In this document: one piece after another, positions 1-64,000 of the stretch
Layout: every line of letters begins with the position of its first letter
Position numbering within the stretch: position 1 is the stretch's first letter
Source of the DNA: Anaerolineae bacterium
Lineage (GTDB): Bacteria > Chloroflexota > Anaerolineae > Promineifilales > Promineifilaceae
Direction: 5' to 3'
NCBI GenBank assembly: GCA_020848035.1
Contig: JADLAX010000007.1
Location: forward strand, 1-64,000
Length of the DNA stretch: 64,000 nucleotides
Notes under the pieces: model-generated
What the model was told of the DNA's origin: nothing
The model's input: the letters and a program-made list of their open reading frames with translations, nothing else
Database searches by the model: none
Program-made: the position numbers and the translations under genes

Positions 1-332
1 ATTCCGTGGCGTTAGGCAGCCTGGTGGGAAACGGCCGTTTGGCCAGCGGTGTACAGCGGGCAGCGATGTATGTGAACAGTGCGCGTGAGGCGTTCTACCG
101 CGCACGTGCTCGCGCGCTGGGGTTTTCGCCGGATCAGCTGCCCTATCAACCAGCTGATGGCGGTACGGCATGCCTGACACGCTGCAACTGCGATTGGGAG
201 TATGTGCCAGTTCAAGAAGATGACCAGCTGATTGGGTGGGATTGTTACTGGCGGCTGGGAGCCAGTGAGAAGCATTGTGCTGACTGCTTGATTCGGGCCA
301 ATGAATCAGCGCCATTCAGAATACGGTTCTAG
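1..332 (+). CDS. Minor head / head-morphogenesis protein, C-terminal part
   Basis: The reading frame is open at the left edge, so this is the 3' end of a longer gene; the GTG at 6 is not necessarily its start. About 108 residues are visible. The end has a cysteine-rich stretch (C-x-C, then CYWRLGASEKHCADC) like the C-termini of MuF-type minor head proteins. That identity fits a position a few genes before the prohead protease and major capsid protein. Portal and terminase should lie to the left, outside the window. The family call rests on the Cys pattern and position only. Confidence 0.45.
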   Translation, partial: SVALGSLVGNGRLASGVQRAAMYVNSAREAFYRARARALGFSPDQLPYQPADGGTACLTRCNCDWEYVPVQEDDQLIGWDCYWRLGASEKHCADCLIRANESAPFRIRF

Positions 333-340
333 GGAGTCTT

Positions 341-556
341 ATGAAACAAGTTAACGGGCGAGTAGTGGTAAACAGCGTGCATGTTGATGGGGACGGCTTT
401 TTCTGGGCTGGCCCGGTGAAGCTGTTCAGGATAGAGGGATGTAACGTAGTGGCCTTTGACAAAGACAAGATGCGCAGCCGTAAGCGCGGCACATCGGATG
501 TTGTAGTAACTGCCGAAGAGATGATCGAGGCGCTGCGTAAGCACGCCAGTCAATGA
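341..556 (+). CDS. Small protein of unknown function
   Basis: 71 residues beginning MKQVNGRVV, with a GGGAG ribosome-binding site 8 bases before the ATG. It looks like a small beta-rich protein followed by a basic helix (KDKMRSRKRG). It lies between the minor head gene and a histidine kinase gene. I do not recognise a family. Confidence 0.6.
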   Translation: MKQVNGRVVVNSVHVDGDGFFWAGPVKLFRIEGCNVVAFDKDKMRSRKRGTSDVVVTAEEMIEALRKHASQ

Positions 557-605
557 AGTTTTATTGTGGGGAGGTTTGGCCAACGAACGGCCGTTTGGAG
601 CGAAT

Positions 606-1703
606 ATGTTTTTCTTGCAACAAGTTTCACCGCCGAGCCTGATTTTGTACATCACGGTTCTACTTTTCTTCTTTACAGGGCCTCTATCGTTTGCGGTTAG
701 CTACTATGGCTGGCGCAACAACCAGTTTCATCCGATTGTGATGTTCCCGCTGGTTTTATATGGCATATCAGCTGTTGTTTTTTCTGTTAGCTACTCACAG
801 TTGACAATACCCTGGTTTCCTGGCTATCCAATTCAAAGCGGCGAGGCGCGGTTCTACTTCATGCTCATGGGCGCCGGGGCCTTGTCTGTTCCTCCTACTG
901 TGTTTTTGGCGCTGCGCCTGTTCACTGAGCGGTCAGAGCTATACGAACGCCTTCTTTCATCGGAAAAAGAGCGAATTCGGGAAAAAGAGAAATTCCTCGA
1001 AGAGAGGGCTAACGCACTGACCATTTTGGGGCACGAGATTCGGACCCCTTGGGCCGTGATGGAGGGACTTACAGGGGTTTTGTTGGAAATCCTGAAAGGG
1101 ACAGACATTACTAGCTTTGACTCTATGCGGCGTGACATTGAGCACGTTCGGGAACTGGCAGCATTGGCCGTAGATGGAGGCGCTCGGTTTCGCGTGATGC
1201 TGAAGATGTATGATGCCCAGACGCACGATCCGTTATTTGCGCCGGTGGATATTTGCCAGGTGGTTTATACGGCCGTTCAGAATGAGGATTTGTACGCAGC
1301 CACTCATCGCAAACCGGAAGACGTAACGATTGATATAGACTGCGAGCGGACATTCCCCACGGTAGATGCACGGATGATAGAAGCGGCCGTTATGGAAATG
1401 GTGCGGAACGGGCTGCGGGCCGTTGAGGTAGGTGGCCACGTGTGGGTGTCCGTGCGCAGCGACAAGACGCATTGCTATATCACTGTAGAGGATGATGGCC
1501 ACGGGATTGCGCCTGAACATTGGAACGTCATCTGGGTGCCCGGCAAGCAGTTGGAGCATCACATGCAGCGGAAGAAGGAAGGATCCGGCAATGGATTGGA
1601 AACGCTGCGAATTATTGCCGAGCGCCATGGTGGTAAAGCGATTTTGGAATGGAGTGAAGTGGGTCAGGGTTCGCGCTTTTTGCTGAAGCTGCCCATGCGA
1701 TAG
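606..1703 (+). CDS. Membrane sensor histidine kinase
   Basis: About 365 residues from the ATG at 606, preceded by GGAG; upstream in-frame starts lack a ribosome-binding site. The first ~110 residues hold three or four hydrophobic segments. A charged coiled-coil linker follows, then a HisKA motif LGHEIRTPW with the phospho-acceptor His near residue 143. An HATPase_c domain has an N box (EMVRNGLRA), a G1 box (DDGHGIA) and a G2 box (GSGNGL). No response regulator is adjacent; the only one in the window is at 47126-47857. Its place between head genes is unusual and suggests a cargo insertion in the structural operon. The ligand is unknown. Confidence 0.85.
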   Translation: MFFLQQVSPPSLILYITVLLFFFTGPLSFAVSYYGWRNNQFHPIVMFPLVLYGISAVVFSVSYSQLTIPWFPGYPIQSGEARFYFMLMGAGALSVPPTVFLALRLFTERSELYERLLSSEKERIREKEKFLEERANALTILGHEIRTPWAVMEGLTGVLLEILKGTDITSFDSMRRDIEHVRELAALAVDGGARFRVMLKMYDAQTHDPLFAPVDICQVVYTAVQNEDLYAATHRKPEDVTIDIDCERTFPTVDARMIEAAVMEMVRNGLRAVEVGGHVWVSVRSDKTHCYITVEDDGHGIAPEHWNVIWVPGKQLEHHMQRKKEGSGNGLETLRIIAERHGGKAILEWSEVGQGSRFLLKLPMR

Positions 1704-1711
1704 GAGGATTT

Positions 1712-2203
1712 GTGAACAGTCAACTTGATGAACGGGAGCAGCGGTTGGTGGCCAACTGCTGCGCATATGCGGAAGGTGATCCGGCCGGGCTGCCGGGGCA
1801 CGATTTGATGATTATTATTGCCAAACTAATAGCGCAGGCTGATGAGCTGCTGCACCTGGCGGGAAAAGGGGCCGATCACCTCCAGATTGATGAGATGATT
1901 GCCGAATATTCGCGGCTGGTGAATGGTCACAATGCGTTCTTTGGTGACCCACCAGCGGGCCAGCATGTTTTGCGCGTTGCCTTGCACAAACTCAAGCTGA
2001 TGGTAGCTGCGTACGATGTGAACCTTGATTTCTTTTTAGCTAATGCATCGAGGGAGGCACTGGTAACGTTTATCCAAAATTCTGAGACCGTGCACAACGA
2101 GCGGGTGCGCGTGCTGAATGCTATTCCTGAATGCCCGATACACGGCCGTGGCTGCATCCCTCACGCAATTGAGTGGATTGAGGGGAAAGCATCATCATGC
2201 TGA
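1712..2203 (+). CDS. Hypothetical protein
   Basis: 163 residues from a GTG at 1712 preceded by AGGAGG. It is mostly helical, with a C-terminal CPIHGRGC motif that might bind metal. The N-terminal segment GLPGHDLMIIIAKLIAQADEL resembles part of the next gene product (LEPTELLLIIAKQSFYIDEL), so the two may be diverged paralogues. It overlaps the next gene by 7 bases and is probably co-translated. Function unknown. Confidence 0.6.
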   Translation: MNSQLDEREQRLVANCCAYAEGDPAGLPGHDLMIIIAKLIAQADELLHLAGKGADHLQIDEMIAEYSRLVNGHNAFFGDPPAGQHVLRVALHKLKLMVAAYDVNLDFFLANASREALVTFIQNSETVHNERVRVLNAIPECPIHGRGCIPHAIEWIEGKASSC

Positions 2204-2394
2204 AGTTGACCGATGATCAGCAATATGTGGTGGGGGTTGGCCGTGTCCTGGCTGAAGCGCAGCCAGAATCTTTGGAGCCTACGGAGCTGCTTCTGATTAT
2301 TGCCAAGCAGTCGTTTTACATCGACGAGCTTGAGCAAAAGTTGTCAAAGCGGGAAGGGGCGCAAAAGGAAGAAATGGCTGCAAAGGCACCGTAA
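2197..2394 (+). CDS. Small hypothetical protein ending in a dispersed repeat
   Basis: 65 residues, mainly helical, sharing a short IIAK...DEL segment with the preceding protein. The last codons (AAKAP, stop) lie inside a dispersed repeat that also supplies the last codons of the gene at 50511-50894. The C-terminus may therefore have been re-cut by insertion of the repeat. Function unknown. Confidence 0.55.
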   Translation: MLKLTDDQQYVVGVGRVLAEAQPESLEPTELLLIIAKQSFYIDELEQKLSKREGAQKEEMAAKAP

Positions 2395-2570
2395 AGGCAC
2401 TTATTCGCGCGGGCGCACTGAACCTATCTATTCATACTGGCCCCTGTGCTTTAGCCAGTCCGCCCGCAAAGGTTTTGCAAATGTGCTCAATGGTATGCTT
2501 TTTGTTTCCCCCTACCCTACCCTTTTGTGTGACAGCGGCCGTTTCCAGGCGAAAATCAGCGCATTTGGAG
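2380..2570 (+). repeat. Dispersed terminator-like repeat, copy A
   Basis: It begins GCAAAGGCACCGTAAAGGCAC (the stop codon of the upstream gene is inside), continues with a CGCGCGGGCG block and CTATCTATTCATACTGG, then a T-rich hairpin region, and ends near a GCGGCCGTTTCC segment. The same order of blocks recurs at 33137 and 50880, and in shortened form at 59003. Confidence 0.7.
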
Positions 2571-2600
2571 GCTGTAGGAATGGAGGTTTTGCCCATGTAA

Positions 2601-2646
2601 TTGACAGTTATTTTTCTTTTGTCTAGAATGGTTGCAAAAGGTTTCA
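2601..2646 (+). promoter_or_regulatory. Sigma70-type promoter followed by a GTTKCA tandem box
   Basis: TTGACA at 2601-2606 and TAGAAT at 2624-2629 are separated by 17 bases. Directly after it come GTTGCA (2631) and GTTTCA (2641), spaced 10 bp, at about the transcription start. It should drive the protease and capsid genes. Confidence 0.7.
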
Positions 2647-2659
2647 AAATATTGTACGA

Positions 2660-2700
2660 GTGAGCCGCTGAGCCCTCCCGAATTTCGGGAGGGCTTTTTT
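2660..2700 (+). terminator. GAGCCGCTGAG leader plus intrinsic terminator-like hairpin
   Basis: GTGAGCCGCTGAG is followed by the perfect arms AGCCCTCCCGAA and TTCGGGAGGGCT and then T6. A ribosome-binding site and the start of the protease gene follow within 20 bases. The same leader-plus-hairpin occurs before the tape measure gene and the fibre gene. Confidence 0.75.
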
Positions 2701-2716
2701 GTTTTTGGAGGTGAGT

Positions 2717-4102
2717 ATGTCGAAAGGGATTGTTTCCCGACTAAAAGCATTGACGCAGCGTTCCAAGCCCCAGCAGTTTGAATCAGCCGCTGCCGTTGAA
2801 CGGGCTATCGGCTTTTCGCGGCTGCGGGACCAGGTGTGGCCGCTGATCGACGCGTTGGATATCCCGGAGCGTGGTTTATGGCATTGGCTGTCAGATGTCT
2901 ATTTCGATTCTGGGTCTCTGTATGTGCTGATCTACACCAGCACCGGCCGTCTGCTGCGGGCAAGCCTTACCGTGAGCGGTGACAGTGTTTCAATGGGTAC
3001 GCCGGTTACTGTGACAGAGATGCATGTACCGACCGCAGAGAACCGCGTGGTGACTCGCGTCTTCGAGACGGAAGACGGCCGTTTCCGGTGGTTGAGTATC
3101 TCCAACGTGGCCATCATGAATCGGGTGGGTGAGCTGGACAGCACCGCGCTGTTTGACAGTTTCATTGCTCATGCCAATGAGACTGGTGAATACCCCTACC
3201 GCACATTCTGGCATCAGGGCGAAGTGATGCGCACCGGGCAGGCGGACTTCCTGGCGCGTGATGGTTTCTGTTACATCACCTCCGGTCTGTATGAAGAAGA
3301 CAACGAACTGGCCCTGATTGAGATTGCCGCACTGCAAAACAGCCCCACTGGCTGGGGAGAAAGTATTGGTTTCGAGCCAACCGCGCTGCCGTCGCTGCTG
3401 CGGGTGGCTGATGATGTAAATGTTCCGGTTTATACACAGGGGATCAATCGTGAGATTTCCACCTGCCCCGAGGTGATGGCGGCCAGTTGGTTCACAACCC
3501 CAATGACGATGGAGGTCAATCGAATGAATGAAGGTGTCAAGAAAGGCTTACAGCAGTTGATGGCTGACGCCGGGGTTACGGATGAGGACGCCACCGCCCT
3601 GCTCGGTCACTTTGAGGGCGCGGTGGATCGTGTGAACACCCACGCGCAGCAACCTGGCGTCATCGCCCGCAGCACGGCCGCCGCACCGGCAACGGCCGTT
3701 GCCGAAGAAGATGCGGAAAAACCCAACGACGAAGGGGAGATCGTTGTTGATGAAACCGTGATTGAGGCCATCGTGGCGCAGCTGGAGCGCAGTGGCCGCC
3801 TGGTGCCGCCGGCTACAGCTAAGGTTGAACTTCCTGACGTGGATGCCATTGTGGCGCGTGTGAGTGAAGGCCTGGACGCCCAGTTGGGCCAGCTCGCGCA
3901 GCAAATCAATGACAACTTCGCCGCGCTCAGCGGGCGCATTGAGGCGGTGGAAGATGCCCTTGATGTTGAAGCAGAGCGGCTGGCGGACATGCCCGAGACG
4001 GCCCAGCGCACCATTGTTTACCGGCCCAGCAACCAAGGCACCGAAGGTGACGAGGCTCCAGCCTCTCAGCCTGCCGGGCTGGAAAAGCTGCCGGCTTATT
4101 AG
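2717..4102 (+). CDS. Prohead protease fused to a scaffold-like C-terminus
   Basis: 461 residues from the ATG at 2717, which follows GGAGGTGAGT; an upstream in-frame ATG at 2699 lies in the terminator. Residues ~130-270 resemble XkdF-like/herpes-assemblin-type prohead proteases: a conserved His in TFWHQG and a Ser in CYITSGLYEEDN are the likely catalytic pair. The C-terminal ~190 residues are acidic, Ala-rich and helical, with a coiled-coil stretch, as expected of a scaffold that is cleaved off. It lies directly before the major capsid gene, the usual place. The protease call rests on these motifs and position; the triad has not been checked structurally. Confidence 0.65.
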   Translation: MSKGIVSRLKALTQRSKPQQFESAAAVERAIGFSRLRDQVWPLIDALDIPERGLWHWLSDVYFDSGSLYVLIYTSTGRLLRASLTVSGDSVSMGTPVTVTEMHVPTAENRVVTRVFETEDGRFRWLSISNVAIMNRVGELDSTALFDSFIAHANETGEYPYRTFWHQGEVMRTGQADFLARDGFCYITSGLYEEDNELALIEIAALQNSPTGWGESIGFEPTALPSLLRVADDVNVPVYTQGINREISTCPEVMAASWFTTPMTMEVNRMNEGVKKGLQQLMADAGVTDEDATALLGHFEGAVDRVNTHAQQPGVIARSTAAAPATAVAEEDAEKPNDEGEIVVDETVIEAIVAQLERSGRLVPPATAKVELPDVDAIVARVSEGLDAQLGQLAQQINDNFAALSGRIEAVEDALDVEAERLADMPETAQRTIVYRPSNQGTEGDEAPASQPAGLEKLPAY

Positions 4103-4148
4103 TCGCGTTTGACAAATATTTGCCATTAAAAAGCAGGAGAACTCCCCT

Positions 4149-5606
4149 ATGACAGTTATGATTGCCCCAATTAACACCCGTACGCGCGTGCGCTCGAAGG
4201 CCACCGCGACCAAGCGCGCCGTGCAACGCGCGCAACAACCCATTGCACGGCCGTCTATTCACCAGCAGGCCCCCCAAACGTACGAAGCGCAAGCCGTGCA
4301 GCGCGCGATGAGTGTGTCCAATCTGGCCACGCCAATCGGGACCAACTTCTTTGACCGCTGCGGCGACGAAATCATGTCGCTGCACTATGGCCAGCAGTTG
4401 GACCTGTTGGACTGGATGGGTTTTGAGGTTTCCGATACGGCGTATCGCGTCCTGGAATTCATTGCCTACAATCGCGCCGCCCTGAGTGGCGGCAATCCCA
4501 CCGCTGGCCACCTGAGTGACCCCTGTGCTGATCCCAACGGCATCGAATACGGCACGGCCAAGCTCACCGTTGAGAACTTCGGCCGATACGGCCGTAAGGG
4601 GCCGGACCGGGAAATCATGAAGCCGAAGCGGTATTGTGCCACGGACCCCATTCGCCGCCTTGATGGTGAGGTTGTTACCTCTGAGAGCGAGTGGGATTTG
4701 CGCTTTGCCGTTGACGCCATGATTGGCGACATCCGCCGCGACCTGATCACCGGCAATGCTTCCGTTTCCGGTCAGTTCGATGGTTTGGAAGCCTGGGTGA
4801 AGACCAGCTACACCGGCCCCAACGCCGACGTGCTGAAATCCACCGTCATTGACTGGAATGGTAACCCGATGGCTGGTGGCGCGGGCGTGACCTGGAATGG
4901 CACGGCTATTGCCTCGAAGCCGGGCGGGGGCTACTACAACCTGATTGACGTGCTGCTGCCCGCGTGGCGCCGCATTCATCAGCGCATGATGTGGACCCGT
5001 CAGCTGCAAAACCAGCGGATGCGTTTGGGTGATGCAATCATCTTGCTGCCCACAATGCACGCGCAGTGCCTGCTGGATCATTTCACTTGCTGGAGCGTAT
5101 GCCCGGGCGGTGAATACAGCCCCGTCAACTTGCAGCAGATGGAAGCCCGCAAGTTCCGCAACGAACTGGTTCGCGCTGACAACCCCAACAACCTGTTTGG
5201 GTATGGGTACATCACGCTCGACAACACGACATTCCCGTTGATGGCCTACGACCCAGGGCTGATCAAAGGCCCAACGCGTGGCGACATCTACATGCTCTTT
5301 GGCTCTGTTGGCGGTGTGCGGTTGTGGGAAGGTGAACACCTGTCCGCAGCTGTGGCAGCCTCTGAGTTTGGCGACCACGGGTACACCTCGGTGGATGGTG
5401 GCCGTATCCTGACGCTGACCGAGACTGAGAACGAATGCTTCCATCTGAAAGCGTGGATGCACCCGCGCCTCTTCTGTCGTGCCCCGTGGGCTCAGGTTCG
5501 CTTCATGGATGTGGTATGCAGCCAGCCGGGTGGCCCGCTGAGCGGCGACCCCAACGACACCAGCTTCTTCTACAACAGCTCGTTCACGCCAGCGACGATT
5601 AGTTAG
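4149..5606 (+). CDS. Major capsid protein (HK97 fold)
   Basis: 485 residues from the ATG at 4149, preceded by AGGAGA. The basic N-terminus of ~50 residues may be a delta-like region removed during maturation. The core has features typical of HK97-fold capsid proteins, including a long spine-helix-like segment and a late region rich in Gly and aromatic residues. The size is normal for the family, and it follows the protease/scaffold gene. A GC-rich hairpin lies just after the stop codon and may protect the mRNA or limit read-through. Confidence 0.8.
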   Translation: MTVMIAPINTRTRVRSKATATKRAVQRAQQPIARPSIHQQAPQTYEAQAVQRAMSVSNLATPIGTNFFDRCGDEIMSLHYGQQLDLLDWMGFEVSDTAYRVLEFIAYNRAALSGGNPTAGHLSDPCADPNGIEYGTAKLTVENFGRYGRKGPDREIMKPKRYCATDPIRRLDGEVVTSESEWDLRFAVDAMIGDIRRDLITGNASVSGQFDGLEAWVKTSYTGPNADVLKSTVIDWNGNPMAGGAGVTWNGTAIASKPGGGYYNLIDVLLPAWRRIHQRMMWTRQLQNQRMRLGDAIILLPTMHAQCLLDHFTCWSVCPGGEYSPVNLQQMEARKFRNELVRADNPNNLFGYGYITLDNTTFPLMAYDPGLIKGPTRGDIYMLFGSVGGVRLWEGEHLSAAVAASEFGDHGYTSVDGGRILTLTETENECFHLKAWMHPRLFCRAPWAQVRFMDVVCSQPGGPLSGDPNDTSFFYNSSFTPATIS

Positions 5607-5629
5607 CTAATTTTTGCTGATGTTTGATG

Positions 5630-5658
5630 GCCGGGGGCTTCTGGACGAGGCCCCCGGC
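5630..5658 (+). terminator. GC hairpin after the capsid gene
   Basis: The arms GCCGGGGGC and GCCCCCGGC pair perfectly around an 11-base loop. There is no T-run, so it is more likely an attenuator or 3'-end stabiliser than a full terminator. Confidence 0.5.
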
Positions 5659-5673
5659 TATTGGGGAGAAACC

Positions 5674-7662
5674 GTGAACGATCTGACTATCATTATTCCA
5701 TTTTTCAACGGCCATGACACGATCGGCCCTTTGTTGGCCGGGCTGCCGCAGCAGCTCCCGGTGATCATTGTGGACGATTTAAGCGAACGGCCGTTAACCC
5801 CTGACGATTTGCCCAAGAAACGGCCGTCTGATGTGCGCATCATTCGGCTTGATGAGAAAGGCTATTTCTCCGGCGCAGTCAATTTCGGCATTTTGGCGTG
5901 CCGGACGGACGTGCTGGTGTTGAACCAGGATGTGACGCTAGAGGGCACCGCCTGGCTAAACGTGCTTTCTGAAAAGCACCAATTTTCCCTGATGGGCGAT
6001 GGTGTTTTTGGGCACCCGGCCTGGCCTGAAGGGTACGTGCAGGGGACATTCATGTTCATGCGCCGGGATGCGCTTGAGCAGGTTGGACTGCTGAATGCGG
6101 AGCAGTATCCGCTGTGGGGGGCTACCTGTGAATGGCAGCTGCGGGCATGCCGCCAGGGATTTTATGCCTACCCCATGAAGGAAATCCCCGGCTTCACGCA
6201 CAAGCGTGGCCAGCAGCCATACGGCAGCGGCATTCGCCAGCTGCTGCAGATGGAGCCAGAAAAGCGGGAGTGGCTCATCCAGACGCCGCCAACGGTGAGC
6301 GTGATTGTGAGCTGCTACAACTACGGCCGTTACCTGCCAGACCTGATCGCCTCGCTCATTGGTGGGGAGAGCAGCCTGGGCACAATGAAACCTCAGACCT
6401 TCCAGTCGTTTGAGGTGGTTATCGTCGACGATGCGAGCCAGGACGAGACGCCCGCCATTATCCGCTCATTGATAGACCCGTGGAAAGGTATCCGGTCCAT
6501 TCGGCTACCTGCGGCTGTTCACCCAGATGGCATGCCGAACAACGGCACGCCGTTGGCCAACAACGCAGGGATTGAAGCCAGTTACGGCCGTTACATCAGC
6601 ATCCTCGGTGGGGATGACATGATGGAGCACACGCGGCTGGGGCGGATGGTGCAGGCGCTGGAGGCTAACCCCCACTCAGTAATTTACGACGACATGCAGA
6701 TGTTTGCGCACGGCCGTCTGGGCCAGGTCATGCAGATGCGGGATTACAGCTTCGATGACCTGCTGCAGCGCAATCATATTCACGCGGGCATCATGTTCCC
6801 GCGCCAGGCATATGTAGACACCGGCGGCTACCCCGTTGCTATGCGGTACGGCCGTGAGGATTGGGCGTTCAACGTCGCCCTGGGCGTCCATGGGTATTGT
6901 GGCGTCCACCTGGATTATCCAGGCTATTTGTATCGAAGAGAGGAGCAAGGGCGCTCGACGCGGAACACAAACCCCTCGTGGATGAGCCGCTTTGCGGAGC
7001 AGATGCGTCGTTTGTTCCCCAGGATTTATGCAGGAGAAAGACCTATGGCTTGTTGTGGTCAGCGAAGCGTCTCTCTGCCAGCAGGCAGCGGGGCAAAAGG
7101 AATCGACATGAACAGTATTAACAACCTGGTTGGGCAGAAGGGCATGACCCTTGTTGAGTACCACGGCAGTAATGCGGGCACCCAGACATGGCACAGCCCA
7201 ATCACTAATGCCCGCTACGTTTTTGGCGGTAAGCGCAAGGTGGGCTTCGTGGACAATCGCGATTTGCAGTGGATTACCACGACGTTCTGGGAAGGTAATA
7301 AGCCTCTCTTCCGCAAAGCTCCACAACAGCCATCCGCGGCCGAGCTGGTGGTTGACCCCGGCGAAGCTGGCGTAGTTAATCCCCCTGCCCCTGGTGGCCC
7401 TGTAATCGGTGATGCCGATTTGAATCCGCCTGCTGCGGAAACGGCCGTTCCCGATGCGCCGGTAGAGGTTGTGGAGACGGCCGTGGTTGCGGCACCGTTT
7501 GACCCGAAGGCGCTGAACATCACGGACCTGAAGAAGCAGTTGGGCAGCCAGCCTTACAGCGTGGCCCAGCTGAGTGCGGTTCTGGCGGTGGAAAATGCCG
7601 ATTCGCCCCGTTCTGGCGCAGTGAGTGCGATTGAAGCGGCGATTGCTGCCGCTGGGGGCTAA
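5674..7662 (+). CDS. Tandem family-2 glycosyltransferase fused to a head-type protein
   Basis: 662 residues from the GTG at 5674, preceded by GGGGAGAAACC; an earlier TTG lies in the hairpin. Domain 1 (from TIIIPFFN) and domain 2 (from VSVIVSCYNYGRYLP, with VIVDDASQDET and GGDDMME) are GT-A folds. After about residue 455 the frame runs on without a stop into a different module: a small SH3-like head protein (VEYHGSNAGTQTWHSP, then FGGKRKVGFVD), an Ala/Pro linker and a short helical end. The second module has its own good starts: ATG 7045 after AGGAG and ATG 7108 after AAAGGAA. Two products, or one fusion that decorates the capsid with sugar, are both possible. Confidence 0.7.
   Translation: MNDLTIIIPFFNGHDTIGPLLAGLPQQLPVIIVDDLSERPLTPDDLPKKRPSDVRIIRLDEKGYFSGAVNFGILACRTDVLVLNQDVTLEGTAWLNVLSEKHQFSLMGDGVFGHPAWPEGYVQGTFMFMRRDALEQVGLLNAEQYPLWGATCEWQLRACRQGFYAYPMKEIPGFTHKRGQQPYGSGIRQLLQMEPEKREWLIQTPPTVSVIVSCYNYGRYLPDLIASLIGGESSLGTMKPQTFQSFEVVIVDDASQDETPAIIRSLIDPWKGIRSIRLPAAVHPDGMPNNGTPLANNAGIEASYGRYISILGGDDMMEHTRLGRMVQALEANPHSVIYDDMQMFAHGRLGQVMQMRDYSFDDLLQRNHIHAGIMFPRQAYVDTGGYPVAMRYGREDWAFNVALGVHGYCGVHLDYPGYLYRREEQGRSTRNTNPSWMSRFAEQMRRLFPRIYAGERPMACCGQRSVSLPAGSGAKGIDMNSINNLVGQKGMTLVEYHGSNAGTQTWHSPITNARYVFGGKRKVGFVDNRDLQWITTTFWEGNKPLFRKAPQQPSAAELVVDPGEAGVVNPPAPGGPVIGDADLNPPAAETAVPDAPVEVVETAVVAAPFDPKALNITDLKKQLGSQPYSVAQLSAVLAVENADSPRSGAVSAIEAAIAAAGG
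7108..7662 (+). CDS. Possible separate head protein from an internal start
   Basis: Same frame as the glycosyltransferase. The ATG at 7108 follows AAAGGAA, and another at 7045 follows AGGAGA. The product would be about 184 residues with an N-terminal beta domain (MTLVEYHGS, YVFGGKRKVGFVDNRD) like small proteins found between capsid and connector genes. Its C-terminus, LNITDLKKQLGSQPYSVAQL, resembles a HeH/Rho-N-like helical motif. Confidence 0.45.
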   Translation: MNSINNLVGQKGMTLVEYHGSNAGTQTWHSPITNARYVFGGKRKVGFVDNRDLQWITTTFWEGNKPLFRKAPQQPSAAELVVDPGEAGVVNPPAPGGPVIGDADLNPPAAETAVPDAPVEVVETAVVAAPFDPKALNITDLKKQLGSQPYSVAQLSAVLAVENADSPRSGAVSAIEAAIAAAGG

Positions 7663-7669
7663 TTTCATC

Positions 7670-7981
7670 ATGAATGACTGGCTGCTGCTGGCGCTTGCCA
7701 TCCTGGCGTGTTACCGACTGGCCCGGTTTGCGGTACATGAAGACGGTCCGTTTGGCTTCATGTTGAATATCCGCATCTGGGCTGGTCGATACGACTACGG
7801 CCCAAACGGTGAACCCCAGGGCACCCTGGGCAAGCTGTTTGCATGCCCGTATTGCACAGGCATGTGGATTGCGCTGGCGCTGGCAGCAGCTCTGTTTTGG
7901 CAACGGCCGTTGTGGATTCCACTAATATGGCTGGGGATCGCGGGTGGTCAGGCTTTCCTGGAAGGAATGTCGGGGCGTTAG
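7670..7981 (+). CDS. DUF1360-like membrane protein
   Basis: About 103 residues from the ATG at 7670. Two hydrophobic segments flank a CPYCTGMW motif, which is the signature of the DUF1360 family (YjcA-like). Such genes are common among phage head genes, but their role is unknown. It abuts the next gene without a gap. Confidence 0.75.
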   Translation: MNDWLLLALAILACYRLARFAVHEDGPFGFMLNIRIWAGRYDYGPNGEPQGTLGKLFACPYCTGMWIALALAAALFWQRPLWIPLIWLGIAGGQAFLEGMSGR

Positions 7982-9970
7982 ATGGCAACTCGACCCAGTA
8001 TTAACGGCACTCCGCAGTACGTTAACAGCACCAACACGATTTCCGTTACGTTGGCGGCTGCCGTAAACAAGCTGTTGGTCTTTGGTGCCTACTTTTACGT
8101 CAGCACAGGCGCTGCGCCCGGATCGGCCACATACAACAGCGTGGCGATGACCGGCCTGGGAGGCATTGAAATCGCGGCGGGGACACGCTCGGTCATCATT
8201 GAGGTGTTTGCGCTGGACATGCCTGCCACCGGCAGCCCGCATAATGCGGTGTATTCACCTGGTTCGACACCTACGGATATAGCGGTAATTGCGGTGCCCC
8301 TCCAAGACGCTGGGGATATCGGGGCAACCAGCCCCGCCCTGGCCGATAACGGCAGCGCAACAAACGCCACTGTCAGTTTTGATACAGATGATGTGGATGG
8401 GCTAATTGTGGCCATGCCTGTGCGGCGCGGTGGCGGGACGCCGCCGCTATGGACCCCAGGAAGCGGTTCAACCAAATGGGTTGACAGCGCCACCGGTACA
8501 AGTTCGACCTTCGACTTCATTTACAGCTTGCTCACCAAGGCGGCTACGGGCGGAACTGACACAATTAACGCCACCGTGGCCACGGCAAACAACATGGGCA
8601 TTTTGGCGGTCGAAATAAAGTCGATTGTTGCCGCAGGCAGCGATCTAGTTGAGGTGATTACCGAAGGGGTACAGCTGGTGGATGAGGCTGCACGACGGCT
8701 GGCAATGAGCCGGGTCGTTACTGAGACCGTGCAGATAGTAGAAATGCTCGCCCGTCTGCTGGGGCTGGTGCGCGCACCAGGTGAGGCAGTAGCAGTGGTT
8801 GAAGGCATTCTTCGACCTATGGCTCTTACCCGCTGGGGTGATGAGGTCATCGCGGTTGGGGATGGCTCACTGTATCGTCGAGGCTTAACCCGACGCTCAA
8901 ACGAAAATGTGCAGGTAGCGGAGGTTGTGGCCAGGCTGGCTGGTCTGGTTCGTGCCATCGCAAACACACTTTCAATTGGTGAAGGTTCGGCCCGGCCAAT
9001 GCATCTGCGGCGATTGATTAATGAAACTGTCCAGGCCCAGGAGGCAGGCGCGCGCCTGCGTGCACTGGTGCGCAGGGTCATTGAAGGTGTGCAGCTCCCC
9101 GAAACGGCCGTTCGCCTGATGGCCATGGTGAGAATCCGTCAGGAAACTGTGGCGGCGAGCGAGACAAACAGCCGCGTGGTGGGCTTTGTGCGGCAGGCCC
9201 TGGAGTCGGTGCAGAACATCGAGGCAGTGTCCCGCCTGGCAGGATTTGTGCGCCGGGCAAGCGAGACGGTGAGCGTGGAGGAAACGGCCGTTTACCGGCG
9301 CGCCCTCACCCGCCTGCTCAACGAGGTTACGGCCGTTGTTGAGCTGGTGGCCAACCCGCGCATTCTCAACCGCCTGATTGGCGAAACTGTCACGACGCCG
9401 GAGATTGTTGGGCGACTGAAGACGATGGTGCGTGGCCAAAGTGACGCTGTTCAAATTGGCGAGGGCAACGGCCGTGTGCTGGGATTCGTGCGGATGGTCT
9501 CGGATGTTGTAGGACTATCCGAAATAGCCGGGCAGGCTCGTGGCTTTTTGCGCATGGTGAATGACACAGTGCAGTTGAGTGAGGTAACTGGTCGCAACAT
9601 GGGTTTTGTGCGGCTTATCCTGGAGGGTGTGGGGCTTAACGAGACACTCGCCCGCTGGCGTGCCCTGCTCCGGGTGATTGGTGAAACCGAAACTGTGACA
9701 GAAACGGCCGTGTGGCGCATGGCCCTGATTCGCGTGATTTCCGAAAGCGTTCAGGTGCCCGAAGGTATTCTGCGCCTGGCGAGCTTTGTACGCAGCGCGG
9801 TTGAGATTGTGACGATCGCCGAAGACGCCAGCCGGGTCCGCGGTCTTATCCGCAGCGTGGCGGAAGATGTCGAGGTTAGCGAAGCCGTCTCCTGGCTATT
9901 TGGGGTGATAGGAACGGCCGTTGTGAAGTTCCGGGCCATGTGGCGCGGCATGTTCAGGGGGATGAGATGA
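7982..9970 (+). CDS. Repeat-bearing structural protein
   Basis: 662 residues. The first ~215 form a beta-sandwich-like domain (pattern ATYNSVAMT...IEVFALDMP) often found in virion appendages. Then come 20 consecutive repeats of exactly 20 residues with consensus R-x3-h-R-x3-E-x-V-x3-E-x4, up to residue ~637, then a basic tail. The repeats have diverged but never change length, which suggests a solenoid or fibre. It lies between head genes, so it may be a head fibre or neck appendage. I cannot name a family with certainty. Confidence 0.6.
   Translation: MATRPSINGTPQYVNSTNTISVTLAAAVNKLLVFGAYFYVSTGAAPGSATYNSVAMTGLGGIEIAAGTRSVIIEVFALDMPATGSPHNAVYSPGSTPTDIAVIAVPLQDAGDIGATSPALADNGSATNATVSFDTDDVDGLIVAMPVRRGGGTPPLWTPGSGSTKWVDSATGTSSTFDFIYSLLTKAATGGTDTINATVATANNMGILAVEIKSIVAAGSDLVEVITEGVQLVDEAARRLAMSRVVTETVQIVEMLARLLGLVRAPGEAVAVVEGILRPMALTRWGDEVIAVGDGSLYRRGLTRRSNENVQVAEVVARLAGLVRAIANTLSIGEGSARPMHLRRLINETVQAQEAGARLRALVRRVIEGVQLPETAVRLMAMVRIRQETVAASETNSRVVGFVRQALESVQNIEAVSRLAGFVRRASETVSVEETAVYRRALTRLLNEVTAVVELVANPRILNRLIGETVTTPEIVGRLKTMVRGQSDAVQIGEGNGRVLGFVRMVSDVVGLSEIAGQARGFLRMVNDTVQLSEVTGRNMGFVRLILEGVGLNETLARWRALLRVIGETETVTETAVWRMALIRVISESVQVPEGILRLASFVRSAVEIVTIAEDASRVRGLIRSVAEDVEVSEAVSWLFGVIGTAVVKFRAMWRGMFRGMR
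8693..9892 (+). repeat. Twenty tandem 60-bp coding repeats
   Basis: Each unit codes for 20 residues starting at an Arg (occasionally Tyr, Trp, Gln or Asn). Units such as RLAGFVRRASETVSVEETAV and RLASFVRSAVEIVTIAEDAS show the pattern. All units keep the same length, while the DNA identity between them is low. Confidence 0.85.
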
Positions 9971-10167
9971 AACACGTATTTTCGTTTTTTGGTTTTTTGC
10001 TCAAGTTAATCATCTTTGTTTTTTCCTACGCCTTCAGCAAGAAATTCCGGGCGTTGGTTAACTACAAGATGGCTCAATACCGGCGCGGATCTACAGAGCC
10101 AGTGACCAGCGGCGAAGAGGTATCGGCCGTGCTGGTTAACGCCAGGGGCAAAACCGTCATTCGTTAG
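9967..10167 (+). CDS. Small membrane protein
   Basis: 66 residues from the ATG at 9967, overlapping the previous stop codon (ATGA). It has one strong hydrophobic helix (FFGFLLKLIIFVFSYAF) followed by a basic region. Function unknown. Confidence 0.6.
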   Translation: MKHVFSFFGFLLKLIIFVFSYAFSKKFRALVNYKMAQYRRGSTEPVTSGEEVSAVLVNARGKTVIR

Positions 10168-10175
10168 GAGGCACC

Positions 10176-10775
10176 ATGTTTTTGAAACTGACATCCCAAT
10201 GTATTCAGCGCTTTCAGGTAAACGTATCGCGCTACTGGCTGGACGAGATCATTGCTCAGGTAATGAGGCGCCGTGAACGCGAGGTGGCCATCGGCGGCAA
10301 AGTGTTTGCCGTGCTGCGGGATCCGCTGCTGGAACGCGAGCTGATCATTCCCGGCCTCAACATTGTGACCAATGCTGGGGATGTTTACTATGCCCAACTG
10401 GGCGCTGGTGAGGCGGTTACCAACAACTTCGCCACCGGTGGTCTGCGGCTGGGCGACGATAATACCGCGCCGACCAAGGGTGACAACGATGTGACCGCAT
10501 TCCTGGCCGGTACGGGGCATGCGATTGATGCCACCTACCCCAAGACCGACGATGATGACGGTGACAACGGCGACGCGGGGACTGATGTAGTTTCCTATCG
10601 TTACAGCTACACCACGGCCCAGGGTAACGCGGCTGACATCATTGAAGGGGCCATTGTCAACAACATCGTGACGCCCACTGTGGCCCTGACACACTTCTTG
10701 TTTGCCGCCGCGTTTGGCAAAACTTCGTCGGACACGTTGAAGGTTTTTGTTAACCACACGATGAATGGAGTCTAG
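10176..10775 (+). CDS. Phage structural protein, unknown
   Basis: 199 residues preceded by AGGAGG. It has Gly/Asn-rich beta segments and an Asp-rich stretch (TDDDDGDNGDAGTD) that could bind calcium. A beta-rich C-terminus (VTPTVALTHFLFAAAFGK) resembles decoration or neck proteins. It is tightly clustered with the neighbouring head genes. I do not recognise a family. Confidence 0.55.
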   Translation: MFLKLTSQCIQRFQVNVSRYWLDEIIAQVMRRREREVAIGGKVFAVLRDPLLERELIIPGLNIVTNAGDVYYAQLGAGEAVTNNFATGGLRLGDDNTAPTKGDNDVTAFLAGTGHAIDATYPKTDDDDGDNGDAGTDVVSYRYSYTTAQGNAADIIEGAIVNNIVTPTVALTHFLFAAAFGKTSSDTLKVFVNHTMNGV

Positions 10776-10777
10776 GT

Positions 10778-10993
10778 ATGAACGCTGGACAGCAAGTGCA
10801 GACAGCGGCCAAGCGCCTGGCGAGTCGACTGATGCGGGGCACGATTCCGCAGTCGGACTCCACGATTGAAGTGACGGTCATCGTCACGATCCACAACGAC
10901 GGCTGCAAGATGGATTTCAGCGCGTCCGAGGTCCTGGAAAACGACGATGGCTCAGCCGACGGCCGTGACATGTCCATATTGGTAAGCGAGTAA
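10778..10993 (+). CDS. Small structural-operon protein
   Basis: 71 residues, starting 3 bases after the previous stop codon. It has an amphipathic N-terminus and a beta strand pair (IEVTVIVTIHNDG). Unknown function. Confidence 0.5.
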   Translation: MNAGQQVQTAAKRLASRLMRGTIPQSDSTIEVTVIVTIHNDGCKMDFSASEVLENDDGSADGRDMSILVSE

Positions 10994-10995
10994 CG

Positions 10996-11532
10996 ATGAT
11001 AGCTTCCTGGATTCCCAACCAACGCAATTTGATCACCTTCATCCTGGCAGATGCGAATGGGGATGAGGCTGAAGGCTTGGACGACACATTCACGCTTGTG
11101 ATTGCCAAGTCTGGCGGCGCGTTGGTGGCTGGAGTTGGCGACAAGGCGGAGATGGGCAGCGGCTGGTACTCGTACCTGTCTACGCAGGCGGAAGCGGACA
11201 CGCCTGGGCCAGTGAGCATAAGCGCCACAGGACCGGGGGTGAAGCAGCAGAATTTGGAGTATGTGGTGCAGGAGCGGACGGTAACGGCCGTTCCGTTTAC
11301 CTACACCATGACCAGCACGGCGACGCTGCTGCCCATCGAGGCGGTGAAGGTGCAGATTTGTGTAAGCAGTGACGGCAGCGGCGTGGTCTGGACTGGCTAC
11401 ACAGATGCCTTTGGCGTAGCGCGGGATGCATCTGGTAATTTGCCTCGGTTAGACCCAGGCACCTATTACATTTTCCGAACCCGGCAGGGATTCACGTTTG
11501 CGGACCCTGACATTGAGGTGGTAGATGGCTGA
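10996..11532 (+). CDS. Beta-sandwich virion protein
   Basis: 178 residues. The second half (VKVQICVSSDGSGVVWTGYT, then LDPGTYYIFRTRQGFTF) looks like a carboxypeptidase-regulatory/Ig-like domain as found in virion decorations. It overlaps the next gene by 8 bases. Confidence 0.5.
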   Translation: MIASWIPNQRNLITFILADANGDEAEGLDDTFTLVIAKSGGALVAGVGDKAEMGSGWYSYLSTQAEADTPGPVSISATGPGVKQQNLEYVVQERTVTAVPFTYTMTSTATLLPIEAVKVQICVSSDGSGVVWTGYTDAFGVARDASGNLPRLDPGTYYIFRTRQGFTFADPDIEVVDG

Positions 11533-12622
11533 TAGTGGCAGCGGCGTAGGGACACCTGTTTCGGGGAATACTCCCCCCACCCTGCTGAGCGGCGCAGTGC
11601 CGACCGGCGGTTGCCTGACGCTGCCGGAGTATGCGCAGATCATCGAGTACGATGAGCACCGCTTCTTTGGCGTGCATCGGGACGACTTTGATTACGGCTG
11701 CAGGGAGTATTGGACAAAAGCGCAGCGGGCCACGTTGCAGCACTATTTGAGCGTGGCCCAAAGCATGTTGGAGGATGAGCTGCGCTTTGCGCTGTGTCCC
11801 AGTTGGGTGGCCAACGAAGAGCAGCCGTACCAGGTAAACATGGAGACAAGGCGCAAGCACGTCATCGAGCCAGGTGTGATGGCCACGGCCAGTATCGAGG
11901 CGGGCGCGGCGGTGGACCACACCAGCGACCCGGCGATGATTGGGCCGATTGCCACGACGGTAACGGCCGTTTCTGAGGTAGTGGTGTATTACCCGGGCAC
12001 AACCATTCAGATCGTGCCACAGCAGATGCGGATAGAGAGCGGCCAACTGACCATCTGGATACCACGCTGCCGCCTGGTGAAGCTGGGCCTGCAGAATGGA
12101 CCGGTAGCGTATGAGACGTTGAGCAACTTCGTTGACGCGGTGGACGTGGTGCGCATCTACAACGATCCCACGGTGCAGGCCACCTTGATTTGGCCACACG
12201 CTCACAGCCAGCGCTGTGCTGAAACGGGCTGCACGGAAAACACTCAGACGGCCTGCCTGTATGTGCTGGATGGGGACATTGGCAATGTGACGGTGCGCCC
12301 GGCGACCCACGTGGATGGCGTGTGGACCACCGCCTCTCCGGCCTATCCAGGACGGCCGTATAAGGTGCGGCTGAATTACCGGGCGGGCGTGGGGACAATC
12401 CAGCCAGCGTTGAAGGAAGCCTTGGTGCGGCTGGCCCACGTGCTGATGCCCACTGAGCCTTGCAGCTGCGATGTGGTGCAGCGCCTGTGGAAACGTGATC
12501 GGAATATGCCCCCCATGTTTGATAGAGAACGACTGAACTGCCCCTTTGGGACATCGGATGGGGCATGGTTTGCCTGGCGCGTGGTGCAGGCGCGGCGGGT
12601 AGTAACAATGGGAGCGTTTTGA
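11525..12622 (+). CDS. Probable head-tail adaptor
   Basis: 365 residues. The middle contains beta-rich segments (VVVYYPGTTIQIVP, IPRCRLVKLG), and the end has a C-S-C motif and conserved aromatic residues. Position, after head genes and before the gp10-like neck protein, suggests a connector or adaptor. It ends TGATG, so the next gene is translationally coupled. Sequence evidence for the family is weak. Confidence 0.45.
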   Translation: MADSGSGVGTPVSGNTPPTLLSGAVPTGGCLTLPEYAQIIEYDEHRFFGVHRDDFDYGCREYWTKAQRATLQHYLSVAQSMLEDELRFALCPSWVANEEQPYQVNMETRRKHVIEPGVMATASIEAGAAVDHTSDPAMIGPIATTVTAVSEVVVYYPGTTIQIVPQQMRIESGQLTIWIPRCRLVKLGLQNGPVAYETLSNFVDAVDVVRIYNDPTVQATLIWPHAHSQRCAETGCTENTQTACLYVLDGDIGNVTVRPATHVDGVWTTASPAYPGRPYKVRLNYRAGVGTIQPALKEALVRLAHVLMPTEPCSCDVVQRLWKRDRNMPPMFDRERLNCPFGTSDGAWFAWRVVQARRVVTMGAF

Positions 12623-13113
12623 TGATTTACTGGATTCATTTTCTCAAGGTGCTTCAGCATAAATGGTTTGTGATTGTGGCGGGGGTGCGCGTGGGCGGCA
12701 TCCCGTTTTGGCGTCTGCTCTTCCACGATATGAGCAAGTTTTCTCGCGCCGAGTTTGGGCCATATGCCCGCAAGTTTTTGGCGGACAGCACGCCAGAGAT
12801 CGAGGTTGCTTTTGGGCTGGCGTGGCTGCACCATGAAAACCGGAATGGCCATCACTGGGGGCACTGGATTGCCAGAGTAGGCCGATATTCAGGACGGCCG
12901 TTGCCAATGCCGCGCAGCTATGCGCGGGAGATGGTAGCGGACTGGTGGGCAGCTGAGCGTTCCTACGGCAAGTCGTGGGATATGCACAACTGGCTGGTGG
13001 AAAATGTGCCCAAATTCGATCTTCACCAAGAGACGTTGAGCTCAGTCTACCAGGCGCTGAGCGACATCGGCTATGTGGAAACGGTGCAAGAGATTATGCG
13101 CCGCCTACGGTAG
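12622..13113 (+). CDS. DUF5662-like protein
   Basis: 163 residues from the ATG at 12622, overlapping the previous stop codon. The motifs FHDMSKFSRAEF, WLHHENRNGHHWGHW and MPRSYAREMVADWW match the DUF5662 family of phage and bacterial proteins. The conserved His/Asp pattern suggests a metal site, perhaps HD-hydrolase-like. The biochemical role is unknown. Confidence 0.8.
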   Translation: MIYWIHFLKVLQHKWFVIVAGVRVGGIPFWRLLFHDMSKFSRAEFGPYARKFLADSTPEIEVAFGLAWLHHENRNGHHWGHWIARVGRYSGRPLPMPRSYAREMVADWWAAERSYGKSWDMHNWLVENVPKFDLHQETLSSVYQALSDIGYVETVQEIMRRLR

Positions 13114-13130
13114 TTTTTTTGCCCGGTGCG

Positions 13131-13146
13131 GTTTCGCGAGGTTTCA
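13131..13146 (+). promoter_or_regulatory. GTTTCR tandem box
   Basis: GTTTCG at 13131 and GTTTCA at 13141, exactly 10 bp apart, directly precede the GTG start at 13147. The GAGG between them can also serve as the ribosome-binding site. Confidence 0.6.
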
Positions 13147-13632
13147 GTGGTTATTCAGGTCAAGGCCAAGAGGGCAAAAACGCTTAAAGAAGGGGTTTTT
13201 AGGCTGGAATTCCTGAATGAATTTCAGAGGATGGCCCCTGAAATTAAGCGGGACTTTGCTGCAACGACAGCCACGTGGGAGGGCGAGAAGCCTAAATTCT
13301 CGCACAAAGCTTTCCTGAATGAGGGTAATCCTACCTTGCAGATTCTTATTGGCACAGGTAAGGGTGCCGACAAGTGGAACTGGCTGGATAAGGGGACACG
13401 GGTGCGCTACGCGACCATGACCCCAAATTTTCAAGGCAAAACGAAGGTTGGTTTTATCGGCAGTTTCCCCGGGCGCGGCGGGCTGGCCTATGTAAACAAG
13501 CAACGGCCTCGGCCAGGCATTAAGCCTCGTGGCTTTCGCCGGGTTATTGAGCGCAAGTGGAAACGGCCGATTGAAAGACGTATGAAGGCCGCTAATAAGC
13601 GGGCGGCAAAGAAGTCCGGTCACGGAAAGTAA
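13147..13632 (+). CDS. Neck / tail-completion protein (HK97 gp10-like)
   Basis: About 161 residues from the GTG at 13147, which has GAGG 6 bases upstream; a GTG at 13126 is possible but lacks such a site. The motif WLDKGTRVRYATMTPNF and the later RPGIKPRGF pattern are typical of HK97 gp10-like proteins that close the connector. The C-terminus is very basic. The position before the tail tube gene agrees. Confidence 0.7.
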   Translation: MVIQVKAKRAKTLKEGVFRLEFLNEFQRMAPEIKRDFAATTATWEGEKPKFSHKAFLNEGNPTLQILIGTGKGADKWNWLDKGTRVRYATMTPNFQGKTKVGFIGSFPGRGGLAYVNKQRPRPGIKPRGFRRVIERKWKRPIERRMKAANKRAAKKSGHGK

Positions 13633-13643
13633 AGGAGCGATCT

Positions 13644-14027
13644 ATGGATGATGATGAGCCGACAAAGGCAACCCCACAGATAAAGGTTCGTGTGGTGCAG
13701 CGGCGCGGCGAAAGCGCACTGGTGGAGTGGCTGGACGGCGAGCGGCAGAGCCGGGCCATGATTCCGGCAACTGCCGTTGTTGATGACCTGGTGGCTGAGG
13801 ATGTGTTGGCCGCTGGTATTCCCTACGGCGTGACGTGGGGCGAGCTGGTGCAGCTGACGGCTACACCGGATGCGGTGCAGGCTGAGCTTTACCGGGTGGG
13901 CGTGTGGACAGTGGATGATTTGAGGCGAAACCCCCAGTTGGCGCTGGGTGCCTTACAGCGTGTTTACGGTACGGATCTGGCCGCGTTGATGCGGGCAGCC
14001 AAAGAATATGAAAGTGGAGGTAGCTAA
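13644..14027 (+). CDS. Neck/tail hypothetical protein
   Basis: 127 residues preceded by AAAGGAG. The N-terminal half is an SH3-like strand set (VRVVQRRGESALVEW), and the C-terminal half is helical (LYRVGVWTVDDLRRNPQLA). It is coupled to the tail tube gene by a TAATG overlap. Unknown. Confidence 0.55.
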   Translation: MDDDEPTKATPQIKVRVVQRRGESALVEWLDGERQSRAMIPATAVVDDLVAEDVLAAGIPYGVTWGELVQLTATPDAVQAELYRVGVWTVDDLRRNPQLALGALQRVYGTDLAALMRAAKEYESGGS

Positions 14028-15460
14028 TGAGCAGTCGTCAATACGGTTCCAACGAGGGGAGTATTTTTGTCCAGCCAGACGGCCCCAACACAAAGCCCCT
14101 GTATCTGGGCTGTCACGATATCGGGGATCTGGATGAACCGCTGGGTGATCCGGCACTATGGCAGTGTAAAGACCCTAACCTGGTGGGTCAGTGGGAGACC
14201 AGCCGCGTGGTTGTGGGCTCGCCCGGGCTGGTAACTACCAGCATCACCACAGATGTGCGCAAGGTGGCGGATTACATGGAAACTCTGCCAAACAATTCAC
14301 CCATCTACATCAACCTGATGCCAGAAAACGTTAAGCCCGATGTGTTTGACAGCTATGACCGGGCTTTTGCCGCCCGCTTCCTGGCCACCAATCGCAAGCG
14401 CAGCAACCTGGCCATGGGGCGCGCCACGGACAGCGGCACCAACGAGCGGGCCGAGCAAGTGATCGACCTCTCCGGCGCGCCGCCGGTGTACACCTTCTTT
14501 GACCTCGCCGGTGCCTCGCTGCGCATTTCCACGAGCGAAACGCTGGCGCTTAACAACATCGTCTTCTGTGATGCAGCTTGCAGTGAAGGCTTTATCGCGG
14601 CTGACGGCGGTGTGGCGGCGGCCAACGTGTTAGGCATTCCGGGCTTTACGGCCGTAACCGCTGATCCCTTCGCTGTAAACCAGAACATCGTCGGTGCCGT
14701 TTGCTTCCCTATCGACAAAAATACCACACGTTGGCTGGTAGCCCGCGGCACCTCCGCAGCTGCCCCAGCTACAGTAGCCTATTCGGACAATGGCGGCACG
14801 ACGTGGACAAGTGTCAACGTCGGTTCAACCAACACCCAGATCGCGAATGATTCGGCCGCGCTGTTTGCTCTGGACCAGTTCAACATCTGGTTTGCCACCA
14901 ATGACGGCTTTATCTACAAGTCCGAAGACGGCGGCCTGAGCTGGACTGCCCAGGAAGAAGGTGTCATCACCTCTAACGAGATAAACGCCGTGTACTTCAA
15001 GGATCCGCTGAACGGCATGGCTGGCGGTGATGGTGATGTGTTGATGCGCACCACGGATGGTGGGCTTACCTGGGCGGCTGTGACGGCTACGGGTGGCGGG
15101 GACAACATCACTACCATTGCCAATTCAGGAGGCTTCTGGTGGGCGGCCGACAGCGGTGGCCAGCTGTGGTACTCGGGCGATGACGGGTTGACCTGGAACG
15201 CTCGCACGTTCAACGGTTCGGGCACGGGTAATGTGGCTGCAGTGAAGTTTGCCAATGAGTTTTTTGGTGTGATGGCTCACAACACCGCCGCGCCGCTGGG
15301 CAGCGTCTTTGTGACCGTCAACGGCGGCTACACCTGGCAGAAAATTGCCCTGCCGGCCAACGCAGGCATCAACGACATCTGGATTTGCAGCACCCGCAAG
15401 ATTTATGTGGTGGGCGAAGCCCAGGGCGGTACCGGCTTTATTGCCAAGATTGAGGTTTAA
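14027..15460 (+). CDS. Probable tail tube protein with a BNR/Ycf48-type propeller
   Basis: 477 residues. The first ~190 are a beta-rich domain in the place of the major tail protein (just before the tail chaperone and tape measure genes). Residues ~230-477 hold repeated Asp-box-like units (YSDNGGTTWTS, KSEDGGLSWTA, RTTDGGLTWAA, YSGDDGLTWNA, VTVNGGYTWQK), typical of BNR/Ycf48-like beta-propellers. Such a domain would project from the tube and could bind sugars. A strong terminator follows the stop codon. The tube assignment is by position. Confidence 0.65.
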   Translation: MSSRQYGSNEGSIFVQPDGPNTKPLYLGCHDIGDLDEPLGDPALWQCKDPNLVGQWETSRVVVGSPGLVTTSITTDVRKVADYMETLPNNSPIYINLMPENVKPDVFDSYDRAFAARFLATNRKRSNLAMGRATDSGTNERAEQVIDLSGAPPVYTFFDLAGASLRISTSETLALNNIVFCDAACSEGFIAADGGVAAANVLGIPGFTAVTADPFAVNQNIVGAVCFPIDKNTTRWLVARGTSAAAPATVAYSDNGGTTWTSVNVGSTNTQIANDSAALFALDQFNIWFATNDGFIYKSEDGGLSWTAQEEGVITSNEINAVYFKDPLNGMAGGDGDVLMRTTDGGLTWAAVTATGGGDNITTIANSGGFWWAADSGGQLWYSGDDGLTWNARTFNGSGTGNVAAVKFANEFFGVMAHNTAAPLGSVFVTVNGGYTWQKIALPANAGINDIWICSTRKIYVVGEAQGGTGFIAKIEV

Positions 15461-15516
15461 GCGGGACACGGCCGTTGGCCAACTGCGTTGGCTCGGCCAA
15501 CGGCCGTTCCGCTTTT
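15461..15516 (+). terminator. Strong hairpin built from two ACGGCCGT palindromes
   Basis: The arms GCGG..ACGGCCGTTGGCC and GGCCAACGGCCGT..CCGC pair over 13 perfect bases plus a GCGG/CCGC clamp, followed by TTTTC. It lies directly after the tail tube gene. Confidence 0.7.
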
Positions 15517-15627
15517 CTGGGAGACATATTGTCATGGTCAAGCCGGGCTGGCAGCGGGCGCCTCTCCCCCGCCACCCCAAACGCTCCAGTCTGGCTGACC
15601 ACCTTTCTCAAGGGGAGAAAACATTGA

Positions 15628-16275
15628 ATGTCTACAAAAGTTAAGCCAAACCGCAGAAACCGACGTGCTGCCGCAGCACAACAGCGCAAACAACCAAAGC
15701 CGGGTTTGCACGGCGGCGGCGCTGTTTATGAACGATATGTCTCCAGCCGGGGAACGGCCGTTCACTTTTACCCCATGCCCCCTATGTTGATGGAGAAGAT
15801 TGAGGTGGGTGTGGAGGCTGAATTTGGCCCGCGCCCGGAGCCACCGACCTACACCATCAAAACGGCCGTGGGCGAAGATGAGGTCCGTACGCACACGAAA
15901 GAGACGTTGGACACGCCCGAAGACCGGGCAGCCTGGGCGGCCTATGAAGAGGAGCTAGGCGTCTGGGAAAGTGAGCTGAGTCGCCGCGTGCTACGGGCGA
16001 TTCAGGTTGAATGCATCAAGCCAGCTGATCCAGACGATACCGACTGGATGGAAAAGCAGGCCTTTTTGGGGGTGCCCATTCCTGAAGGCAAGTATCAGCG
16101 CCATCTGCACTGGATCGAAACAGAGTTCATTGGCAGCAATGAAGATGTGGTGGCCTGTATGTCCATCCCCATGCGCCTGGCGGGCGTGCCGGATGAGGAG
16201 ATGGCGGCAGCTGAAAAGTTGTTTCGCGATTCAATACAAGCGCAAGCCAATCGAACGGGCGCTGCCGCCGGATGA
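15628..16275 (+). CDS. Tail assembly chaperone, short form (gpG-like)
   Basis: 215 residues from the ATG at 15628, preceded by AAGGGGAGAAAA. The N-terminus is basic; the rest is acidic and helical. It lies between the tail tube and tape measure genes, the standard place for the gpG/gpGT pair. A second frame overlaps its 3' end and continues past its stop codon, as expected if some ribosomes shift frame to make a longer product. Confidence 0.65.
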   Translation: MSTKVKPNRRNRRAAAAQQRKQPKPGLHGGGAVYERYVSSRGTAVHFYPMPPMLMEKIEVGVEAEFGPRPEPPTYTIKTAVGEDEVRTHTKETLDTPEDRAAWAAYEEELGVWESELSRRVLRAIQVECIKPADPDDTDWMEKQAFLGVPIPEGKYQRHLHWIETEFIGSNEDVVACMSIPMRLAGVPDEEMAAAEKLFRDSIQAQANRTGAAAG

Positions 16276-16519
16276 TAAGGCGTTTGAGTTTGAGCGCAGT
16301 TATGCCGGGCTTCTGTTTAACAAGATGAATGCTGTTTATCAGTGGCGCGCCGGACGGCCGTCGGATTTCGGCTTGTGTGAGCCGGGCGAGGACTTGCCGC
16401 TAATGATGGCATTCATGAAAACGAAACGAAACATAGAGCTTGTTCAGGACAAGGAACAAGCCCGCAAGCTGGAGGACGCAACCGCCAAGCGTCATTTTAA
16501 GAATCTTCGCGGCAGCTAA
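16226..16519 (+). CDS. Tail assembly chaperone, frameshift extension (gpT-like)
   Basis: This frame is offset by +1 (equivalently -2) from the short form and has no credible start of its own. It reads on from about 16226 with AIQYKRKPIERALPPDD, then a region with FERSYAGLLFNKMNAVYQWRAG, to a stop at 16519. A plausible slip point is TTT C at 16222-16225, where tRNA-Phe can re-pair with TTC. The fused product would be about 297 residues. The exact shift site is inferred. Confidence 0.55.
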   Translation, partial: AIQYKRKPIERALPPDDKAFEFERSYAGLLFNKMNAVYQWRAGRPSDFGLCEPGEDLPLMMAFMKTKRNIELVQDKEQARKLEDATAKRHFKNLRGS

Positions 16520-16529
16520 GTAAACCGCA

Positions 16530-16583
16530 TATACACAAGTGAGCCGTTGAGCCTTTCCGAAAACTCGGAAAGGCTCTTTTTTT
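16530..16583 (+). terminator. -10 box, GAGCCGTTGAG leader and terminator-like hairpin
   Basis: TATACA (16530) is followed by GTGAGCCGTTGAG and the perfect arms GAGCCTTTCCGA and TCGGAAAGGCTC, then T7, ending 4 bases before the tape measure ATG. The only AAAGG-like ribosome-binding site of that gene lies inside the 3' arm of the hairpin. Confidence 0.75.
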
Positions 16584-16586
16584 GCT

Positions 16587-19500
16587 ATGGAAACGATTGG
16601 TCTAGAGGCATTCATCAATATGGGTGCCTTCCGTGCGGCATTCAAAGAGTACAACTCCTCTGTTGTACAGATGAACACCAACACGGAAACGGCCGCATCT
16701 GGCATCACTGGAAAATTCCAGTCGATGGGCAACTCGGTCCTGGGCATCGCCAAAGGGCTGGGCACGGCGATGGTGGCCGGAGCCACTGCGGCCATGGGAG
16801 CGATCACTGCTTTTGTGGGCAGCGGGGTCAAGCTGGCCACAGACCTTGAAGCGCAGATGGCAGGGGTGCGAGCCGTCCTGGGCATTACCGCTGATGACCT
16901 GGAGCTAATCCGACAGAAAACAATCGACTTGGGTCTAAATCCCAACTTGAAGGTTTCGGCCGTTGAAGCGGCTGGCGCAATTGAAATGCTGGCCAAAAAT
17001 GGCCTGAGCATGCAGGAGATTTTGGACGGCGCGGCCGAATCCACCATCTTGCTGGCCAACGCCACCGGTGCAGAATTTTCCAATGCGGCCAATATCGCGA
17101 CCGACGCGATGGCAATCTTCAACATCGGCGCCGGCGACATGCTGGCGGCGGTTGATGGGATCTCCTCAGTCACCGTCAGCTCCAAATTTGATATAGAAGA
17201 TTACGCCAACGCCCTGGCTCAAGGTGGCGGTGCCGCATCGGTTGCGGGTGTGGAATTCAACGATTTCAATGCGGCCATAGCCGCCATGAGCCCTCTGTTC
17301 AAGGCGGGGTCAGACGCGGGCACTTCTTTCAAAACCTTCCTTCAGCGAACCGTTCCCCAAAGCGCTCAAGCAGCAGAAGCCATAGAAGCACTTGGTCTGG
17401 AGTTCTTCGACGCCAACGGCAACATGCGCAGCATGGCAGATATTTCTGGCCAGTTGAACCAGGCTATGTATGGCACGTCCACTGCCATGACAGAGGTGGG
17501 CGGCCGTACCGCTGAGCAGAATGCAGAGCTGCAGCGCCTGGGCCGAATCTACGATTCGACCCTCCAAACTATCGCAGACTACGAGGCTGGGATCAAAGGG
17601 GCCGGGCTGTCTGAGGCAGCACGCGCGGACAGACTAGAAGATCTCCGCCTACAGCTTGGGAACACAGAAGCAGCCATGCAGCCGCTGTTGTCCATCCAAG
17701 GTGAGATGGTGGCCACAACCCGCCAACTGACCGAGGCGGAGCGGCTCCAATATCTGACTACCATCTTTGGGGCTGACGCCATGCGGGCCGCAGCTGGGTT
17801 GGCCGAATTCACCGAGGAAGAGTTTGCCGCTCTACAGGCGACGATGGGTGACACCAGCGCCCTGGACCAGGCGCGTATCCGGGTTGATACGCTGGCTGGG
17901 GCGATGGATATCTTCGCAGGCATTATTGAAGCGCTGAAGATCCAGGTGGGAGACGCTTTCATTCCGCTCATCCGCCAGGTTGTTGAGAGCCTGTCCAAAT
18001 TTGTAGAGGCCAATCAAGAAAAGATTGTTGGGTTTTTCCAAGGAATTGTCACATTCATCGAGACGCTGGTCGGCTCTCTCCAGTCAGGTTCCGGACCAAT
18101 AGAGGCATTCCTATCGGCACTGTCCGCTGTTGGTGTATCTGACGGCCTGGTGACCCAAATTGGCGATTTTGTCAATCGTGCTCGCGAACTCATTGATGTG
18201 GTGCGCGAGTTTGTTACCAATCACGCCGAGGCGTTTAAGGGGGCGCTGCTGGCGATTGGCGCGGTGCTGGCGGCCGCCGCGATCGCGGCGGCAATTACTG
18301 GTATCGTGGCGGCCATTGGTTCATTTGCTACAGGGATCGGACCCATACTTCTGCTTGTTGGGCTATTAGGGGCCGTGGTTGCGGAAAACTGGGACACGAT
18401 TCAGGCAGCCATTCTCTCTGCCTGGGCAGCGATAAAGCCTACGTTCGATGCATTCATGAGCGTGCTGAACGCGCTATGGGGCGAGATCAAGCCGGGCGTG
18501 AAGATATTGGGCCAGTTTGCCAGTCAGATCGTTGAGGCATTTCGCGGAGGTGGGGTTAAGGCAGCGATCCAAGAATTTGTGAACTTGTGGCCCGCAATCC
18601 AAACAGTAATCACGGCAACAATTACCAAAGTGCTGTCGTTTCTGGGGGCAAAGTTCGGCGTAGACCTGGTTGGTATTTTCAACAATGTTCGCGCAGTGCT
18701 TCAAACTGCCTGGACTGTTATTTCTGGCGTCATCACCTCGGCAATCTCAATCATCCAACCGACTGTGCAAAACCTATTTGCCGGGTTTACGGATGCGTTT
18801 AATTCGTTCGCCCCGTTAGGCGAGTCCTTCAAAAACCTCTGGCAAACCCTCCAGCCAGTTATCACAACCGTGGCGGCGGTCATTGGTGCAGCGCTGCTGG
18901 CCCTGGTGGGCGTTGTGGTGGGTGTGTTCAACGGCATTATTGCCGCTATCAACCCTCTCATCACCACGCTGGGCTTTGTGTTGAACGGCGTGGTTGTGTT
19001 TGTGGACGGGGTCATTGAATTCTTTACCGGCCTGTTCTCCTTTGTGGTGGGTTTGTTCACCGGCAATACGGAGAAAATGAAAGAGGCCTGGGCCACCATG
19101 GGCGCGGGTATCACAAACGTCGTGCTGGGCCTGGTAGAAGCGGTTGTGGGCCTGGTAACGGGGCTGTGGACCACGCTATCAGCATTGGTCAGTGGATTAG
19201 TTGAAGGAGTGATCGGTTTCTTTAGGAACCTGTATGACACGCTGGTTGGCCACAGCATCATTCCAGATTTGGTCAATGCCATTGTTGAGTGGATTACCGG
19301 GCTGAAGGACAAGTTTGTCCAGCTGATCATCACGCTGGTGACCAACGTCGTTAACAAGTTTATCGAGCTGAAAGATGGGGCCATTGAGCGAATCCAGGCG
19401 CTGCGGGATTCGGCCGTTTCTCTGTTTGACGCGCTGAAAACGGCCGTTTCCAACAAGATCGAGCTGCTGAAAATTGCGGCGACGAATAAGTTCAACCTGA

Positions 19501-20105
19501 TCAAAACGGCAGTTGTGGACAAACTGACCGAGCTGAAGAACGATGCGGTGGCCAAGGCGCTGGAGATTAAAGACAGCGTGGTAGCCAAGTTTGAAGAGCT
19601 AAAGACGTCTTTGATGAACAAGGTTGAGGCATTCAAATCAATCGGCTCCAACCTCATCATTGGCATCAAAGACGGCATCATGTCCCAAGTGGCCAGCTTG
19701 ATGACGGCAGTAGAGGGACTTGTCGCCATGCTGCCGCAAGCGGTTAAAGACTTGTTGGGGATTGCCTCGCCCTCGAAGCTTTTCTACTCGTTTGGGGTGA
19801 ACGTCATTCGCGGCTTAATCAACGGCGTGCTCTTCATGCGGTCGGCCGCCACGGCGGCGATGCGGAACGTGGTAGGTTCTCTGCCGGGGGTGGACCTGAA
19901 TGTGAGTGCCAGCAACCTGGCACGGGGCAGTTCAAATGCGGGGGTGGCGGCAGCACGGCCGTCCGTGGTGCAGCTGGATCCGTCGTCGCTGCGCGGACTG
20001 GGTGGCGGTGAGACGAACCACAATTATTACCTGACCAACCATTCTGGGGGTAGCCAGCTGGGCATACGCCAGGCATTCAGATTGATGGAGCTGTCCAGAG
20101 CATGA
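16587..20105 (+). CDS. Tail tape measure protein
   Basis: 1172 residues. The N-terminal ~260 match the TP901-type tape measure core (GVRAVLGITADDLELIRQ, GLSMQEILDGA, MSPLFKAGSDAGTSFKTFL). A long hydrophobic, repetitive, helical middle follows (residues ~540-830). The C-terminal region has amphipathic repeats and ends with a typical IASPSKLFYSFG motif. By the usual rule of about 0.15 nm per residue the tail would be near 175 nm. It follows the chaperone frames. Initiation may depend on melting of the hairpin just upstream. Confidence 0.92.
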   Translation: METIGLEAFINMGAFRAAFKEYNSSVVQMNTNTETAASGITGKFQSMGNSVLGIAKGLGTAMVAGATAAMGAITAFVGSGVKLATDLEAQMAGVRAVLGITADDLELIRQKTIDLGLNPNLKVSAVEAAGAIEMLAKNGLSMQEILDGAAESTILLANATGAEFSNAANIATDAMAIFNIGAGDMLAAVDGISSVTVSSKFDIEDYANALAQGGGAASVAGVEFNDFNAAIAAMSPLFKAGSDAGTSFKTFLQRTVPQSAQAAEAIEALGLEFFDANGNMRSMADISGQLNQAMYGTSTAMTEVGGRTAEQNAELQRLGRIYDSTLQTIADYEAGIKGAGLSEAARADRLEDLRLQLGNTEAAMQPLLSIQGEMVATTRQLTEAERLQYLTTIFGADAMRAAAGLAEFTEEEFAALQATMGDTSALDQARIRVDTLAGAMDIFAGIIEALKIQVGDAFIPLIRQVVESLSKFVEANQEKIVGFFQGIVTFIETLVGSLQSGSGPIEAFLSALSAVGVSDGLVTQIGDFVNRARELIDVVREFVTNHAEAFKGALLAIGAVLAAAAIAAAITGIVAAIGSFATGIGPILLLVGLLGAVVAENWDTIQAAILSAWAAIKPTFDAFMSVLNALWGEIKPGVKILGQFASQIVEAFRGGGVKAAIQEFVNLWPAIQTVITATITKVLSFLGAKFGVDLVGIFNNVRAVLQTAWTVISGVITSAISIIQPTVQNLFAGFTDAFNSFAPLGESFKNLWQTLQPVITTVAAVIGAALLALVGVVVGVFNGIIAAINPLITTLGFVLNGVVVFVDGVIEFFTGLFSFVVGLFTGNTEKMKEAWATMGAGITNVVLGLVEAVVGLVTGLWTTLSALVSGLVEGVIGFFRNLYDTLVGHSIIPDLVNAIVEWITGLKDKFVQLIITLVTNVVNKFIELKDGAIERIQALRDSAVSLFDALKTAVSNKIELLKIAATNKFNLIKTAVVDKLTELKNDAVAKALEIKDSVVAKFEELKTSLMNKVEAFKSIGSNLIIGIKDGIMSQVASLMTAVEGLVAMLPQAVKDLLGIASPSKLFYSFGVNVIRGLINGVLFMRSAATAAMRNVVGSLPGVDLNVSASNLARGSSNAGVAAARPSVVQLDPSSLRGLGGGETNHNYYLTNHSGGSQLGIRQAFRLMELSRA

Positions 20106-21040
20106 GCGATTTAAGGATTGTGGCTAAGGTCGCCGATGAACGGCTTCTGCTCACCGGCAGTGGGATTACGCTGCTGGATTATTCCGGGTTAGGAATGGCG
20201 AACGTGCGGCGATTGTCTGAGGTTGGGCCGTTTCAGCTGGGCGAAACTGATCTAGATTACCGGCAGGATTCGCGCGTGGTGATGCTGAAGCTGGGATTAA
20301 CCGGCCGGGGGCGCGACCCGTTGTTGGACCTGGAAAATCTACGCCAGCGCTTGATGACGGTTTTCCGACCACGGGTAGGCGACCCGGTAGCGTTGACATT
20401 GACGACAAACGGCCGTTTGCTGCAGCTCGATGGCAACCTGGAAGGGTTGATGGACGTGCCGATGCGTGACTGGGTAGGTTACGCCGATGAGGTAATGGCA
20501 CTGACGATCAAAGCCGGGGATCCACGACTGTATGACCCGCGGCTGCGGACTGTGTCGTTCAACATTGTGACGGCGTTGGCTGGCTGGAGCATTCCCTGGC
20601 CGATTCCGTGGTCCATTGGTGAATCCATCCTGGATGTAACGCAGACGGTTTACTATGCCAATGGAGACAAGAGCGCGGCAGAAGAGTACCCGATTATTCG
20701 CATTGCCGGGCCGATTTATGCGCCGGTAGTAGAGAACTTGACCACGGGTGAGCAGCTGGCGTTCACGGCTGAAGGCGGGCTGCTGCTGGAGCCGGGTGAC
20801 TATGTGGACATTAACCTGGGGTATGGCTTCAAAACGGCCGTTAACCAGCTGGGAGCGTCGGTAGAGCAGTATTTGAGTGATGGCAATGACCTGGCGACCT
20901 GGCACCTGGCTTACAACACGGAGCTGCTGAGTGATGGCAGCCGCTGTGATGGGAACAATGTTATTCGAGTGACGGGCGTGGGGGCGACGCTAAGCACGGA
21001 AGTGACGATGTTTTACTACAATCGGTATTTGGGGCTCTAA
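20102..21040 (+). CDS. Distal tail protein (Dit-like)
   Basis: 312 residues, overlapping the tape measure stop by 4 bases. The N-terminal ~150 residues (VGPFQLGETDLDYRQDSRVVMLKLGL, RLMTVFRP, LEGLMDVP) fit siphovirus Dit/TIGR-type phage tail domains. The rest carries a beta-rich galectin-like insertion. It would form the hub at the tail tip. Confidence 0.7.
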   Translation: MSDLRIVAKVADERLLLTGSGITLLDYSGLGMANVRRLSEVGPFQLGETDLDYRQDSRVVMLKLGLTGRGRDPLLDLENLRQRLMTVFRPRVGDPVALTLTTNGRLLQLDGNLEGLMDVPMRDWVGYADEVMALTIKAGDPRLYDPRLRTVSFNIVTALAGWSIPWPIPWSIGESILDVTQTVYYANGDKSAAEEYPIIRIAGPIYAPVVENLTTGEQLAFTAEGGLLLEPGDYVDINLGYGFKTAVNQLGASVEQYLSDGNDLATWHLAYNTELLSDGSRCDGNNVIRVTGVGATLSTEVTMFYYNRYLGL

Positions 21041-21050
21041 AGAAACTTCA

Positions 21051-21087
21051 CGCAACCTATTGAAACATTCTGAAACCAGCCTATAAT
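21051..21087 (+). promoter_or_regulatory. Promoter with three 10-bp-spaced boxes (reverse orientation)
   Basis: CGCAAC (21051), TGAAAC (21061) and TGAAAC (21071) are reverse-strand GTTKCR half-sites spaced exactly 10 bp. They overlap TTGAAA (21060-21065), 16 bases before a perfect TATAAT (21082-21087). Confidence 0.7.
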
Positions 21088-21097
21088 ATTTAAGTAT

Positions 21098-21148
21098 AAG
21101 AGCCGTTGAGCCGACTTCTGCCAGATGTGGCAGGGGTCGGCTTTTTTG
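21098..21148 (+). terminator. GAGCCGTTGAG leader plus terminator-like hairpin
   Basis: AGAGCCGTTGAG leads into a two-part stem (AGCCGAC/GTCGGCT and CTGCCA/TGGCAG) followed by T6. A GGGAGG ribosome-binding site and the fibre gene start follow. This is the third copy of this leader type. Confidence 0.7.
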
Positions 21149-21165
21149 TTTTCGGGAGGAAACCA

Positions 21166-22110
21166 ATGACACAATTTTCCATGCTGCCATGGACAACCGG
21201 AGCCGCAGGCGACGGAGCAACACCGTACACTCAAGAGCAAAGCAATAATTTCTTCCGCTTCTTTGATGTGCGAAACCCCGCATCTGAAGGGGTGGCGCTT
21301 GGCGTTCTGAACGAACTGGCCGTGTCTGGCTCGGCGTCGCCGTTGAGCGTGGCCACAGGCGCGGCGGTATGTTACGGCCGTTATTGGAATGACAGCGTGG
21401 TGAGCCTGGCGGTGTCTACGCCGGGGGTGGGCACCACGGGCGGCCGGGTGGTGCTGCGCTGTACGTGGGCCACGCGCCAGGTCCGGCTGGCGGTGAAGAT
21501 GTCGGCCAATGGCATTGCCACTCCCCCCACCCTGACGCAAACATTTGGCACGACATGGGAAATCTCGCTGGCGACGTTCACCATCACGACGGGTGGGGCC
21601 ATTACCCTGACGGATGACCGGAGCTTCCGCAAAGCGACCTTCCTGGTGGACACGGCGGCGATTGAGAACTTGGCGGTGACAACCGCCAAGCTGGCTAACC
21701 TTAACGTTACAACAGAAAAAATCGCTGAAGATGCTGTTGACTACACCAAGGCTGGAAATGGCATCATCCAGCTTGTCAGCCGACAGGGGGGCAATGCTGT
21801 TAATTGGGGCACTGCCGGCCTAAGTAATTACCTCATAGGGGCCAGCATCATGCAGACTGGCGTTGCATGGATGAAGGATACTGCAATTGCCGTCGGGGCG
21901 ACAGCTACTCGCTCTATTGTGTACGAGTTTCCGTTTGGTGGAGTGCCCATATTGACCTTTACTTTTAATCCTGGATATGGTGAGTCTTGGGCGATTCCCT
22001 ACAGAATAGTTTCCTCAAGCGAAGCCGGATTTAGTGTTGAAGTTAAAAACAACCACCCGACTCTGACTGTTTTTATATCAATTAGTTGGCAAGCAGTCGG
22101 GCCTGAGTAA
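21166..22110 (+). CDS. Tail fibre / receptor-binding protein
   Basis: 314 residues from the ATG at 21166 after GGGAGGAAACCA. The N-terminal ~180 residues resemble BppU-like baseplate/fibre N-domains (an oligomer of beta strands with LTDDRSFRKATFLVD). A short helical linker (IENLAVTTAKLANLNVTTEKIAEDAV) of the kind that trimerises fibres follows, then a beta-rich tip. It has its own promoter. Confidence 0.6.
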   Translation: MTQFSMLPWTTGAAGDGATPYTQEQSNNFFRFFDVRNPASEGVALGVLNELAVSGSASPLSVATGAAVCYGRYWNDSVVSLAVSTPGVGTTGGRVVLRCTWATRQVRLAVKMSANGIATPPTLTQTFGTTWEISLATFTITTGGAITLTDDRSFRKATFLVDTAAIENLAVTTAKLANLNVTTEKIAEDAVDYTKAGNGIIQLVSRQGGNAVNWGTAGLSNYLIGASIMQTGVAWMKDTAIAVGATATRSIVYEFPFGGVPILTFTFNPGYGESWAIPYRIVSSSEAGFSVEVKNNHPTLTVFISISWQAVGPE

Positions 22111-22526
22111 TGAACAGACGGACGTTTTTGCAGCTGGGGGGTGCGGGGTTGACGTTTTTGGGGGCGCGTTTTGTGCTGCCGTCGCTGTTGTGCAGGCCTG
22201 CAAGCCGGGCGGTTGTAGCGGAGGCGCAAGTTGAGACGGGCTGGGAAGTGCCGTGGGCGATTCCTTGGAGCATTGCGCCGGGAATGGTCTTCCCGACGCC
22301 GACGCCAACCGATACGGCATCGGCAACACCGACCGCCAGCATGACGCCTACACCTTCGGTTACGCCAACGGCCAGCATGACGCCAACCGCCACCAGTACA
22401 CCTACGGCGACGGCCACACCGACAGCTACGGCCACCCCCTCCCCTACCCCATCCCCCACGGCGACCCCACAAACGTTTTTTAGCTGGCTGCCAATTATTT
22501 TTGGCGGCGAGGCGGATGACGATTAA
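22110..22526 (+). CDS. Tat-signal protein with a Thr-Pro linker
   Basis: 138 residues. It begins NRRTFLQLGGAGLTFLG, a twin-arginine signal (RR-x-F-L plus hydrophobic core). After ~75 residues come tandem TPT/TAT repeats, then FFSWLPIIFGGEADDD. The layout resembles Chloroflexota surface proteins with a Pro/Thr stalk and a short hydrophobic tail. It overlaps both neighbours (TAATG, ATTAATGG), so it belongs to the fibre operon. An exported protein inside a virion operon is odd; it might alter the lysogen surface. Confidence 0.6.
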   Translation: MNRRTFLQLGGAGLTFLGARFVLPSLLCRPASRAVVAEAQVETGWEVPWAIPWSIAPGMVFPTPTPTDTASATPTASMTPTPSVTPTASMTPTATSTPTATATPTATATPSPTPSPTATPQTFFSWLPIIFGGEADDD

Positions 22527-23668
22527 TGGCGTATCAGTTTCGCCTCACCCACCGCTCGCTGTCTGGAGCCATTAAACGCCAGTCGATCACCGATTTCAGA
22601 TGGCTGCAATATTCCAAGCAGGCAAGAGCTGTCGGGTCTTTGTCGTTTGGGCTGAACGGAGACCATCCAGCTCTTGAGGCGTTGGAAGATTTTGACCAGT
22701 TTGAGGTGTGGTGGCGAAACGTTGAATTGGGCGTGGATTGGCACATGGACTTTATCGGCATCTACCGTGAGCCAGATTGGCGAGACGACGAGGAGGACCA
22801 ATCGCTTTTTGAGACGGTGTGCCTGGGCGATAAGAGCATCCTGGGCTGGCGGCAAATCGCGTGGAAGTCTGGCATCGAGGGGCGCAGCAAGTTCACCGAT
22901 GTTCCGGCCGAAACCGCCATGAAGACCCTGGTTACTTACAACTGCACCACTGCGGCCAGTGTAGCAAACGGCCGTTTGCGCGAGGGCGACCTGGCCACCA
23001 GCATGGGCATCACCATCCAGGTGGCACCAGACAATGGAGACGGTAACCCGATTACCCGGGCGTTTGCAAATGGAAATTTGGGGCGCGTGCTGCACGAAAC
23101 TCTGCTGCCAACAGCTGGGGGCGATTTTAGTCTGACCCGGATTGCACCATCGGTGTGGGAATTTGATTTCCATCCAGGGCAGCTGGGACAGAACAAAAGT
23201 GTAGGAGAGAACAAGGTAGTTTTCTCAAAGAGCCGGGGCAACATGATCAATGTGCGGTATCTCATCCGGCGCGCCACCTCTGCGACGGTGGCCATTGTAG
23301 GCGGGCAGAACGAAGGTGAGAACCGCGCGTACCAGGTAGCTTATTCCGATGATTACGCCTTTGGGAATGACCTGGAGATGTTCATTGATGCGCGCAACGA
23401 GACGGATGAGGGATTGATCCAGGCCGGGTGGGCAGCGCTTTACAACGACAGGGCGGTTAAGGATCTGAGCTTCGATGTGCGGCAAACGCCGACGACGTTT
23501 TACGGCCCGCCCGTGGATGGGAAACGCACCTACCAGGTAGGCGACCTGGTGGCCGCTGAGCATCGTGATGTAGAGCTAGTGCGCATGATAACGAATGTGC
23601 ATGTCTCGGTGAACGTGCCAGACAGTGGCGGGCCTGTGGTGATTAAGGTAGCAACGGAGGACGTGTAG
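22526..23668 (+). CDS. Siphovirus Gp37-like tail protein
   Basis: 380 residues, ending one base into the next gene. The order of segments (FRWLQYSKQARAVGSLSF, WHMDFIGIYREPDW, the FETVCLGDKSILGWR strand, NPITRAFANGNLGRVLHE) fits the ReqiPepy6 Gp37-like family of tail-tip proteins. It probably sits at the tail tip with the Dit protein. Confidence 0.65.
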   Translation: MAYQFRLTHRSLSGAIKRQSITDFRWLQYSKQARAVGSLSFGLNGDHPALEALEDFDQFEVWWRNVELGVDWHMDFIGIYREPDWRDDEEDQSLFETVCLGDKSILGWRQIAWKSGIEGRSKFTDVPAETAMKTLVTYNCTTAASVANGRLREGDLATSMGITIQVAPDNGDGNPITRAFANGNLGRVLHETLLPTAGGDFSLTRIAPSVWEFDFHPGQLGQNKSVGENKVVFSKSRGNMINVRYLIRRATSATVAIVGGQNEGENRAYQVAYSDDYAFGNDLEMFIDARNETDEGLIQAGWAALYNDRAVKDLSFDVRQTPTTFYGPPVDGKRTYQVGDLVAAEHRDVELVRMITNVHVSVNVPDSGGPVVIKVATEDV

Positions 23669-24555
23669 TGGACGTCGGCGAAATTCTGGAAATGCAGGCG
23701 CGGGAAATCAAGAAGCTGCGCATGGACGTTGACCAGCTCAAGCAGCAAGAGACGCCGGTTGTGTCGTTGGCGAATGCGTTTTTGCTGGCGCAGGACGGCC
23801 GTATTGGGGCGGCCGAAACACAGTTGGCGCAGATGTCACCAGCTGCATTGGCCTGGGCGGTCTATCATGCCGTTCCCCTGCTCTTCCCAAATTTGGTTGG
23901 CGTATGGTACATGAACGAGGTCGCCAGCAACCAGCTGTGGGATGCCGGTTCGCAAGGGCGACACCTTACGCGGAATGGCACCTGGGGCTTCCCACAACTG
24001 GGGCTGATTCGCAACGGCCAATTAGATGGTTCTACATCTTACGCCAACAGGGCCAGTGAAGCGGCTCTGCAAATAACGGGAAACTTGTCCATCATGGGAT
24101 GGACCTACAGGGCGGTGAGTGGCATTCAACATCCTATATTGGCCAAAACGACTTCATTAACCGGCAGCGCCAACTTCGCCTACTGGATGCTTCACGGCTC
24201 AGGCGGCAATCTGAATCTTTCTATCTGTAATGGAACAACAATTAAAGCCATTACATCGCCCGCTCCCACTGGAGCCTGGTATTACGGAGCCGTCAGCTTT
24301 GAAGCTGGTGTATCCGGCACCGTGTTTGTGGGCTCGCAAGATGGGTGGTCTGAGCCTGTTAGCGACACATCTAGCATTCCTGCCTCTATCAATCCAGCCA
24401 CAACAACCGATTTGACAATCGGAGCGCTTCACGGGGGGGCAAGTTTCGGCAACGGCAATATTGCAATGGTGGCGTTAATGAACAGCACGTCTAGCGAGAC
24501 GCTGTTCAGGAATTATTTTGAGTTTACTAAAGGTTTGTTTTATGGGTTCAACTAA
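23668..24555 (+). CDS. LamG-type lectin tail protein
   Basis: 295 residues from a GTG at 23668. A short N-terminal coiled coil (MQAREIKKLRMDVDQLKQQE) is followed by a concanavalin-like/LamG domain (WYMNEVASNQLWDAGSQGRH, NLSIMGWTYRAV, LTIGALHGG). It probably binds cell-surface sugars as a receptor-binding tip. It is the last structural gene before lysis. Confidence 0.65.
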   Translation: MDVGEILEMQAREIKKLRMDVDQLKQQETPVVSLANAFLLAQDGRIGAAETQLAQMSPAALAWAVYHAVPLLFPNLVGVWYMNEVASNQLWDAGSQGRHLTRNGTWGFPQLGLIRNGQLDGSTSYANRASEAALQITGNLSIMGWTYRAVSGIQHPILAKTTSLTGSANFAYWMLHGSGGNLNLSICNGTTIKAITSPAPTGAWYYGAVSFEAGVSGTVFVGSQDGWSEPVSDTSSIPASINPATTTDLTIGALHGGASFGNGNIAMVALMNSTSSETLFRNYFEFTKGLFYGFN

Positions 24556-24567
24556 AGGAGGTTATCC

Positions 24568-24957
24568 ATGAACGCTGAAGTGATTTTAGATGTTGTTTTG
24601 CCTATCGCTGGGGCATTGACCCTCATTGCTGCGCCGTTTGCGCTGGGCTTCCTGACGGTATGGCTGCGCACAAAGGTGGGCGGTGAAAAGCTTAGTAAGC
24701 TGCTGGCTATTGTTCAGGAGACGGTGCTGGCCGCTGAGGGGCTTTTCCCCCAGGATGGCAGCGGTGCGAGCAAGAAGGCTTACGTGATGAAGGTGCTGCG
24801 CTGGGCCGCCAATGACGTGATCGGCATGGGGGTAGACGATGAGTTCTTGTCTACACTGGTGGAATCGGCCGTGTACTGGCTGTTCAACCGGGAAAAGAAA
24901 TCGGCATCGAGCGCCATCGAGCCAGCTCCTGCGACCGTCGCCTATAAGGGCAAATAA
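24568..24957 (+). CDS. Holin (LL-H type)
   Basis: 129 residues preceded by AAGGAGG. It has one N-terminal membrane helix, then the pattern VQETVLAAEGLFPQDGSG and a C-terminal LVESAVYWL segment, as in phage_holin_LLH proteins. It lies directly before the endolysin gene. Confidence 0.75.
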   Translation: MNAEVILDVVLPIAGALTLIAAPFALGFLTVWLRTKVGGEKLSKLLAIVQETVLAAEGLFPQDGSGASKKAYVMKVLRWAANDVIGMGVDDEFLSTLVESAVYWLFNREKKSASSAIEPAPATVAYKGK

Positions 24958-24960
24958 CTG

Positions 24961-25590
24961 ATGGCTTTTGAGTTCACGCATTGGCCAACGGAGTTCCCGG
25001 GCCGCGCGTACATTACCCAGACGTTTGGGGCGAATCCCGCTTACTATGGCAAGTTCAAGCTGCCGGGCCACGAGGGCATTGACTTTCACGCACCGTCTGG
25101 CAGCCCTGTCTTTGCGCTGGCGAAGGGCACAGTGCGGGATATCAACCACACCGGCCTGCTGCCCAGCGGCGCCACTCACGCTTATGGGGTGTTTGTGCGC
25201 ATTGACCATGAGGACGGCTACCAGACGACGTATGCTCACCTGGAACGGCCGTTGGTTGTGGTTGGTGAGTGGGTGCTGGGTGGCCAGCTGATTGGCCTGG
25301 CAGACAACACTGGCAACATCAAGAGTGGGGATTCGCACCTGCATGTGACGTTGAAGCGGTTTCCGACTGGTCAACCTGGTTGGAAGTCGAATATCGTTGA
25401 CCCACGGCCGTTTCTGGAGCAACTGCTTACCTCACCTGGGGTGCGGCGGCTGATGACGGAATCGGTTGATGACGTGCAGCAGCTGCGTTACCTGGTGGAG
25501 TATTGGGAGAAGCAGGCGGCCAACTACCGAGATTTGTACCTGCGTGCGTCGAAGCCAACCTCCCCCACCCCCGATCGGAAGCCGGTGTGA
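24961..25590 (+). CDS. M23-family endolysin
   Basis: 209 residues. The peptidase M23 zinc motifs are present: GHEGIDFHAP (H-x3-D), TTYAHLE and HLHVTL (HxH). The catalytic domain fills residues ~15-150; the C-terminal ~50 residues may bind the cell wall. It should cut peptide cross-links of peptidoglycan after holin opens the membrane. There is no signal peptide, so release depends on the holin. Confidence 0.85.
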   Translation: MAFEFTHWPTEFPGRAYITQTFGANPAYYGKFKLPGHEGIDFHAPSGSPVFALAKGTVRDINHTGLLPSGATHAYGVFVRIDHEDGYQTTYAHLERPLVVVGEWVLGGQLIGLADNTGNIKSGDSHLHVTLKRFPTGQPGWKSNIVDPRPFLEQLLTSPGVRRLMTESVDDVQQLRYLVEYWEKQAANYRDLYLRASKPTSPTPDRKPV

Positions 25591-25802
25591 AGGAAAGAAG
25601 GAAGCGGTCGCTGCACCGCATGACGCTGCGGCAGATGGAGGATGATCCGGGGAGTGATGGGATGTGGGGCATTTCCACCATTGTGGCCGAACGGGTTTTG
25701 TGTGTGCGCGACCTGGCCAGGCTGTTGACGGCAATTGGCACGTTGGATGTTGATGAAGCACTGGCCCGGATTGAGGAATGGAAACGGCTGTGTAACAGTT
25801 AG
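25587..25802 (+). CDS. Small hypothetical protein
   Basis: 71 residues from a GTG at 25587 that overlaps the endolysin stop codon. Basic N-terminus, helical C-terminus. It may be a lysis accessory by position only. Confidence 0.45.
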   Translation: MKERRKRSLHRMTLRQMEDDPGSDGMWGISTIVAERVLCVRDLARLLTAIGTLDVDEALARIEEWKRLCNS

Positions 25803-25877
25803 TTAGTTTGGGGGTTTTGCGATGATTGGGCACAAACTTCTTCCCGAAGGCAGCCCGGAATCGTCGCTTCACTCTAA

Positions 25878-25909
25878 GGCGTCAGCTCATACGGGCTGAC
25901 GCCTTTTTT
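25878..25909 (+). terminator. Intrinsic terminator of the structural/lysis operon
   Basis: The arms GGCGTCAGC and GCTGACGCC pair perfectly, followed by T6. Confidence 0.9.
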
Positions 25910-25948
25910 GTTGTTAATCACTAAATCCTGTGAATTTGTGTCAGATTG

Positions 25949-25986
25949 TTGACACTCTACGTAGAGTTGTGATACTCTACGTAGAG
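25949..25986 (+). promoter_or_regulatory. Promoter with two CTCTACGTAGAG palindromes
   Basis: TTGACA (25949) and GATACT (25971) form a promoter. The perfect 12-bp palindromes CTCTACGTAGAG at 25955-25966 and 25975-25986, 20 bp apart, cover the spacer and the start region. They look like repressor operators on one face of the helix. Confidence 0.8.
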
Positions 25987-25999
25987 ATATGAGGGTGTT

Positions 26000-26206
26000 A
26001 TGGCAAAAGAGCGGTTGGACATTTGGTTTGGGGATAATGCAGGGACAGTAGTGTCTGATCTTCTCAAGCTGTTTGATTTCGTTGTGCCTGATGAAGAAGC
26101 TGGGCAGCGCGACTCAAAGAAAGCCCCGTTCATGCGTAAATTGCTTGAAATAGACCCCCAGGAGTTAAAACAGTTAATGTATCCGGAAGAAGGTGTTACT
26201 GAATAG
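26000..26206 (+). CDS. Small acidic protein behind a tightly controlled promoter
   Basis: 68 residues with GAGGGTG upstream. The sequence is helical and acidic (DLLKLFDFVVPDEEAGQ; LLEIDPQELKQLMYPEEG). No helix-turn-helix is obvious, yet the double-operator promoter suggests a regulatory switch. Function unknown. Confidence 0.55.
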   Translation: MAKERLDIWFGDNAGTVVSDLLKLFDFVVPDEEAGQRDSKKAPFMRKLLEIDPQELKQLMYPEEGVTE

Positions 26207-26232
26207 TTGGTTAGCCAAATTGGATATGCAGA

Positions 26233-26285
26233 GGTAGAGGAGGTGATGCCGGATTGAGAGCCCAGGACATCACCAACCCTCTACC
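26233..26285 (+). promoter_or_regulatory. Long hairpin covering an AGGAGG sequence
   Basis: GGTAGAG and GGTGATG (26233-26248) pair with CATCACC and CTCTACC (26268-26285). The AGGAGGTGATG on the 5' side is a nearly ideal ribosome-binding site and is buried in the stem. No convincing gene starts right after it. Confidence 0.5.
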
Positions 26286-26320
26286 AGCTTTTAATGTTAC
26301 CTGCATTCATATTGTTGATC

Positions 26321-26352
26321 AAAAAAGGGCTCGCGATGCGGGCTCTTTTTTT
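26321..26352 (+). terminator. Intrinsic terminator
   Basis: A6 is followed by a GC stem with two G-T pairs around a GAT loop and T8. The A- and T-runs make it possibly bidirectional. Confidence 0.7.
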
Positions 26353-26363
26353 TGTTTTCTCAG

Positions 26364-26399
26364 GTTTCAGGATGTTGCAGAATGTTTCAAAAGGTTTCA
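26364..26399 (+). promoter_or_regulatory. Four GTTKCA half-sites at 10-bp steps
   Basis: GTTTCA (26364), GTTGCA (26374), GTTTCA (26384) and GTTTCA (26394) form a strict 10-bp tandem array just before or at the 5' end of the HNH gene. Confidence 0.75.
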
Positions 26400-26753
26400 G
26401 AAATTCAGGCACATTGGTACACCGGGTTGCCCATTCGGCGGCGCGAGCCGGGCGAGGAGCGGGCACCCATTGCCAAGCGCACGCGTATGCGCGTGTGGCT
26501 GCGCGATATGGGCTACTGCCAATACTGCGGCATGTGGGGTGGCTGGTGGATGCACCATCTAGACCACGTGCATCCGTGGATATGGGGTGGGCCGAACTGG
26601 AACAACCTAGTAGTAGCTTGCCGCACGTGCAATATGCGCAAGTCGGATGATTTATATGGCTGGCAGCCACGGCCCGCCAGCGCTTGGAAGAGAATTGTTG
26701 ATTGGCTGCTAATCCTAATCTGGGATTGGCCAAGCATTGGAGATTTCCAGTAA
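26382..26753 (+). CDS. HNH endonuclease
   Basis: About 123 residues if the ATG at 26382 is used; the start is uncertain because the half-site array overlaps it and no clear ribosome-binding site is seen. The core is unmistakable: CQYCGMWGG, HHLDHVHPW and NLVVACRTCNMRKSD give the two CxxC pairs and the HNH residues. In phages such enzymes act in packaging or as free-standing nucleases. Confidence 0.8.
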   Translation: MFQKVSEIQAHWYTGLPIRRREPGEERAPIAKRTRMRVWLRDMGYCQYCGMWGGWWMHHLDHVHPWIWGGPNWNNLVVACRTCNMRKSDDLYGWQPRPASAWKRIVDWLLILIWDWPSIGDFQ

Positions 26754-26754
26754 C

Positions 26755-26766
26755 GGAGGTTAGACC
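26755..26766 (+). promoter_or_regulatory. GGAGGTTAGACC leader element
   Basis: Perfect copy; the ATG follows immediately at 26767. It is fully complementary to the candidate sRNA at 32904. Confidence 0.8.
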
Positions 26767-27702
26767 ATGAACGATACGACACTGAATTATTTGGGCGCTG
26801 CTTTAATCGTAGCCTTCGCGATTTACATCATGGTGCGTTCACGGGCAAAAGGTATTCGTGGCGCGATCAGCGAGATTGGTGGCCGGTATATCGTGTTCTA
26901 TGCGGCACTTACATTTATGGTCACGATTGTGCCACGCACAATCGTGAATACGAGCGGCAATATGGGTGACTGGAACCAGGTGACAACTGGCCTGGGAGGA
27001 GCCAAAGAGGAGGCGAGCCAGTTCTGGCAAGAGTATGGCCTGCCTGCTTCAGGACGCGACGGTGATGGCATCCCGCTAGATACATCGTTGCTGCCCACAC
27101 CGGTTCTCCCACCTGAAACTGTGGCAGCAATTGAAGTGACACCTACACCTCAAGTGGAAGGCGGGGAAGCTGCACCGACAGCGCCATCACAACCGGAGTC
27201 TACAGGCACTGCGGTTGCGCAAGCTCCTGAACCAACCACTACGCCTACTCCCCAGTCCACTCGACTGGCCCGAATCGAGGAGCTTTACGAACTGCTGGTG
27301 ACAGCAAAAGTCAACGGTGACCGGCCGGGAGGGAGCATGATAGTAAGCGAGTTAGAGCAACTGTCTCCCGGTGACATTATTGCAGAAACGGCCAGAGGCG
27401 AGCTGGAAGTTGCTGAATACCTGATCGGGCTACGCAATAACCTGACTGCTCGTATCACATCGTCGCTCCAACCCACGCAGCAGGGTCGAGATTTGGTGTA
27501 CACAGCGTTGGGTGGTGGTCAGTTCGCCATCATTGATGATGGGGCAAAGACATTCAACAGCATGTGCGGCGAAACTGCTCAGGTACGCGACATCACACAG
27601 GGCTGGACGTTTGGTGACACATTTGAGGTACCTCGCTGCTACCTGTCGATATATGGTGCAACGATGACAGGTGATACGTTTACTGCACCGGGAGGACGAT
27701 AA
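26767..27702 (+). CDS. Membrane protein with a Thr/Pro linker
   Basis: 311 residues. Two N-terminal hydrophobic segments (YLGAALIVAFAIYIM; YIVFYAALTFMVTIV) are followed by a long Pro/Thr-rich stalk and a ~120-residue outer domain with two Cys. Its start is set by a GGAGGTTAGACC element. It heads a three-gene set with the ATPase and the lytic enzyme, which may form a membrane-spanning machine. No family recognised. Confidence 0.6.
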   Translation: MNDTTLNYLGAALIVAFAIYIMVRSRAKGIRGAISEIGGRYIVFYAALTFMVTIVPRTIVNTSGNMGDWNQVTTGLGGAKEEASQFWQEYGLPASGRDGDGIPLDTSLLPTPVLPPETVAAIEVTPTPQVEGGEAAPTAPSQPESTGTAVAQAPEPTTTPTPQSTRLARIEELYELLVTAKVNGDRPGGSMIVSELEQLSPGDIIAETARGELEVAEYLIGLRNNLTARITSSLQPTQQGRDLVYTALGGGQFAIIDDGAKTFNSMCGETAQVRDITQGWTFGDTFEVPRCYLSIYGATMTGDTFTAPGGR

Positions 27703-27703
27703 G

Positions 27704-29176
27704 ATGGCCAGGGGAGAATTAGCTGGGTTGTATGACGCAATTAGCAATCATGGCAGCCGCATTGTAACAGCTGGAGGCACAGCGCTGTTTCTGGGCGGTG
27801 GCTGCATGTGGCTTACCGCGAACTGGGTTCAGGGCGTTTTTGGACCAGAGGATGTGATACCCATCATGGCAACGGGCACAGCTGCTGTATGCTGTTCGCC
27901 ACTAGCCATTGGAGCTGGGGTAATTTACGGAATTTCTCGCCGCGGTTGGCACAATCCTGTCGAGCGATTTGCAAACGCCTGGAGTGATATGCGCCAGAGC
28001 AGTCGTGTAATTCACCAGGGAAATGTACCAGCTCCTGTTGTTGAGGAGGCGCCGGCGGTGCCTGCTCACGTGGTGGACCCGCTCCATTACTTAATGCGAG
28101 ACCCCTTGCACATCCTGGTTATCGGTCACTCCGGTGGCGGCAAAACCACATTGATGCACTATTTGGCAACGGAATGGAACCGACAGGGCCAGGTTGTAAT
28201 TGTTTGCGACCCGCAGGCCGCCAACGGTTTGTGGCCAGGCTGCAAGGTTGTAGGTGTAGGGCTGAACTTCCAGCAAATACAACGTGTGCTGGACAAGATC
28301 AAAGAAGAGTTTGATCGCCGAATCAAGCTCCTGGCCAGGGGCCACATGGAATTCCGTGACATCTATGTCATCCTGGAGGAGTACAAGATGATTGCCGATG
28401 CTTTGCCGGAGACACGCCAGAAGATCGAGGATATCTTGCGCGTCGGCCGAAAGCTCAACATCCATTTGATCTTGGGTGTGACAGATAAGCAGGTAAAAAC
28501 CCTGGGCTTTGAAGGTGCCAGCTCGCTGTTAGAAAACTTCACATTCACCGTCGAAGCTACATACAGTCGCAAAGAAGGTCGGCGCTTTTTGACAATCACA
28601 GAGGGCAATGATCGCAGCACGCAGTTTACAGTGATCACGCCTCGGCTCCCCGACCCAAGAAAATACATCATACGTGCCGATGATCAAGCCGATGATGGCT
28701 CGACATTGGAAGATCGCCTGGGCCTCACCGGCCGCACCGCTGTCACCAGCGAAGCGGACACGGCCGTTTTTAACCAAAACAACGCAAATCCTGTGCCCCC
28801 ACCCCGATCACCAGCTGGATCACCAGTTGTTCAGACGGCAAATCGAAGCCGCATTCTGGCTGAATCGGTGCGATCACCAGGGGCTTCGGTGACAATTCCC
28901 ATTGCACCGGTGCAGGAAAACGAAGGATCACCAGCCGGATCACCAGTCTATGAAGCGTTGGCAACCCGGGTAAGCGAGTTATTGACGGACACGACCGACA
29001 GTCCCGTAGACGGCCTCACTGTTGGCATGGCGCAGTCCATGGCCATGCTTATGCTGTATGGCTATTCGCAGAATCTAACGATGGACGTTGTGTTGGGCGG
29101 CAAGAATCCAACTCGCCATGCCAAGCTCAAGGAATTGATGTTGCGCCTGGAAAATGCGATCGGCGCAGCCGACTAG
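27704..29176 (+). CDS. FtsK/TraG-like ATPase
   Basis: 490 residues from the ATG at 27704, two bases after the previous stop codon. Two N-terminal membrane helices are followed by a cytosolic motor: Walker A GHSGGGKTTL at residues ~141-150, and a Walker B-like VILEEYKMIAD followed by LRVGRKLNIHLILGV. This fits the FtsK-HerA/VirD4 class that moves DNA through membranes. The C-terminal linker has SPAGSP repeats. Two membrane helices and its neighbours suggest a coupling-protein role, but FtsK-like or packaging roles cannot be excluded. Confidence 0.7.
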   Translation: MARGELAGLYDAISNHGSRIVTAGGTALFLGGGCMWLTANWVQGVFGPEDVIPIMATGTAAVCCSPLAIGAGVIYGISRRGWHNPVERFANAWSDMRQSSRVIHQGNVPAPVVEEAPAVPAHVVDPLHYLMRDPLHILVIGHSGGGKTTLMHYLATEWNRQGQVVIVCDPQAANGLWPGCKVVGVGLNFQQIQRVLDKIKEEFDRRIKLLARGHMEFRDIYVILEEYKMIADALPETRQKIEDILRVGRKLNIHLILGVTDKQVKTLGFEGASSLLENFTFTVEATYSRKEGRRFLTITEGNDRSTQFTVITPRLPDPRKYIIRADDQADDGSTLEDRLGLTGRTAVTSEADTAVFNQNNANPVPPPRSPAGSPVVQTANRSRILAESVRSPGASVTIPIAPVQENEGSPAGSPVYEALATRVSELLTDTTDSPVDGLTVGMAQSMAMLMLYGYSQNLTMDVVLGGKNPTRHAKLKELMLRLENAIGAAD

Positions 29177-29185
29177 AGGTTCAAC

Positions 29186-30340
29186 GTGTATTCTTTTTCT
29201 AAAAGCTGGGCGCGCCCTTTTTGGAGAGGTGTGCGCCTGGCTTTTTTTGATCTCCTGTTTTTTGGCGGCCTGCTGGCGCTCTTCCTGGTCGGTGGCGGCA
29301 GCATCGAGATACCGTCGATTGCTTTAACACGTCTGCTACCAGGTGGGCGGATAGCCCCATTTTTCGATCCCTCAGTGCAACGTTGGGAACCTTACATTAT
29401 GATGTGGGCCAACGACGAGGGTGTAGACCCTAACGCAATTGCCACCATTATGCAGATAGAAAGCTGCGGTGACCCAACGGCCGTCTCGCGGGATTTACAA
29501 GGGAACATTGTGGGAGCCATGTCATTGATGCAGGTGATGCCGTTTCACTTTGGGGCGGATGAAGATGGTATGGACCCTATAGTGAATGGCCCAGTGGGCA
29601 CTGCTTACTTTGCTGAGCGCCTTGCGGCCACCGGCGGAGACTATGTTTCTGCTTTCGCTCAATACAATGGAGGACCTCGTGCGGCCAGCCCGGCAAACCG
29701 GGTGGCGGAAACGCAGCGATATGTGTATTGGGCTGAAGGTATTTACGAGGATGCAAAAGCAGGAAAGTCTGTCAGCTCTAGATTAAACGAATGGAAGGGT
29801 GCTGGGGGGCATTCGTTGTGCACGGCGGCAGCAAACGCGCCTGGCCCTGATGGGTATTGGCTGCCGCCAGTAGAGGTGAAGTTTGATTGGCCCCGTTGGA
29901 TTAGTGTTCTTTTAGAGCAGCGCCGCATTGTGGACGATACACCGGGCGCGCGAATGCCTTACGGACCAGACACGCCATTTAAGATGACGCAAGGGCTGCA
30001 CGAAGGTCCATTAGGACGTGATTACGCAGCTGCATGCGGCTCGCCTCTGTATGCCCCGTTTACTGGCTATGTACACAGCACTGGCTTTGATGGTTATATC
30101 GGCCCCTATGGAAGCAACAATTCCTACGTTTGGTTCAGTAATGGTAACGGCGCTCGTGTGATGTACATGCACGGCCGTTACATCGTCGAGCGGGACCAGC
30201 TGGTCACAAAAGGGCAACTGGTTGGCTATGAGGATAGCATTGGAAACTCAACCGGCTGTCACACGCATCTGGCCGTTGAGGTGAACGGTCAGTCTCTCGA
30301 CCCGGCGATTTATTTTGGTAGGCCACAGGATAGATGGTAA
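29186..30340 (+). CDS. Lytic transglycosylase plus M23-type domain
   Basis: 384 residues from a GTG at 29186. One N-terminal membrane helix is followed by an SLT-type domain (IATIMQIESCGDPTAVS, GAMSLMQVMPFHF, AFAQYNGGPRAA) with the catalytic Glu in QIES. A C-terminal M23-like fold (CGSPLYAPFTGYVHST, VMYMHGRYI, GCHTHLAVEV) follows. Its first zinc His appears replaced, so the M23 part may bind but not cut. Membrane-anchored wall openers of this kind serve conjugation (VirB1-like) or DNA entry. Confidence 0.75.
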   Translation: MYSFSKSWARPFWRGVRLAFFDLLFFGGLLALFLVGGGSIEIPSIALTRLLPGGRIAPFFDPSVQRWEPYIMMWANDEGVDPNAIATIMQIESCGDPTAVSRDLQGNIVGAMSLMQVMPFHFGADEDGMDPIVNGPVGTAYFAERLAATGGDYVSAFAQYNGGPRAASPANRVAETQRYVYWAEGIYEDAKAGKSVSSRLNEWKGAGGHSLCTAAANAPGPDGYWLPPVEVKFDWPRWISVLLEQRRIVDDTPGARMPYGPDTPFKMTQGLHEGPLGRDYAAACGSPLYAPFTGYVHSTGFDGYIGPYGSNNSYVWFSNGNGARVMYMHGRYIVERDQLVTKGQLVGYEDSIGNSTGCHTHLAVEVNGQSLDPAIYFGRPQDRW

Positions 30341-30364
30341 CATTTCGATAAGGAGAGAACTTAC

Positions 30365-31159
30365 ATGAGTGACAAAGCCCTACAACCTGTTGAGCAAAAA
30401 GTGGTGTTGTTTTATGACGATGAGCTAACCGCCGTGCGCGCCGACGGAGATGTCTACGTCAGCATCCCGCAGATGTGCGGCTCCCTCGGCCTGGACACGC
30501 AGGCCCAGCGCCGCCGCATGGAGCGGCACGAGATTATGGCGGATGGTATAGGGGTAGCCAATTTGGCTACCCCTGGCGGCCAGCAAGATACATACGTGCT
30601 GCGCGTTGACTTGATCCCCCTGTGGCTTTCGGGTGTGCGCGTGAGCGCTGTACGAGATGAGATACAGCCAAAGCTGGTCCGCTTCCAACGTGAGGCAGCC
30701 AAGGTGTTGTGGCAGGCGTTTCAGGACGGCCGTTTGACAACTGCCCCAGACATGGACATCGAGTCGCTGCTGCAGCAGGATTCACCGGCCGCTCAGGCGT
30801 ATCAGATGGCCATGGCCGTAGTGCGCATGGCTCGGCAGCAACTGTTGATGGAAGCGAAGCTGGATGAGCACGGTGCCCAGCTGGGCGAACACGCTGAGCG
30901 CCTGGACCAGCTAGAAGCGGCCGTCGGCGGGGAGCATGTGACCGAGGCGCAGGCGGCACAGATCAGCCAGGCAGTGAAGGCGGTGGCCTTGGCCATCGGG
31001 ACGAAAACCAAGCGCAACGAATTTGGGGCGGTGTATGGGGAACTGTATCGCCGCTTTAATGTGGCCAGCTATAAGGCGATTCCGCAGCGAAGGTTTGAGG
31101 CGGTGATGGACTTCCTCAATGAGTGGCTGCAAAGCCACATAGGGAATGAGCCATTTTAG
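30365..31159 (+). CDS. Antirepressor (P22 Ant N-domain plus ORF6C domain)
   Basis: 264 residues preceded by AAGGAGAGAAC. Residues ~10-120 match the P22 antirepressor N-terminal domain (VYVSIPQMCGSLGLDTQAQRRRM, LPLWLSGVRV-like motif). A coiled coil (residues ~155-190) leads to an ORF6C-type domain (YGELYRRFNVASYKAIPQRRFE). Such proteins inactivate a phage repressor during induction. No CI-like repressor is visible in the window, so its target lies elsewhere. Confidence 0.8.
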   Translation: MSDKALQPVEQKVVLFYDDELTAVRADGDVYVSIPQMCGSLGLDTQAQRRRMERHEIMADGIGVANLATPGGQQDTYVLRVDLIPLWLSGVRVSAVRDEIQPKLVRFQREAAKVLWQAFQDGRLTTAPDMDIESLLQQDSPAAQAYQMAMAVVRMARQQLLMEAKLDEHGAQLGEHAERLDQLEAAVGGEHVTEAQAAQISQAVKAVALAIGTKTKRNEFGAVYGELYRRFNVASYKAIPQRRFEAVMDFLNEWLQSHIGNEPF

Positions 31160-31218
31160 GGTGTTGCACATGAAAACAATCCTGATCAAAAAAGCAGACA
31201 TCTTGCTTTGGAAAGGGG

Positions 31219-31380
31219 TAGACAACTAGCAGCAAGTACGGCATAATTTCTACGTGGCACTCCTCCCCCAAACTGGCACGAGAGAAACGCGACTGGAACA
31301 AGCCTGATGCCGTGGCCACAAGCAGAGGGTAAAGAGAAGTGAGATCGACGCCCGTCACTCACTTCTCTTTTTTTATTCCA
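31219..31380 (+). ncRNA. Candidate small RNA 1 upstream of parA
   Basis: TAGACA (31219) and CATAAT (31242) with a 17-base spacer predict a start near 31254. The transcript would end after a stem formed by AGAGAAGTGAG (31331) and CTCACTTCTCT, followed by T7 at ~31378. It holds no convincing reading frame and contains a CTCCTCCCCC stretch that could pair with ribosome-binding sites. Expected length about 125 nt. Target unknown. Confidence 0.5.
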
Positions 31381-31486
31381 AGCGATTGAGCGCAGCCTCG
31401 TGCCGTACCGCTTTCACGCGTCGCCCAAAAGGCCGAAAATTCGCGCTGTGCGAGGCGACACCCTTTTTGCGACGGACTTCCCATTC

Positions 31487-31503
31487 TTCGCCGCTACGGC
31501 GAA
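31487..31503. repeat. Perfect palindrome upstream of parA
   Basis: TTCGCCG and CGGCGAA flank CTA. The rest of 31380-31556 shows no gene; this palindrome may be a partition or regulator site. Confidence 0.4.
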
Positions 31504-31556
31504 ATTTCCCCCATTCTCGCGGGCGGCCTTGTTTTGTGTTCCATTGTGTACGCGCG

Positions 31557-31594
31557 TTGACATGGCGTGTACTGTTGTGTACAATGGCACACAA
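31557..31594 (+). promoter_or_regulatory. parA promoter with operator
   Basis: TTGACA (31557-31562) and TACAAT (31580-31585) are 17 bases apart. The inverted repeat TTGTGT-N8-ACACAA (31575-31594) covers the -10 box, and GTGTAC occurs three times nearby. Autoregulation by the partition proteins is likely. Confidence 0.8.
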
Positions 31595-31620
31595 TTACAA
31601 TTTTTCACCCGTTTTTATGA

Positions 31621-31632
31621 GGAGGTTAGACC
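31621..31632 (+). promoter_or_regulatory. GGAGGTTAGACC leader element
   Basis: Perfect copy, one base before the parA ATG at 31634. Confidence 0.8.
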
Positions 31633-31633
31633 A

Positions 31634-32509
31634 ATGACAACTGTAATTAGTGTGGAAAACCGAAAGGGTGGGGTAGGCAAGACAACCACGGCCGTCACGT
31701 TAGCAGTTCGCACTGCCCAAAAGATTGCACCGGAAAAGGTGCTGCTTATTTGTGTGGACCCCCAAGGCGATGCGGCTCGCGCGTTGGGGCTGGACCCGGG
31801 CGGACGCTGTTTGTCCCAGCTGCTGCGCGAAGAAGCATCATATGGTGATGTTATCATGTCGGCGGATCTGGCGGCGAACGGCGGGCCATCTCGGCCGAAT
31901 CTGTACTACTTGCCGGCATCGAATAGGCTCTTTGCTGCGCTGACCACGATTCAGGAAGATGTGGTGGCCATGCGGGAGATCGCTAACAAGATGACCCCGC
32001 AGGAACGCAAGCGAAAAGGGTTAGACGAAATTGACGACCTAACTGCCCGGGTACTCAACATCCTGCAACCACTCAAGTCAACTAAAAATGGCCCCAAGTA
32101 CATTTTTATCGACTGCCCACCATCGCTTGGGCCAATGCAAATGGCAATCCACAAATTTGCTGATTACGCGATTGTTCCTGTTGAGCCAGGCGATCAGGAC
32201 TTAGCCATGACTGTTCAGCACACGACGGAAATCGCCGAGGACTTAAAACATGGTGCCAAGATGAAGCTGTTGGCGGTTTTGCCCACCAATGTCCAGCCGC
32301 AACTTAATCTACACACCGCCATGTTAAGCCAGATACGGAAGGTTTATGAGCCGCAGCGGGCATTGGTAACATACATCCCGCGCCGGACGGCCATTCAGCA
32401 GGGGCCGTCTCTGGGTGGGCTAGTGATTTTCGATCATGAGCCAGACAGTGACGCAGCAAAAGCATACGATGTTTTGTCCGAACGGGTGTTGGCCGTAGGA
32501 GGAAGATAA
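31634..32509 (+). CDS. parA: ParA-family partition ATPase
   Basis: 291 residues from the ATG at 31634; upstream in-frame codons lie in the promoter. The deviant Walker A KGGVGKTTT is at residues ~11-19, with IFIDCPPSLGPMQ (Walker B) and VPVEPGDQDLAMTVQ further on. ParA proteins segregate low-copy plasmids with a centromere-binding partner, here the next gene two bases downstream. Its presence supports plasmid-like maintenance of the prophage. Translation starts at a GGAGGTTAGACC element and so is a predicted sRNA target. Confidence 0.9.
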   Translation: MTTVISVENRKGGVGKTTTAVTLAVRTAQKIAPEKVLLICVDPQGDAARALGLDPGGRCLSQLLREEASYGDVIMSADLAANGGPSRPNLYYLPASNRLFAALTTIQEDVVAMREIANKMTPQERKRKGLDEIDDLTARVLNILQPLKSTKNGPKYIFIDCPPSLGPMQMAIHKFADYAIVPVEPGDQDLAMTVQHTTEIAEDLKHGAKMKLLAVLPTNVQPQLNLHTAMLSQIRKVYEPQRALVTYIPRRTAIQQGPSLGGLVIFDHEPDSDAAKAYDVLSERVLAVGGR

Positions 32510-32510
32510 G

Positions 32511-32864
32511 ATGAGCGTAGACTGGGATAGCATTACTCAAAGCGGGGGCAAGAAAGGCGGCAAGGACAAAAAGCCCCAGTTCCGATCAGTTACCGATGGA
32601 TTGACACCCGAAACTGTTCGCAGCGCCACTGGCCGGGAGAAGGCGCAGAAGGGACGTCGCCAGTATCCACTAACAACCCGTCTTCCTATTGAACTGTCTG
32701 GGGAAATACTGGAGAAAATCAAACGCTACGCTGACGAGCTGAACATGGCCCAGAATGATGTGCAGTTGCTCTGCCTTATGCGTGGACTGAATTCGCTGGA
32801 GGATAACCCACCGAAGGTGGAAATCGAGCCAAAGGCGAAGCCAGTTCTGCCGGATCTGTCTTAA
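32511..32864 (+). CDS. Ribbon-helix-helix partition partner
   Basis: 117 residues. A basic N-terminal tail precedes YPLTTRLPIELSGEILEKIK and a second helix, the pattern of ribbon-helix-helix DNA-binding proteins. The place directly after parA suggests the centromere-binding ParB/ParG-type partner. The tail could stimulate ParA. Confidence 0.65.
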   Translation: MSVDWDSITQSGGKKGGKDKKPQFRSVTDGLTPETVRSATGREKAQKGRRQYPLTTRLPIELSGEILEKIKRYADELNMAQNDVQLLCLMRGLNSLEDNPPKVEIEPKAKPVLPDLS

Positions 32865-32869
32865 GATCA

Positions 32870-32969
32870 TTGATCACCGTTTGCGGTTGTGCTACACTGT
32901 GGACGGTCTAACCTCCGCTGAAAAGTGGAAGTTGGGTAGGGGCATCCGCGAGGGTGCCCTTACTTTTCT
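32870..32969 (+). ncRNA. Candidate anti-Shine-Dalgarno small RNA
   Basis: The promoter is TTGATC (32870-32875), 17 bases, TACACT (32893-32898), so transcription starts near 32904. The RNA then begins GGTCTAACCTCC (32905-32916), the exact reverse complement of the GGAGGTTAGACC element at eight ribosome-binding sites (seven exact, one with a single mismatch). A GAAA-loop hairpin partly covers the CCTCC and leaves GGTCTA free as a toehold. An intrinsic terminator follows: GGGCATCC, GCGA loop, GGGTGCCC, then a T-rich run ending near 32969. Predicted length is about 66 nt. It should block initiation at its targets in trans. No reading frame or minus-strand gene explains this sequence. Confidence 0.75.
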
Positions 32970-32977
32970 CTGGCGTG

Positions 32978-33026
32978 GTTGCAAGTTGTTGCAATAGGTT
33001 GCGCACCGTTTCAACTGTGATATATT
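32978..33026 (+). promoter_or_regulatory. Four GTTKCR half-sites and a -10 box
   Basis: GTTGCA (32978), GTTGCA (32988), GTTGCG (32998) and GTTTCA (33008) at exact 10-bp steps lead to TATATT (33021). TTGCGC at 32999 is a possible -35 box. Confidence 0.75.
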
Positions 33027-33032
33027 TTGGCA

Positions 33033-33104
33033 GACTCTTTCATGTGCAGGGGTCGGATCCTGCAAATGACGAAAGCACCGCTGTGCGACAGCGGTGCTTT
33101 TTGT
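33033..33104 (+). ncRNA. Candidate small RNA 3, two hairpins
   Basis: Downstream of the four-half-site promoter. Hairpin 1 is TGCAGG/CCTGCA; hairpin 2 is AAAGCACCGCTG/CAGCGGTGCTTT followed by T5, a strong terminator. About 72 nt, no reading frame. Its promoter places it under the same regulator as the other GTTKCA sites. Confidence 0.6.
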
Positions 33105-33136
33105 TTGCCTGTTTGGGCAAAAAGGCCAGATTGCCC

Positions 33137-33325
33137 GCAATGGCACCGTAAAGGCACCTATTTCGCGCGGGCGCATTGAACCTATCTATTCATACTAGCC
33201 CCCGCACTCCCGCCCGTCCGCTCGCAAAGGCGCACCCAAGGCTATTTGGGGGCGCTTTTGTTTTTACCCCTACCGCACACAGGATTCGGTAAACGGCCGT
33301 TTCCCGGCTCAATTTGGCGTATTTC
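33137..33325 (+). repeat. Dispersed terminator-like repeat, copy B
   Basis: Same block order as copy A: a GCAATGGCACCGTAAAGGCAC start, CGCGCGGGCG, CTATCTATTCATACTAG, a GCGC..GCGC hairpin with T-run, then CGCACACAGG and AAACGGCCGTTT. It lies in non-coding DNA between small RNA 3 and the next gene. Confidence 0.75.
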
Positions 33326-33393
33326 GTGCGCCTTGCTATTTTCGCGCTTATGTGCATAATATTTACGCATCCGCGAACATAGAAAGGAACATT

Positions 33394-33768
33394 ATGCAAG
33401 AAACATCGAGAAACGGTCGTTACCAATTAGACGAGGAAGAGGGGCAGATCACCGTCAATCATGAGGGTCAGCCTGTTTTTCAAGGAAACATTGAGGAACT
33501 GCGCGAACTGGCAATCGTGTTAAACCGTTTTTTGCTGTACGGCGAGAAGGTAGGGGAGGGGAAGCCCGCAGCCTGGTTATCAACCGGCGATGCGCTGGCG
33601 CTGAGCCAGCGGTACGGCGGCCCGGGCAAGGATGCGATTCGGTATGCGGCGCGGAACGGCCGTTTCGTAGCTGAGAAAGATGCATCTGAGAGATGGCGCT
33701 ATGAGAGGGCCAGCTTTATGCGGTGGCTGCTGGATGACGCAGCTCACCAACCAGGCAGGAAGGAATAA
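33394..33768 (+). CDS. Possible HTH regulator
   Basis: 124 residues from the ATG at 33394, preceded by AAAGGAAC. The N-terminal half is acidic. The C-terminal half (STGDALALSQRYGGPGKDAIRYAARNGRF, RYERASFMRWL) resembles an excisionase/MerR-type helix-turn-helix that reads as an insert-and-recognise motif. It could be a small DNA-binding regulator. Confidence 0.5.
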   Translation: MQETSRNGRYQLDEEEGQITVNHEGQPVFQGNIEELRELAIVLNRFLLYGEKVGEGKPAAWLSTGDALALSQRYGGPGKDAIRYAARNGRFVAEKDASERWRYERASFMRWLLDDAAHQPGRKE

Positions 33769-33769
33769 G

Positions 33770-34348
33770 ATGGAAATAAAAGATTACCAACTCATGATCT
33801 TCGATGTGGACGGTACGATTGCCAACCGGGATGAAGATCGGCTGCTGCCGGAAGCGCGGGATTTCTTCAAGCTGCTGTATCAGTGGTCGGCCGTGGCCAC
33901 CTTGCCAAAACTGGCGCTGGCCACCAACCAGGGTGGGGTGGGCTTGCGGTGGTGGATGATTGACAGTGGATGGGGTAATCCAGATGAGCTGCCAACGCTG
34001 AAGAGCGTGGAGGAGCGCCTGCGTGCGATTCAGCAGCAGATCCCGCTGCCGACCATGCTCTACACGGCCTATGCGTACCAGTCGCAAAAAACGCGGGAAT
34101 GGTCGCCGGTGCCGATGGAGTATGTGGGGCGGCCGGAGTGGAGCCGCGCCTGGCGCAAGCCAAACCCGGGCATGATTCAACAGGCAATGGTTGATTACGG
34201 CGTAGCCGATCCTCGGCGCGTTTTATTTGTGGGCGACCAGCCGGAGGATGAGGGGGCGGCAGTTGGCGCGGGCGTTGCGTTCTGCTGGGTGAAACTGTTT
34301 TGGGTAAAGGTGCCAGAGTTTATCAATCTAACGGCCGTTGGGGGGTAG
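33770..34348 (+). CDS. HAD phosphatase, polynucleotide-phosphatase-like
   Basis: 192 residues. HAD motifs: FDVDGTI (residues ~11-17, nucleophile Asp), LATNQGGVG (motif II-like) and KPNPGM with FVGDQPEDEGAAVGAG (motifs III/IV). The order and NQGG sequence resemble HisB-type and polynucleotide 3'-phosphatase HADs. A nucleic-acid end-repair role is plausible. There is no kinase domain. Confidence 0.75.
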   Translation: MEIKDYQLMIFDVDGTIANRDEDRLLPEARDFFKLLYQWSAVATLPKLALATNQGGVGLRWWMIDSGWGNPDELPTLKSVEERLRAIQQQIPLPTMLYTAYAYQSQKTREWSPVPMEYVGRPEWSRAWRKPNPGMIQQAMVDYGVADPRRVLFVGDQPEDEGAAVGAGVAFCWVKLFWVKVPEFINLTAVGG

Positions 34349-34393
34349 GACTTTCCTCATATTTTTTGGTCGCGTAAATCTCCAAATTAGTGC

Positions 34394-34439
34394 TTTACAA
34401 CACAGTTGCAAAATGTTACAATCTATATGCACTTAATCA
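34394..34439 (+). promoter_or_regulatory. Promoter overlapped by a GTTRCA tandem box
   Basis: TTTACA (34394) and TACAAT (34417) are 17 bases apart. GTTGCA (34405) and GTTACA (34415) lie over the spacer and -10 box. Downstream comes CACTTAATCA (34430), shared with two other promoters. Confidence 0.75.
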
Positions 34440-34448
34440 AACATTACT

Positions 34449-34460
34449 GGAGGTTAGACC
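34449..34460 (+). promoter_or_regulatory. GGAGGTTAGACC leader element
   Basis: Perfect copy, two bases before the ATG at 34463. Confidence 0.8.
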
Positions 34461-34462
34461 AA

Positions 34463-34858
34463 ATGCTTCACGCATTACACAACCCAGATTTGCACATCAA
34501 CTGCTTCTATGAAGATGCAGCGTGTGCCAAGATTGTCATCAACCGCTTTGGTGGTGCGGAGGTTTTGACAATTAGCCCGGAAACGGCCGACCGCATCAAG
34601 GCTGAGATGAGCCAGTATGAGGAAAGCCACGAAGGGTATGATGAAGACCCTACCGCCACCATCTGGTTTTTATTCCCAAATGATTTAGGCAAATATTTGA
34701 ATACTGACGAGCGGCAGCGGTTATTTGCGACCATCGTCAGTATGTGGCACGAGGCTAACCCCGGTGCTGACCTATACGCCTCGCGCAAGCGCGGCTCTAT
34801 GAATGTAATGAACCGGATTGCCAACAAGCGCCGTCGCAACAACGGCCGCTTTTTTTAG
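34463..34858 (+). CDS. Hypothetical early protein
   Basis: 131 residues. Acidic, mixed alpha/beta, with a very basic C-terminus (RIANKRRRNNGR) that could bind nucleic acid. Its promoter is boxed and its start lies after GGAGGTTAGACC, so it is doubly controlled. Function unknown. Confidence 0.6.
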   Translation: MLHALHNPDLHINCFYEDAACAKIVINRFGGAEVLTISPETADRIKAEMSQYEESHEGYDEDPTATIWFLFPNDLGKYLNTDERQRLFATIVSMWHEANPGADLYASRKRGSMNVMNRIANKRRRNNGRFF

Positions 34859-34866
34859 CGCTGGTG

Positions 34867-34882
34867 GTTGCAAAAGGTTTCA
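34867..34882 (+). promoter_or_regulatory. GTTKCA tandem box
   Basis: GTTGCA (34867) and GTTTCA (34877), 10 bp apart, just before the next leader element. Confidence 0.7.
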
Positions 34883-34884
34883 AA

Positions 34885-34896
34885 AGAGGTTAGACC
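34885..34896 (+). promoter_or_regulatory. AGAGGTTAGACC leader element (one mismatch)
   Basis: 11 of 12 positions match; the ATG is at 34902. Confidence 0.7.
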
Positions 34897-34901
34897 AAAC
34901 C

Positions 34902-35090
34902 ATGAATCGTTATTTAGCCGTCATCGGCGACCAGAAAAAATACCTTGTTTACGCATACTCGCCCGCGCTGGCGCAAGATCAGATTGAAGCGCTGCTCACT
35001 AACCGCCGGGCGCATGAAACCCAGCGGCAGGAGTTCAGCGCGTGGGCGGATGGCGGTAAGCGGGTAGAGGAAACGGACATCGAAGCATGA
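34902..35090 (+). CDS. Small protein
   Basis: 62 residues (MNRYLAVIGDQKKYLVYAYS...). Strand-strand-helix pattern. The next gene overlaps its stop codon. Unknown. Confidence 0.5.
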   Translation: MNRYLAVIGDQKKYLVYAYSPALAQDQIEALLTNRRAHETQRQEFSAWADGGKRVEETDIEA

Positions 35091-35431
35091 TACATCGAAT
35101 CCCCAAAGTAAGTTTTGAAGAAGTCCACGGCCGTTCCCCTCGGGCGGGCGATTGGATGTACCAGGCAGTCTCGTGTGTCGATTTCGTAGACAAGAAAAAT
35201 GCGGTTTATGAACTGCGCGTTTGCCTGAGCCTGAATGAAGCGGCCATTGCGGCAACCCAACACGATATCAATGGCGGAGGCAGCGTTGAGATTTACTGGT
35301 ACGACATTTTTTGTTGTGGTAAGTGGAGATGGAATGCTTCATCTCCCGCAATTGAGGTGCTGCAAAGCTCAGCCCCAAAAGGAGCAGGAAATGCTTACTG
35401 TTCAGATATCTGGGTTAACGCCCCACAATGA
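35087..35431 (+). CDS. Hypothetical protein
   Basis: 114 residues, overlapping both neighbours. Beta-rich middle (YELRVCLSLNEAAIAAT) and a WYDIFCCGKWRW segment. No family recognised. Confidence 0.5.
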   Translation: MIHRIPKVSFEEVHGRSPRAGDWMYQAVSCVDFVDKKNAVYELRVCLSLNEAAIAATQHDINGGGSVEIYWYDIFCCGKWRWNASSPAIEVLQSSAPKGAGNAYCSDIWVNAPQ

Positions 35432-35945
35432 CACCACGCCCATCACGGGTTTGCTGGAAGCATTGGTGAGTGAGCTTCGTGTGCTGCGCAGGTTAAGCGA
35501 TGGGGATAAGCGTCCCCTCGTTTTGCAGCGGGCAAACGATTACGGTCATATCAAATGCACGATTGCAGACCCCGAAGAGATGGTCGGCTCACTGGATGGT
35601 GTGACACACCAAAATGGCGGTCAGGACTGGATGGTGGGTTATTACGTGCCTACCAGTGAGTTCTTGAAGATGCAAGAGCACACGGCCGTTATGGATGCTC
35701 AGACACAGGGGCTGGTGGCCACCTGTGGGCCATCGGGCGACCCGGCCAGCATGCGGGATGCGTGCCTGTTTGCTGTCAGCCCCAAGCTGTATGCGCTTTG
35801 CCAGCAGGTTTTGGCGCTGACGCTGACGGGGCAAACAGCCAAGTCTCTAATACCGGAGCTGCAAGCGGTGCTGGAGCAGGTGCCGCAGGGTACGGTAAGT
35901 TCCCCAGCTGCCAACCAGAAGGGTATTCACTCTGTTTTTGAATGA
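35391..35945 (+). CDS. Hypothetical protein
   Basis: 184 residues from the ATG at 35391, after GGAGCAGGAA. The N-terminal half is beta-rich; the C-terminal half, LYALCQQVLALTLTGQ onward, is helical. Unknown. Confidence 0.5.
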   Translation: MLTVQISGLTPHNDTTPITGLLEALVSELRVLRRLSDGDKRPLVLQRANDYGHIKCTIADPEEMVGSLDGVTHQNGGQDWMVGYYVPTSEFLKMQEHTAVMDAQTQGLVATCGPSGDPASMRDACLFAVSPKLYALCQQVLALTLTGQTAKSLIPELQAVLEQVPQGTVSSPAANQKGIHSVFE

Positions 35946-35963
35946 TTTTTTTTAAGTCCGATG

Positions 35964-35979
35964 GTTTCAGATAGTTTCA
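35964..35979 (+). promoter_or_regulatory. GTTTCA tandem box before the PRTRC region
   Basis: GTTTCA at 35964 and 35974, exactly 10 bp apart, followed by AGGAGG and the ATG at 35994. Confidence 0.7.
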
Positions 35980-35993
35980 CAATAGGAGGCAAC

Positions 35994-36311
35994 ATGGTAG
36001 TCGAAGCAGTGGAAGTCAACAGTTTTGTTTTACACCAGGTAGTGGTTGTGCCGCCGAGCAACGGCCGTTCGCGGACCGTGCACCCAGCGATCACGTCGTT
36101 CCTCACGCAGGACCTCGACGAGGTAAAGGCGTTGATGGCCATTTACTGGGAGGGTGGGGAGGATGCGCGAATCGTTGAAGCTCTACCTGGTGGGGATGTG
36201 TACAGCACGCCGGGCATTCAGGTAAAGACGGTCGCGTTTCTTGGCCCTGATGGCAAAGACGCCTCGAAGCATTTGGCCAGTGAGCATAAGGCTGCGTTGG
36301 GGTTGTCATGA
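35994..36311 (+). CDS. Small protein at the head of the PRTRC cassette
   Basis: 105 residues. Beta strands flank LDEVKALMAIYWEGGED, a loose beta-grasp-like order. I considered it as a second ubiquitin-like protein, but the match is weak and the C-terminus (LGLS) does not fit. Overlaps the next gene by 4 bases. Confidence 0.45.
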   Translation: MVVEAVEVNSFVLHQVVVVPPSNGRSRTVHPAITSFLTQDLDEVKALMAIYWEGGEDARIVEALPGGDVYSTPGIQVKTVAFLGPDGKDASKHLASEHKAALGLS

Positions 36312-36574
36312 CGTGTGGCAAGGTTGTTCACCTGACGAAGGAGTCGGCAGAAGGGCATGCAGATCGCCTGGAAGCCGAGACCGGGGTGCGCCCAGAAATC
36401 TATCAATGTACGGAGTGCAATAACACGTGGCACGTGGGCCACACGGTCGCACTCAGAAAAAAACTATCAAAAAAAAGCCGCCGCATTCGGCGCGCACACC
36501 GCAATGGCGGCATGAGAAAAAGGAGCATTCATGAACGAAAGAATAGAAATGGTGCCGATTGGCCCAATCCGTAA
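36308..36574 (+). CDS. Small zinc-finger protein
   Basis: 88 residues. YQCTECNNTWHVGH carries CxxC plus His, preceded by a Cys near the start; a basic tail follows. A paralogue is at 61200. It overlaps the ParB-like gene by 44 bases. Nucleic-acid binding is likely. Confidence 0.6.
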   Translation: MTCGKVVHLTKESAEGHADRLEAETGVRPEIYQCTECNNTWHVGHTVALRKKLSKKSRRIRRAHRNGGMRKRSIHERKNRNGADWPNP

Positions 36575-38558
36575 GAACCGGGCGCAGATGCGCACGACTT
36601 ACGATTTGACCAAGCTGGCCGAGCTAACCCTGCAAATGATCCAGCGCGGCTTCGATGGTGATAAGCCACTGCTGATCCGCAAGCTTGACAAGCCAGAAGG
36701 TAGCACAGCGATGACCTACCAGTATGAGAACATCCGTGGCCACCGCCGCCGGATGGCCATGCTGATGGCCCTGGACTGCAAGGGTGGTGGCGAATGGGAG
36801 ATCGAAGCCCTGCGCACCGTCTGGAAGGATTTGGTAGTGCAGTTCGGTGGAGATGTGAGCGAGGAGGTGGTTTCGGCCGAATACGTGGAAGCCGCAGCCG
36901 AATCACTGGCAGAAGCATACCGCGATGAGCTGGTACCGGCCGTCATCTTCCAGGGTGATGAAAAGCAGGCGACGCTGAGCCTCATCTCCGACAACTTCGG
37001 CGACGAAGACCCAGACCCGCTGGGGATTGCCCACGCTCTGCAGGTAGCGGCGCAGCAGGGAATCAATGTGAATGAGGTGGCCAGCCACATGGGGCAGTCG
37101 CGCTACTTCGTTGAAAACCATCTGGCCCTGGGGCAGGTGGATGCCGATATCGCGCAGCGCATTGTGCGCAAAGAGATGAGCATGTCGGTAGCCCCGCTGC
37201 TCATGGCCCAGGCCGAAGAAGTGCGCGAAGCGCTGACCCAGTTCATTCTCATGAATCCAGCGCATCTGATTACCCTGGCCGGTATCAAGAAGCTGACAAA
37301 GCTCTTCGGCAAAGTTTCCTTTACGCTGCCCCTCAGTTTCCCCAACAGCACCCGGCGCAACGTCGCCCGGGCGTTCTGCAATCTGTGGCATGAGGTTTAC
37401 AGCGCCAATCCCGCGCGCGCCTGGTTAGGCGCAGCGGTGGTGCTGTACAACGGCGACCTCATCTACCCGTGGGATGATCCGGAGTATGCGGGGAAGTGGC
37501 TGCGTGCCCTGGGTGTTGAGTTCTCCGGGCACTGGATGGCCGCCGTTGAGCCGTATCTGCGCGAAGTGGCTTGCGCCACGTGCCCAATTGCCCAATTGCC
37601 CAAAGAGATTCTGAAGGTTGATTTGGTAGCGCCGGGGCTGCCCTGCCGCCAGGGGATTGCTACGGAAAAGTGTATGCACGGGTTGGCCGAAAGCGACCCC
37701 TTCCACGTGCGTGTGCCAATGGCATGGTCCAGCTTGAAGCCGGTTAAGCGGGAAGGCAACGTCTACTTTGTGGACAGCTTTGACGATCTGCAAGCCGCCT
37801 GGACGGCGCAGCAGAAAAAAGAGGCAAAAGAGGCCAAGGCGGAAGCCAAAGAGAAAGCGCCTGAGAAGCCGAAAAAGAAGGATGAAGCGAAAGTAACTAC
37901 GGCCGCTGCTGCGCCCACGCCTGCGCCGGAGATACAAAACAAGCCGGGCGATCCGTCGCCGATTGAGCTGATGCGTGCCCGGATTGGCATGTACATGGCC
38001 CACAGCGAGCAGGACGGCCGTAAGCACTTCATGGCTACGCCGTGCAGCACCTGCCAGCACAAATTGGCGGCCAGCCCCACGTCCGATCCGGCGGTGCCGC
38101 ACTGCGCCTGGGCCAGCCACACCCGCAGCGTGACGTTTAAGGCAATTAGCGGGGCAGGGTTTGAGCAGATGGTGGTTTGTCACCAGTATGCGCCAGACCG
38201 GCCGTGGCGGGAGATTGTGCCGGAATATCCCGCAGCGCCAGCGCTGGAGCGCGGTTGGATGGAACGGCAAATCACGATGTGGGTCAATGATCGCAAGAGC
38301 GGGGATTACAAGCCGTTCCAATGGTTGACCGGCCGCCCGATGTCTTCCGGCGAGCGCTGGGACGATTGGTTCCTGGAGCAGTTCAAAACACAGAAAGGGG
38401 AACTGTCCAGCGGGCAAATATTCACGCTTTTCTTGCTGGTCTCCGGCGAGTGGAAGCAGGCCGAACGATGGAACGGTGACAAGAAGTTTGAACTGCCCGT
38501 CGACGCGACCTTTGCCCAGATGGCCATCGTAACGGCCGAAAAATGGGGGAAAGAATAA
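36531..38558 (+). CDS. PRTRC ParB-related protein
   Basis: 675 residues from the ATG at 36531, after AAAGGAG. The N-terminus is ParB/Srx-like (PIRKNRAQMRTTYDLTKLAEL, NIRGHRRRMAMLMAL). A helical HTH region follows (EVASHMGQSRYFVENHLALG). Two Cys clusters follow: CATCP...C...C near residue 345, and CSTCQHK...C...C after a Lys/Ala/Glu linker. These may bind zinc or an iron-sulphur centre. It is the defining gene of PRTRC cassettes found on plasmids and other mobile elements. Its function in them is not established. Confidence 0.75.
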   Translation: MNERIEMVPIGPIRKNRAQMRTTYDLTKLAELTLQMIQRGFDGDKPLLIRKLDKPEGSTAMTYQYENIRGHRRRMAMLMALDCKGGGEWEIEALRTVWKDLVVQFGGDVSEEVVSAEYVEAAAESLAEAYRDELVPAVIFQGDEKQATLSLISDNFGDEDPDPLGIAHALQVAAQQGINVNEVASHMGQSRYFVENHLALGQVDADIAQRIVRKEMSMSVAPLLMAQAEEVREALTQFILMNPAHLITLAGIKKLTKLFGKVSFTLPLSFPNSTRRNVARAFCNLWHEVYSANPARAWLGAAVVLYNGDLIYPWDDPEYAGKWLRALGVEFSGHWMAAVEPYLREVACATCPIAQLPKEILKVDLVAPGLPCRQGIATEKCMHGLAESDPFHVRVPMAWSSLKPVKREGNVYFVDSFDDLQAAWTAQQKKEAKEAKAEAKEKAPEKPKKKDEAKVTTAAAAPTPAPEIQNKPGDPSPIELMRARIGMYMAHSEQDGRKHFMATPCSTCQHKLAASPTSDPAVPHCAWASHTRSVTFKAISGAGFEQMVVCHQYAPDRPWREIVPEYPAAPALERGWMERQITMWVNDRKSGDYKPFQWLTGRPMSSGERWDDWFLEQFKTQKGELSSGQIFTLFLLVSGEWKQAERWNGDKKFELPVDATFAQMAIVTAEKWGKE

Positions 38559-38875
38559 TGATTGCAATACGGGACGCTTTGGCAGACAAGAAAGTGGTGG
38601 TAACGGCCGTTATTCGGCAGGGTGATGAAAACACCCCCCGCGACAGCCGCGATGTAGTGGTCACAGTGGGAATCCCCGACGAGCGCGTGGTGATTAAGGC
38701 AGGCAAGTTTGGCCAGCTGCACCATCTGATTGATGTGGCCTGGAGCGAGTATGGTGAGATTGTGACGGCAAACCAAACGGCCGTTGCGACTACGGAGCCA
38801 GAAGAGATTGGCTCGGCCGCGCCGGAAGCCACGGTCAGCCAATCCAGCAGTTATTACAGCGACGACGATTTCTAG
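38558..38875 (+). CDS. Possible PRTRC protein E-like
   Basis: 105 residues, coupled by TAATG to the ParB-like gene. Beta strands (KVVVTAVIRQGD, RDVVVTVGIPD) then LHHLIDVAWSEYGEI and a Ser/Asp-rich end. The strand order and place before the ubiquitin-like gene suggest a diverged protein E. Low certainty. Confidence 0.4.
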   Translation: MIAIRDALADKKVVVTAVIRQGDENTPRDSRDVVVTVGIPDERVVIKAGKFGQLHHLIDVAWSEYGEIVTANQTAVATTEPEEIGSAAPEATVSQSSSYYSDDDF

Positions 38876-38885
38876 GAGGAAGATG

Positions 38886-39380
38886 ATGAGCCAAGATGAC
38901 AAAGAGTATGTCACCATTGCCGAGGCAATAGCCGACGCGAAGAAGCCCAGAGTATTTGTTTATGAAGGGCATGAGTATGAAGACCCCGGCCAGCACTTGA
39001 GCAACGAGGATGTGCGAGACATTCTAGCGCGCACCTTCGGCGCGCTGGCGGGCGGCATTATTGAGACGACTGAGCAGGATAGCCGGATTGTGGTGCACCT
39101 GAAGCCGCGGCCTGAGCGCAAGGCAGGAACGGCCGTATCTCGCCAAAAAACGTGCGGGGCCTGTGGTGGACCAGTGTGCGCCATTTGCGGTGGCTGCTTT
39201 GAGGAAGGTGAGTGCGGCTGCTACGAGCAGATGATCGACGACGCAATGTTGGCGGAGTGGGCAAGGGCTAATCGCGATGGGCTGGAAGAGTTCGCCCGGT
39301 TGTGCCGTCAGGACCTGGTCAACGATGTGCTGGTGCTGTTCGGCCGGGTGTTCCAATTGCCCGCAGCCATGATTGAATAG
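38886..39380 (+). CDS. Ubiquitin-like PRTRC protein C with a Cys-rich tail
   Basis: 164 residues from the ATG at 38886 (another ATG at 38883), after AGGAGG. Residues ~22-80 fit PRTRC protein C / Prok_Ub: RVFVYEGHEYEDPGQHLSNE, then DVRDILARTFGALAGG and IVVHLKPRPERKAG, compared with the family pattern F-x-Y-x-G-x2-L-x-D-P ... E-x-V-x2-x-Y-A. Instead of ending there, it continues into a cluster of seven Cys (C90-x2-C-x4-C-x2-C-x2-C-x5-C-x-C112), probably a zinc-binding treble clef. It would be the modifier, or a modifier fused to a zinc module, of the neighbouring E1/E2/JAB set. Confidence 0.65.
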   Translation: MSQDDKEYVTIAEAIADAKKPRVFVYEGHEYEDPGQHLSNEDVRDILARTFGALAGGIIETTEQDSRIVVHLKPRPERKAGTAVSRQKTCGACGGPVCAICGGCFEEGECGCYEQMIDDAMLAEWARANRDGLEEFARLCRQDLVNDVLVLFGRVFQLPAAMIE

Positions 39381-39414
39381 CTGAGAGGGTGGGGGTGTTT
39401 TTTTAGCCCCCACT

Positions 39415-39430
39415 GTTTCAAAAGGTTTCA
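39415..39430 (+). promoter_or_regulatory. GTTTCA tandem box
   Basis: GTTTCA at 39415 and 39425, 10 bp apart, ending 6 bases before the ATG at 39437. A GTGGGGG/CCCCCAC hairpin with a T-rich loop lies just upstream. Confidence 0.7.
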
Positions 39431-39436
39431 GCGACC

Positions 39437-39697
39437 ATGCAAGCAATCATAGATTACTTACTAGAAATTCTGAACGACGACGATGAAGTGCCATACATTG
39501 ATGTGGATGACGTTTTCAACTTTCTGAACGACTTGATTGGCAACCAGCTGGATGCAGCACATATTGTAGACAGGGTAGGGCTTTATGAGGTGGAGCTAAA
39601 CAGCGTAGCGTGGGAAGGACGCGCTGCCAGCGAACTGCTAACCAGGCTGCTTATTACGCCAGCTGTACCGCTGAAAGGGTATGTGGTGGGGCTATGA
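39437..39697 (+). CDS. Small acidic protein in the PRTRC cassette
   Basis: 86 residues, helical and acidic (LLEILNDDDEVPYIDVDDVF). Overlaps the next gene (ATGA). Unknown. Confidence 0.5.
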   Translation: MQAIIDYLLEILNDDDEVPYIDVDDVFNFLNDLIGNQLDAAHIVDRVGLYEVELNSVAWEGRAASELLTRLLITPAVPLKGYVVGL

Positions 39698-40590
39698 AAA
39701 CCAAAAAACTTGACCCACGAGACCTGGCCCGCTGTGCCCTCACCAGCCTACGGCTAGCACGAATCCATCAGAATTTCTTCAGCGATGCGCTGCCTGATCT
39801 GAAATGGAAGCCCGTCGATGAAAAAAGCACCGCAAAGGCGGCTTCCAAGATACTTGGACACGTGGGCACTCTGTTTCCTCTTTGGGAAATGTGGGATGAC
39901 GATTACGCAATGGCCGAGGATTTTTCACAGTATATCCCTATCACCGTATTTGGCGTCGACGATGAATATATTTCAGACATGATGGGTAGCCATATATGGC
40001 ATGACCTGGAGGCATATCTATTTGCCTTTGATGGCGGGTTTGGGGGAGGGGAAGAAGAAGAGGCCGGCGAAGAACTCGCTTGCCAGTTTGATATTCGCCA
40101 GCCAGCGCCCATCTGGAAGATTTTCCTCAAGCTGGAAATGATGCTCATCGAAGGTGATGAGCGGCTCCAGCAGTACAGGGTGCAATGGCGCAACATGGCG
40201 CGACGCTTCCGCTATTTGACGGCCAATACGGAGCACCAGTTTCTCGATCGAGACATCGAAACGCAGAGTTACTCTGGTCAGATACCCTGGGAAAAGGAAT
40301 GGATTGATGCCCTGACAGAGCAATGGGCAGAAGCGGAGCCATACCTGGATTCCACATGGGCATTTGTAAATTGGGTGATAGAAAGCCCAGGTAACTTCGA
40401 CCTGGCAATTGCCGTGGTGCGCCTGGTGTGTGACGAAGTGGCTGCTGACGAGCAGATGGCCAATGTCAGCTTGAATGAAGTACACACTGAAGATCACAAA
40501 GACCTCCTGACAATTCAGCAACGTTTGAACGCAATGGAATGGGACGAAAATGACAAACCAGAAAACGAAAAAGAAACCGAAGCTAGTTAG
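39694..40590 (+). CDS. PRTRC-cassette protein of unknown function
   Basis: 298 residues from the ATG at 39694. Helical, acidic, with a Gly/Glu-rich stretch (GGFGGGEEEEAGEE) near the middle and many Trp. By position it could take the place of PRTRC protein F, but I see no diagnostic motif. It overlaps the E2-like gene by 41 bases. Confidence 0.5.
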   Translation: MKTKKLDPRDLARCALTSLRLARIHQNFFSDALPDLKWKPVDEKSTAKAASKILGHVGTLFPLWEMWDDDYAMAEDFSQYIPITVFGVDDEYISDMMGSHIWHDLEAYLFAFDGGFGGGEEEEAGEELACQFDIRQPAPIWKIFLKLEMMLIEGDERLQQYRVQWRNMARRFRYLTANTEHQFLDRDIETQSYSGQIPWEKEWIDALTEQWAEAEPYLDSTWAFVNWVIESPGNFDLAIAVVRLVCDEVAADEQMANVSLNEVHTEDHKDLLTIQQRLNAMEWDENDKPENEKETEAS

Positions 40591-41209
40591 AGGAAAATGG
40601 GCGGCGCGCATCTCTCTCTACCGGGATCACGCATATGTGGAGATGGATCACCCGGAAGGCTTGCTCGAAAAGCAGGTCGCGCTTGATAGCCTGGGTCCGG
40701 TGTTCGCCAATGTCCCCGTGGGGACGGGGCTGCTGCCGCGCAACATTCTGTTTTATGAAAAGCAGAACGGGGAACAGCGCATCGGCATCTACATTGAACC
40801 TGATCGATACACCTTCCGCACGCCAGATCGGGAATACAAGCTGCCTATGCCGGGCTTTGTGTTTGTGGGCCAGGCGCAGCGTTACAGCCTATATGCCGTG
40901 GCTGAGACGGATTGGCCGGGGCAGCGCACCAGGCTGTACTGGCCGCCCATGACCAACATTCAGGATGGTGGGTCTATGTGCACCGGAACGGTGAAGGTGC
41001 CCAGCTGCGCACCGGACACCATTTGGGACGCCTGGGCTGCGCTGATGGGCGCGTATTTCACGCCTCATGCCATTGAGCATCGCAGCAAAAGCCACAAATC
41101 AGTCATTGAGTTCTGGGAGTTCCTGGAAGCGGTGGACGCTTTTCCCTATGACGAGCTAGTGCCGATGGACAAGCCGCGCACGCTGGAAGAGCTGCTCAGA
41201 GGAGTCTAA
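40550..41209 (+). CDS. E2-like PRTRC protein B
   Basis: 219 residues. LLPRNILFYEK, GIYIEPDRYTFR and the GGSMCTGTVKVP motif with Cys144 match PRTRC protein B / prokaryotic E2 family D, in which this Cys is the candidate thioester site. FTPHAIEH is the conserved later motif. It lies next to E1-like, JAB and ubiquitin-like genes. The conjugating activity is a prediction of the family, not shown here. Confidence 0.7.
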   Translation: MTNQKTKKKPKLVRGKWAARISLYRDHAYVEMDHPEGLLEKQVALDSLGPVFANVPVGTGLLPRNILFYEKQNGEQRIGIYIEPDRYTFRTPDREYKLPMPGFVFVGQAQRYSLYAVAETDWPGQRTRLYWPPMTNIQDGGSMCTGTVKVPSCAPDTIWDAWAALMGAYFTPHAIEHRSKSHKSVIEFWEFLEAVDAFPYDELVPMDKPRTLEELLRGV

Positions 41210-41211
41210 CA

Positions 41212-41814
41212 ATGCTCAGTATTCACAACTTACTCCAACACTACATCTACGATGGCACCCTGCCAGAACCAAACCCGCCAGGGTATCAGTACATCATGGC
41301 GGGCAATGGCATCTTCATCCAGGCAGATAGCCCACTGCGACGCGTGGTTGTGCAAATCGCCCGAAAGCAAATTAAAGGGCTGCCAGCGCTTCAGCAGCAG
41401 ATCAGGTTGAAGCACCCCCGGCTAAACGGCCGTACGCTGCCGGTGATCATCGAACACGCCAGACAGCGCCTGGACATCGAGGTGGTTTACCACGTGACAG
41501 CTGACATGCGGATTCGCGCCATCGCCACGGGCACCAAGGCGTCTGTTGAGTTTGAGAATGTGCCTGATGAAGGGGTTATCCTGGAGGCTCATTCGCATAA
41601 CACAATGCCTGCAGGATTTTCCTCAGTAGACAACAAGTATGAACAGCGGTTTCGATTCTATATGGTGGTGGGCAATCTGCACGACCGTCCGCAGGTGGCC
41701 TTCCGGCTGGGGGTGTATGGGTATCACATCCCGCTACCGCTATCGGTTTTGTTTGACTTTAGCAACGTAAACATTGAATGGGACGAGGTGGGTCATGCTC
41801 AAGATAGATATTGA
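41212..41814 (+). CDS. JAB/JAMM PRTRC protein A
   Basis: 200 residues from the ATG at 41212. Glu125, then H127-S-H129, seven residues, S137-x2-D140: the full JAMM metalloprotease motif (HxH-x7-S-x2-D). JAB proteases of this class remove or mature ubiquitin-like tags. It overlaps the E1-like gene by 20 bases. Confidence 0.8.
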   Translation: MLSIHNLLQHYIYDGTLPEPNPPGYQYIMAGNGIFIQADSPLRRVVVQIARKQIKGLPALQQQIRLKHPRLNGRTLPVIIEHARQRLDIEVVYHVTADMRIRAIATGTKASVEFENVPDEGVILEAHSHNTMPAGFSSVDNKYEQRFRFYMVVGNLHDRPQVAFRLGVYGYHIPLPLSVLFDFSNVNIEWDEVGHAQDRY

Positions 41815-42721
41815 AAAACGATATCGGGTGATGGTTCCCGATTTTCAATTTGTGCAGCTTGTGGTTGCCGGGGTGGGGGGAACTGGCTCAGCCGTAGCCA
41901 TCGATCTGGCACGCCTGGCATATCACTGCCAGGAGAATGGACTACCGGTGATGATGCAGCTGGTTGACGGCGACAAGGTGGAACCAAAAAATGTCGGACG
42001 CCAGCAGTTCTCGATGTACGAGGTCGGTGAAAACAAGGCGACGTCCATGGCGCGGCGGCTGAACCTCTGGCTTGGGCTGGATATAACGGGCACCCCCAAG
42101 ATGCTAACAGAAAAAACGAAACTCATCTTCAACGACGGCCGTATGAAGCCGCTGCGAATCATTGTGGGTGCAGTAGACAACCATAAGGCGCGCCGGGCCA
42201 TTGCCAAACATGCGCAGAAATCTGGCGCATGGTGGGTGGATGCGGGCAACGGCGAATTCAAGGGCCAGGTTCTACTCGGCAATTATCCGCAGGGTGGGAT
42301 TGAGGTAGCCGAGGACCTGGCCCTGATGAACGGGTTACCCGCTCCAGACAAACAGATGCCGGAGCTGCTTGAAGAAGAGGACAAACCAACGCTGGAGTTC
42401 GAGGATTGTGCCTTACGCATCTTACGCGATGAGCAGAGCATCAACATCAATCGGTTGATGGCCACGTATGCGGCGCAGGTGGTTTACGACCTGATCATCA
42501 AGCGGGAGTTGGATTACATGGCGATTCATACCAGCTTCCGGCCGCCCAGCACAACGGCCGTGCCTGTCACCCGCCGCACGCTTGAGCGGTATGGCGAAGT
42601 GAAGGAAGTGCCCGCAAAGTACGACCCCAAGGACATGGACCCAGAGGAGTTTGACGACGAAGAGGATTTTGAACAGTGGTTGCTGGACATGGAAATGGAA
42701 GGCGAGGAGGAGCTGCCGTAA
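41795..42721 (+). CDS. E1/ThiF-like PRTRC protein
   Basis: 308 residues from the ATG at 41795, with GAGGTGGG upstream. The Rossmann motif AGVGGTGSA is at residues ~25-33. LVDGDKVEPKNVGRQQF has the adenylating Asp and the N-x2-RQ motif of ThiF/E1 enzymes. A Cys in FEDCALRIL is a candidate active site. It should adenylate the C-terminus of a ubiquitin-like partner. The end is very acidic. TAATG couples the next gene. Confidence 0.8.
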   Translation: MLKIDIEKRYRVMVPDFQFVQLVVAGVGGTGSAVAIDLARLAYHCQENGLPVMMQLVDGDKVEPKNVGRQQFSMYEVGENKATSMARRLNLWLGLDITGTPKMLTEKTKLIFNDGRMKPLRIIVGAVDNHKARRAIAKHAQKSGAWWVDAGNGEFKGQVLLGNYPQGGIEVAEDLALMNGLPAPDKQMPELLEEEDKPTLEFEDCALRILRDEQSININRLMATYAAQVVYDLIIKRELDYMAIHTSFRPPSTTAVPVTRRTLERYGEVKEVPAKYDPKDMDPEEFDDEEDFEQWLLDMEMEGEEELP

Positions 42722-43116
42722 TGTTTCAAATGGATGAATCAGCTATTCAAATTCCACAAGAAAGTGGTGCAGACGTGTGGCAAAACGGCCGTACGGGCGA
42801 GATGGCCAACTTTGCCGTATTCAAGGTTTATCACACTCAGGACGGTTCTGGCCGCATTCATTACCAAATGGAGCGGGAGGGCGTGGCAATTGCCCCAAAC
42901 CCTTTCACTGGCCGGGTAGAAAAGTACACCTTTATTTTGTCGCCACCGATGGGCAGCCGACCGAAGTCTGCCAAACCTGCGGGGGATATGCCCAATTTTG
43001 GTCCGAAGCCGCAGTATGCTTTCTGGGAGGATTGGGGAGTCATCTTGGGCTTTGTGGGTGGCCTCCTGTTTTGGGTCGCGACTATTTACTGGCTGTGGAG
43101 GCTGGTATGTCGATAG
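42721..43116 (+). CDS. C-terminally anchored membrane protein
   Basis: 131 residues; soluble beta-rich part, then one strong membrane helix near the end (WGVILGFVGGLLFWVATIYW). Coupled to the E1-like gene by TAATG. It could tether the cassette to the membrane. Unknown. Confidence 0.55.
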   Translation: MFQMDESAIQIPQESGADVWQNGRTGEMANFAVFKVYHTQDGSGRIHYQMEREGVAIAPNPFTGRVEKYTFILSPPMGSRPKSAKPAGDMPNFGPKPQYAFWEDWGVILGFVGGLLFWVATIYWLWRLVCR

Positions 43117-43688
43117 AGTTGGGTCGCTACCGGTTGATCGTCCTGGATCTGGCTTCTGTTTTGCATCGAGACAACGGCCATTTTCACCTGATGCCCTCCG
43201 CGCAAGAGTGGCTGGCACAGCAGCCAATGCGCGCTCCGGATCAGACGCCGTTCATTGCAGTGGTTGAATACCTGCCCATTGCCGTGGGATCCAGGTACAC
43301 GCCGCTTGCATCCAGACTGACACGCCGGTTGCCCATCGATGGAGCCAGGTCGCTGCTCGGCCGGTGGCCGGACCCGGCTGTGCTGCGCCTGTGCCAACGT
43401 CTTTATGGCAACGGCCCCAGCCTGCTTCTGGGCAACTCTCAACTTCATTTTGTGGCGGCCCAGTCAGTTGGCTTTGATTTCTGTTTTGTTCAGGCACTCT
43501 TTTCACCGAGCAAGCAGGTGCAGGCAGGCGACCCCACGGCACGATGGTGCCCGCGCTGTGGGCCGAAGTCTCTGTTAGTGGTCGGTGGTCAAAACGAAGA
43601 CAAGTTGACCTGCTCATCTTGTGGCTACCGTACCGATGCGCCTGAGTCCATCAAATTGTTGAATAGCGGCGCTGCACGGTTGCTATGA
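43107..43688 (+). CDS. Zinc-ribbon hypothetical protein
   Basis: 193 residues from the ATG at 43107; the longer frame upstream overlaps the previous gene and is rejected. The C-terminus has a zinc ribbon: CPRCG...CSSCGYRTD. The N-terminus (YRLIVLDLASVLHRDNG) is HAD-like at most. Function unknown. Confidence 0.55.
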   Translation: MSIELGRYRLIVLDLASVLHRDNGHFHLMPSAQEWLAQQPMRAPDQTPFIAVVEYLPIAVGSRYTPLASRLTRRLPIDGARSLLGRWPDPAVLRLCQRLYGNGPSLLLGNSQLHFVAAQSVGFDFCFVQALFSPSKQVQAGDPTARWCPRCGPKSLLVVGGQNEDKLTCSSCGYRTDAPESIKLLNSGAARLL

Positions 43689-43707
43689 AACCGTTTGAAA
43701 CTATAAT
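43680..43707 (+). promoter_or_regulatory. Promoter of the prenyl synthase with a tandem box
   Basis: TTGCTA (43680) and a perfect TATAAT (43702) are 16 bases apart. TGAAAC at 43686 and 43696 (reverse-strand GTTTCA, 10 bp apart) fill the spacer. The regulator of the boxes could thus control its own signalling cassette. Confidence 0.75.
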
Positions 43708-43733
43708 TTGGGAAACCTTGGGAGAGGTGCTTT

Positions 43734-44672
43734 ATGCATATAGAGAAAACCCGTTTGTGTGGTGAATCGGCAATGGCCAATTATGATTGGCCGTTACTGC
43801 GGCGATTGTGGGAAGAGGCGACCAGTAAGCCGCGCCCCAGCTGGTACTTGCCGGAGCTGGTGACCATGTGCTTTGTGGACCAGTGCGACGAGGAAGTGTC
43901 GGCCAAGTTGGCCGCAGCGCTGGGGATGGCTCAATTGGCAATCAAGTTAATCGACGACTTGCTTGATGCTGAGCCAGGTGGGGTACAGGAACAGGCCAGC
44001 GCTGGGGAGGTGGCCAACATTGCCTGTGCCTTTCAGGCTTTTTCTTCCGACCTGGCGCTTACGTCGTTTCATCCAAATACACCTTTTGGTAAGCCTGCTG
44101 CAGCTATCATTGCCCGGCTACTGCATGAGACGGCCTTTGGCCAAAAGCTAGACTCATCTGAGGCGTTTACAGAGGAAGAATATTGGGTGACCGTGCAGTG
44201 GAAATCTACGCCATTCTACAGGCACGCTTTTGCCTTGGGCGCGCTGCTGGCGCGGCATCATGGGGCCACTGTCGATGTGCAGTTGATTCGGTCACTGGGG
44301 ACGATTTTTGGCGAGATGGTGCAGGTGATTGACGACATGGTGGATGTAATGGCTACACCGGCGACCGGCGATTGGCATCGCAGCAACAATCTACTCATTC
44401 TGTTTGCAGAATTGACCGATGAGCACGGCCGTTTCGCAGAGCTAAAAACGGCAGTTCAGGGCGGTGCCGACCCCGAAACAGCCCAGCAGTATTTAATCGA
44501 CTGTGGGGCAGTGACTTACTGTGAGCACGTTGTGAAGGGGAAGTATGAAAGGGCGATGGAGCTTCTGGCTATTTTGAAGATTGAAGATAGTCCGTTGCGG
44601 AAATTATTTGACAGCCACTTGAGCGCCGTCTTAGTACCAACCAAAGGGCCAGACAGCATTCGCCTCGTTTAA
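43734..44672 (+). CDS. Polyprenyl synthase, ComQ-like
   Basis: 312 residues from the ATG at 43734 after GGGAGAGG. The all-helical isoprenoid synthase fold has both aspartate-rich motifs: IDDLLDAEPG (D74, D75, D78) and VIDDMVDVM (D200, D201, D204). In ComQXPA systems such a protein prenylates a Trp of the ComX peptide. Here a candidate peptide gene overlaps its 3' end on the other strand, and a kinase and regulator follow. A housekeeping prenyl-chain role is less likely in a phage. Confidence 0.75.
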   Translation: MHIEKTRLCGESAMANYDWPLLRRLWEEATSKPRPSWYLPELVTMCFVDQCDEEVSAKLAAALGMAQLAIKLIDDLLDAEPGGVQEQASAGEVANIACAFQAFSSDLALTSFHPNTPFGKPAAAIIARLLHETAFGQKLDSSEAFTEEEYWVTVQWKSTPFYRHAFALGALLARHHGATVDVQLIRSLGTIFGEMVQVIDDMVDVMATPATGDWHRSNNLLILFAELTDEHGRFAELKTAVQGGADPETAQQYLIDCGAVTYCEHVVKGKYERAMELLAILKIEDSPLRKLFDSHLSAVLVPTKGPDSIRLV

Positions 44673-44759
44673 CTGGGCACGAAGTTCTGCAACGGTTAAC
44701 CTTGGTTTTTCAGGCTTACTTTTGGCGAAATCAGTAATCGACAAGATGTTGCTATTCAC
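44631..44759 (-). CDS. Candidate prenylated pheromone precursor (ComX-like)
   Basis: A 42-codon minus-strand gene: GTG at 44759, TAA ending at 44631. GAGAGG lies 7 bases before the GTG, and an extended -10 box TGCTATAAT lies on the minus strand at 44823-44815. The peptide starts NSNILSITDFAKS, is basic and helical in the middle, and ends AVWPFGWY. ComX precursors are ~50 residues with the modified Trp near the C-terminus, so W37 or W41 would be the site. The gene is antisense to the last ~40 bases of the ComQ-like gene, and divergent from the kinase. I could find no other peptide candidate between them. Export and processing are inferred. Confidence 0.6.
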   Translation of the reverse strand: MNSNILSITDFAKSKPEKPRLTVAELRAQLNEANAVWPFGWY

Positions 44760-44769
44760 TGTTTACCTC

Positions 44770-44795
44770 TCTGAGCTACGAATCTAAGCTACGAA
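44770..44795. promoter_or_regulatory. Tandem 13-bp repeat between peptide and kinase genes
   Basis: TCTGAGCTACGAA (44770) and TCTAAGCTACGAA (44783) are adjacent direct repeats. They sit in the leader of the minus-strand peptide gene and just before the kinase start, a good place for a shared operator. Confidence 0.6.
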
Positions 44796-44804
44796 CTGGA
44801 TAGA

Positions 44805-47114
44805 ATGATGCTGCATTATAGCATAAGACGCCTTTTAATTGCCTTAGTCCTTTTGTCTTTTGTGGTTGCCGCCTATTTTTCGGCGCGCTACATCATTACG
44901 CCAGCGGTTATGATGACCGCCACGGACAAGGGGTTGGTGATTTACGATCAGCCCGAGTGTGATGTGTGCAGCCTTGAAATAGGCGATATCGTGGTGGCAA
45001 TTGAGGGGGTAGAATATGAGCCGGGTGTTTTTCTGGCTCCATTTGCGGGCTTTACAAATGGTGACGTGGTGAACATGTCGGTGCTGCGGGGCGGGGAGCG
45101 GGTGGAGGCGCAGCTGCGCATCCCTGCGTCTGACGGGTCTGAGGTGTTTGTAAAGCTGCTGGTCTTTGTATTCTGGATGCCGTTTTGGCTGAGCGCTGCC
45201 TGGCTGGCGTATTTTGCGCCGTTGGACAAGCGGGCCATTACGATGGCGGCTATGTTTTCGGTGTATGCCGTCTGGGTGGTGGCCGGGCTGGTGTCGTCGG
45301 CGTTTGTGTCGGCCGCTTCGGTAGTAGTGCACGTGGCTACCTGGATGCTGGTGCCACTGACGGTACAGGTGCATTGGGTATCGCCCAGCCCACTGCACTG
45401 GCGGGTGCCTCGATGGACGGCCGTGGGTTTCTACGGGGTGTTTGCTGTGCTGGTAGTAGCGGAGCTGTTTCAGATGGTGCCTCGCCAGCTGTTCAGCATT
45501 GGCACGGTTTTGATGGTGCTGGCTCCATTTGTGCTGCTGCCACTACACCGGGATAAGGCGCGCCTGAACGCACGCCGCATGATGTTGATGGGGGTGGTTA
45601 CATTGACGGTGCCCCTGGTTGCCTGGCTGCTGATTTCTTTCAATACAGAAACCAGCAGCAGCGCCTCGTCGGTAAATCTGATGCTGGTGGGGGGGTCGGC
45701 GCTGCTGGCGCTGCCGGTGTTTCCGCTGCTTTACGTATATGCCAATTACCGCCAGTATTTTTCGGCCAAAATGGAGCAGCGGTCATGGCGGGTGTTGGTG
45801 TTGTTGGTTTATATCTCCCTAATTCTGGTGGCGATTACAGCGGCAATCACCGTGGCCGGGCGGTCGCTGTCTATAAACGATCAGGCGATCAACTTGAGCC
45901 TGATTACCTCGACGATTATTGGGGTGGCCGTGGCGCTGGGAACAAACAGTGCGCAGAGCTGGATGAAGCGCTTTACCTACGGCGATTTTGAATCGCGCAT
46001 TAACCTGGCTTCGGTTCGTTTTTCGACGCAGATGACGGAGCTGACGGCTCCGGGCGACTTGGAAGCATTTCTGGCAGCCGAAACGCATGCCCAGCTGGGC
46101 GTGACAGCCTCGGCGCTGTACCTGGCCAGCCCAGAGCTGGTGTTGAAATATGTGGTGGGCGCGGCAGAGGGCGCGACAAAAGCCCCAGAGACGATCAGTC
46201 CTAATAACGACATTGTGGCGGGGTTGGGGAAGTATCGGCCGTATGTGGCGGGCAGCAGCCTGCCCTGGGCCAGGCTGTGCGTTCCTCTGTTGGTAGAGAA
46301 AGACCTGGTGGGGGTATGGTTATTGGGGCCACGGGAGAACGATGATTTTTATGCAGCCGGGCACATCCAGCAGCTGCAAGCGCTGGGCAACCAGGTAGCA
46401 GCGGTGGTGGAAATGCGGCGGCAGCAGCGCGAGATTGAGCGGCAGGTGGCCACGTTACTGGTGAAGGAAAAGGAGGCGGCGTTGGGGCGGGTAGTCACCT
46501 CTGTGGCCCACCAGTTCCGCAATCCGCTGCAAGTTATTATGGGGGCGCTGGAAGCGGACAATGATTACCAAAAGCCGGAAAACGAGTGGCTGGCATTGGC
46601 CTACCAGCGGGCGGAGCGGCTGTCTGACGTAGTTCGTTCTATTCAACGGTTTGCCACGATTAATGACCCAGGAAACGAAGCGGCGCAGCGGATTGATGTG
46701 CAGGAGGCGGTTAAAGAGGCGATGCTGCTCATTGAGCACCGGTTGAAAGAACAGGGGATTACGCTAGCTCTGGAAGATGGCGAACCGTGTTTTGTGATGA
46801 TGGGGGCGTCTGAGCTGACGCAGGCAGTTCTGAACTTGTTGGAGAATGCCAGCGACGCACAAGAAGGGGGCTGCATCCATATTGAGGTGAGCCAACGCAA
46901 TGGCACTGTTGTGCTGCGGGTGCGCGATGAGGGAGCGGGGATTGCTGACGGTGACATTGAGCGGGTATTTGAGCCGTTGTTCACGACAAAAAACGGGCTC
47001 GGTTTGGGATTGTGGATTACGCGTAGTATTATTGAACGAAATCGCGGGACAATAAGCGCCCAGAGTGCTTTGGGGAAAGGTTCTATTTTTACAATAACAC
47101 TCCCAGCAGTGTAA
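44805..47114 (+). CDS. Membrane histidine kinase, ComP-like
   Basis: 769 residues. Signal-anchor helix, then an outer PDZ-like loop (residues ~40-105, LEIGDIVVAIEGVEYEPG), then eight or so membrane helices to residue ~390. A GAF-like region (residues ~395-540) leads to HisKA (VAHQFRNPLQV, phospho-His569) and HATPase_c (NLLENASDA, RDEGAGIADG, NGLGLGLWI). The sensor half matches the layout of Bacillus ComP (PDZ-like loop plus multiple helices), although the kinase core is HisKA rather than HisKA_3. Only GGA precedes the ATGATG start. Confidence 0.75.
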   Translation: MMLHYSIRRLLIALVLLSFVVAAYFSARYIITPAVMMTATDKGLVIYDQPECDVCSLEIGDIVVAIEGVEYEPGVFLAPFAGFTNGDVVNMSVLRGGERVEAQLRIPASDGSEVFVKLLVFVFWMPFWLSAAWLAYFAPLDKRAITMAAMFSVYAVWVVAGLVSSAFVSAASVVVHVATWMLVPLTVQVHWVSPSPLHWRVPRWTAVGFYGVFAVLVVAELFQMVPRQLFSIGTVLMVLAPFVLLPLHRDKARLNARRMMLMGVVTLTVPLVAWLLISFNTETSSSASSVNLMLVGGSALLALPVFPLLYVYANYRQYFSAKMEQRSWRVLVLLVYISLILVAITAAITVAGRSLSINDQAINLSLITSTIIGVAVALGTNSAQSWMKRFTYGDFESRINLASVRFSTQMTELTAPGDLEAFLAAETHAQLGVTASALYLASPELVLKYVVGAAEGATKAPETISPNNDIVAGLGKYRPYVAGSSLPWARLCVPLLVEKDLVGVWLLGPRENDDFYAAGHIQQLQALGNQVAAVVEMRRQQREIERQVATLLVKEKEAALGRVVTSVAHQFRNPLQVIMGALEADNDYQKPENEWLALAYQRAERLSDVVRSIQRFATINDPGNEAAQRIDVQEAVKEAMLLIEHRLKEQGITLALEDGEPCFVMMGASELTQAVLNLLENASDAQEGGCIHIEVSQRNGTVVLRVRDEGAGIADGDIERVFEPLFTTKNGLGLGLWITRSIIERNRGTISAQSALGKGSIFTITLPAV

Positions 47115-47125
47115 GAGAGGTTCCG

Positions 47126-47857
47126 ATGGCCCACATTTTGGTGGTTGATGATGAGGACGATATTTGCCGCCTTATCCGGGATGCCTTTTATAGAAAAGGG
47201 CATGACGTGGATGTGGCGCACAATGGGCGGCAGGCTCTGGAATTGCTGCGACAATCCTTTTATGATGCGATGATACTTGACCTGGTGATGCCCGGCATGA
47301 CCGGCGAGCAGGTTTTGGATCATCGTGAGGAGTATGCGGAAACGGCCGTTATCATTTTGACGGCGCACAGTTCGACCAGCTCAGCAGTGAAGGCGCTGCG
47401 CACACAGGTGTCTGATTACTTGGAGAAGCCGGTTGAGCTGGCTCGGCTGGTGGAGATGGTGGAATCTTATATTGTTTGGCACAGCTACAAGGATTTCAAA
47501 GTCAATATTCAGTCACAGCGCGCCTTCTATAAGGGCGAGCTCATCGAAGGGATGACGGCAGGGCTGTTTTACATTTTTTCGATTTTTGTGAAATATCCCG
47601 GCCGGTACTTTACGCATCAGGAGCTGGTGACGCAGATGGTGAAAGAGTACCCGGATTATTTTGAAAGCGACACCAGGGCTTACATAGCCAAAAAGGTTAA
47701 TGCCGTTGGGGGAATTGACCGAATAACCGCCACACGCTACCTACGCCCGCAGATATCGCGATTGCGGCGGAAGGTGCTGGACCCGTTGGTGGGGCGCGAG
47801 GTGATTACGGATCAGAAGGGGGTGGGGTTTACGTGGGGCCGTTTTGATCTTGTGTAA
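47126..47857 (+). CDS. OmpR-type response regulator
   Basis: 243 residues, 11 bases after the kinase gene, with GAGAGG upstream. The receiver has DDEDD near residues 8-12, phospho-Asp52 (MILDLVMPG), Thr/Ser in ILTAHSS and Lys in LEKPVE. The C-terminal ~100 residues form a winged helix (FTHQELVTQMVKE, RYLRPQISRLRRKVLDP, ITDQKGVGFTW). OmpR-family regulators bind tandem direct half-sites 10-11 bp apart, so it is the best candidate for the GTTKCA arrays. Confidence 0.85.
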   Translation: MAHILVVDDEDDICRLIRDAFYRKGHDVDVAHNGRQALELLRQSFYDAMILDLVMPGMTGEQVLDHREEYAETAVIILTAHSSTSSAVKALRTQVSDYLEKPVELARLVEMVESYIVWHSYKDFKVNIQSQRAFYKGELIEGMTAGLFYIFSIFVKYPGRYFTHQELVTQMVKEYPDYFESDTRAYIAKKVNAVGGIDRITATRYLRPQISRLRRKVLDPLVGREVITDQKGVGFTWGRFDLV

Positions 47858-47906
47858 AAATTGAGGATTTGTTATAGTGGAGGCCTGCTGGTTGCAGTAG
47901 GTTTCA
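47850..47906 (+). promoter_or_regulatory. Promoter and tandem box before the replication gene
   Basis: TTGTGT (47850) and TATAGT (47873), 17 bases apart, then GTTGCA (47891) and GTTTCA (47901), 10 bp apart. CTATACA follows at 47911. Confidence 0.65.
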
Positions 47907-47921
47907 AAATCTATACAAGGC

Positions 47922-48019
47922 AAAAAAAAGCCCGGTGCTTTGGCGAGCATACCGGGCGGGCGCCACAGAGTGGCAGTGGATTCAGCCGCATTATATCATA
48001 TTCCCCTGTGACGCCACAA
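47922..48019 (-). ncRNA. Candidate minus-strand antisense RNA
   Basis: On the minus strand, TTGTGG (48019-48014) and TATAAT (47995-47990) are 18 bases apart, predicting a start near 47983. The RNA ends at a strong terminator: GCCCGGT..GCT paired with AGCACCGGGC, then T8 (47929-47922). It is about 62 nt and antisense to the leader of the replication gene, the arrangement of plasmid copy-control RNAs. Confidence 0.6.
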
Positions 48020-48093
48020 GCCTATATTTTTTATGGATCACCTGTTCTAGGTGATGTGGTGAAACATACGTGGGGATGGTAGAATTGGGCAAC

Positions 48094-48152
48094 TTTTCCC
48101 GACTGGAAACGGGAAAAACAAAACGACCAAATGTCCTGGAAAACATTTGGTC
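48094..48152 (+). promoter_or_regulatory. Two perfect inverted repeats in the rep leader
   Basis: TTTTCCCG/CGGGAAAA (48094-48117) and GACCAAATGT/ACATTTGGTC (48125-48152). TAGAAT at 48080 may be a -10 box. They could be operators or leader hairpins. Confidence 0.6.
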
Positions 48153-48261
48153 GCCGCAAACTTTCAGTGTTAGCCGCATTACGCTTCTGGAAAAGCGCCC
48201 CTTTAGTGGGGAGGGGGGATTTGTATCTCCCAGCGGCTTTGTTGCATAGAGGATAGCAAAA

Positions 48262-49473
48262 ATGGCAGCAGCGGTCAAGAGTTCGGCAGAAACAACCTGG
48301 AGAGCGACCCTCAGCGAGCTTGAGTTGCAGATGACGAAGGCCACATTTAACACGTGGCTGAAAGATGCGGTGTTTTTGCGGGTCGAAAAGGGCGTCTACG
48401 TGATTGGCGTACGGAACAGCCATGCAGTTGACTGGCTCACAAATCGGCTGGGGGACACGATCCGGCGCACATTGGCAGCGATTGCTGATACGGCCGTTGA
48501 TGTGCGTTTTGTGGTGGTGGACGTAGTTGAGAGTGAGCTGGCCCAGGACGACGAGGGTGAAGATGGGGAACGGCCGTTTTACTCGCGGCCTGACATCAAC
48601 GCCCAATGGTATGCTGTGCTAAAGGCGTATGCGGAAGCCCAAGACAGTTTGCAGCCATCATCCTGCCTGAAGCTGCTGAATAAATTGGATTTTTTGATTG
48701 ACGGTACAAACCTCAAGATTTTTTCTTCTGACCCCAAAGCTATTGAAAATTTGAATAGAATCGCCAACTGGCTGGAGGCCCTGCAAGCGCAGTTTCGTGT
48801 GGCGGGCCTGCTGGTGGATGTGTCATTGCACCAGGAGCCGAGCAGTAATGGCCGTGCCAATGGGCAAGCTAGCCAGGCTAGCCAGAAGCAGCAAACCAAG
48901 CGCAAGGGCAGCGATGACGGGGATGGACCGGTGCAGTATAGGAACATTCGGCCCCCAACGGATCCGCTGGGGTCTTTTGTGAAAACCAGCCATTATGCCA
49001 TTCGGTTCTGGCGGCCGTACCTGGGGCCAGATGTGTTTGATTTGCTGCAAATCATTAGCAGTTATGCTTATGAATTTGAGGTGTTACGCAAGGATGGGCC
49101 AACCCTGACAGCCCTCATTAACAAGATGGGGCGGGGGAAGGACACCAGGAAGCTCACCGGCAGAACAGGCAGCGGCAAGGGCGATAGCTACCGCGAGGGG
49201 TCTTATGGTTGGCTGAACGAGCTGCGGGATCATCGGCTGTGCGACTATTGGCAAGATGGGTACGGCCGTTGGGCTAAGAATTATTTCGACCACTTGACCA
49301 AAGTGAGCGACCTCCCACTACTAACCCCCAAACAGGTAGCACGATTATCCCCTGAAGACCAGGCAGAACACGAGGAATGGCTCCGGCTGCATACGGCCGT
49401 TGATTACGACGAATGGAGCCAGGACGGGCGTGAATCACGCATTCCAGAATTGCCTTTGCGAGAACACCCCTAA
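48262..49473 (+). CDS. Replication initiator with a DnaA_N domain
   Basis: 403 residues with GAGGAT upstream. Residues ~10-90 fit DnaA domain I (TWRATLSELELQMTKATFNT, VRNSHAVDWLTNRLGDTI). A flexible linker leads to a C-terminal half with many aromatic residues (SHYAIRFWRPYLGPDVFDLL) and an RTGSGKGDSYREGSYGW loop. There is no AAA+ domain, so it is not DnaA; the N-terminal domain could recruit host DnaB or DnaA partners. Iterons begin 23 bases after the stop codon. I take it as the plasmid-type initiator. Confidence 0.7.
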   Translation: MAAAVKSSAETTWRATLSELELQMTKATFNTWLKDAVFLRVEKGVYVIGVRNSHAVDWLTNRLGDTIRRTLAAIADTAVDVRFVVVDVVESELAQDDEGEDGERPFYSRPDINAQWYAVLKAYAEAQDSLQPSSCLKLLNKLDFLIDGTNLKIFSSDPKAIENLNRIANWLEALQAQFRVAGLLVDVSLHQEPSSNGRANGQASQASQKQQTKRKGSDDGDGPVQYRNIRPPTDPLGSFVKTSHYAIRFWRPYLGPDVFDLLQIISSYAYEFEVLRKDGPTLTALINKMGRGKDTRKLTGRTGSGKGDSYREGSYGWLNELRDHRLCDYWQDGYGRWAKNYFDHLTKVSDLPLLTPKQVARLSPEDQAEHEEWLRLHTAVDYDEWSQDGRESRIPELPLREHP

Positions 49474-49495
49474 TCACTATACGATAATCTATCCC

Positions 49496-49644
49496 GGCGG
49501 AGCGCCAGGATAGAAGTGTTCTATGGTGGCGGAGCGCCGGGATAGAGGTTGATTTCTATGGTGGCGGAGCGCCAGGATAGAAATTCTAAGTAGGCGGAGC
49601 GCCAGGATAGAGGGGGGTTTAAGTAGGCGGAACGCCAGGATATA
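49496..49644 (+). repeat. Five iterons (origin region)
   Basis: GGCGGAGCGCCAGGATAGA at 49496, 49528 (one change), 49563, 49593 and 49626 (three changes). Start-to-start distances are 32, 35, 30 and 33 bp, close to three helical turns. Each copy contains GGCG-GAG-CGCC. Confidence 0.85.
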
Positions 49645-49730
49645 CCTCTGGTATAAAGAACTAAAGACCATAGGGAGAAAAAAACAGATTTATATTTTTC
49701 TCTTTTTATTAAAAGAGATGTAAGTAAAGA
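49645..49730 (+). other. AT-rich stretch beside the iterons
   Basis: Nearly all A and T with AAAAAAACAGATTTATATTT and a TTTTTATTAAAAGAG segment. It is the likely strand-opening region of the origin. No gene is seen in 49473-49766. Confidence 0.6.
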
Positions 49731-49748
49731 AGGCCGCTTGGCCGACTT

Positions 49749-49760
49749 GGAGGTTAGACC
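49749..49760 (+). promoter_or_regulatory. GGAGGTTAGACC leader element
   Basis: Perfect copy, six bases before the ATG at 49767. Confidence 0.8.
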
Positions 49761-49766
49761 AGACCC

Positions 49767-50006
49767 ATGAATGTAGGAATGTTGTGGTTAGATGATGACA
49801 AGCAACGGCCGTTGGCTGAGAAGGTGCAGCGAGCGGTTGAGTATTACCAGCAGAAGTATGGCACCGTGCCCACTACCTGCCTGGTGAATAGTTCGGCTGT
49901 GGCGGCGGAAACGGCCGTTGCCGGAGTGAAGGTGAAGGTGAAGGGGAGCACCACGGTGCTGCCGTATCATTTCTGGTTGGGGCAGGAGGAAGCGAATGCG
50001 CATTAA
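49767..50006 (+). CDS. Conserved small early protein
   Basis: 79 residues: LAEKVQRAVEYYQQKYGTVP, TCLVNSS and VLPYHFWLGQEE form a pattern seen in small phage proteins. Role unknown. Overlaps the next gene by 11 bases. Confidence 0.6.
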   Translation: MNVGMLWLDDDKQRPLAEKVQRAVEYYQQKYGTVPTTCLVNSSAVAAETAVAGVKVKVKGSTTVLPYHFWLGQEEANAH

Positions 50007-50451
50007 GGCCGCCACTCTGTGGGACCCGTGGGGGACGTTGGTCGCCCTGGAGGAAAAGCTGTATGAGACGCGCAGTTGGGCAACGAATTACCGCGGTCCG
50101 CTAGCGATTCATGTAGCCCGGCGGTGGAAGATTGATCAGTTCGAGCTTTTGCGATGTGAACCGTTCCGATCGGTTCTGGCAAAGCATGGGTTTTCTAAGC
50201 GTGATGATTTCCCTTTGGGCTGCGTGGTGGCGGTAGTTAATCTAACGGCCGTTTACCGGACGGAGGATATGCGGGCAAGCCTGGGTGAACAGGAGCTGGC
50301 GTTTGGCAATTACAGTAACGGCCGTTACGCCTGGGAGTTGACTAGTGTGCGACGGCTACCGGAGCCTGTGCCAGCCAGGGGCGCGCAGCAGTTGTGGTGG
50401 TGGGATGTACCGGATAGGTTGGTTGGCGAGTTGAGTTTGGTGCTTGACTAA
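49996..50451 (+). CDS. ASCH-domain protein
   Basis: 151 residues. ATLWDPWGTLVALEEKLYET and RGPLAIHVARR match the ASCH/PUA-like fold, which binds RNA or modified nucleotides. DFPLGCVVAVVNLTAVY is the second conserved strand set. Early gene of unknown target. Confidence 0.75.
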   Translation: MRIKAATLWDPWGTLVALEEKLYETRSWATNYRGPLAIHVARRWKIDQFELLRCEPFRSVLAKHGFSKRDDFPLGCVVAVVNLTAVYRTEDMRASLGEQELAFGNYSNGRYAWELTSVRRLPEPVPARGAQQLWWWDVPDRLVGELSLVLD

Positions 50452-50488
50452 GCCTAAAGCGATTCGGTATCATAGATGCACTTAATCA
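50444..50488 (+). promoter_or_regulatory. Promoter with a CACTTAATCA element
   Basis: TTGACT (50444) and TATCAT (50468), 18 bases apart, then CACTTAATCA at 50479, as at 34430 and 52263. Confidence 0.6.
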
Positions 50489-50510
50489 GATGTAGATAGG
50501 AGCAGTTGTT

Positions 50511-50894
50511 ATGAGCAAGCGTGGTGGGCATCGGGAGAATGCCCAACGGCCGCCGCTGTACGGGGACACAATGGATAAGTATATCCTGCGGCTGCCTGCG
50601 GAAATGATTGTCTTTTTAGACAGCACCGGCGAGCGAGATCGGGCGGCCAACTTGCGCAACCTGTTGGCATGGGCGGCGGCGCTGCCAGAGCCTGATTTGC
50701 TGCATGATCCAGGTACAGGCGATGAACAGCTGGGGCGGCGCTACGCGCTGCGTGATGAGGACCTGGCCACGGCCGTGCGCCTGGGGGATGGCAACCGAAC
50801 GGCCGGGGCGCGGCGGGTTATCTTCACGGCGATGCGTCGGCAAGTGGACTTGGTGGCGTTGCAAGAGGATTCTTTTGCCGCAAAGGCACCGTAA
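50511..50894 (+). CDS. Hypothetical protein ending in a dispersed repeat
   Basis: 127 residues. KYILRLPAEMIVFLDSTG could be a ribbon-helix-helix start, then helices. The last codons (AAKAP) come from repeat copy C, as in the gene at 2197. Unknown. Confidence 0.5.
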   Translation: MSKRGGHRENAQRPPLYGDTMDKYILRLPAEMIVFLDSTGERDRAANLRNLLAWAAALPEPDLLHDPGTGDEQLGRRYALRDEDLATAVRLGDGNRTAGARRVIFTAMRRQVDLVALQEDSFAAKAP

Positions 50895-51062
50895 AGGCAC
50901 GTATTTCGCGCGGGCGTTCTGCCCATAACCAAACATACTGGCCCCCGAGCTTTCGCAAGCGGGCTTGCAAAGGCACTCCCAAAGCAATTTGGAAGTGCCT
51001 TTTTCTTTTCCCCTATGGCACACAGGTTAGAGCAAACGGCCGTTTCTGGGCGCATTCTCGCA
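50880..51062 (+). repeat. Dispersed terminator-like repeat, copy C
   Basis: A GCAAAGGCACCGTAAAGGCAC start, CGCGCGGGCG, then GGCACTCCCAAA/TTTGGAAGTGCC hairpin with T5, CACACAGG and AAACGGCCGTTT. The rest of 51062-51184 holds a repeated TTCAACCTGTC and no gene. Confidence 0.75.
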
Positions 51063-51184
51063 GCCTGCTTCTTCAACCTGTCTACCAACCCGTTCAACCT
51101 GTCAACTTTGGATATTCTCGCCTTCCCGTTGGCGTATTGCTCGCGTTAGGATCAACTCAAGTAAATAACTTTTCACCTGTAAAC

Positions 51185-51196
51185 GGAGGTTAGACC
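51185..51196 (+). promoter_or_regulatory. GGAGGTTAGACC leader element
   Basis: Perfect copy with a C before it (13 bases complementary to the sRNA); ATG at 51199. Confidence 0.8.
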
Positions 51197-51198
51197 AA

Positions 51199-51525
51199 AT
51201 GTCAGTTTACTTGATTTGTTTCCGCGCGCCTGATGGCGAGAAGGCCCACTATAAACATGCCGGTCACTACATCGGCTTCGCCGATCGCGGCGAGACGCCC
51301 CAGGCCAGCGTCGAAGCGCGTCTGCGCGAACATCGGGCTGGCTACGGCGCAGCGCTGACCCGGGCGGCCGTCGACAGCGGCCTGGACCTAGTTGTTTCCC
51401 GCATCTGGGAAGACGGTACAAAAGATGATGAGTGGCGCCTGCGCTGCCGGTCCGAGAATCCCCGTCTTTGCCCATTTTGCAATCCAGAAGCCTATCACCT
51501 GGCGCAGGGGGTGGGCCATGACTAA
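51199..51525 (+). CDS. GIY-YIG-like protein
   Basis: 108 residues. YLICFRAPDGEKAHYKHAGHYIGFAD and RLREHRAGYGAALTRAA resemble compact GIY-YIG-type nuclease folds; NPRLCPFCNPEAY is a zinc-like end. The catalytic Arg and Glu are plausible but unproven. It overlaps radC by 8 bases. Confidence 0.55.
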   Translation: MSVYLICFRAPDGEKAHYKHAGHYIGFADRGETPQASVEARLREHRAGYGAALTRAAVDSGLDLVVSRIWEDGTKDDEWRLRCRSENPRLCPFCNPEAYHLAQGVGHD

Positions 51526-52216
51526 CTACAAGCAGCGCGATAATCGTCGCCATGTACGCGACATGGCCGTGGCGGATCAGCCAATGGTGCGGCAGCAGCA
51601 ATATGGCGGCGATGCGCTTTCTACGGCCGAGCTGCTCGCCAACGTTTTGCAGACGCACGATGCGCTCGACCTGGCTATTGATATGCTGGCCGCCTTTGGG
51701 GACTTGCCTTCGCTGGCCAGGGCCACTGTTCCCCAGCTGCGCCAATTCGATGGGGTGGGGGAGGCACAGGCAATGCGGCTGAAGGCAGCGTTTGCATTGG
51801 GCAAGCGGCTGTTTGCCCAGACGACGGGGGATGTGACAAGGATTGCCAGCCCGGCCGACGCGGCAAATTTGCTGATGGCGGAAATGCAACACCTGGAGCA
51901 GGAGCACCTGCGCGTGATTTTGTTGGACACGCGGAACCGGGTGATTGGGGTCCGTACGCTTTACATTGGGAATGTGAACACATCCATTGTTCGGATGGCT
52001 GAGGTGTTCCGCCCGGCGATTGCGGAAAACGCTCCCGCCATTATTGTGGCGCACAACCATCCCAGTGGGGATGCCTCGCCAAGCCCAGAAGATATTGGCA
52101 TTACGCGGACTATGGTTGCGGCCGGCAAAACACTGGGTGTTGATGTGTTGGATCACATCATCATTGGCGCTGGCCGATTCGTTTCTCTCAAGGAAAGAGG
52201 GTTGGGATTTATGTGA
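51518..52216 (+). CDS. radC: RadC-family JAB protein
   Basis: 232 residues from the ATG at 51518. N-terminal helix-hairpin-helix region (VPQLRQFDGVGEAQAMRLKA), then the RadC JAB core with HNHPSGDASPSPED, the metal motif. RadC-type proteins are common on mobile elements; their role in repair is unsettled. Confidence 0.85.
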   Translation: MTNYKQRDNRRHVRDMAVADQPMVRQQQYGGDALSTAELLANVLQTHDALDLAIDMLAAFGDLPSLARATVPQLRQFDGVGEAQAMRLKAAFALGKRLFAQTTGDVTRIASPADAANLLMAEMQHLEQEHLRVILLDTRNRVIGVRTLYIGNVNTSIVRMAEVFRPAIAENAPAIIVAHNHPSGDASPSPEDIGITRTMVAAGKTLGVDVLDHIIIGAGRFVSLKERGLGFM

Positions 52217-52226
52217 AAATTGGCGC

Positions 52227-52272
52227 TTTACAACACGGTTGCAAAATGTTACAATTAATATACACTTAATCA
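52227..52272 (+). promoter_or_regulatory. Promoter overlapped by a GTTRCA tandem box
   Basis: TTTACA (52227) and TACAAT (52250), 17 bases apart; GTTGCA (52238) and GTTACA (52248) overlap them; CACTTAATCA at 52263. Nearly identical to the promoter at 34394. Confidence 0.75.
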
Positions 52273-52295
52273 AAGCGGGGCGCCGCCCCGGCAAC

Positions 52296-52307
52296 GGAGG
52301 TTAGACC
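52296..52307 (+). promoter_or_regulatory. GGAGGTTAGACC leader element
   Basis: Perfect copy with a C before it; ATG at 52313. Confidence 0.8.
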
Positions 52308-52312
52308 AAACC

Positions 52313-53020
52313 ATGAATCAAGTGAAACGAACGGTAGAGCAGATATACGGCAGCGATAATGAGCTGAACCGTCTGGCTTTGCGGATTTTGGAAGTTCATC
52401 CGCAGGCCGACATCATGCAGGAGGATGGCTGTCTGTATATGGCCCAGATGTCTCTGGCCACCGGGGCGTATGCGCTCCCGGCCGAACTGGGCGAAATCCA
52501 GGTGTGGCTGGATGAAGGTGGCAAGCTCGTCTTCATGCTTGGCTATGCTTATCACCAGCGGGTGATGGACAGCCAGGGCGGTGGGATGTGGTGGCCAACG
52601 CCACGCGAAATGACCGCCGCCGAGCGCATTCAGAACAAGGTGCTTGGGGAGGATGTTGGTTATATCTGCGGTCTGATCCGGGCCAAGGATATGCGATGGT
52701 TGACCAGTTTGGGTATTCCCGCAGCAGACGTGATTGACAACGCGAAATACGTGGGAACGGCCGTTGTGACCGCTGACGAAATGGCGAATAAAAAGCCGCC
52801 CATTGCCCGCACCTGGGCGTCGGTGGGGCTGCGCCGGGCGGGTAAGGATGCCATGTCACGGGCTTTCGGGACCAGTATTCAGGCGTTTGTTATTGAGGCA
52901 GCGCCGCCGGTGCAATCAGCGCCCGTCTCTCTGCCTGTGCCAGTTAAAGGAGCCGATCAAGCGCCCGCGTGGGCACCTATGACATCGGCTGATATTGATG
53001 ACATGTTTTCTTATGGGTGA
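52313..53020 (+). CDS. Early protein, perhaps a single-strand annealing protein
   Basis: 235 residues. YMAQMSLATGAYALPAELGE and a following strand-rich segment (KLVFMLGYAYHQRVMD) loosely resemble RecT/Sak-type annealing proteins. The C-terminal third is a Pro-rich linker and a short acidic end (ADIDDMFSYG) that could bind SSB partners. The neighbours, radC and the sliding clamp, suit recombination. Weak family evidence. Confidence 0.45.
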   Translation: MNQVKRTVEQIYGSDNELNRLALRILEVHPQADIMQEDGCLYMAQMSLATGAYALPAELGEIQVWLDEGGKLVFMLGYAYHQRVMDSQGGGMWWPTPREMTAAERIQNKVLGEDVGYICGLIRAKDMRWLTSLGIPAADVIDNAKYVGTAVVTADEMANKKPPIARTWASVGLRRAGKDAMSRAFGTSIQAFVIEAAPPVQSAPVSLPVPVKGADQAPAWAPMTSADIDDMFSYG

Positions 53021-53068
53021 GATGGCCCAGCTGTGGGCGGACTTGTCTAAAAAAACTGGAGGCTTGTC

Positions 53069-54208
53069 ATGAAATTTAGTACGAATCGCGAATCCCTGAT
53101 TGATGTTTTGAAGAAGTTACGGCCGTTTGTGTCCACGCGCAGCCTGCTGCCTGTTTTGCAGAATGTGCGGGTGGAAGCATTTGAAGACGGCCGGGTGAAT
53201 CTGACGGTCACCAACCTGGAAGTGATAGGGGCCGCAATGGCTGGTGCAACGGTGGACGCACCTGGGGCCACCACGCTGCCTTACACGCTCCTGGTGAGCG
53301 TGCTGGGCGAAATGATGGGGGAGCAGGTGTCGTTTTCGCCTGACGAGGGTGAGCGCACCCTGATCCAGTCTGATTTGTCTGAAAGCTCTCTGGCGGGCCT
53401 TCCCGCAGCGGAGTTCCCCAAGACGGATTTCGTGATTACCGACGCTTCATTTTCCTTCCCTGTGACGGCGGCATGGCTGAAGCAGCGCTTCAACCAGGTT
53501 CTGTTTAGTGCGGCCGGTGACGATACGCGACCGGTTCTGTGTACGGTGCTGTTCCGGGTGGTTGGTGGCAAGTTAACAATGGCGGCTACCGATGGATTCC
53601 GCCTTACGCTGATTGATGCCCCAGAAGCCTTTGGTGAAACGGCCGTTCCCAACTTTGAAGTGATCTTCCCCGCAGCGCAAATGGCGGGAATCTTGCAGAT
53701 GCTCGAAGGCGATGTAACGGTAACCGTTAACTGCAAGCGGGTGAAGTTTGAGACGGCGACGGCCACGGCCGTGCTGCAAGTGCCTGACTATGACTACCCT
53801 GATTTCAGCCCCATCATTCCAACGCGTGTGCTGACCATGTTTACTTTGGAGCGTGCGCGGGCCATCAGTGCGGCGCGGTTGGCGATGGTGATTGCTCATC
53901 ACAACGACGGTCCCGAGGCGATCACGCTGGAGCATGAGCCGGTGGATGGGGAGGCGGGGTGGTTGGCCATGTCTTCGGTGATTGCGTCGGTGGGGGCAAA
54001 CGAGGCCCGCGCCACGCTCATTTCGGCTGAGGGCAACCAGTTTTCAACGATGGGGGTGAATGGGGGGTATCTGCTGGATGCGCTAACTCATGCGCCTGAT
54101 GGTGATATCCAAATCCGTACCACCAATCCGGTAGAGCCAATTGTTATTCGGTCGGTTAATGATGCGACGTGGCAGTGCATCATTATGCCGCTCCATTTGA
54201 AACGTTAG
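53069..54208 (+). CDS. dnaN: DNA polymerase III beta subunit (sliding clamp)
   Basis: 379 residues, the normal length. Start MKFSTNRESLIDVLKKLRPF; middle LCTVLFRVVGGKLTMAATDG; end WQCIIMPLHLKR, all clamp hallmarks. It should encircle DNA and raise the processivity of a polymerase encoded by the host or outside the window. GGAGG precedes the ATG, and a very strong terminator follows. Confidence 0.9.
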   Translation: MKFSTNRESLIDVLKKLRPFVSTRSLLPVLQNVRVEAFEDGRVNLTVTNLEVIGAAMAGATVDAPGATTLPYTLLVSVLGEMMGEQVSFSPDEGERTLIQSDLSESSLAGLPAAEFPKTDFVITDASFSFPVTAAWLKQRFNQVLFSAAGDDTRPVLCTVLFRVVGGKLTMAATDGFRLTLIDAPEAFGETAVPNFEVIFPAAQMAGILQMLEGDVTVTVNCKRVKFETATATAVLQVPDYDYPDFSPIIPTRVLTMFTLERARAISAARLAMVIAHHNDGPEAITLEHEPVDGEAGWLAMSSVIASVGANEARATLISAEGNQFSTMGVNGGYLLDALTHAPDGDIQIRTTNPVEPIVIRSVNDATWQCIIMPLHLKR

Positions 54209-54215
54209 TCCAGTA

Positions 54216-54267
54216 GCGGGACGGTGCTGCCAGCCCGGCAGCGCCGTCTCGCTCTTTTTACTTTTTA
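54216..54267 (+). terminator. Strong intrinsic terminator after dnaN
   Basis: A 16-bp stem (GCGGGACGGTGCTGCC with GGCAGCGCCGTCTCGC, two G-T pairs) and T-rich runs. Confidence 0.9.
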
Positions 54268-54268
54268 C

Positions 54269-54280
54269 GGAGGTTAGACC
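54269..54280 (+). promoter_or_regulatory. GGAGGTTAGACC leader element
   Basis: Perfect copy with a C before it; ATG at 54286. It lies just after the dnaN terminator. Confidence 0.8.
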
Positions 54281-54285
54281 AAACC

Positions 54286-54657
54286 ATGAACGATGATTTT
54301 GACTTTGAACGATATGCCAATGTGTCCATCAGCATGAATCTGCTTTTGCCCCAGGATTATGTGGCGATGGTCGGTGCGAGTTTGATTGGCGAGCTGGCCA
54401 CTGCGGTGGGGGCGGGGAAACTGCCTGTGCAGCTGACGATTTCGTTGGCCACCACCGGCAGTCCGTCTGGGGTGCCACAGGTGATCCGGGATATGTGGCT
54501 GGCGCGCATTGCTGAGGATGAGGGCCGGGTAACGGCCGTTTCTCGCCTGGCGGCGGATTTGGACGTGGATGAGGAAGGGAAGCTGACCCGCTCATTTTTG
54601 GTGTGGCCAGTGGGCACGCCTATTGGTGATGTTGAAGCGTGGATTGAGAGTGTTTAA
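54286..54657 (+). CDS. Hypothetical early protein
   Basis: 123 residues, mixed alpha/beta (VSISMNLLLPQDYVAMVGAS, ISLATTGSPSG). Predicted sRNA target. Unknown. Confidence 0.5.
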   Translation: MNDDFDFERYANVSISMNLLLPQDYVAMVGASLIGELATAVGAGKLPVQLTISLATTGSPSGVPQVIRDMWLARIAEDEGRVTAVSRLAADLDVDEEGKLTRSFLVWPVGTPIGDVEAWIESV

Positions 54658-54659
54658 CC

Positions 54660-55034
54660 ATGAAATGTCAATTTTGCGACGAACCATTTATTACTGACAT
54701 GACCGGCGTAAATGTCTGCCAGAAGCATTACGAGGCGATGCTGTTGGCCAGTCGTGTTACTCGTCAGGGCAAGGCGCTGACGTTGAGCAACGTTCAACTG
54801 CTGCTGGCCCGGCAGCTCACCAGATTCGCTATCCAGATGGATGAGCTTGAGACGTACCTGAAAGAGGCATTGGGGCCGATTGAGGTCGGTGAACCGCTGG
54901 ACCCCGTTGCGATCTTCTCTGATCTGGGCGGCTTCTTCTGGTCTGACTCCAAGAAGCGCGCGGGCTTCCGGTCTCATCGGGGCAGTCGTGTCTTTGGGGC
55001 ACTATTTCCTGATTGGGAGGCGTTTGTTATTTAA
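54660..55034 (+). CDS. Small zinc-finger-like protein
   Basis: 124 residues. MKCQFCDEPF with a later CQKH gives CxxC and CxxH, a likely zinc site. The rest is helical. Unknown target. Confidence 0.55.
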   Translation: MKCQFCDEPFITDMTGVNVCQKHYEAMLLASRVTRQGKALTLSNVQLLLARQLTRFAIQMDELETYLKEALGPIEVGEPLDPVAIFSDLGGFFWSDSKKRAGFRSHRGSRVFGALFPDWEAFVI

Positions 55035-55045
55035 GCATTTTGCAG

Positions 55046-55098
55046 CTGCACCGCTGGCGCCGACTTTTGGGGTCCATCTCTGGGGGAGCGGTGCAGCA
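55046..55098 (+). repeat. 11-bp inverted repeat with long loop
   Basis: GCTGCACCGCT and AGCGGTGCAGC flank about 30 bases between two genes; no T-run. A processing or attenuation signal is possible. Confidence 0.5.
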
Positions 55099-55152
55099 CA
55101 GCCTGCGGTCGGGGCGAGCGCCTCGGCCCAGGCTTTATTGAAAGGAACGAAC

Positions 55153-55377
55153 ATGAACCAAACAGATGAAAAACCGATGAAACCAAAATGGTTTGTGATA
55201 GTTGAAATAGCTTTGTCGTTTGTGCTGCTGTACGTGTTGCTAATAGGGTTCAGGGCATTGGCCAATGCCCTGAAGCTGTTCGGAATTCCGCCGATGTGGG
55301 CCATGCTTTTGGCTTTGGTCATCTTTCTGGCAGTTATCCACGGAATCATCTTGCCCAATTGGAAGACGAAGAAATGA
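55153..55377 (+). CDS. Small two-helix membrane protein
   Basis: 74 residues from the ATG at 55153 after AAAGGAAC. Two hydrophobic segments (VEIALSFVLLYVLLIGF; MWAMLLALVIFLAVIHG). Coupled to the next gene by ATGA. Unknown. Confidence 0.6.
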   Translation: MNQTDEKPMKPKWFVIVEIALSFVLLYVLLIGFRALANALKLFGIPPMWAMLLALVIFLAVIHGIILPNWKTKK

Positions 55378-55979
55378 GCACACGCACGGAGGATCTGTGG
55401 ACGCCAGAGCAGGAGGCTTTACTGAGGCAGGAATACGGCCGTATCCCGCGGCGGCAGCTTGCAGAAAAGCTTGGTCGCAGCGAGGTCGCGATTAAGATGC
55501 GCGCCCGGGTGCTGCGCGTTCCCTCTCCACGCACTTGGCAGCACATCATGCTGTCCACTGTGCTGACTTACGCACTGGGTTTTGGCTGCGAAAAGTCGGT
55601 GAGAAACCTGATGTGCAAGGGGGTCTTTCCGGTTCACTATGTTTATTTGGGCAACACTCGGGTGCCTGCGGTGAACATCAAGCGGATGCAGCAATGGTTG
55701 GGAGACCCAAACAACTGGTACTGCCTGGATGTAGATCGGATTGTGGACCCTCGTTACCAGTCTGTCGTGCGCCTGGCGCGCCGACAGTGGAATGACGAGT
55801 GGCTGACCGTTGGGCAGATTGCCGAGCTGATGGGGTATTCCCAACAAGGTATCAACAAGCTTATTCATGGGGGAGCACTTCCCGCAAAGCGCCACAACAA
55901 CTGGCACGTTCTAAAAAGCGATGCCCTGAAAGTAAAACGCATTGTACAGCAAGGGGGTGGGTGTTGGAGCTACACGTAA
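55374..55979 (+). CDS. Two-HTH DNA-binding protein
   Basis: 201 residues. N-terminal SANT/GcrA-like motif (WTPEQEALLRQEYGRIPRRQ, LAEKLGRSEVAIKMRARVL) and a C-terminal MerR/excisionase-like motif (VGQIAELMGYSQQGINKLIH). It probably regulates transcription or recombination. No target is visible. Confidence 0.6.
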   Translation: MSTRTEDLWTPEQEALLRQEYGRIPRRQLAEKLGRSEVAIKMRARVLRVPSPRTWQHIMLSTVLTYALGFGCEKSVRNLMCKGVFPVHYVYLGNTRVPAVNIKRMQQWLGDPNNWYCLDVDRIVDPRYQSVVRLARRQWNDEWLTVGQIAELMGYSQQGINKLIHGGALPAKRHNNWHVLKSDALKVKRIVQQGGGCWSYT

Positions 55980-57106
55980 TTTCACGGGCGGCATTAGATT
56001 TGGTGGACCGGCTATATAAGGCGGCCACTACCCAGGCGCTGCGGTATGGGTGGGCAACATTTTCTTTCAAGTTTGTGCTGCACATTGATGAATGGTCACC
56101 GGCCAGCGTGGTGGTTAAGAAGCTGGATCCGGGTGAACCAACTGTGCTGTGCGTTGATGGGGCTGAATGCCCGCTGAACTGTGAAGGTGGACGAAATGCG
56201 GCGGCGATGCTGCTCATGCTGGCGGCGTGGCCGAAGGAAGGCGATGCGATGATTGAAGAAACGGCAAGAGGTGAGGCAGATCCGGCAGACGGCCGGGGTG
56301 ATTATGGATTGCAGTGGTTGTGGAGCGGCTATGCTGGCCAGAATGTAAACGGCCGCAGCCGCCAGACTACCACTACTTACCGGGCCGTCATTGATGTTGA
56401 GAGTGTGCCTGCTGCGGAAGAGCTGGTCCAGCAAATGGAGGGAGCCGGTTACCGTCTGGAGGATCGGACGCTGGATGCAACGATGCGTGAGGATTGGCGG
56501 GAAGGGGAGGGGACCACTGTCACCTACGGTTTTCAGCACTCGATGAAGTTTGTAGAGGGGAACGCCGCGCTGGTGGCGCGGGTGCAGTCGGGATGGTTTT
56601 TGACGGTGATGGAAGCAGTTGGAGCGGCAACGGCCGTTGTCACCGACATTTGGCATCGCGGCGGCCTGGTTCCTGGTGGGAAGGGGCAGCTGAACAAATG
56701 CAAGCGTATCGGCCGGGAATTGTGGCAGCAGCACGGGCACCTGGTGGGCTCGGACAGGCCGCAAGTTGTGGTGCCCTACGAGACGCGAGGTGGCCGCGGT
56801 GGGTGGAAGGTCAAGACGGCACGCCGGGCGTTTACTCCAGGCGAGTTGCTTGATGCACCCAAAACAAAGCAGCGCCTGGCAGGCATTCGGGTGCAGGTGG
56901 AGATACCTGCAGGCGGGCGCGACTGGGCGGAATTTGGAGAGCGGTTCGTTCGACTTCGCCCGGATGGCAAGGTGGAGATGCGCCATCTGGCTTATGCGAT
57001 TGACGTGGTGGGCGAGTGGGCGATTCTACGAAACTCTAGCGGCCCTCAGTATCGAATCCCGGTAATGGAGTGGAACCGCCTCCAGATAAAGGCGAAGCTG
57101 CAATGA
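55961..57106 (+). CDS. Hypothetical protein
   Basis: About 381 residues if the GTG at 55961 is used (TTG at 55964 also possible); earlier starts run inside the previous gene. Mixed fold with LVGSDRPQVVVPYETRGGRG and a Cys pair (CVDGAECPLNC). No family recognised. Confidence 0.5.
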   Translation: MLELHVISRAALDLVDRLYKAATTQALRYGWATFSFKFVLHIDEWSPASVVVKKLDPGEPTVLCVDGAECPLNCEGGRNAAAMLLMLAAWPKEGDAMIEETARGEADPADGRGDYGLQWLWSGYAGQNVNGRSRQTTTTYRAVIDVESVPAAEELVQQMEGAGYRLEDRTLDATMREDWREGEGTTVTYGFQHSMKFVEGNAALVARVQSGWFLTVMEAVGAATAVVTDIWHRGGLVPGGKGQLNKCKRIGRELWQQHGHLVGSDRPQVVVPYETRGGRGGWKVKTARRAFTPGELLDAPKTKQRLAGIRVQVEIPAGGRDWAEFGERFVRLRPDGKVEMRHLAYAIDVVGEWAILRNSSGPQYRIPVMEWNRLQIKAKLQ

Positions 57107-57927
57107 ACGCTCACTCTTACGCTGCCCGTAAGGATGCTATGCCGCGCGATTTGCGGATCAGTAACCCAGATAGCGGCAAGCTTTACGATGTGGAGCCGGA
57201 AGCTTTTGAAAGGTTCAAGAGGATTTTAGCGGAAAAGGAAACCGCCTCGGCGCGGACAGTTAAAGGAGCAAACATGAAAAGCGAAGCAGGTCAAGTTGAT
57301 TTATCAATTTATCCAGATGAGGTTGTCGCGGCAGCTAAGGTTGAGGCAGCCAAGCCGGACAAGCGCGCTCGTCGATACGGCGATGTGTTCACACCAGAAG
57401 TGGTCGCAGTCTGGCAGGCGTGGAAGGATACGGACGGCCGTTCTACGGCCTGGATTGGCAAAAACAACGGGCTGCTAGAAGTGCCGGAAACCGTGGTGCA
57501 TACCTATATGTTTAAGCACAAGCAGGAGGCTGCTGCATTGCGCAGCCAGAAGAAGAGCCAGGAGACGGCCGTGCCTAGCGTTGCGCCGAAGGCTGAGCCG
57601 GTTGCGGTGGTGGAAGAAACGGCCGTTGCAGATGAGGTTGAGGAAGCCGCTGCGGTTGAGCCGCCGATGGTGGAGGATACGGCCGTTGCGGATGTTCTGC
57701 CGCTGGATGACGCGGCGGGGGACGATGCAGCGATGCCTGTTCAGTCAGTTGAACCCTTTGTGCCACGACGTCCAGATAATTTACCGGATTTTCTGGACCG
57801 GGAGTATCGGCCGGTGCCCAGGGTGGGGGATACGCTGGGCAATCTCATCCGCCTGCTGAATGATGAGCGGGTAACGATTGAGGGTGAGGTTGATTTGCGG
57901 TTGAACATTAAGTTTGGGGGGAAATAA
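57103..57927 (+). CDS. Acidic, Ala/Val-rich hypothetical protein
   Basis: 274 residues. A folded N-terminal half (FTPEVVAVWQAWKDTDGRS) is followed by a long acidic linker. ETAVADE and DTAVADV segments in it come from ACGGCCGT copies read as T-A-V. Unknown. Confidence 0.5.
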   Translation: MNAHSYAARKDAMPRDLRISNPDSGKLYDVEPEAFERFKRILAEKETASARTVKGANMKSEAGQVDLSIYPDEVVAAAKVEAAKPDKRARRYGDVFTPEVVAVWQAWKDTDGRSTAWIGKNNGLLEVPETVVHTYMFKHKQEAAALRSQKKSQETAVPSVAPKAEPVAVVEETAVADEVEEAAAVEPPMVEDTAVADVLPLDDAAGDDAAMPVQSVEPFVPRRPDNLPDFLDREYRPVPRVGDTLGNLIRLLNDERVTIEGEVDLRLNIKFGGK

Positions 57928-57928
57928 G

Positions 57929-58993
57929 GTGCAGCAGACGATACGGCCGTTCACCGACGAGCAGATAAAAGCCTTCGTTCCCCGCATCGCCATGCGGGAT
58001 CTGCGGGAGATTGACGAGTGGTGCCTGCACAGCGGGCACGGCGGTTTTGACCACATGATCCGAACGGCAGCCAGATGGGGCATCGACCGCGTGGAAGCCA
58101 CCCTGATGTCTTACGGCGCTGGAACCCAGACCAACGTGCTGTTGGCCCTGGCGGCTTACGCTCACAAGTTCGAGCCAGGCCAGCCCGGCCACCTTCCGGT
58201 GGACTTCTGCATGTTCGCCAACGTCGGCGACGATGGGACCCCGTGCGAGTATCCCGAAACCATTGATTACATGGAACGCATTCTGTACGCCAGCCCGATT
58301 GCGATGGTGAAAGTCTCGCCAAGCCTCTGGAACACAAGCCTGCCAAACGATGGCGGGTTGTTCGACATCTTCCTGGAGCGGGAAACTATGCCTTTTCGGA
58401 TGTTTCGCGGCTGTACAGACAATTTCAAGATTCAGCCACAACTGAAATCTCTGGACTGGCTGCACGCTCACGTCATGAGGGAGCATGGCATCTATCTACA
58501 GTTTCGGCAGGTCATTGGCTATTCAGTGGGCGAGGAGGATCGTGTCAAGAAGTTTGACACCGGACGGCCGTACATCCGGCCCTGGTTCCCGCTGATCGAA
58601 TGGGGATGGGGCCGCGAGGAGACCGTCGCCCGCTTTGCCTACCATCTGCCCGACGTGGCCCAGGCCGTGGGCCTGCCTGAACGCTCAGGATGCTGGTTTT
58701 GTCCTTTTCAGCGCCGGGGCACCATTGACCCGGTAACACTGGAGCCTACGCCGCGCAGCTGGACCGCCTTGTACCAGCAGCACCCAGACCTGTTTGCTGC
58801 CGCTGTCGAGATGGAAGATCGGCAGAATGCTAGACGGGTGTCGGAAGGAAAAGCGCCTGCCTATTTGTATGGTAATAAGCCGCTTGAGTATTGGGTAGGC
58901 GACAAGTTTATGACAGTCCAAATGGGCTTTGATTTTGACGAAGGTGAGCGCCATGGTGATGACACTTGCTCATCTTGGGGATGCTTTCGATGA
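57929..58993 (+). CDS. PAPS-reductase-like PP-loop protein
   Basis: 354 residues from a GTG at 57929 after GGGGGGAAATAAG. The PP-loop SYGAGTQTNVLL (residues ~60-71) is followed by FRGCTDNFKIQP and RSGCWFCPFQRRG. The family includes PAPS reductases and DNA-modification enzymes such as DndC. No other modification genes are visible, so the substrate is open. Confidence 0.75.
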   Translation: MQQTIRPFTDEQIKAFVPRIAMRDLREIDEWCLHSGHGGFDHMIRTAARWGIDRVEATLMSYGAGTQTNVLLALAAYAHKFEPGQPGHLPVDFCMFANVGDDGTPCEYPETIDYMERILYASPIAMVKVSPSLWNTSLPNDGGLFDIFLERETMPFRMFRGCTDNFKIQPQLKSLDWLHAHVMREHGIYLQFRQVIGYSVGEEDRVKKFDTGRPYIRPWFPLIEWGWGREETVARFAYHLPDVAQAVGLPERSGCWFCPFQRRGTIDPVTLEPTPRSWTALYQQHPDLFAAAVEMEDRQNARRVSEGKAPAYLYGNKPLEYWVGDKFMTVQMGFDFDEGERHGDDTCSSWGCFR

Positions 58994-59002
58994 AAAAGGC
59001 TT

Positions 59003-59105
59003 GCAAAGGCACCGTAACGCGCCTTATTTCACGCCAGCGCTGGCCAATATCACATCATAAACGCCCTGGCGTTTTGGCAAGCCTGGGGCACATTCTCGCA
59101 AGCGG
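59003..59105 (+). repeat. Dispersed repeat, shortened copy D
   Basis: GCAAAGGCACCGTAACGCGCC start and an end (GGCACATTCTCGCA) close to that of copy C. The middle is short and diverged. Confidence 0.55.
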
Positions 59106-59121
59106 GAAAAGGAATTGACGC

Positions 59122-59691
59122 ATGAAAAAGCCATTTTTGAACCCTATTTTTGAACATTTGGATGAAGATTGCGATGTTGACATCGTTGAGCGGATGGGTT
59201 TCAAGCATGTATTGATTACCCCTGAATTTAGTGATGAAGAGTTTGAGGCATATCAAGTCAACTCGGATTTCTTTCGCGAGTGGCATTTACCAGAAACAAA
59301 AAACGAATTTGTTTTAGCGGGAATGTGGGATACAGATGATGGGCCAGTTGCTCTGTATGTGCAGCCGTTGACGCCCTTTGCCGAAGAGCTGCTGGCGTTG
59401 GGGCTGCGGCACATGCGCACGGCCGAATATGCTACGTTGGCGAAACGGCCGTCGCGCCAGCGGGATTGGGTGGGGAATCATGTGCAGCTCAAGCGGAAGG
59501 TTGAGAACGGTAATGGAACGGTTTTTCCTGCAGGTCTCATTATGAAGGTTGTGGGGTCTTATCGTGGCCTCACCCTGGAGACGGTGGAGCTGTACAAGCC
59601 CAGCGGGGTCTTTGTGAAGCATAAGATTAGCAGGGTGCCTGTGGATTGGGTTGACCTGGTTGTGGTGCCGTTTGAGGGTGGCAATGAGTAA
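59122..59691 (+). CDS. Hypothetical protein
   Basis: 189 residues with GGAA upstream. Mixed alpha/beta, a basic middle (KRPSRQRDW) and a beta-rich end. Overlaps the next gene. Unknown. Confidence 0.5.
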   Translation: MKKPFLNPIFEHLDEDCDVDIVERMGFKHVLITPEFSDEEFEAYQVNSDFFREWHLPETKNEFVLAGMWDTDDGPVALYVQPLTPFAEELLALGLRHMRTAEYATLAKRPSRQRDWVGNHVQLKRKVENGNGTVFPAGLIMKVVGSYRGLTLETVELYKPSGVFVKHKISRVPVDWVDLVVVPFEGGNE

Positions 59692-60298
59692 GGATGTGAA
59701 ACGGCCGTATGCTCAGGCGCTGCCGTTGGCCCAGGAGGTTGTGGGCAAGTTACGGCCGTACTGTCACCGCATCGAAATTGCGGGCAGCCTGCGGCGGCAG
59801 CGGCCGGAGGTTGGAGACCTTGAGATCGTGGCCATCCCCAAGTATCAGGTTGGGCTATTGGGGCCAGATTATAAGCAGCCCAGCGCCCTGGACCTGTTCT
59901 TTGAGGGGCATGAAGTCCCGCTGATCATCGGTGGGAAGATGTACAAGAAAGGGCAGCGGGAGCGGCAGAAGCGGTTTCGGTATCGCGGTTACCAGGTTGA
60001 CTTGTTCCTGGCGGTGCCTGAGAACTGGGGGCTGATTTATTGGCTGCGCACGGGCAGCGAGCCGTTTGGGAAGTGGTGTGTGACGTTGAAAGGGTGGGGT
60101 GGGGCGATGCCACCCGGTATGCAGAGTAAGGACGGGTTCCTTTGGCGGAATGGTGAGCAGATAAACACGCCAGAGGAAGTGGATTTCTTCAATGAGTTGG
60201 GGTTGCCGTTTATTCCGGTGGAGATGCGGGATAACGGCCGTTGGCATGAGTTTCTGGAAACAGTGCAGCAAGGCGTGGTTGATGATGGTGGAGTTTAG
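59684..60298 (+). CDS. PolX-like nucleotidyltransferase
   Basis: 204 residues from the ATG at 59684. CHRIEIAGSLRRQRPEVGDL followed by EIVAIP is the GS...GDxE motif of family-X polymerases, and YQVDLFLAVPENWG supplies the third acidic residue and the strand after it. Only palm and thumb parts are present (short for PolX), as in some phage enzymes. It may fill repair gaps. Confidence 0.75.
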   Translation: MSKDVKRPYAQALPLAQEVVGKLRPYCHRIEIAGSLRRQRPEVGDLEIVAIPKYQVGLLGPDYKQPSALDLFFEGHEVPLIIGGKMYKKGQRERQKRFRYRGYQVDLFLAVPENWGLIYWLRTGSEPFGKWCVTLKGWGGAMPPGMQSKDGFLWRNGEQINTPEEVDFFNELGLPFIPVEMRDNGRWHEFLETVQQGVVDDGGV

Positions 60299-60551
60299 TA
60301 GCGTCAGGTCCATAAAAATAGCAATCGAAGAGACGAGGAAAGGTCCAACGGCCGTGTTCGCTCGCCTCTCAAGATATCGTGGGATAGTGGTGCAGGTGAG
60401 CAACGCGCAGACTAGCTTTGGCAACCTCTTTATTAACCCTACGCATACAGATGATTGGATAGAGGTTAGTTGGGGCGAAGTGTTTACTCAACAACGGGAG
60501 ACCGTCCCGGCTACAACATTAATTCAACTGCTTACAGGAGAGATGGAATGA
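60282..60551 (+). CDS. Small hypothetical protein
   Basis: 89 residues from the ATG at 60282, overlapping the previous gene. Beta-rich. Coupled to the next gene. Unknown. Confidence 0.45.
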   Translation: MMVEFSSVRSIKIAIEETRKGPTAVFARLSRYRGIVVQVSNAQTSFGNLFINPTHTDDWIEVSWGEVFTQQRETVPATTLIQLLTGEME

Positions 60552-61210
60552 AAGCATATAACTTGTTTATTGAAAAAGATGAAAGCCCAGACGGAGATTG
60601 CCCGTACGTGTTGATTGGCAGCCATGACCCGGCTGACGGCATGGACGGCGCGGTGGCTCATGTATTTGGGGATGATGAGGCTGCGGCCGAGAAGCTGGCC
60701 CGCGAGATTTTGGACGGGTTGAGCGTGGCCGGTGGCGGGGAATCTGGGGTGCTGGAGGTTAACGAATACCAGCTGATGGGCGGCGGCCCTGCTGATGTGG
60801 TTGACGTACGCATATTACGGCGACGCGGAAAAGGAGACCAAACCAAATGGGCGGTAGTGTCGGTCGATGTCATCCTTAACAAAAAGGGGGAATGGGAGAC
60901 TCGCGGTGTTTTGGACTTTGCTTATTCAGACTTCATGACGTGGGACAAATATCAGCATTGCTATTTCGACACGGTGGAAGATGCTTTGCGGTGCTGGCAA
61001 ACGGCCGTTGTGCGCAGTGTGCATGACAAGCCGGTGCAGAAGCAAACGATCCAGTTGGATGACCTGGGGTTTTTCCGCGAGATTCAGGAGCGCCTAACGG
61101 CTGGGGTTGAGCGCCGCGATCCTACGCAAATCGAATATGCGCGCGAGATGATTGCGGATTGGATAGATGAGCTGGAAGCTGAGAAACGGCCGTCTAGCGA
61201 TGGCGAGTAA
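60548..61210 (+). CDS. Hypothetical protein
   Basis: 220 residues from the ATG at 60548 after AGGAGA. Acidic N-terminal half, then an alpha/beta region and a helical end. Overlaps the next gene by 11 bases. Unknown. Confidence 0.5.
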   Translation: MKAYNLFIEKDESPDGDCPYVLIGSHDPADGMDGAVAHVFGDDEAAAEKLAREILDGLSVAGGGESGVLEVNEYQLMGGGPADVVDVRILRRRGKGDQTKWAVVSVDVILNKKGEWETRGVLDFAYSDFMTWDKYQHCYFDTVEDALRCWQTAVVRSVHDKPVQKQTIQLDDLGFFREIQERLTAGVERRDPTQIEYAREMIADWIDELEAEKRPSSDGE

Positions 61211-61427
61211 GCGACGTCTTCGTCGGCGGCAATGCACCAATAAGATGCGCCACGCTGATGAGGAAGCGGCCAAGGTGCATGCGCGGGCTTTGAAGCGTAG
61301 TGGCTACCTATGCACCTGGTACAAGTGTGATTTTTGTTCTGGGTGGCATGTGGGCCGGGCTAGCAAAAAACGGCGCCAGCAGCTGCGGGCCAAGCGCAAA
61401 CAGAAGATTTTGCAAGGAGATCCATGA
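61200..61427 (+). CDS. Small zinc-finger protein, paralogue of 36308
   Basis: 75 residues from the ATG at 61200. Basic ends around QCTNKMRH and CTWYKCDFCSGWHVGR; the last part matches the product of 36308. Probably a nucleic-acid-binding zinc finger. Confidence 0.6.
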   Translation: MASKRRLRRRQCTNKMRHADEEAAKVHARALKRSGYLCTWYKCDFCSGWHVGRASKKRRQQLRAKRKQKILQGDP

Positions 61428-61795
61428 TGGAAAAAGAAACGGCATTCAATATGGGGTATGACGATTACCCAGACTATGCAGCAAGCCAATTCGAGCCAGG
61501 CTCATCGTTGGCCAACTTTTACAGCACAGGTTGGGCCACGGCCCGGATGCACGAGAGCCCGGCTTGTTATTACAAATCGGACAGTTACCCCTATGGCGAT
61601 CGGCAGCCGTACAAGGTGCGGATGTTGGCAACTGTTCAAAGCGACTTGCCTTACATGACTTTGGCAGAAACGGCCGTGCAGGGGGAAGTGTATGAGGTTT
61701 ATACCAACTCTCATGGGGCACTCTCTGTTTATCTGCCTTGTGGCGAGAAGCTGGGGGTTAAGCCAGGTGGGTTCGAGATTGTTGAGTGGTATTAG
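61424..61795 (+). CDS. Hypothetical protein
   Basis: 123 residues. Tyr-rich N-terminus and SH3-like end (GEVYEVYTNSHGALSVYLPC). Unknown. Confidence 0.45.
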   Translation: MMEKETAFNMGYDDYPDYAASQFEPGSSLANFYSTGWATARMHESPACYYKSDSYPYGDRQPYKVRMLATVQSDLPYMTLAETAVQGEVYEVYTNSHGALSVYLPCGEKLGVKPGGFEIVEWY

Positions 61796-61803
61796 GGGTA
61801 AAT

Positions 61804-62034
61804 ATGAGCCAGCAATATCAGAACATGTGGGAAAGAGATCACAGGCTGCTTTTTGAGGCTTACGTCTGGTTCTACGTATTTTGCGTGCTTTTTCCTGCTC
61901 ACCGGTTGACTATCAAGCTCTACTTCCGGTGGAAGCGTAGGATGTTGCGCTTTGAAGCACAGTGGGGCCGCCCATGGGACTTTCGCTCGGCGCATGCTCA
62001 TGCTCACGAGCTAATCTCTGATGTGACAATTTAA
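61804..62034 (+). CDS. Small protein with a hydrophobic stretch
   Basis: 76 residues from the ATG at 61804 after GGGGTAAAT. One hydrophobic segment (FEAYVWFYVFCVLFP) then basic and His-rich residues. Unknown. Confidence 0.45.
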   Translation: MSQQYQNMWERDHRLLFEAYVWFYVFCVLFPAHRLTIKLYFRWKRRMLRFEAQWGRPWDFRSAHAHAHELISDVTI

Positions 62035-62058
62035 AAGGTGAATTTATGGAGGAAAATC

Positions 62059-62667
62059 ATGGACGTACCGTTGATTGAAATGAACCGCGAGGAGGCCCTC
62101 GCCAAGATTGATGCTTACGCGGCTCAGCTGCGCCGCCGGGCAGATGAGGAGTATTCAGCGGCCGTGGCGGGATACCGTGCTTTGGCTGATGGCAAGCAAC
62201 TACTGAACTTGACCGACGCCATTAACCACGCGGGCCTGGGCGATGACGGCCGTCCCCGACTGGCCATTGCGCGAGCGGACAGACGGCAGGTGAAAGTGGA
62301 GGCTCGGAGTTGGGGTGCTTCCCGTGGCCAGGTACTTTTTGATGCTACCGCGAGGAACTTCCACCAGTGGAGTTATATGGGCAGTTTGGTTATCTCGATC
62401 CGCTGGCGCGCACCAGAAATCGAAATGAGAACGGGATATGCAATCGTCCCGATGGTACCGGCGGATGTCCGGCCCAACCGGGGGCAGATGCGTGACTACT
62501 TCATTCTGTGGGAAGTAGAGCAGTGGGCAGATAACCGGATACGCGTTGAGCCGGATAAGGACCCATACTTATTGACGCACCTCGCCGGTGACCTGTATGT
62601 GGTTGAGGCTGAATGGGATTTGACGCCGCTGGAGCGGGCGATCATGAGCGGGCGACGTGATGCTTGA
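62059..62667 (+). CDS. Hypothetical protein
   Basis: 202 residues from the ATG at 62059 after GGAGG. Helical start and a beta-rich second half. Overlaps the next gene by 8 bases. Unknown. Confidence 0.5.
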   Translation: MDVPLIEMNREEALAKIDAYAAQLRRRADEEYSAAVAGYRALADGKQLLNLTDAINHAGLGDDGRPRLAIARADRRQVKVEARSWGASRGQVLFDATARNFHQWSYMGSLVISIRWRAPEIEMRTGYAIVPMVPADVRPNRGQMRDYFILWEVEQWADNRIRVEPDKDPYLLTHLAGDLYVVEAEWDLTPLERAIMSGRRDA

Positions 62668-62935
62668 GTTGAATGGTTATCAAGTTGTTTTTTGTGAGCT
62701 AACGGACACGGTGGACGCGATAACTGTTAAGCGGACTTTTCGCCCTGGTGTGCGCAAGGGGAAACGGGCTGGACAGTTGACCAAGGTTTACGTGTTGGCG
62801 AAGTCGTACCAGGTGCCAAGTGCGAGTTGCTTCCTGGTAAACGGCCATATCGTCATTCACCCGGCTATATGGGCGCAGGTAGAGGCTGAGTTGGAGAAGC
62901 TCGATGCTCCTCAGATGTCTTACGGGTGGATGTGA
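62660..62935 (+). CDS. Small hypothetical protein
   Basis: 91 residues from the ATG at 62660 (GTG at 62657 also possible). Beta-rich. Unknown. Confidence 0.45.
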   Translation: MLELNGYQVVFCELTDTVDAITVKRTFRPGVRKGKRAGQLTKVYVLAKSYQVPSASCFLVNGHIVIHPAIWAQVEAELEKLDAPQMSYGWM

Positions 62936-62953
62936 GTTTTTTTGAGAATGACG

Positions 62954-62969
62954 GTTTCGGACAGTTTCG
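62954..62969 (+). promoter_or_regulatory. GTTTCG tandem box
   Basis: GTTTCG at 62954 and 62964, 10 bp apart, followed by GGAGG at 62971. Confidence 0.6.
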
Positions 62970-62982
62970 TGGAGGATGCACT

Positions 62983-64000
62983 TTGAGGCTGCGTAAGTGG
63001 CAGGAAGAGGCTTTGGGAGTTTATCACCAGGCATTGGCCGAGGGGAGACGGTCTTTGCTTTGGGAGGCGACCCCTGGCGCTGGCAAGACGACGGCGGCCG
63101 TGACAGTGGCAGTGGATCAGCTCGGGCGCGGCTGTCGTCGGATTGTTGTTGTGGTGCCCACACGCCATCTTAAGCGTCAGTGGGCCAGCTCGGCGACGCG
63201 ACTGGGGGTGCAGCTGGACAGCGAGTTTGGCGGTGCCCTCACACGCGATTTCAATGGGGTGGCTTTGACGTACCAGCAACTGGCCAGCGATCCGGACTTC
63301 TTTGAGGATTTTTGCCGTGGCGCGACGCTCATCCTGGACGAGGTGCACCACGCGGGTGATGGGCTGCAATGGGGAACGGCCGTGAACCAGGTGGCCCAGG
63401 ATGCGGCGTTTGTGCTGGCTCTGACGGGCACGGCCTTCCGCACGGATGATTGCCAGATTCCGTTCCTCCAGTACAAGGATGGGGCCAGCGTGCCCGATTA
63501 CCGCTACTCCTACAGCCAGGCTTTGGCGGATGGGATTTGCCGCCCGGCGGCGTTTTGCACCTATGGCGGACACGTGGTTTGGGAGCAGGAAGACGACACG
63601 ATCCAGACCAGCTTCAACGATTACGCCTTTGACTACCCAGCGCGGCGGCTGCGCGTGGCGCTGCACCCGGGCAGTGGGTGGATTCAGAAGATGCTCCTCG
63701 ATGCTCACGAAATGTTGATGGACGTGCGGCGGCAGCACCCTGACGCGGGGGCTCTGCTGGTGGCCCACAATCAAGAGAATGCCCAGGCGCTGGCGGCGGC
63801 ACTGCAAGAGCTGACCGGCCGGACGCCAGTGGTGGCGTTGTCTGATGACGCGGGGGCATCGAAGCGGATTCAGGCATTTACCAGCAGCAGTGATGAATGG
63901 ATTGTGGCCTGCAATATGGTGAGTGAGGGGGTTGACATTCCCCGGCTGCGCGTGGGTGTGTATGCGACGACGGTAACGACGAAGCTGTACTTCCGGCAGT
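62983..64000 (+). CDS. Superfamily 2 helicase (ResIII/UvsW type), truncated by the window
   Basis: About 339 residues from a TTG at 62983 with GGAGG 7 bases upstream; an ATG at 62978 is out of frame. Motif I ATPGAGKTT, motif II LILDEVHHAG, motif III ALTGTAF and motif VI-like NMVSEGVDIP are present. It unwinds DNA or RNA in replication or repair. The gene runs off the right edge. Confidence 0.85.
   Translation, partial: MRLRKWQEEALGVYHQALAEGRRSLLWEATPGAGKTTAAVTVAVDQLGRGCRRIVVVVPTRHLKRQWASSATRLGVQLDSEFGGALTRDFNGVALTYQQLASDPDFFEDFCRGATLILDEVHHAGDGLQWGTAVNQVAQDAAFVLALTGTAFRTDDCQIPFLQYKDGASVPDYRYSYSQALADGICRPAAFCTYGGHVVWEQEDDTIQTSFNDYAFDYPARRLRVALHPGSGWIQKMLLDAHEMLMDVRRQHPDAGALLVAHNQENAQALAAALQELTGRTPVVALSDDAGASKRIQAFTSSSDEWIVACNMVSEGVDIPRLRVGVYATTVTTKLYFRQ

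Follow-up and report, generated by a model that had tools for sequence, protein, structure and literature searches.

A ubiquitin-like protein of a PRTRC operon with an appended seven-cysteine tail, a candidate modifier precursor

The reading frame at 38886-39380 of the window, the whole 64,000-nucleotide stretch that was analysed, encodes protein C, the ubiquitin-like (UBL) member of a PRTRC operon, a family assignment settled by synteny. The operon is of a known type, and the Cys-rich tail that follows the UBL domain is a one-off variant, found only here. As the likeliest mechanism we propose that protein C is a pro-UBL precursor, which would be trimmed at a Lys-Ala-Gly junction by the JAMM peptidase of the operon and then activated by its E1- and E2-like proteins; we put the probability of this reading at about 0.5.

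The PRTRC operon and its ubiquitin-like protein

The operon is complete and in canonical order (ParB, E-like, C, extra ORF, F-like, B/E2, A/JAMM, ThiF/E1). The annotated plasmids EbN1 plasmid 1 and pNK84 likewise show the order ParB-E-C-F-B-A-ThiF. The features of the locus are:

36531..38558, + strand: ParB-family protein in the PRTRC ParB position (HTH_ParB 4.9e-7, TIGR03734 1.8e-5); homologues in the PRTRC loci of relatives (E 1e-93 to 1e-127)
38558..38875, + strand: PRTRC protein E-like, 105-110 aa, between ParB and C; same-position homologues, E to 3e-11
38886..39380, + strand: PRTRC protein C with Cys-rich tail, CDS of 164 aa (codon bias, Shine-Dalgarno)
38943..39128, + strand: predicted beta-grasp (ubiquitin-like) domain, residues 20-81 (PF14454/TIGR03738, AlphaFold, structural matches)
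39120..39128, + strand: junction K79-A80-G81, candidate processing point (homologues K-G in the alignment; plasmid homologues end [KR]G)
39153..39221, + strand: seven-Cys module C-x2-C-G-x3-C-x2-C-G-x-C-x5-C-x-C, predicted to bind metal; similar modules elsewhere
39222..39377, + strand: helix-prone C-terminal region, residues 113-164 (low-confidence AlphaFold helices; no detectable homologue)
39437..39697, + strand: 86-aa ORF in the place of a separate tail gene of the relative L042; homology not demonstrated
39697..40590, + strand: PRTRC protein F-like (position; phmmer 3e-6 to the same-position gene)
40550..41209, + strand: PRTRC protein B, E2-like (Prok-E2_D 5e-22), G-x-[MI]-C-x-G retained
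41212..41814, + strand: PRTRC protein A, JAB/JAMM peptidase (PRTRC_A 8e-14), HSH-x7-S-x2-D motif retained
41774..42721, + strand: PRTRC ThiF, E1-like (TIGR03736 147 bits, above cut-off), nucleotide-binding motif and conserved Cys retained

Since the E2 Cys, the ThiF Cys and nucleotide motif, and the JAMM motif are all intact, the pathway looks functional as judged from its conserved residues. For the type 6d Ub-like operons a ubiquitin-like pathway has been predicted, in which the C-terminal Gly of the small beta-grasp protein is strongly conserved (Iyer et al. 2006; PMC1779556). We found no experimental work on any PRTRC system or operon in the literature.

The protein C frame runs from 38886 to 39377, with the stop ending at 39380 and an alternative ATG at 38883, and is preceded by a perfect Shine-Dalgarno sequence (AGGAGG, 38874-38879). 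Residues 22-63 match Prok_Ub PF14454 at 21.1 bits (E 2.8e-4; curated cut-off 25 bits) and TIGR03738 PRTRC_C at 19.3 bits (E 9e-4; curated cut-off 45.95 bits), both significant yet short of the cut-offs; homologues at this position elsewhere in the host genome do little better against the family profiles. A tblastn search of all plasmids with protein C returned 12 places at individually weak E values (0.2-7); in 11 of them the annotation reads PRTRC protein C, and the record of the remaining one has none. Just after the stop codon lies a perfect 7-bp inverted repeat, GTGGGGG/CCCCCAC (39389-39395 / 39407-39413), with a T-rich loop, which may serve as an attenuator or as a site of RNA processing between protein C and the next ORF.

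AlphaFold, run on a 19-sequence alignment, predicted a beta-beta-alpha-beta-beta arrangement in residues 20-79 at a pLDDT of about 95. VIA-align of this model lists the beta-grasp folds of ubiquitin, SUMO1, the Parkin Ubl, MoaD and protein G/L at Z 3.8-4.9, values that are modest even for so small a domain. In the row for ubiquitin (2mws, Z 3.8), model residues 20-79 are set against ubiquitin 1-76, placing K79, A80 and G81 at the ubiquitin C-terminus. Foldseek of the model against the PDB found nothing at E 0.001 or better; it is topology, VIA-align and profiles that carry the beta-grasp assignment. The preliminary description had assigned the protein to the PRTRC protein C / Prok_Ub pattern, which is borne out by the two profile matches, AlphaFold and VIA-align. 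It had also named a predicted structure lacking a beta-grasp as the refuting outcome, and this did not occur.

The cysteine-rich tail and the junction

Past Lys79 the protein continues with an 8-residue linker, the Cys block and then about 50 helix-prone residues. The block comprises residues 90-112 (C90-x2-C93-x4-C98-x2-C101-x2-C104-x5-C110-x-C112), exactly the spacing described earlier. Seven of the eight Cys of protein C thus fall within 23 residues, a clustering reached in 1.6e-4 of shuffles. The block belongs to the coding frame: measured against the neighbouring genes, codon bias across the tail is positive in the protein C frame, whereas both other forward frames give negative values. 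A frameshifted canonical tail was ruled out, as stops occur in each of those two frames and nothing tail-like is encoded there.

The seven-Cys module is probably a small metal-binding knuckle. The tail was modelled at a pLDDT of about 50-60, also when folded alone from its single sequence, and AlphaFold therefore supports no claim of a zinc fold or of its absence. A Pfam scan of the tail returned no match even at E 10. Close relatives of the UBL-Cys fusion were absent from host-family genomes, from 400 genomes of the phylum (chance-level Cys matches only) and from the genome contigs, viral contigs and phages searched, and the plasmid search matched only the UBL part. Homology of the tail, or of the ORF at 39437, to the helical tails of relatives was not detectable above shuffles. 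The best sequence match of the Cys block among solved structures was the PRT6 UBR box, at a chance-level phmmer E of 0.33. A UBR box (zf-UBR), defined by C-x2-C-x5-C-x2-C-x2-C plus a conserved H-x2-H, was ruled out, as the block has no His and x4 in place of x5, and PF02207 has no match at the protein C locus.

Pattern scans recovered the same Cys spacing in four Peribacteria-type genomes, within small acidic ORFs (CELCGEPICELCGGCQCEENACTC), in a set of homologous actinobacterial proteins of 408 aa, where it lies at the ends, and in a few proteins of phages; a downstream C-x-C is present in several of these. None of these matches is joined to a UBL domain, and several others were set aside as low-complexity Cys-rich frames without meaning. 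In the Peribacteraceae mini-proteins and some phage proteins (L100, L103, L107, L115, L074, L149) the module reads C-x2-C-G-x-P-x-C-x2-C-G-G-C..C-x-C; the likeness to protein C is one of Cys spacing and, often, of the downstream C-x-C. Unlike the UBL-joined module of protein C, these modules either form acidic mini-proteins of their own or sit within unrelated proteins. The tiny conserved acidic ORFs among them (L100, L103, L107, L115) are built around CELCGEPICELCGGC-x-C; the one scanned, in L103, has no Pfam match, and together they are possibly an unrecognised family of metal-binding mini-proteins.

Lys79 is invariant in the alignment of protein C homologues. In the homologues of the host family and phylum, all of which have Lys at this position, Gly nearly always comes next, followed by a stop, a short tail or a helical tail of 70-85 residues. 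Three of them (L042, L050, L077) stop within two residues of K-G, and L042 encodes a tail-like domain as a separate gene. Most host-phylum homologues have tails past K-G; these vary in sequence and none is Cys-rich. The helical ones lack Cys clusters and often end in PxVPLGF. Among the 13 plasmid PRTRC C proteins that we read directly, [K/R]G is the exact end of 8, and the other 5 go on into unrelated tails, about 6 to 75 aa long and likewise not Cys-rich. This variability after a conserved Gly suggests, at the level of sequence comparison, a precursor that is cut before use.

The earlier description held that the tail replaces the usual UBL C-terminal end; instead, the last beta strand and Lys79 are present and the Cys block is appended. 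Its view that such a tail is unusual holds for the Cys-rich character and fails for tails as such, which are common in PRTRC C. The proposed check for a junction Gly gave a divided answer, as Gly is present in nearly all homologues and the K-A-G of the present protein is slightly off-pattern, with Ala80 in the terminal-Gly column and Gly81 one residue later. In L086 and L087 the junction Gly is likewise changed to Ala (GTKA, not GTKG), which suggests that processing at a Gly does not extend to every tailed form. The L086 operon (its wider region is L124) retains the E1, E2 and JAMM genes despite this change, and therefore Gly cleavage cannot be universal in tailed forms.

Tailed PRTRC C proteins lie within C-B-A-ThiF operons in L123, L124, L086 and L087. 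In another homologue (L047:4936-5211, +) the junction motif is repeated within the tail (TTKGRTTKGRTTKGRTTRG), resembling a tandem duplication of the K-G point. Three more PRTRC loci lie in the same metagenome-assembled genome as the present one (G000:C72, C101 and C102), with helical, Cys-poor protein C tails; four PRTRC systems therefore coexist in one bin.

A precursor mechanism and its rivals

The precursor model is drawn from a K-G that stays fixed while the sequence after it is either absent or an unrelated tail, from the JAMM gene of the operon and from archaeal precedent. In Caldiarchaeum, a JAMM protease linked to the operon takes off a 9-residue tail of pro-ubiquitin, which E1 cannot activate while the tail is uncut (PMC5654768). 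JAB cleavage of fused UBLs has also been proposed for phage TAPI and for ThiS/MoaD fusions (Iyer et al. 2006; PMC1779556). An intact JAMM protein adjoining protein C makes cleavage at the junction plausible here. The model is weakened by the displaced Gly (K-A-G), by the loss of Gly in L086 and L087 and by UBL scores below the curated cut-offs.

Sequence or prediction gives the family, the fold, the operon, the conserved enzyme residues, the Cys block and the variable tails of homologues; cleavage, metal binding, conjugation and a role for the released tail are what we infer, as follows. Protein C would be made as a precursor, with residues 1-81 as the modifier and residues 82-164 as a C-terminal extension, in which a small metal-binding knuckle with seven Cys precedes a helical end. 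Protein A (41212-41814) would cut at K-A-G and expose a C-terminal Gly, which the ThiF-type E1 would adenylate; the modifier would then be handed on, by way of the E1 Cys, to protein B, the E2-like member, so as to be joined to a target. While in place, the extension would keep activation from happening too early, and once released it may act in trans.

The main rival to the precursor model is a stable fusion that is never cut, an adaptor rather than a conjugated modifier, whose UBL would dock E1/E2 non-covalently while the Cys-rich and helical tail binds targets or DNA. We regard this as possible, and hold it only tentatively. It would account for the displaced Gly and for the Ala of two other tailed homologues, at least one of which has E1, E2 and JAMM genes adjoining, and the conserved PxVPLGF-like motif ending the helical tails of several homologues suggests a selected function. 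Against it, the 8 of 13 plasmid homologues that are tailless and end in [K/R]G indicate that nothing beyond a UBL with a C-terminal Gly is required for the core task, the tail is a separate protein in L042, and tail sequences differ widely. It seems rather unlikely that the UBL is used with its tail kept, as a modifier or adaptor with its own metal-binding, target-reading module; if this were true, a zinc finger joined to a modifier would aim the PRTRC E1/E2 machinery at particular proteins.

That the tail is neutral, a read-through or insertion that does no harm because it is cut away, its Cys block being a mobile metal-binding mini-domain picked up by chance, also appears doubtful. The lack of any relative of the tail in the sets searched agrees with this, as do the short, basic or low-complexity tails elsewhere (L131, L047), but the in-frame coding bias is kept across the tail, and there is a close likeness between the Cys block and modules conserved elsewhere. 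We consider very improbable the suggestion of the preliminary description that the tail is an E3-like RING or treble clef, which would place modifier and ligase on one polypeptide. Zinc-finger proteins of other bacterial Ub-like operons have been proposed as E3-like adaptors (PMC1779556), and the tail has two CxxCG knuckles. A treble clef combines a zinc knuckle, a beta hairpin and a helix donating the second ligand pair; here the knuckles are modelled at a pLDDT of about 50, a confidence that speaks neither for nor against such a fold. A RING has eight Cys/His in a C-x2-C-x9-39-C-x1-3-H-x2-3-C-x2-C-x4-48-C-x2-C cross-brace, whereas the block has seven Cys and no His, its C-x2-C-x4-C-x2-C is too short, with x4 between the first two knuckles, and no Pfam RING matches at E 10. 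With ligand number and spacing wrong and no Pfam match, the E3 reading is not supported.

The 101-kb element and comparison with known systems

The contig carrying the operon (G000:C7; L128/L129) is 101,576 bp long and has identical 127-bp ends, as expected of a circular assembly. Besides genes for a terminase large subunit, a minor tail protein, a Gp37-like protein, ParA/ParB, a helicase and a DarB-like protein, it carries:

16587-20102: tail tape measure
48262: DnaA-N replication protein
53069: polymerase beta clamp
L128:9906-12759, - strand: SMODS nucleotidyltransferase and SAVED sensor/effector, a CBASS-like pair

No capsid or portal gene was identified on the element, which is likely a circular phage-plasmid; its host assignment, made by binning the contig with a metagenome-assembled genome, is not certain. 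A phage-like genome thus holds a full E1/E2/JAMM/UBL set plus CBASS-like genes. Bacillus phage vB_BauM_KLEB27-3 (217 kb; L130) has PRTRC_A and ThiF genes next to a possible E2-like protein, and PRTRC parts in phages are therefore not unique to the present element.

PRTRC operons are widespread on large plasmids, and 210 plasmid records matched PRTRC protein C. Variable tails after a near-invariant K-G, set against an exact [K/R]-G stop, give the simple prediction that protein A matures protein C, and the Cys-rich form offers a tail that is easily followed by metal content or size shift. The general pro-UBL pattern may be more useful than the single Cys-tail fusion.

Eukaryotic ubiquitin-ribosomal protein fusions (Ub-S27a/L40) also consist of a UBL followed by a zinc-binding C-terminal extension; their tails are ribosomal proteins, to which the Pfam scan of the protein C tail found no similarity. 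With PRTRC C of the type 6d operons (PMC1779556) the present system shares operon order, the beta-grasp, the invariant Lys before the terminal Gly position and the JAMM, E1 and E2 partners. It departs from the typical form in a protein C that scores below the curated cut-offs and is extended by 83 residues, among them a seven-Cys block, in a junction that reads K-A-G rather than K-G and in the extra 86-aa ORF before F. The pro-ubiquitin of Caldiarchaeum subterraneum, found with an Rpn11/JAMM (PMC5654768), has its 9-residue extension after Gly-Gly and a small RING protein in its operon, whereas here the extension is of 83 residues, Cys-rich and behind a single Gly, in an operon with no RING; in both, a UBL is extended past its Gly and is encoded in one operon with a JAMM, an E1 and an E2.

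Follow-up and report, generated by a model that had tools for sequence, protein, structure and literature searches.

A comQXPA-like gene set occupies positions 43734-47857 of the window (the whole 64-kb stretch of DNA that was analysed), with a synthase (Q), a sensor kinase (P) and a response regulator (A) all on the plus strand, and this cassette probably represents a working ComQXPA-like autoinducing peptide system resident on a circular phage-plasmid. An earlier note had described the cassette as consisting of these three genes; the peptide gene that was overlooked can now be supplied as a candidate, X, on the minus strand (Table 1). Most of the X ORF lies within the 132-nt gap that separates Q from P, with the ends of X and Q overlapping by 42 nt on opposite strands, and A begins 11 nt 3' of P.

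Table 1. Coordinates of the cassette features within the window
Feature	Position	Strand	Basis
Sigma-70-like promoter TTGCTA-16-TATAAT, predicted, 5' of Q	43680..43707	+	Consensus scan, 10/12
Q, ComQ-like Trp-prenyltransferase candidate, polyprenyl synthase fold	43734..44672	+	PF00348, family HMM, motifs, model
X, candidate pheromone precursor, 42 aa	44631..44759	-	SD AGAGAGG, GTG start, C-terminal Trp
Tandem direct repeat, candidate response-regulator operator between divergent X and P	44770..44795	.	Repeat search
P, ComP-like sensor histidine kinase, 769 aa	44805..47114	+	Pfam, sensor HMM, model
A, response regulator, 243 aa	47126..47857	+	REC plus divergent OmpR-type winged helix

The Q product is 312 aa in length, its gene is preceded by the SD sequence GGGAGAGG, and it matches PF00348 at 39.7 bits (Pfam cut-off 27). 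Both Asp-rich motifs that had been claimed for the synthase are present (DDLLD and QVIDDMVD), but the pair is no pointer to ComQ, as the ComQ of Bacillus subtilis is itself without a canonical second motif (PMC10853753). Rather, the telling signs of ComQ likeness appear to be the missing IPP-binding motifs, together with the identity of the partner genes. In chain-elongating trans-prenyl synthases, IPP is bound by a GKRxRP motif and by the RR that follows the first Asp-rich motif (FARM). Q has neither of these, and the same pattern extends across the family to which it belongs, where GKRxRP is found in none of the 86 members and the RR after FARM is missing in 82 of them; this RR is found in three of the four Q paralogs of the same genome. 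The QxxDDxxD motif is retained in Q, as is the Gln before the second Asp-rich motif in all 86 family members, a residue that has been linked to Trp recognition in Trp prenyltransferases (PMC13290415).

The phylogenetic position of Q is in keeping with its motifs. Housekeeping synthases form a branch of their own (97/96), and the window Q falls inside the clade of the Q family (91/91), on a long branch and with an identity of at most ~39% to any relative. When scored with a family profile built without the window sequence, Q reaches 235.7 bits, versus 19 bits with a housekeeping profile. A grouping with housekeeping synthases, which the earlier note had named as the outcome that would count against its proposal, was looked for and did not appear, and the missing motifs, tree position and profile scores together exclude Q as a housekeeping synthase. 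The predicted structure of Q (pLDDT 93.8) adopts the trans-prenyl synthase fold; a fold search with Q returns this general fold and does not discriminate, and Q weakly matches prenyl diphosphate synthases.

The P kinase contains HisKA (PF00512), HATPase_c and weak GAF domains, and its H-, N- and G-boxes are intact; Pfam finds no HisKA_3 domain (PF07730) in the window P, and several of its relatives carry one. The description of P as a multi-helix kinase of 769 residues with a PDZ-like outer loop, in the layout of ComP, agrees with the model of the sensor half (pLDDT 84.5), in which TM1 is followed by a five-strand loop domain (residues 37-105) and then by about nine helices, for a total of ~10 TM segments. 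The loop domain matches PDZ domains that include those of HtrA, DegS, AlgW and 4fgm, with Foldseek probabilities of 0.99-1.00 but E-values of only ~0.1-0.3. DegS, AlgW and 4fgm are also present in the published match list for the outer loop of ComP, a protein with a PDZ loop between TM1 and TM2 and with ten TM segments (PMC9620489).

Membership of P in a wider sensor family is evident from an HMM built from the sensor halves of 71 relatives, with the window left out, that matches P at 181 bits over residues 12-389 and is without a match in 19 further kinase loci of the genome. In relatives, this sensor half is fused to HisKA_3, to HisKA, to a hybrid HisKA-REC, or to GAF and HD-GYP domains without a kinase, an arrangement suggestive of a receptor module with exchangeable outputs, where the HisKA/OmpR combination of the window would be one of several. 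The earlier view that this pairing marks a separate branch is therefore not upheld. The fusion in which HD-GYP replaces the kinase (L066:6962-9766, with a GAF domain following the pheromone-sensor half) suggests that, in this case, a peptide may directly control c-di-GMP turnover.

Relatives of the window synthase are present in 9 of 400 genomes of the phylum, the genome of the window included, and a family profile yields 26 matches across 298 genomes of the class at E <= 1e-35. In the class scan, the best matches (295-441 bits, own genome included) stand clear of a weaker group that scores <=158 bits, with a paralog of the window's own genome lying between them at 221 bits. A search for the Q family yields 80 loci in named genomes, chiefly from Chloroflexota (Anaerolineae, Caldilineaceae, Ardenticatenaceae and others), with some from Acidobacteriota, Myxococcota and Bacteroidota. 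The ComP-like sensor module, as detected by the sensor profile, adjoins Q in 67 of these 80 loci, the remaining 13 including several that are cut by contig ends; it had been anticipated that the proposal would suffer if homologous kinases were never found beside such synthases, and the opposite is the case. For 39 loci, the kinase and synthase are divergent, in the layout K(-)X(+)Q(+), and a response regulator lies near Q in 38 of the 39, nearly always directly adjoining, creating a K-X-Q-A quartet.

Trp-ended peptides are likewise conserved beside Q in the relatives. Small ORFs of 38-75 codons, with a ribosome site and a Trp among the final 12 residues, are located directly upstream of Q in 60 of 76 testable loci, as compared to 10 of 130 controls, taken from genes in the same contigs (Fisher p 2e-26). 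Among the peptides, two leader families can be recognised, M.MQ.FY..L and (S/T)IE.F..LL.S..., and members of both end in W or W-x-x-W-like motifs. Close peptide pairs differ chiefly at synonymous sites (pN/pS 0.07-0.49), indicating that these ORFs are real genes under purifying selection. On the strength of these comparisons, it is highly probable that the family represents Trp-prenyl-peptide signalling outside of the Firmicutes.

Variations on this arrangement are found in a number of genomes. In a deltaproteobacterial relative (L120), the precursor, encoded from ~280 to 20 nt upstream of Q, is 87 aa long and contains three W-x-x-W units, which may be multiple cores of a single peptide. The Q domain of Plesiocystis pacifica forms the C-terminal part of an 846-aa ORF (L114:5231-7771), the N-terminal part of which has no Pfam match. 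A conserved set consisting of X, Q and an OmpR-type regulator, without a ComP-like kinase, lies near NADH-dehydrogenase-like genes at four loci (L029, L085, L100 and L111), with a peptide that ends in WGW(N/Y)WDW and is under purifying selection. A single contig of 4,044 bp (L074/L046) carries only the X, Q and kinase genes, with a portion of the kinase gene common to both ends, as could result from a small circle or from an assembly loop.

The genome from which the window derives, a MAG-like draft with an estimated contamination of 7.3%, contains PF00348 matches at nine loci, four of which are strong (156.7-225.5 bits) and five divergent (39-60 bits), the window being among the divergent ones. 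Three of the other four divergent loci have a multi-TM kinase directly 3' of the synthase and a short Trp-ended ORF 5' of it, with the peptide ends ...LVDLWIRPTD, ...GRSAWAD and ...GGCWYGGGCSL, and the fourth has a short ORF ending in ...DVWGWNWDW and an OmpR-type regulator. Three chromosomal Q-P sets with distinct Trp-ended peptides (L030, L031 and L032) are present in this genome; by-eye annotation places one of them next to LanM-like genes and one with an ABC transporter, and finds two of them flanked by similar DNA-polymerase-like genes.

The candidate X is the weakest part of the cassette, as no ortholog was found for it and it has no profile match. The product, MNSNILSITDFAKSKPEKPRLTVAELRAQLNEANAVWPFGWY, ends in ...NAVWPFGWY, with Trp37 in the sixth position from the end and Trp41 close behind, and at 42 aa is short relative to the ~45-69 aa of most relatives; the GTG start likewise counts against it. 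HMMs of the related peptide families do not see X (0.9 bits, rank 34), and a profile search of the window for X gave no useful match. By pairwise score against the second leader family (X1), X ranks first among the 306 ORFs of 34-60 aa in the window, and its score was reached by one of 300 shuffles, lending weak support to homology with the leaders of the relatives. In addition, the window contains eight ORFs that combine an SD sequence with a terminal Trp, or ~1 per 8 kb, and the chance expectation for such an ORF in the Q-P gap is ~0.03. No candidate X matches the ComX family of Pfam (PF05952), a search of little power, as B. subtilis itself is also below the cut-off for this family in a genome search. 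Two other ORFs were considered and rejected as X: a 26-codon ORF at 43685-43765 ending in FVW, which is without an SD and overlaps both the start of Q and the Q promoter-like site, and an ORF at 47861-48082 ending in HTWGW, which starts at a TTG codon, is missing the leader-like part and has a low score.

With regard to regulation, the claim that A is an OmpR-type regulator is borne out by a PF00072 (REC) match of 91.9 bits and by a C-terminus that is OmpR-type at a sub-threshold score (PF00486, 23.7 bits, under its cut-off). The 45 nt separating the X ORF from P hold two 13-nt direct repeats, TCT(G/A)AGCTACGAA, a pair that is unique in the 7.65-Mb genome even when 3 mismatches are allowed. 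The earlier note had placed a promoter with a tandem operator ahead of the cassette; the tandem repeat is real, but its position is between X and P, and the synthase has a promoter-like sequence of its own (Table 1). The half-site AGCTACGAA occurs a third time within an ORF (33664-33672), probably by chance, and this copy is not regarded as a further site.

The replicon that carries the cassette is 101,576 bp in size, with identical 127-bp ends, as in a circular assembly. Its virion and integration genes encode a terminase large subunit, a tyrosine recombinase (integrase), a tape measure protein and a minor tail protein, and it also encodes an endolysin-like SLT/M23 protein, ParA, ParB and DnaN (53069-54208). 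The circular ends, terminase, tape measure, ParA/ParB and DnaN all agree with the phage-plasmid setting put forward earlier, and judged by its genes the carrier is a circular phage-plasmid of an uncultured Chloroflexota bacterium. A DnaA N-terminal domain, with the rest of DnaA missing, is encoded at 48262-49473, and the replicon can be tied to the host genome because this domain shares 63% identity with a DnaA-like protein encoded on a separate contig of that genome. Q was unmatched in phage, plasmid and IMG/VR collections; searches with the neighbouring genes of the cassette found no related phage-plasmid. The carrier is apparently rare or previously unseen, because of the lack of matches in these collections. 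Two other features of the phage-plasmid are a second histidine-kinase-like protein with HATPase_c (564-1703) and a row of E2-like, JAB-like and ThiF/E1-like genes at 40550-42721 (PF14460, PF14464 weak, PF00899) that appears to be a ubiquitin-like conjugation set.

From the genes present, the following scheme can be proposed for prenylation, secretion, sensing and operator use. Q would transfer a prenyl group, presumably geranyl or farnesyl, onto a Trp near the C-terminus of X, and the trimmed and modified peptide would leave the cells that carry the element, building up with their density. At a threshold concentration, the peptide would be bound by the sensor half of P, consisting of the PDZ-like outer loop and the membrane helices, altering autophosphorylation at His569, with phosphate then passing from P to A. 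The probable binding site of A is the tandem repeat located between X and P, which are divergent genes, and through it A would tune production of both signal and receptor.

A different function for the same genes would be production of a ribosomal peptide that is prenylated and acts antagonistically, like a bacteriocin, where P and A act as a self-induction or immunity circuit and not as a density sensor. Such a function would fit the nisin-like lantibiotic cluster that adjoins a related set on the Priestia plasmid pBM700, the LanM-like and FAD-linked oxidase-like genes that by-eye annotation finds beside the host paralog L031, and the three W-x-x-W units of the deltaproteobacterial precursor. 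However, maturation, immunity and export genes are all missing beside the window cassette, and the constant partner of the family is the sensor, which is in one case fused to HD-GYP in place of a kinase; an antagonistic role is thus unlikely, and autoinduction by such a peptide would remain a form of peptide signalling.

Slightly less likely again is a reading of the window cassette as a copy that is decaying or cheating, in which the local X is non-functional and the peptide of a chromosomal paralog is sensed or modified by Q, P and A. In favour of this are the four additional Q loci of the genome, all accompanied by a Trp-ended small ORF of their own, as well as the atypical local X and the long branch of the window Q; yet none of Q, P and A is truncated, their motifs are intact, and the local X ORF has a good SD sequence and sits in the expected gap. 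Moreover, the chromosomal X peptides are strongly unlike one another, and therefore suggestive of separate specificities. A role for Q as a small-molecule (lipid or terpenoid) prenyl synthase, with P monitoring the membrane or isoprenoid state and X a chance ORF, would account for the polyprenyl synthase fold, the weak prenyl diphosphate synthase matches and the missing profile match of X, but is very improbable in light of the family-wide absence of the IPP-binding motifs, the purifying selection on Trp-ended peptides enriched beside Q relative to controls, and the separation of Q from housekeeping enzymes in the tree.

If the cassette is an autoinducing peptide system, it may, although this is tentative, serve decisions of the phage such as the sensing of lysogen density. 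A temperate phage-plasmid could conceivably gauge the density of its carriers by means of its own prenylated pheromone, read through a membrane kinase, and adjust lysogeny, copy number or transfer accordingly, a possibility offered with the same reserve. This would amount to a second phage communication chemistry beside arbitrium, borrowed from a large Trp-prenyl-peptide family in Chloroflexota and other phyla, and the phage-plasmid copy makes lipidated-peptide communication by a phage element testable. Beyond the phage-plasmid, the Q-X-sensor unit is consistent across tens of Chloroflexota genomes and a few of Acidobacteriota, with interchangeable outputs and fast-changing peptides, and an almost uncultured phylum would gain a predictable alphabet of signals that is open to synthesis and testing.

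A Trp-prenyl-peptide family in Chloroflexota and some other phyla appears to be unreported so far. A census of 2014, based on 2013 genomes, found comQXPA in Firmicutes only (PMC4008528), a survey of 2022 noted a ComP-ComA-like pair in chloroflexi with the enzyme and peptide unmentioned (PMC8895600), and Chloroflexota go unmentioned in papers of 2023 and 2026 that deal with Trp prenyltransferases (PMC10853753, PMC13290415). In the literature searched there were no comQXPA-like loci from Chloroflexota, although reports beyond its scope are possible. By the criteria of the census, ComQ is of the PF00348 type and ~286-309 aa, ComX is 52-73 aa with a Trp 5-10 aa from the C-terminus and is encoded between comQ and comP, ComP has HisKA_3 (PF07730) and HATPase_c, and ComA has REC and a LuxR/GerE HTH (PMC4008528). 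The window X lies in the equivalent gap and has Trp37, but is 42 aa long and on the opposite strand, an orientation of comX also described in strains of B. cereus and in Lysinibacillus fusiformis (PMC4008528). The window set is not filed as a ComQXPA member because HisKA_3 and a LuxR-type regulator are not found in it.

The window set shares with ComQXPA of Firmicutes an isoprenyl-synthase-type Q of ~310 aa, a multi-TM kinase whose first outer loop is large and PDZ-like, and a response regulator, and it has a short Trp-ended candidate for the precursor, encoded between Q and P. It differs in its phylum and phage-plasmid location, in the second Asp-rich motif kept by Q, in having a transmitter of the HisKA and not the HisKA_3 type and a regulator of the OmpR and not the LuxR/NarL type, and in an X that is unrelated in sequence and only 42 aa long. 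A Firmicutes X-Q-P-A set on a plasmid, that of Priestia megaterium pBM700 (L136, 4310-8149), resembles the window in an X ending in ...GNEWV, a Q that is a PF00348 relative (29.0 bits) and a P with a multi-TM N-terminus, whereas it is of the HisKA_3/NarL type, in the canonical order and strand, and adjoins the lantibiotic cluster. The Priestia Q is a long branch too divergent for placement in the tree, and the Priestia ComP scores 26 bits against the sensor family with a bias about equal.

For the enzyme, the nearest parallels are PalQ and ChrPC, likened here on fold and motif, which also use the isoprenoid-synthase fold for Trp prenylation of RiPPs and have a Gln before the second Asp-rich motif (PMC10853753, PMC13290415). 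PalQ and ChrPC act in peptide natural-product clusters, whereas the constant partner of the Q family is a sensor protein. For the phage, the parallel is the arbitrium system of Bacillus phages, in which an unmodified peptide is imported and bound by a cytoplasmic RRNPP receptor. Both would be phage-carried peptide signals, with the window cassette predicted to rely instead on a prenylated peptide and a membrane kinase.

Follow-up and report, generated by a model that had tools for sequence, protein, structure and literature searches.

A probable ComQXPA-like cassette on an Anaerolineae phage-plasmid and a putative antisense precursor of its signal

The window analysed here comprises 64,000 nucleotides from an Anaerolineae bacterium (Chloroflexota, Promineifilaceae; contig JADLAX010000007.1, positions 1 to 64,000). 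Between 43.7 and 47.9 kb it carries a cassette in which three plus-strand genes are accompanied by a short frame on the opposite strand, with the following features:

43680..43707 (+), promoter-like TTGCTA-16-TATAAT 5' of the synthase gene, 10/12 matches
43734..44672 (+), ComQ-like synthase-fold enzyme of 312 aa (Pfam PF00348, 39.7 bits)
44631..44759 (-), candidate precursor peptide frame of 42 codons, C-terminus AVWPFGWY
44766..44771 (-), Shine-Dalgarno (SD) sequence GAGAGG, 6 nt 5' of the candidate's GTG
44770..44795 (no strand), tandem repeat TCTGAGCTACGAA/TCTAAGCTACGAA, 13-nt units, 12/13 identical
44805..47114 (+), ComP-like histidine kinase of 769 aa (Pfam, transmembrane prediction, model)
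44815..44823 (-), extended -10 TGCTATAAT, a promoter element for the candidate, weak taken alone
47126..47857 (+), response regulator of 243 aa, with a receiver and an OmpR-like winged helix, the latter below the Pfam cut-off

Both Asp-rich motifs of the synthase are intact (DDLLD and DDMVD), and its model (mean pLDDT 88) adopts the trans-isoprenyl-diphosphate-synthase fold, with PDB neighbours of the same type. The C-terminal residues 304-312 are disordered in the model and unconserved in the alignment, so that an overlapping gene could be accommodated there; as modelled, the candidate frame overlaps only this disordered tail. The promoter-like site ahead of the synthase comes from a scan in which 2.9 such sites per region are expected by chance. 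The kinase has ten predicted transmembrane (TM) segments and is arranged as TM1, an extracellular PDZ-like domain, nine further TM segments, a GAF-like region, HisKA and HATPase. In its model (pLDDT 84.7), the loop of about 80 residues that follows TM1 matches the PDZ domains of HtrA and DegS with a Foldseek probability of 1.00, the E-values being only about 0.1. The response regulator matched Response_reg and, weakly, Trans_reg_C, and PF00196 was absent. A same-strand precursor was not found in the cassette, where no frame precedes the synthase and the space between it and the kinase gene holds only one of 12 codons.

The contig that carries the cassette is 101,576 bp long and was binned with a Chloroflexota genome. 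Its last 127 bp are identical to its first 127 bp, and it is a circular molecule. It encodes a terminase large subunit (phrog_675, 1.5e-93), tape-measure and minor tail proteins and an integrase, as well as ParB-type partition proteins and a PRTRC ThiF. Since phage genes lie on a circular contig, the cassette is located on a phage-plasmid rather than on a chromosome, and a plain plasmid was rejected as the carrier upon the terminase, tape-measure and tail genes. The cassette is flanked by PRTRC genes on one side and by a DnaA-domain-I-like gene on the other. Residues 9-98 of the protein encoded by the latter (48262-49473(+)) share 63% identity with domain I of the DnaA on the host chromosome (C21), the rest of DnaA being absent; judged by this similarity, the protein has the look of a replication protein by which the phage imitates the helicase-recruiting domain of the host. 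In the phage-plasmid stretch L129 (9802-12658(-)), a CBASS-type cyclase (SMODS, AGS_C) adjoins a SAVED endonuclease-type effector.

The minus-strand frame starts with GTG at 44759, stops at 44631 and translates as VNSNILSITDFAKSKPEKPRLTVAELRAQLNEANAVWPFGWY. An initial annotation had singled it out as a candidate ComX-type pheromone precursor, and its frame, coordinates, strand and translation were confirmed at 44631-44759(-), together with the GAGAGG described ahead of the GTG start (44766-44771(-), 6 nt spacing), the AVWPFGWY end with its two Trp residues (W37 and W41 of 42, with three residues between them, WPFGW) and the overlap with the end of the synthase gene, which measures 42 nt (44631-44672). 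The extended -10 that had also been reported upstream is indeed present at 44815-44823(-), but it is weak by itself, since the window has two elements of this type where 0.73 would be expected, and 18 of 100 shuffles likewise reached two. The leader SITDF occupies residues 7-11. The candidate is the sole SD-led short frame on the 3' side of the synthase gene, no other frame of the cassette bears the marks of a precursor, and the candidate is single-copy in the 7.65-Mb assembly. In codon scoring, 9.7% of shadow frames were equally good and 15% of real-gene fragments equally bad. No terminator or strong structure was found 3' of the candidate on the minus strand. The 45-bp gap between the starts of the candidate and of the kinase gene contains the tandem repeat, a possible regulator site; with this one included, 101 kb hold 8 comparable repeats.

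Relatives of the cassette were sought in whole genomes and GTDB contigs, first with the synthase and then with its alignment. The single-sequence search of genome contigs confirmed nothing, the alignment-based one did work, and the searches together gave some 60 related loci, nearly all in Anaerolineae MAGs and one in Kordia. When the 55 further non-redundant cassettes holding both enzyme and precursor were counted, the precursor lay directly upstream of the synthase and on the same strand in all 55, the window cassette alone being without a precursor at that position. The precursors of the relatives are Trp-bearing and have 45-69 codons, with an SD in nearly all; examples are MNDQVNISTFLELISSDTENPLVEALRKLSEVGDPEAIGEAKGPQPLGSWSGWAM (G022), MKESMSIQKFNELLKAGKSEDSLLATLLQLTKVSNHKDLSELRKTEVWGWYWDW (G001) and MFNMQAFHQWLSSPTETASDYQRRLIHLTRLGREQLLRASAGLGWEIWHAPDADVTY (L102), and in L102, a canonical pair, the precursor at 7701-7874 is followed by the enzyme at 7875-8858. 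In 54/58 precursors, Trp residues occur near the C-terminus as a pair or cluster with no more than two residues between them, the spacing in the family being 2 in nearly all and 1 in the rest. None of the members tested received a Pfam or NCBIfam name, and the Chloroflexota precursors are a ComX-like precursor family. Three loci that had seemed to be precursor-less (L069, L071 and L074) were rejected as such, as a precursor is present upstream in each. The second Asp-rich motif is DDxxD in the enzymes of all relatives, and in most loci a ComP-like kinase gene is present as well, which follows the synthase or is divergently oriented to the precursor.

Several of these loci have features of their own. 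In L084-L119 and others, a conserved AAAGGAGGTGGTTCGATTATAGC element precedes the precursor start by about 70-110 nt, and most loci whose precursors are of the MQxFY type have it in the gap between kinase and precursor; it is a near-perfect complement of the 16S rRNA 3' end, and its other strand has a TATAAT pointing to the kinase gene. The Kordia (Bacteroidota) contig contains a family precursor-enzyme pair (L120, 7560-8756(+)), which suggests transfer between phyla; a kinase of ComP-like type was not found in the stretch retrieved. Additionally, cassettes of precursor, enzyme and OmpR-like regulator occur in the genus of the window and on its own chromosome (L034, L036, L037 and L038), with no ComP-like kinase within flanks of up to 8 kb on either side. 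Very large open frames adjoin the precursor-enzyme cassettes of L039 (10010-16000), L040 (3-6470) and L044, those in L039 and L040 starting like polyketide synthases (EPIAIIGMACRYPGGA); it is possible that the frames near these three cassettes are the regulated product.

The initial annotation had looked to related cassettes for a Trp-ending frame at the same place, and, taken literally, this expectation fails, given that all 55 precursors lie upstream on the synthase strand. The failure is softened by the Trp-ending precursor that the relatives have elsewhere, by the window synthase itself, which leave-one-out scoring places as the most divergent of 56, and by the precedent of a hypothetical opposite-strand comX. 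The candidate scored 0.2 bits against the family profile, ranking 64th among 557 window frames, while all 58 true members reached at least 6.8 bits with a leave-one-out profile from which near copies had also been left out. Its pairwise (Smith-Waterman) scores against family precursors were at background, and a likeness to the L041 precursor noticed by eye was rejected because both the profile and Smith-Waterman scores were at background. No family member has a Trp spacing of 3, and the GTG start, the antisense strand and the downstream position are unique to the candidate among relatives. It shares with the family an SD-led start and the motif [STNK][IMV]xxF near the N-terminus, and departs from it in profile match, in Trp pair spacing (1-2) and in the upstream same-strand position. 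Its SITDF stands where relatives carry SIQKF, SIEDF, TIEEF or NISTF, its final GWY recurs in the GGWY end of L088, and it is divergent from the kinase gene, like the precursors of most relatives. Enzyme and precursor scores were weakly correlated (r = 0.30, p = 0.025, n = 55, the related loci being non-independent), and the score predicted from this correlation for a precursor in the window is 13 +/- 12 bits, so that a profile miss at 0.2 bits is not extreme. No precursor was detected by profile elsewhere on the window contig, the only significant match in the genome being a chromosomal cassette on C4, and searches of plasmids, viral contigs and phages returned kinase-domain matches only and no close relatives of the window cassette. 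The candidate is without a Pfam match, and a search with PF05952, the Pfam ComX family, gave nothing above the cut-off in the genome, but the B. subtilis control also fell below it.

The initial annotation had placed the weight of its proposal on the combination of marks. A combination that includes the leader motif of the relatives was evaluated in 785 kb of sequence, which contain about 7,936 frames of 30-85 aa from outside the family, by looking for an SD of at least 5, [STNK][IMV]xxF in the first residues and W-x(1-3)-W near the end. An SD of this quality preceded 602 of these frames and 64 had a double Trp at the very end, the two marks coinciding only in the candidate and one other frame. 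That other frame corresponds to about one chance occurrence per 785 kb, or roughly 0.005 expected per 4-kb cassette. All three marks were combined in the candidate alone; however, the motif ranges were fixed after the family and the candidate had been seen, and the result is therefore supportive and non-independent.

The main rival is that the frame is a chance ORF, the cassette having lost its precursor while its kinase hears a foreign signal, or the true precursor lying elsewhere, undetected; we regard this as a serious but less probable reading. It agrees with the background profile and pairwise scores of the candidate, with its off-pattern Trp spacing and with the relatives' precursors being all upstream and co-directional. 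Listening to the host stands foremost within it because a canonical, intact precursor-enzyme-regulator cassette lies on C4, a chromosomal contig of the same genome. Eavesdropping on the signals of the host is known from phages, VP882 among them, and this counts in the same direction. On the other hand, an SD, a leader and a double Trp are expected together far less than once per cassette by chance, and an enzyme with intact conserved motifs would be idle without a substrate had the precursor been lost.

It was also considered that the minus-strand unit is real and its reading frame incidental, the transcript damping the synthase as an antisense RNA. The extended -10 at 44815-44823 and the 42-nt overlap with the synthase mRNA would fit such a role, but the overlap is short, no minus-strand terminator or strong structure was found after the frame, and the SD and the well-placed start codon would be superfluous, which makes this reading improbable. 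Less probable still is that the precursor is another short frame, of 73 codons with a TTG start, which directly follows the response regulator (47861-48082(+)) and is probably a chance frame. Its end, KHTWGW, has the W-x-W form known from some relatives (NWGWRW, WGWYWDW), and the frame is downstream and co-directional; however, it has neither an SD of at least 5 nor the leader motif, its 73 aa are of atypical composition, and the profile does not select it.

Taken together, the cassette is most likely a ComQXPA-like prenyl-peptide signalling system carried by a circular phage-plasmid. Since every other complete cassette pairs the enzyme with an SD-led Trp precursor, a precursor is expected in the window cassette as well, and the 42-codon antisense frame is, in our judgement, probably that precursor. 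The profile score of 0.2 bits and the off-family Trp spacing hold this assignment to a guarded preference and the frame to a putative precursor. The ComX-type reading of the initial annotation thus gains from the ComQXPA-like locus and from the lack of a rival frame with the marks, and is weakened by the profile score and by a position unlike that of the relatives. In the mechanism that we propose, the candidate would have a minus-strand promoter of its own, situated in the shared gap between it and the kinase gene, and its product would serve as substrate of the synthase-fold enzyme, which, by analogy with the ComQ and PalQ literature (PMC10853753, PMC13290415), would prenylate one of the two C-terminal Trp residues. 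The C-terminal peptide would then be processed and exported, and the ten-helix kinase may sense it via its extracellular PDZ-like/TM region and phosphorylate the response regulator, which, with increasing carrier-cell density, could act on genes of the phage-plasmid or of the host. A more speculative extension, which we consider rather unlikely, is that a temperate Anaerolineae phage-plasmid possesses its own complete prenyl-peptide density circuit, with an antisense precursor, setting lysis, lysogeny or copy number.

A literature search found no report of a ComQXPA-type system in Chloroflexota. Here, more than 50 cassettes, nearly all from Anaerolineae, contain the enzyme and a recognisable Trp precursor, most with a ComP-like kinase, and one is located on a phage-plasmid. 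If the proposed function is correct, they would offer a concrete, testable cell-to-cell signal for a largely uncultured phylum, dozens of new candidate Trp prenyltransferase/substrate pairs and a second way for phages to count cells. If the phage-plasmid circuit were real, it would constitute a membrane-kinase counterpart of arbitrium outside Firmicutes.

The likeness to the Bacillus ComQXPA system lies in a PF00348 enzyme, a short precursor with C-terminal Trp, a ten-TM kinase with a PDZ-like domain and a response regulator, all adjacent. Bacillus ComP has been modelled with ten TM segments, the first two of which enclose an extracellular PDZ domain (PMC9620489), and the window kinase conforms to this layout, with ten TM segments and a large extracellular PDZ-like loop after TM1. 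However, ComQ is without the second Asp-rich motif (PMC10853753), whereas the enzymes of the window (DDMVD) and its relatives keep the second DDxxD; the window regulator is OmpR-like, in contrast to the LuxR/NarL-type ComA; and the gene order differs, with the precursor upstream of the enzyme in relatives, antisense in the window, and the four genes not on one strand. Because of these mismatches in motif, regulator type and gene order, membership in ComQXPA proper is not claimed, only that the system would work like it. The Chloroflexota precursors also gave no match to a Pfam ComX model, in a search whose B. subtilis control likewise stayed below the cut-off. A 2014 census found no ComQXPA-like loci outside Firmicutes (PMC4008528), whereas the host here belongs to Chloroflexota and the carrier is a phage-plasmid. 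An opposite-strand comX candidate is already known, since Dogsa 2014 described, in B. cereus VD102 and L. fusiformis ZC1, a hypothetical comX that lies between comQ and comP but is encoded on the other strand and has no homology to known ComX except for the C-terminal Trp (PMC4008528). By this description the placement is the same as in the window, those loci being in Firmicutes and their comX hypothetical.

The PalQ/PalX/PalP system of Paenibacillus alvei likewise comprises a synthase-fold Trp prenyltransferase, a precursor with C-terminal Trp and an adjoining histidine kinase (PMC10853753). PalQ favours a Gly before the acceptor Trp (PMC13290415), a preference that the GW ends seen here resemble. 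PalX, however, starts with a leader of the NHLP type and has Trp as its very last residue, whereas the Chloroflexota precursors are shorter and mostly have residues after the Trp. Finally, the cassette recalls arbitrium (AimP/AimR) and phage VP882 in that density signalling would be phage-carried, if the use proposed here is correct. In contrast to arbitrium, which relies on an unmodified peptide and a cytoplasmic receptor, the window cassette combines a prenyltransferase-type enzyme with a membrane kinase.
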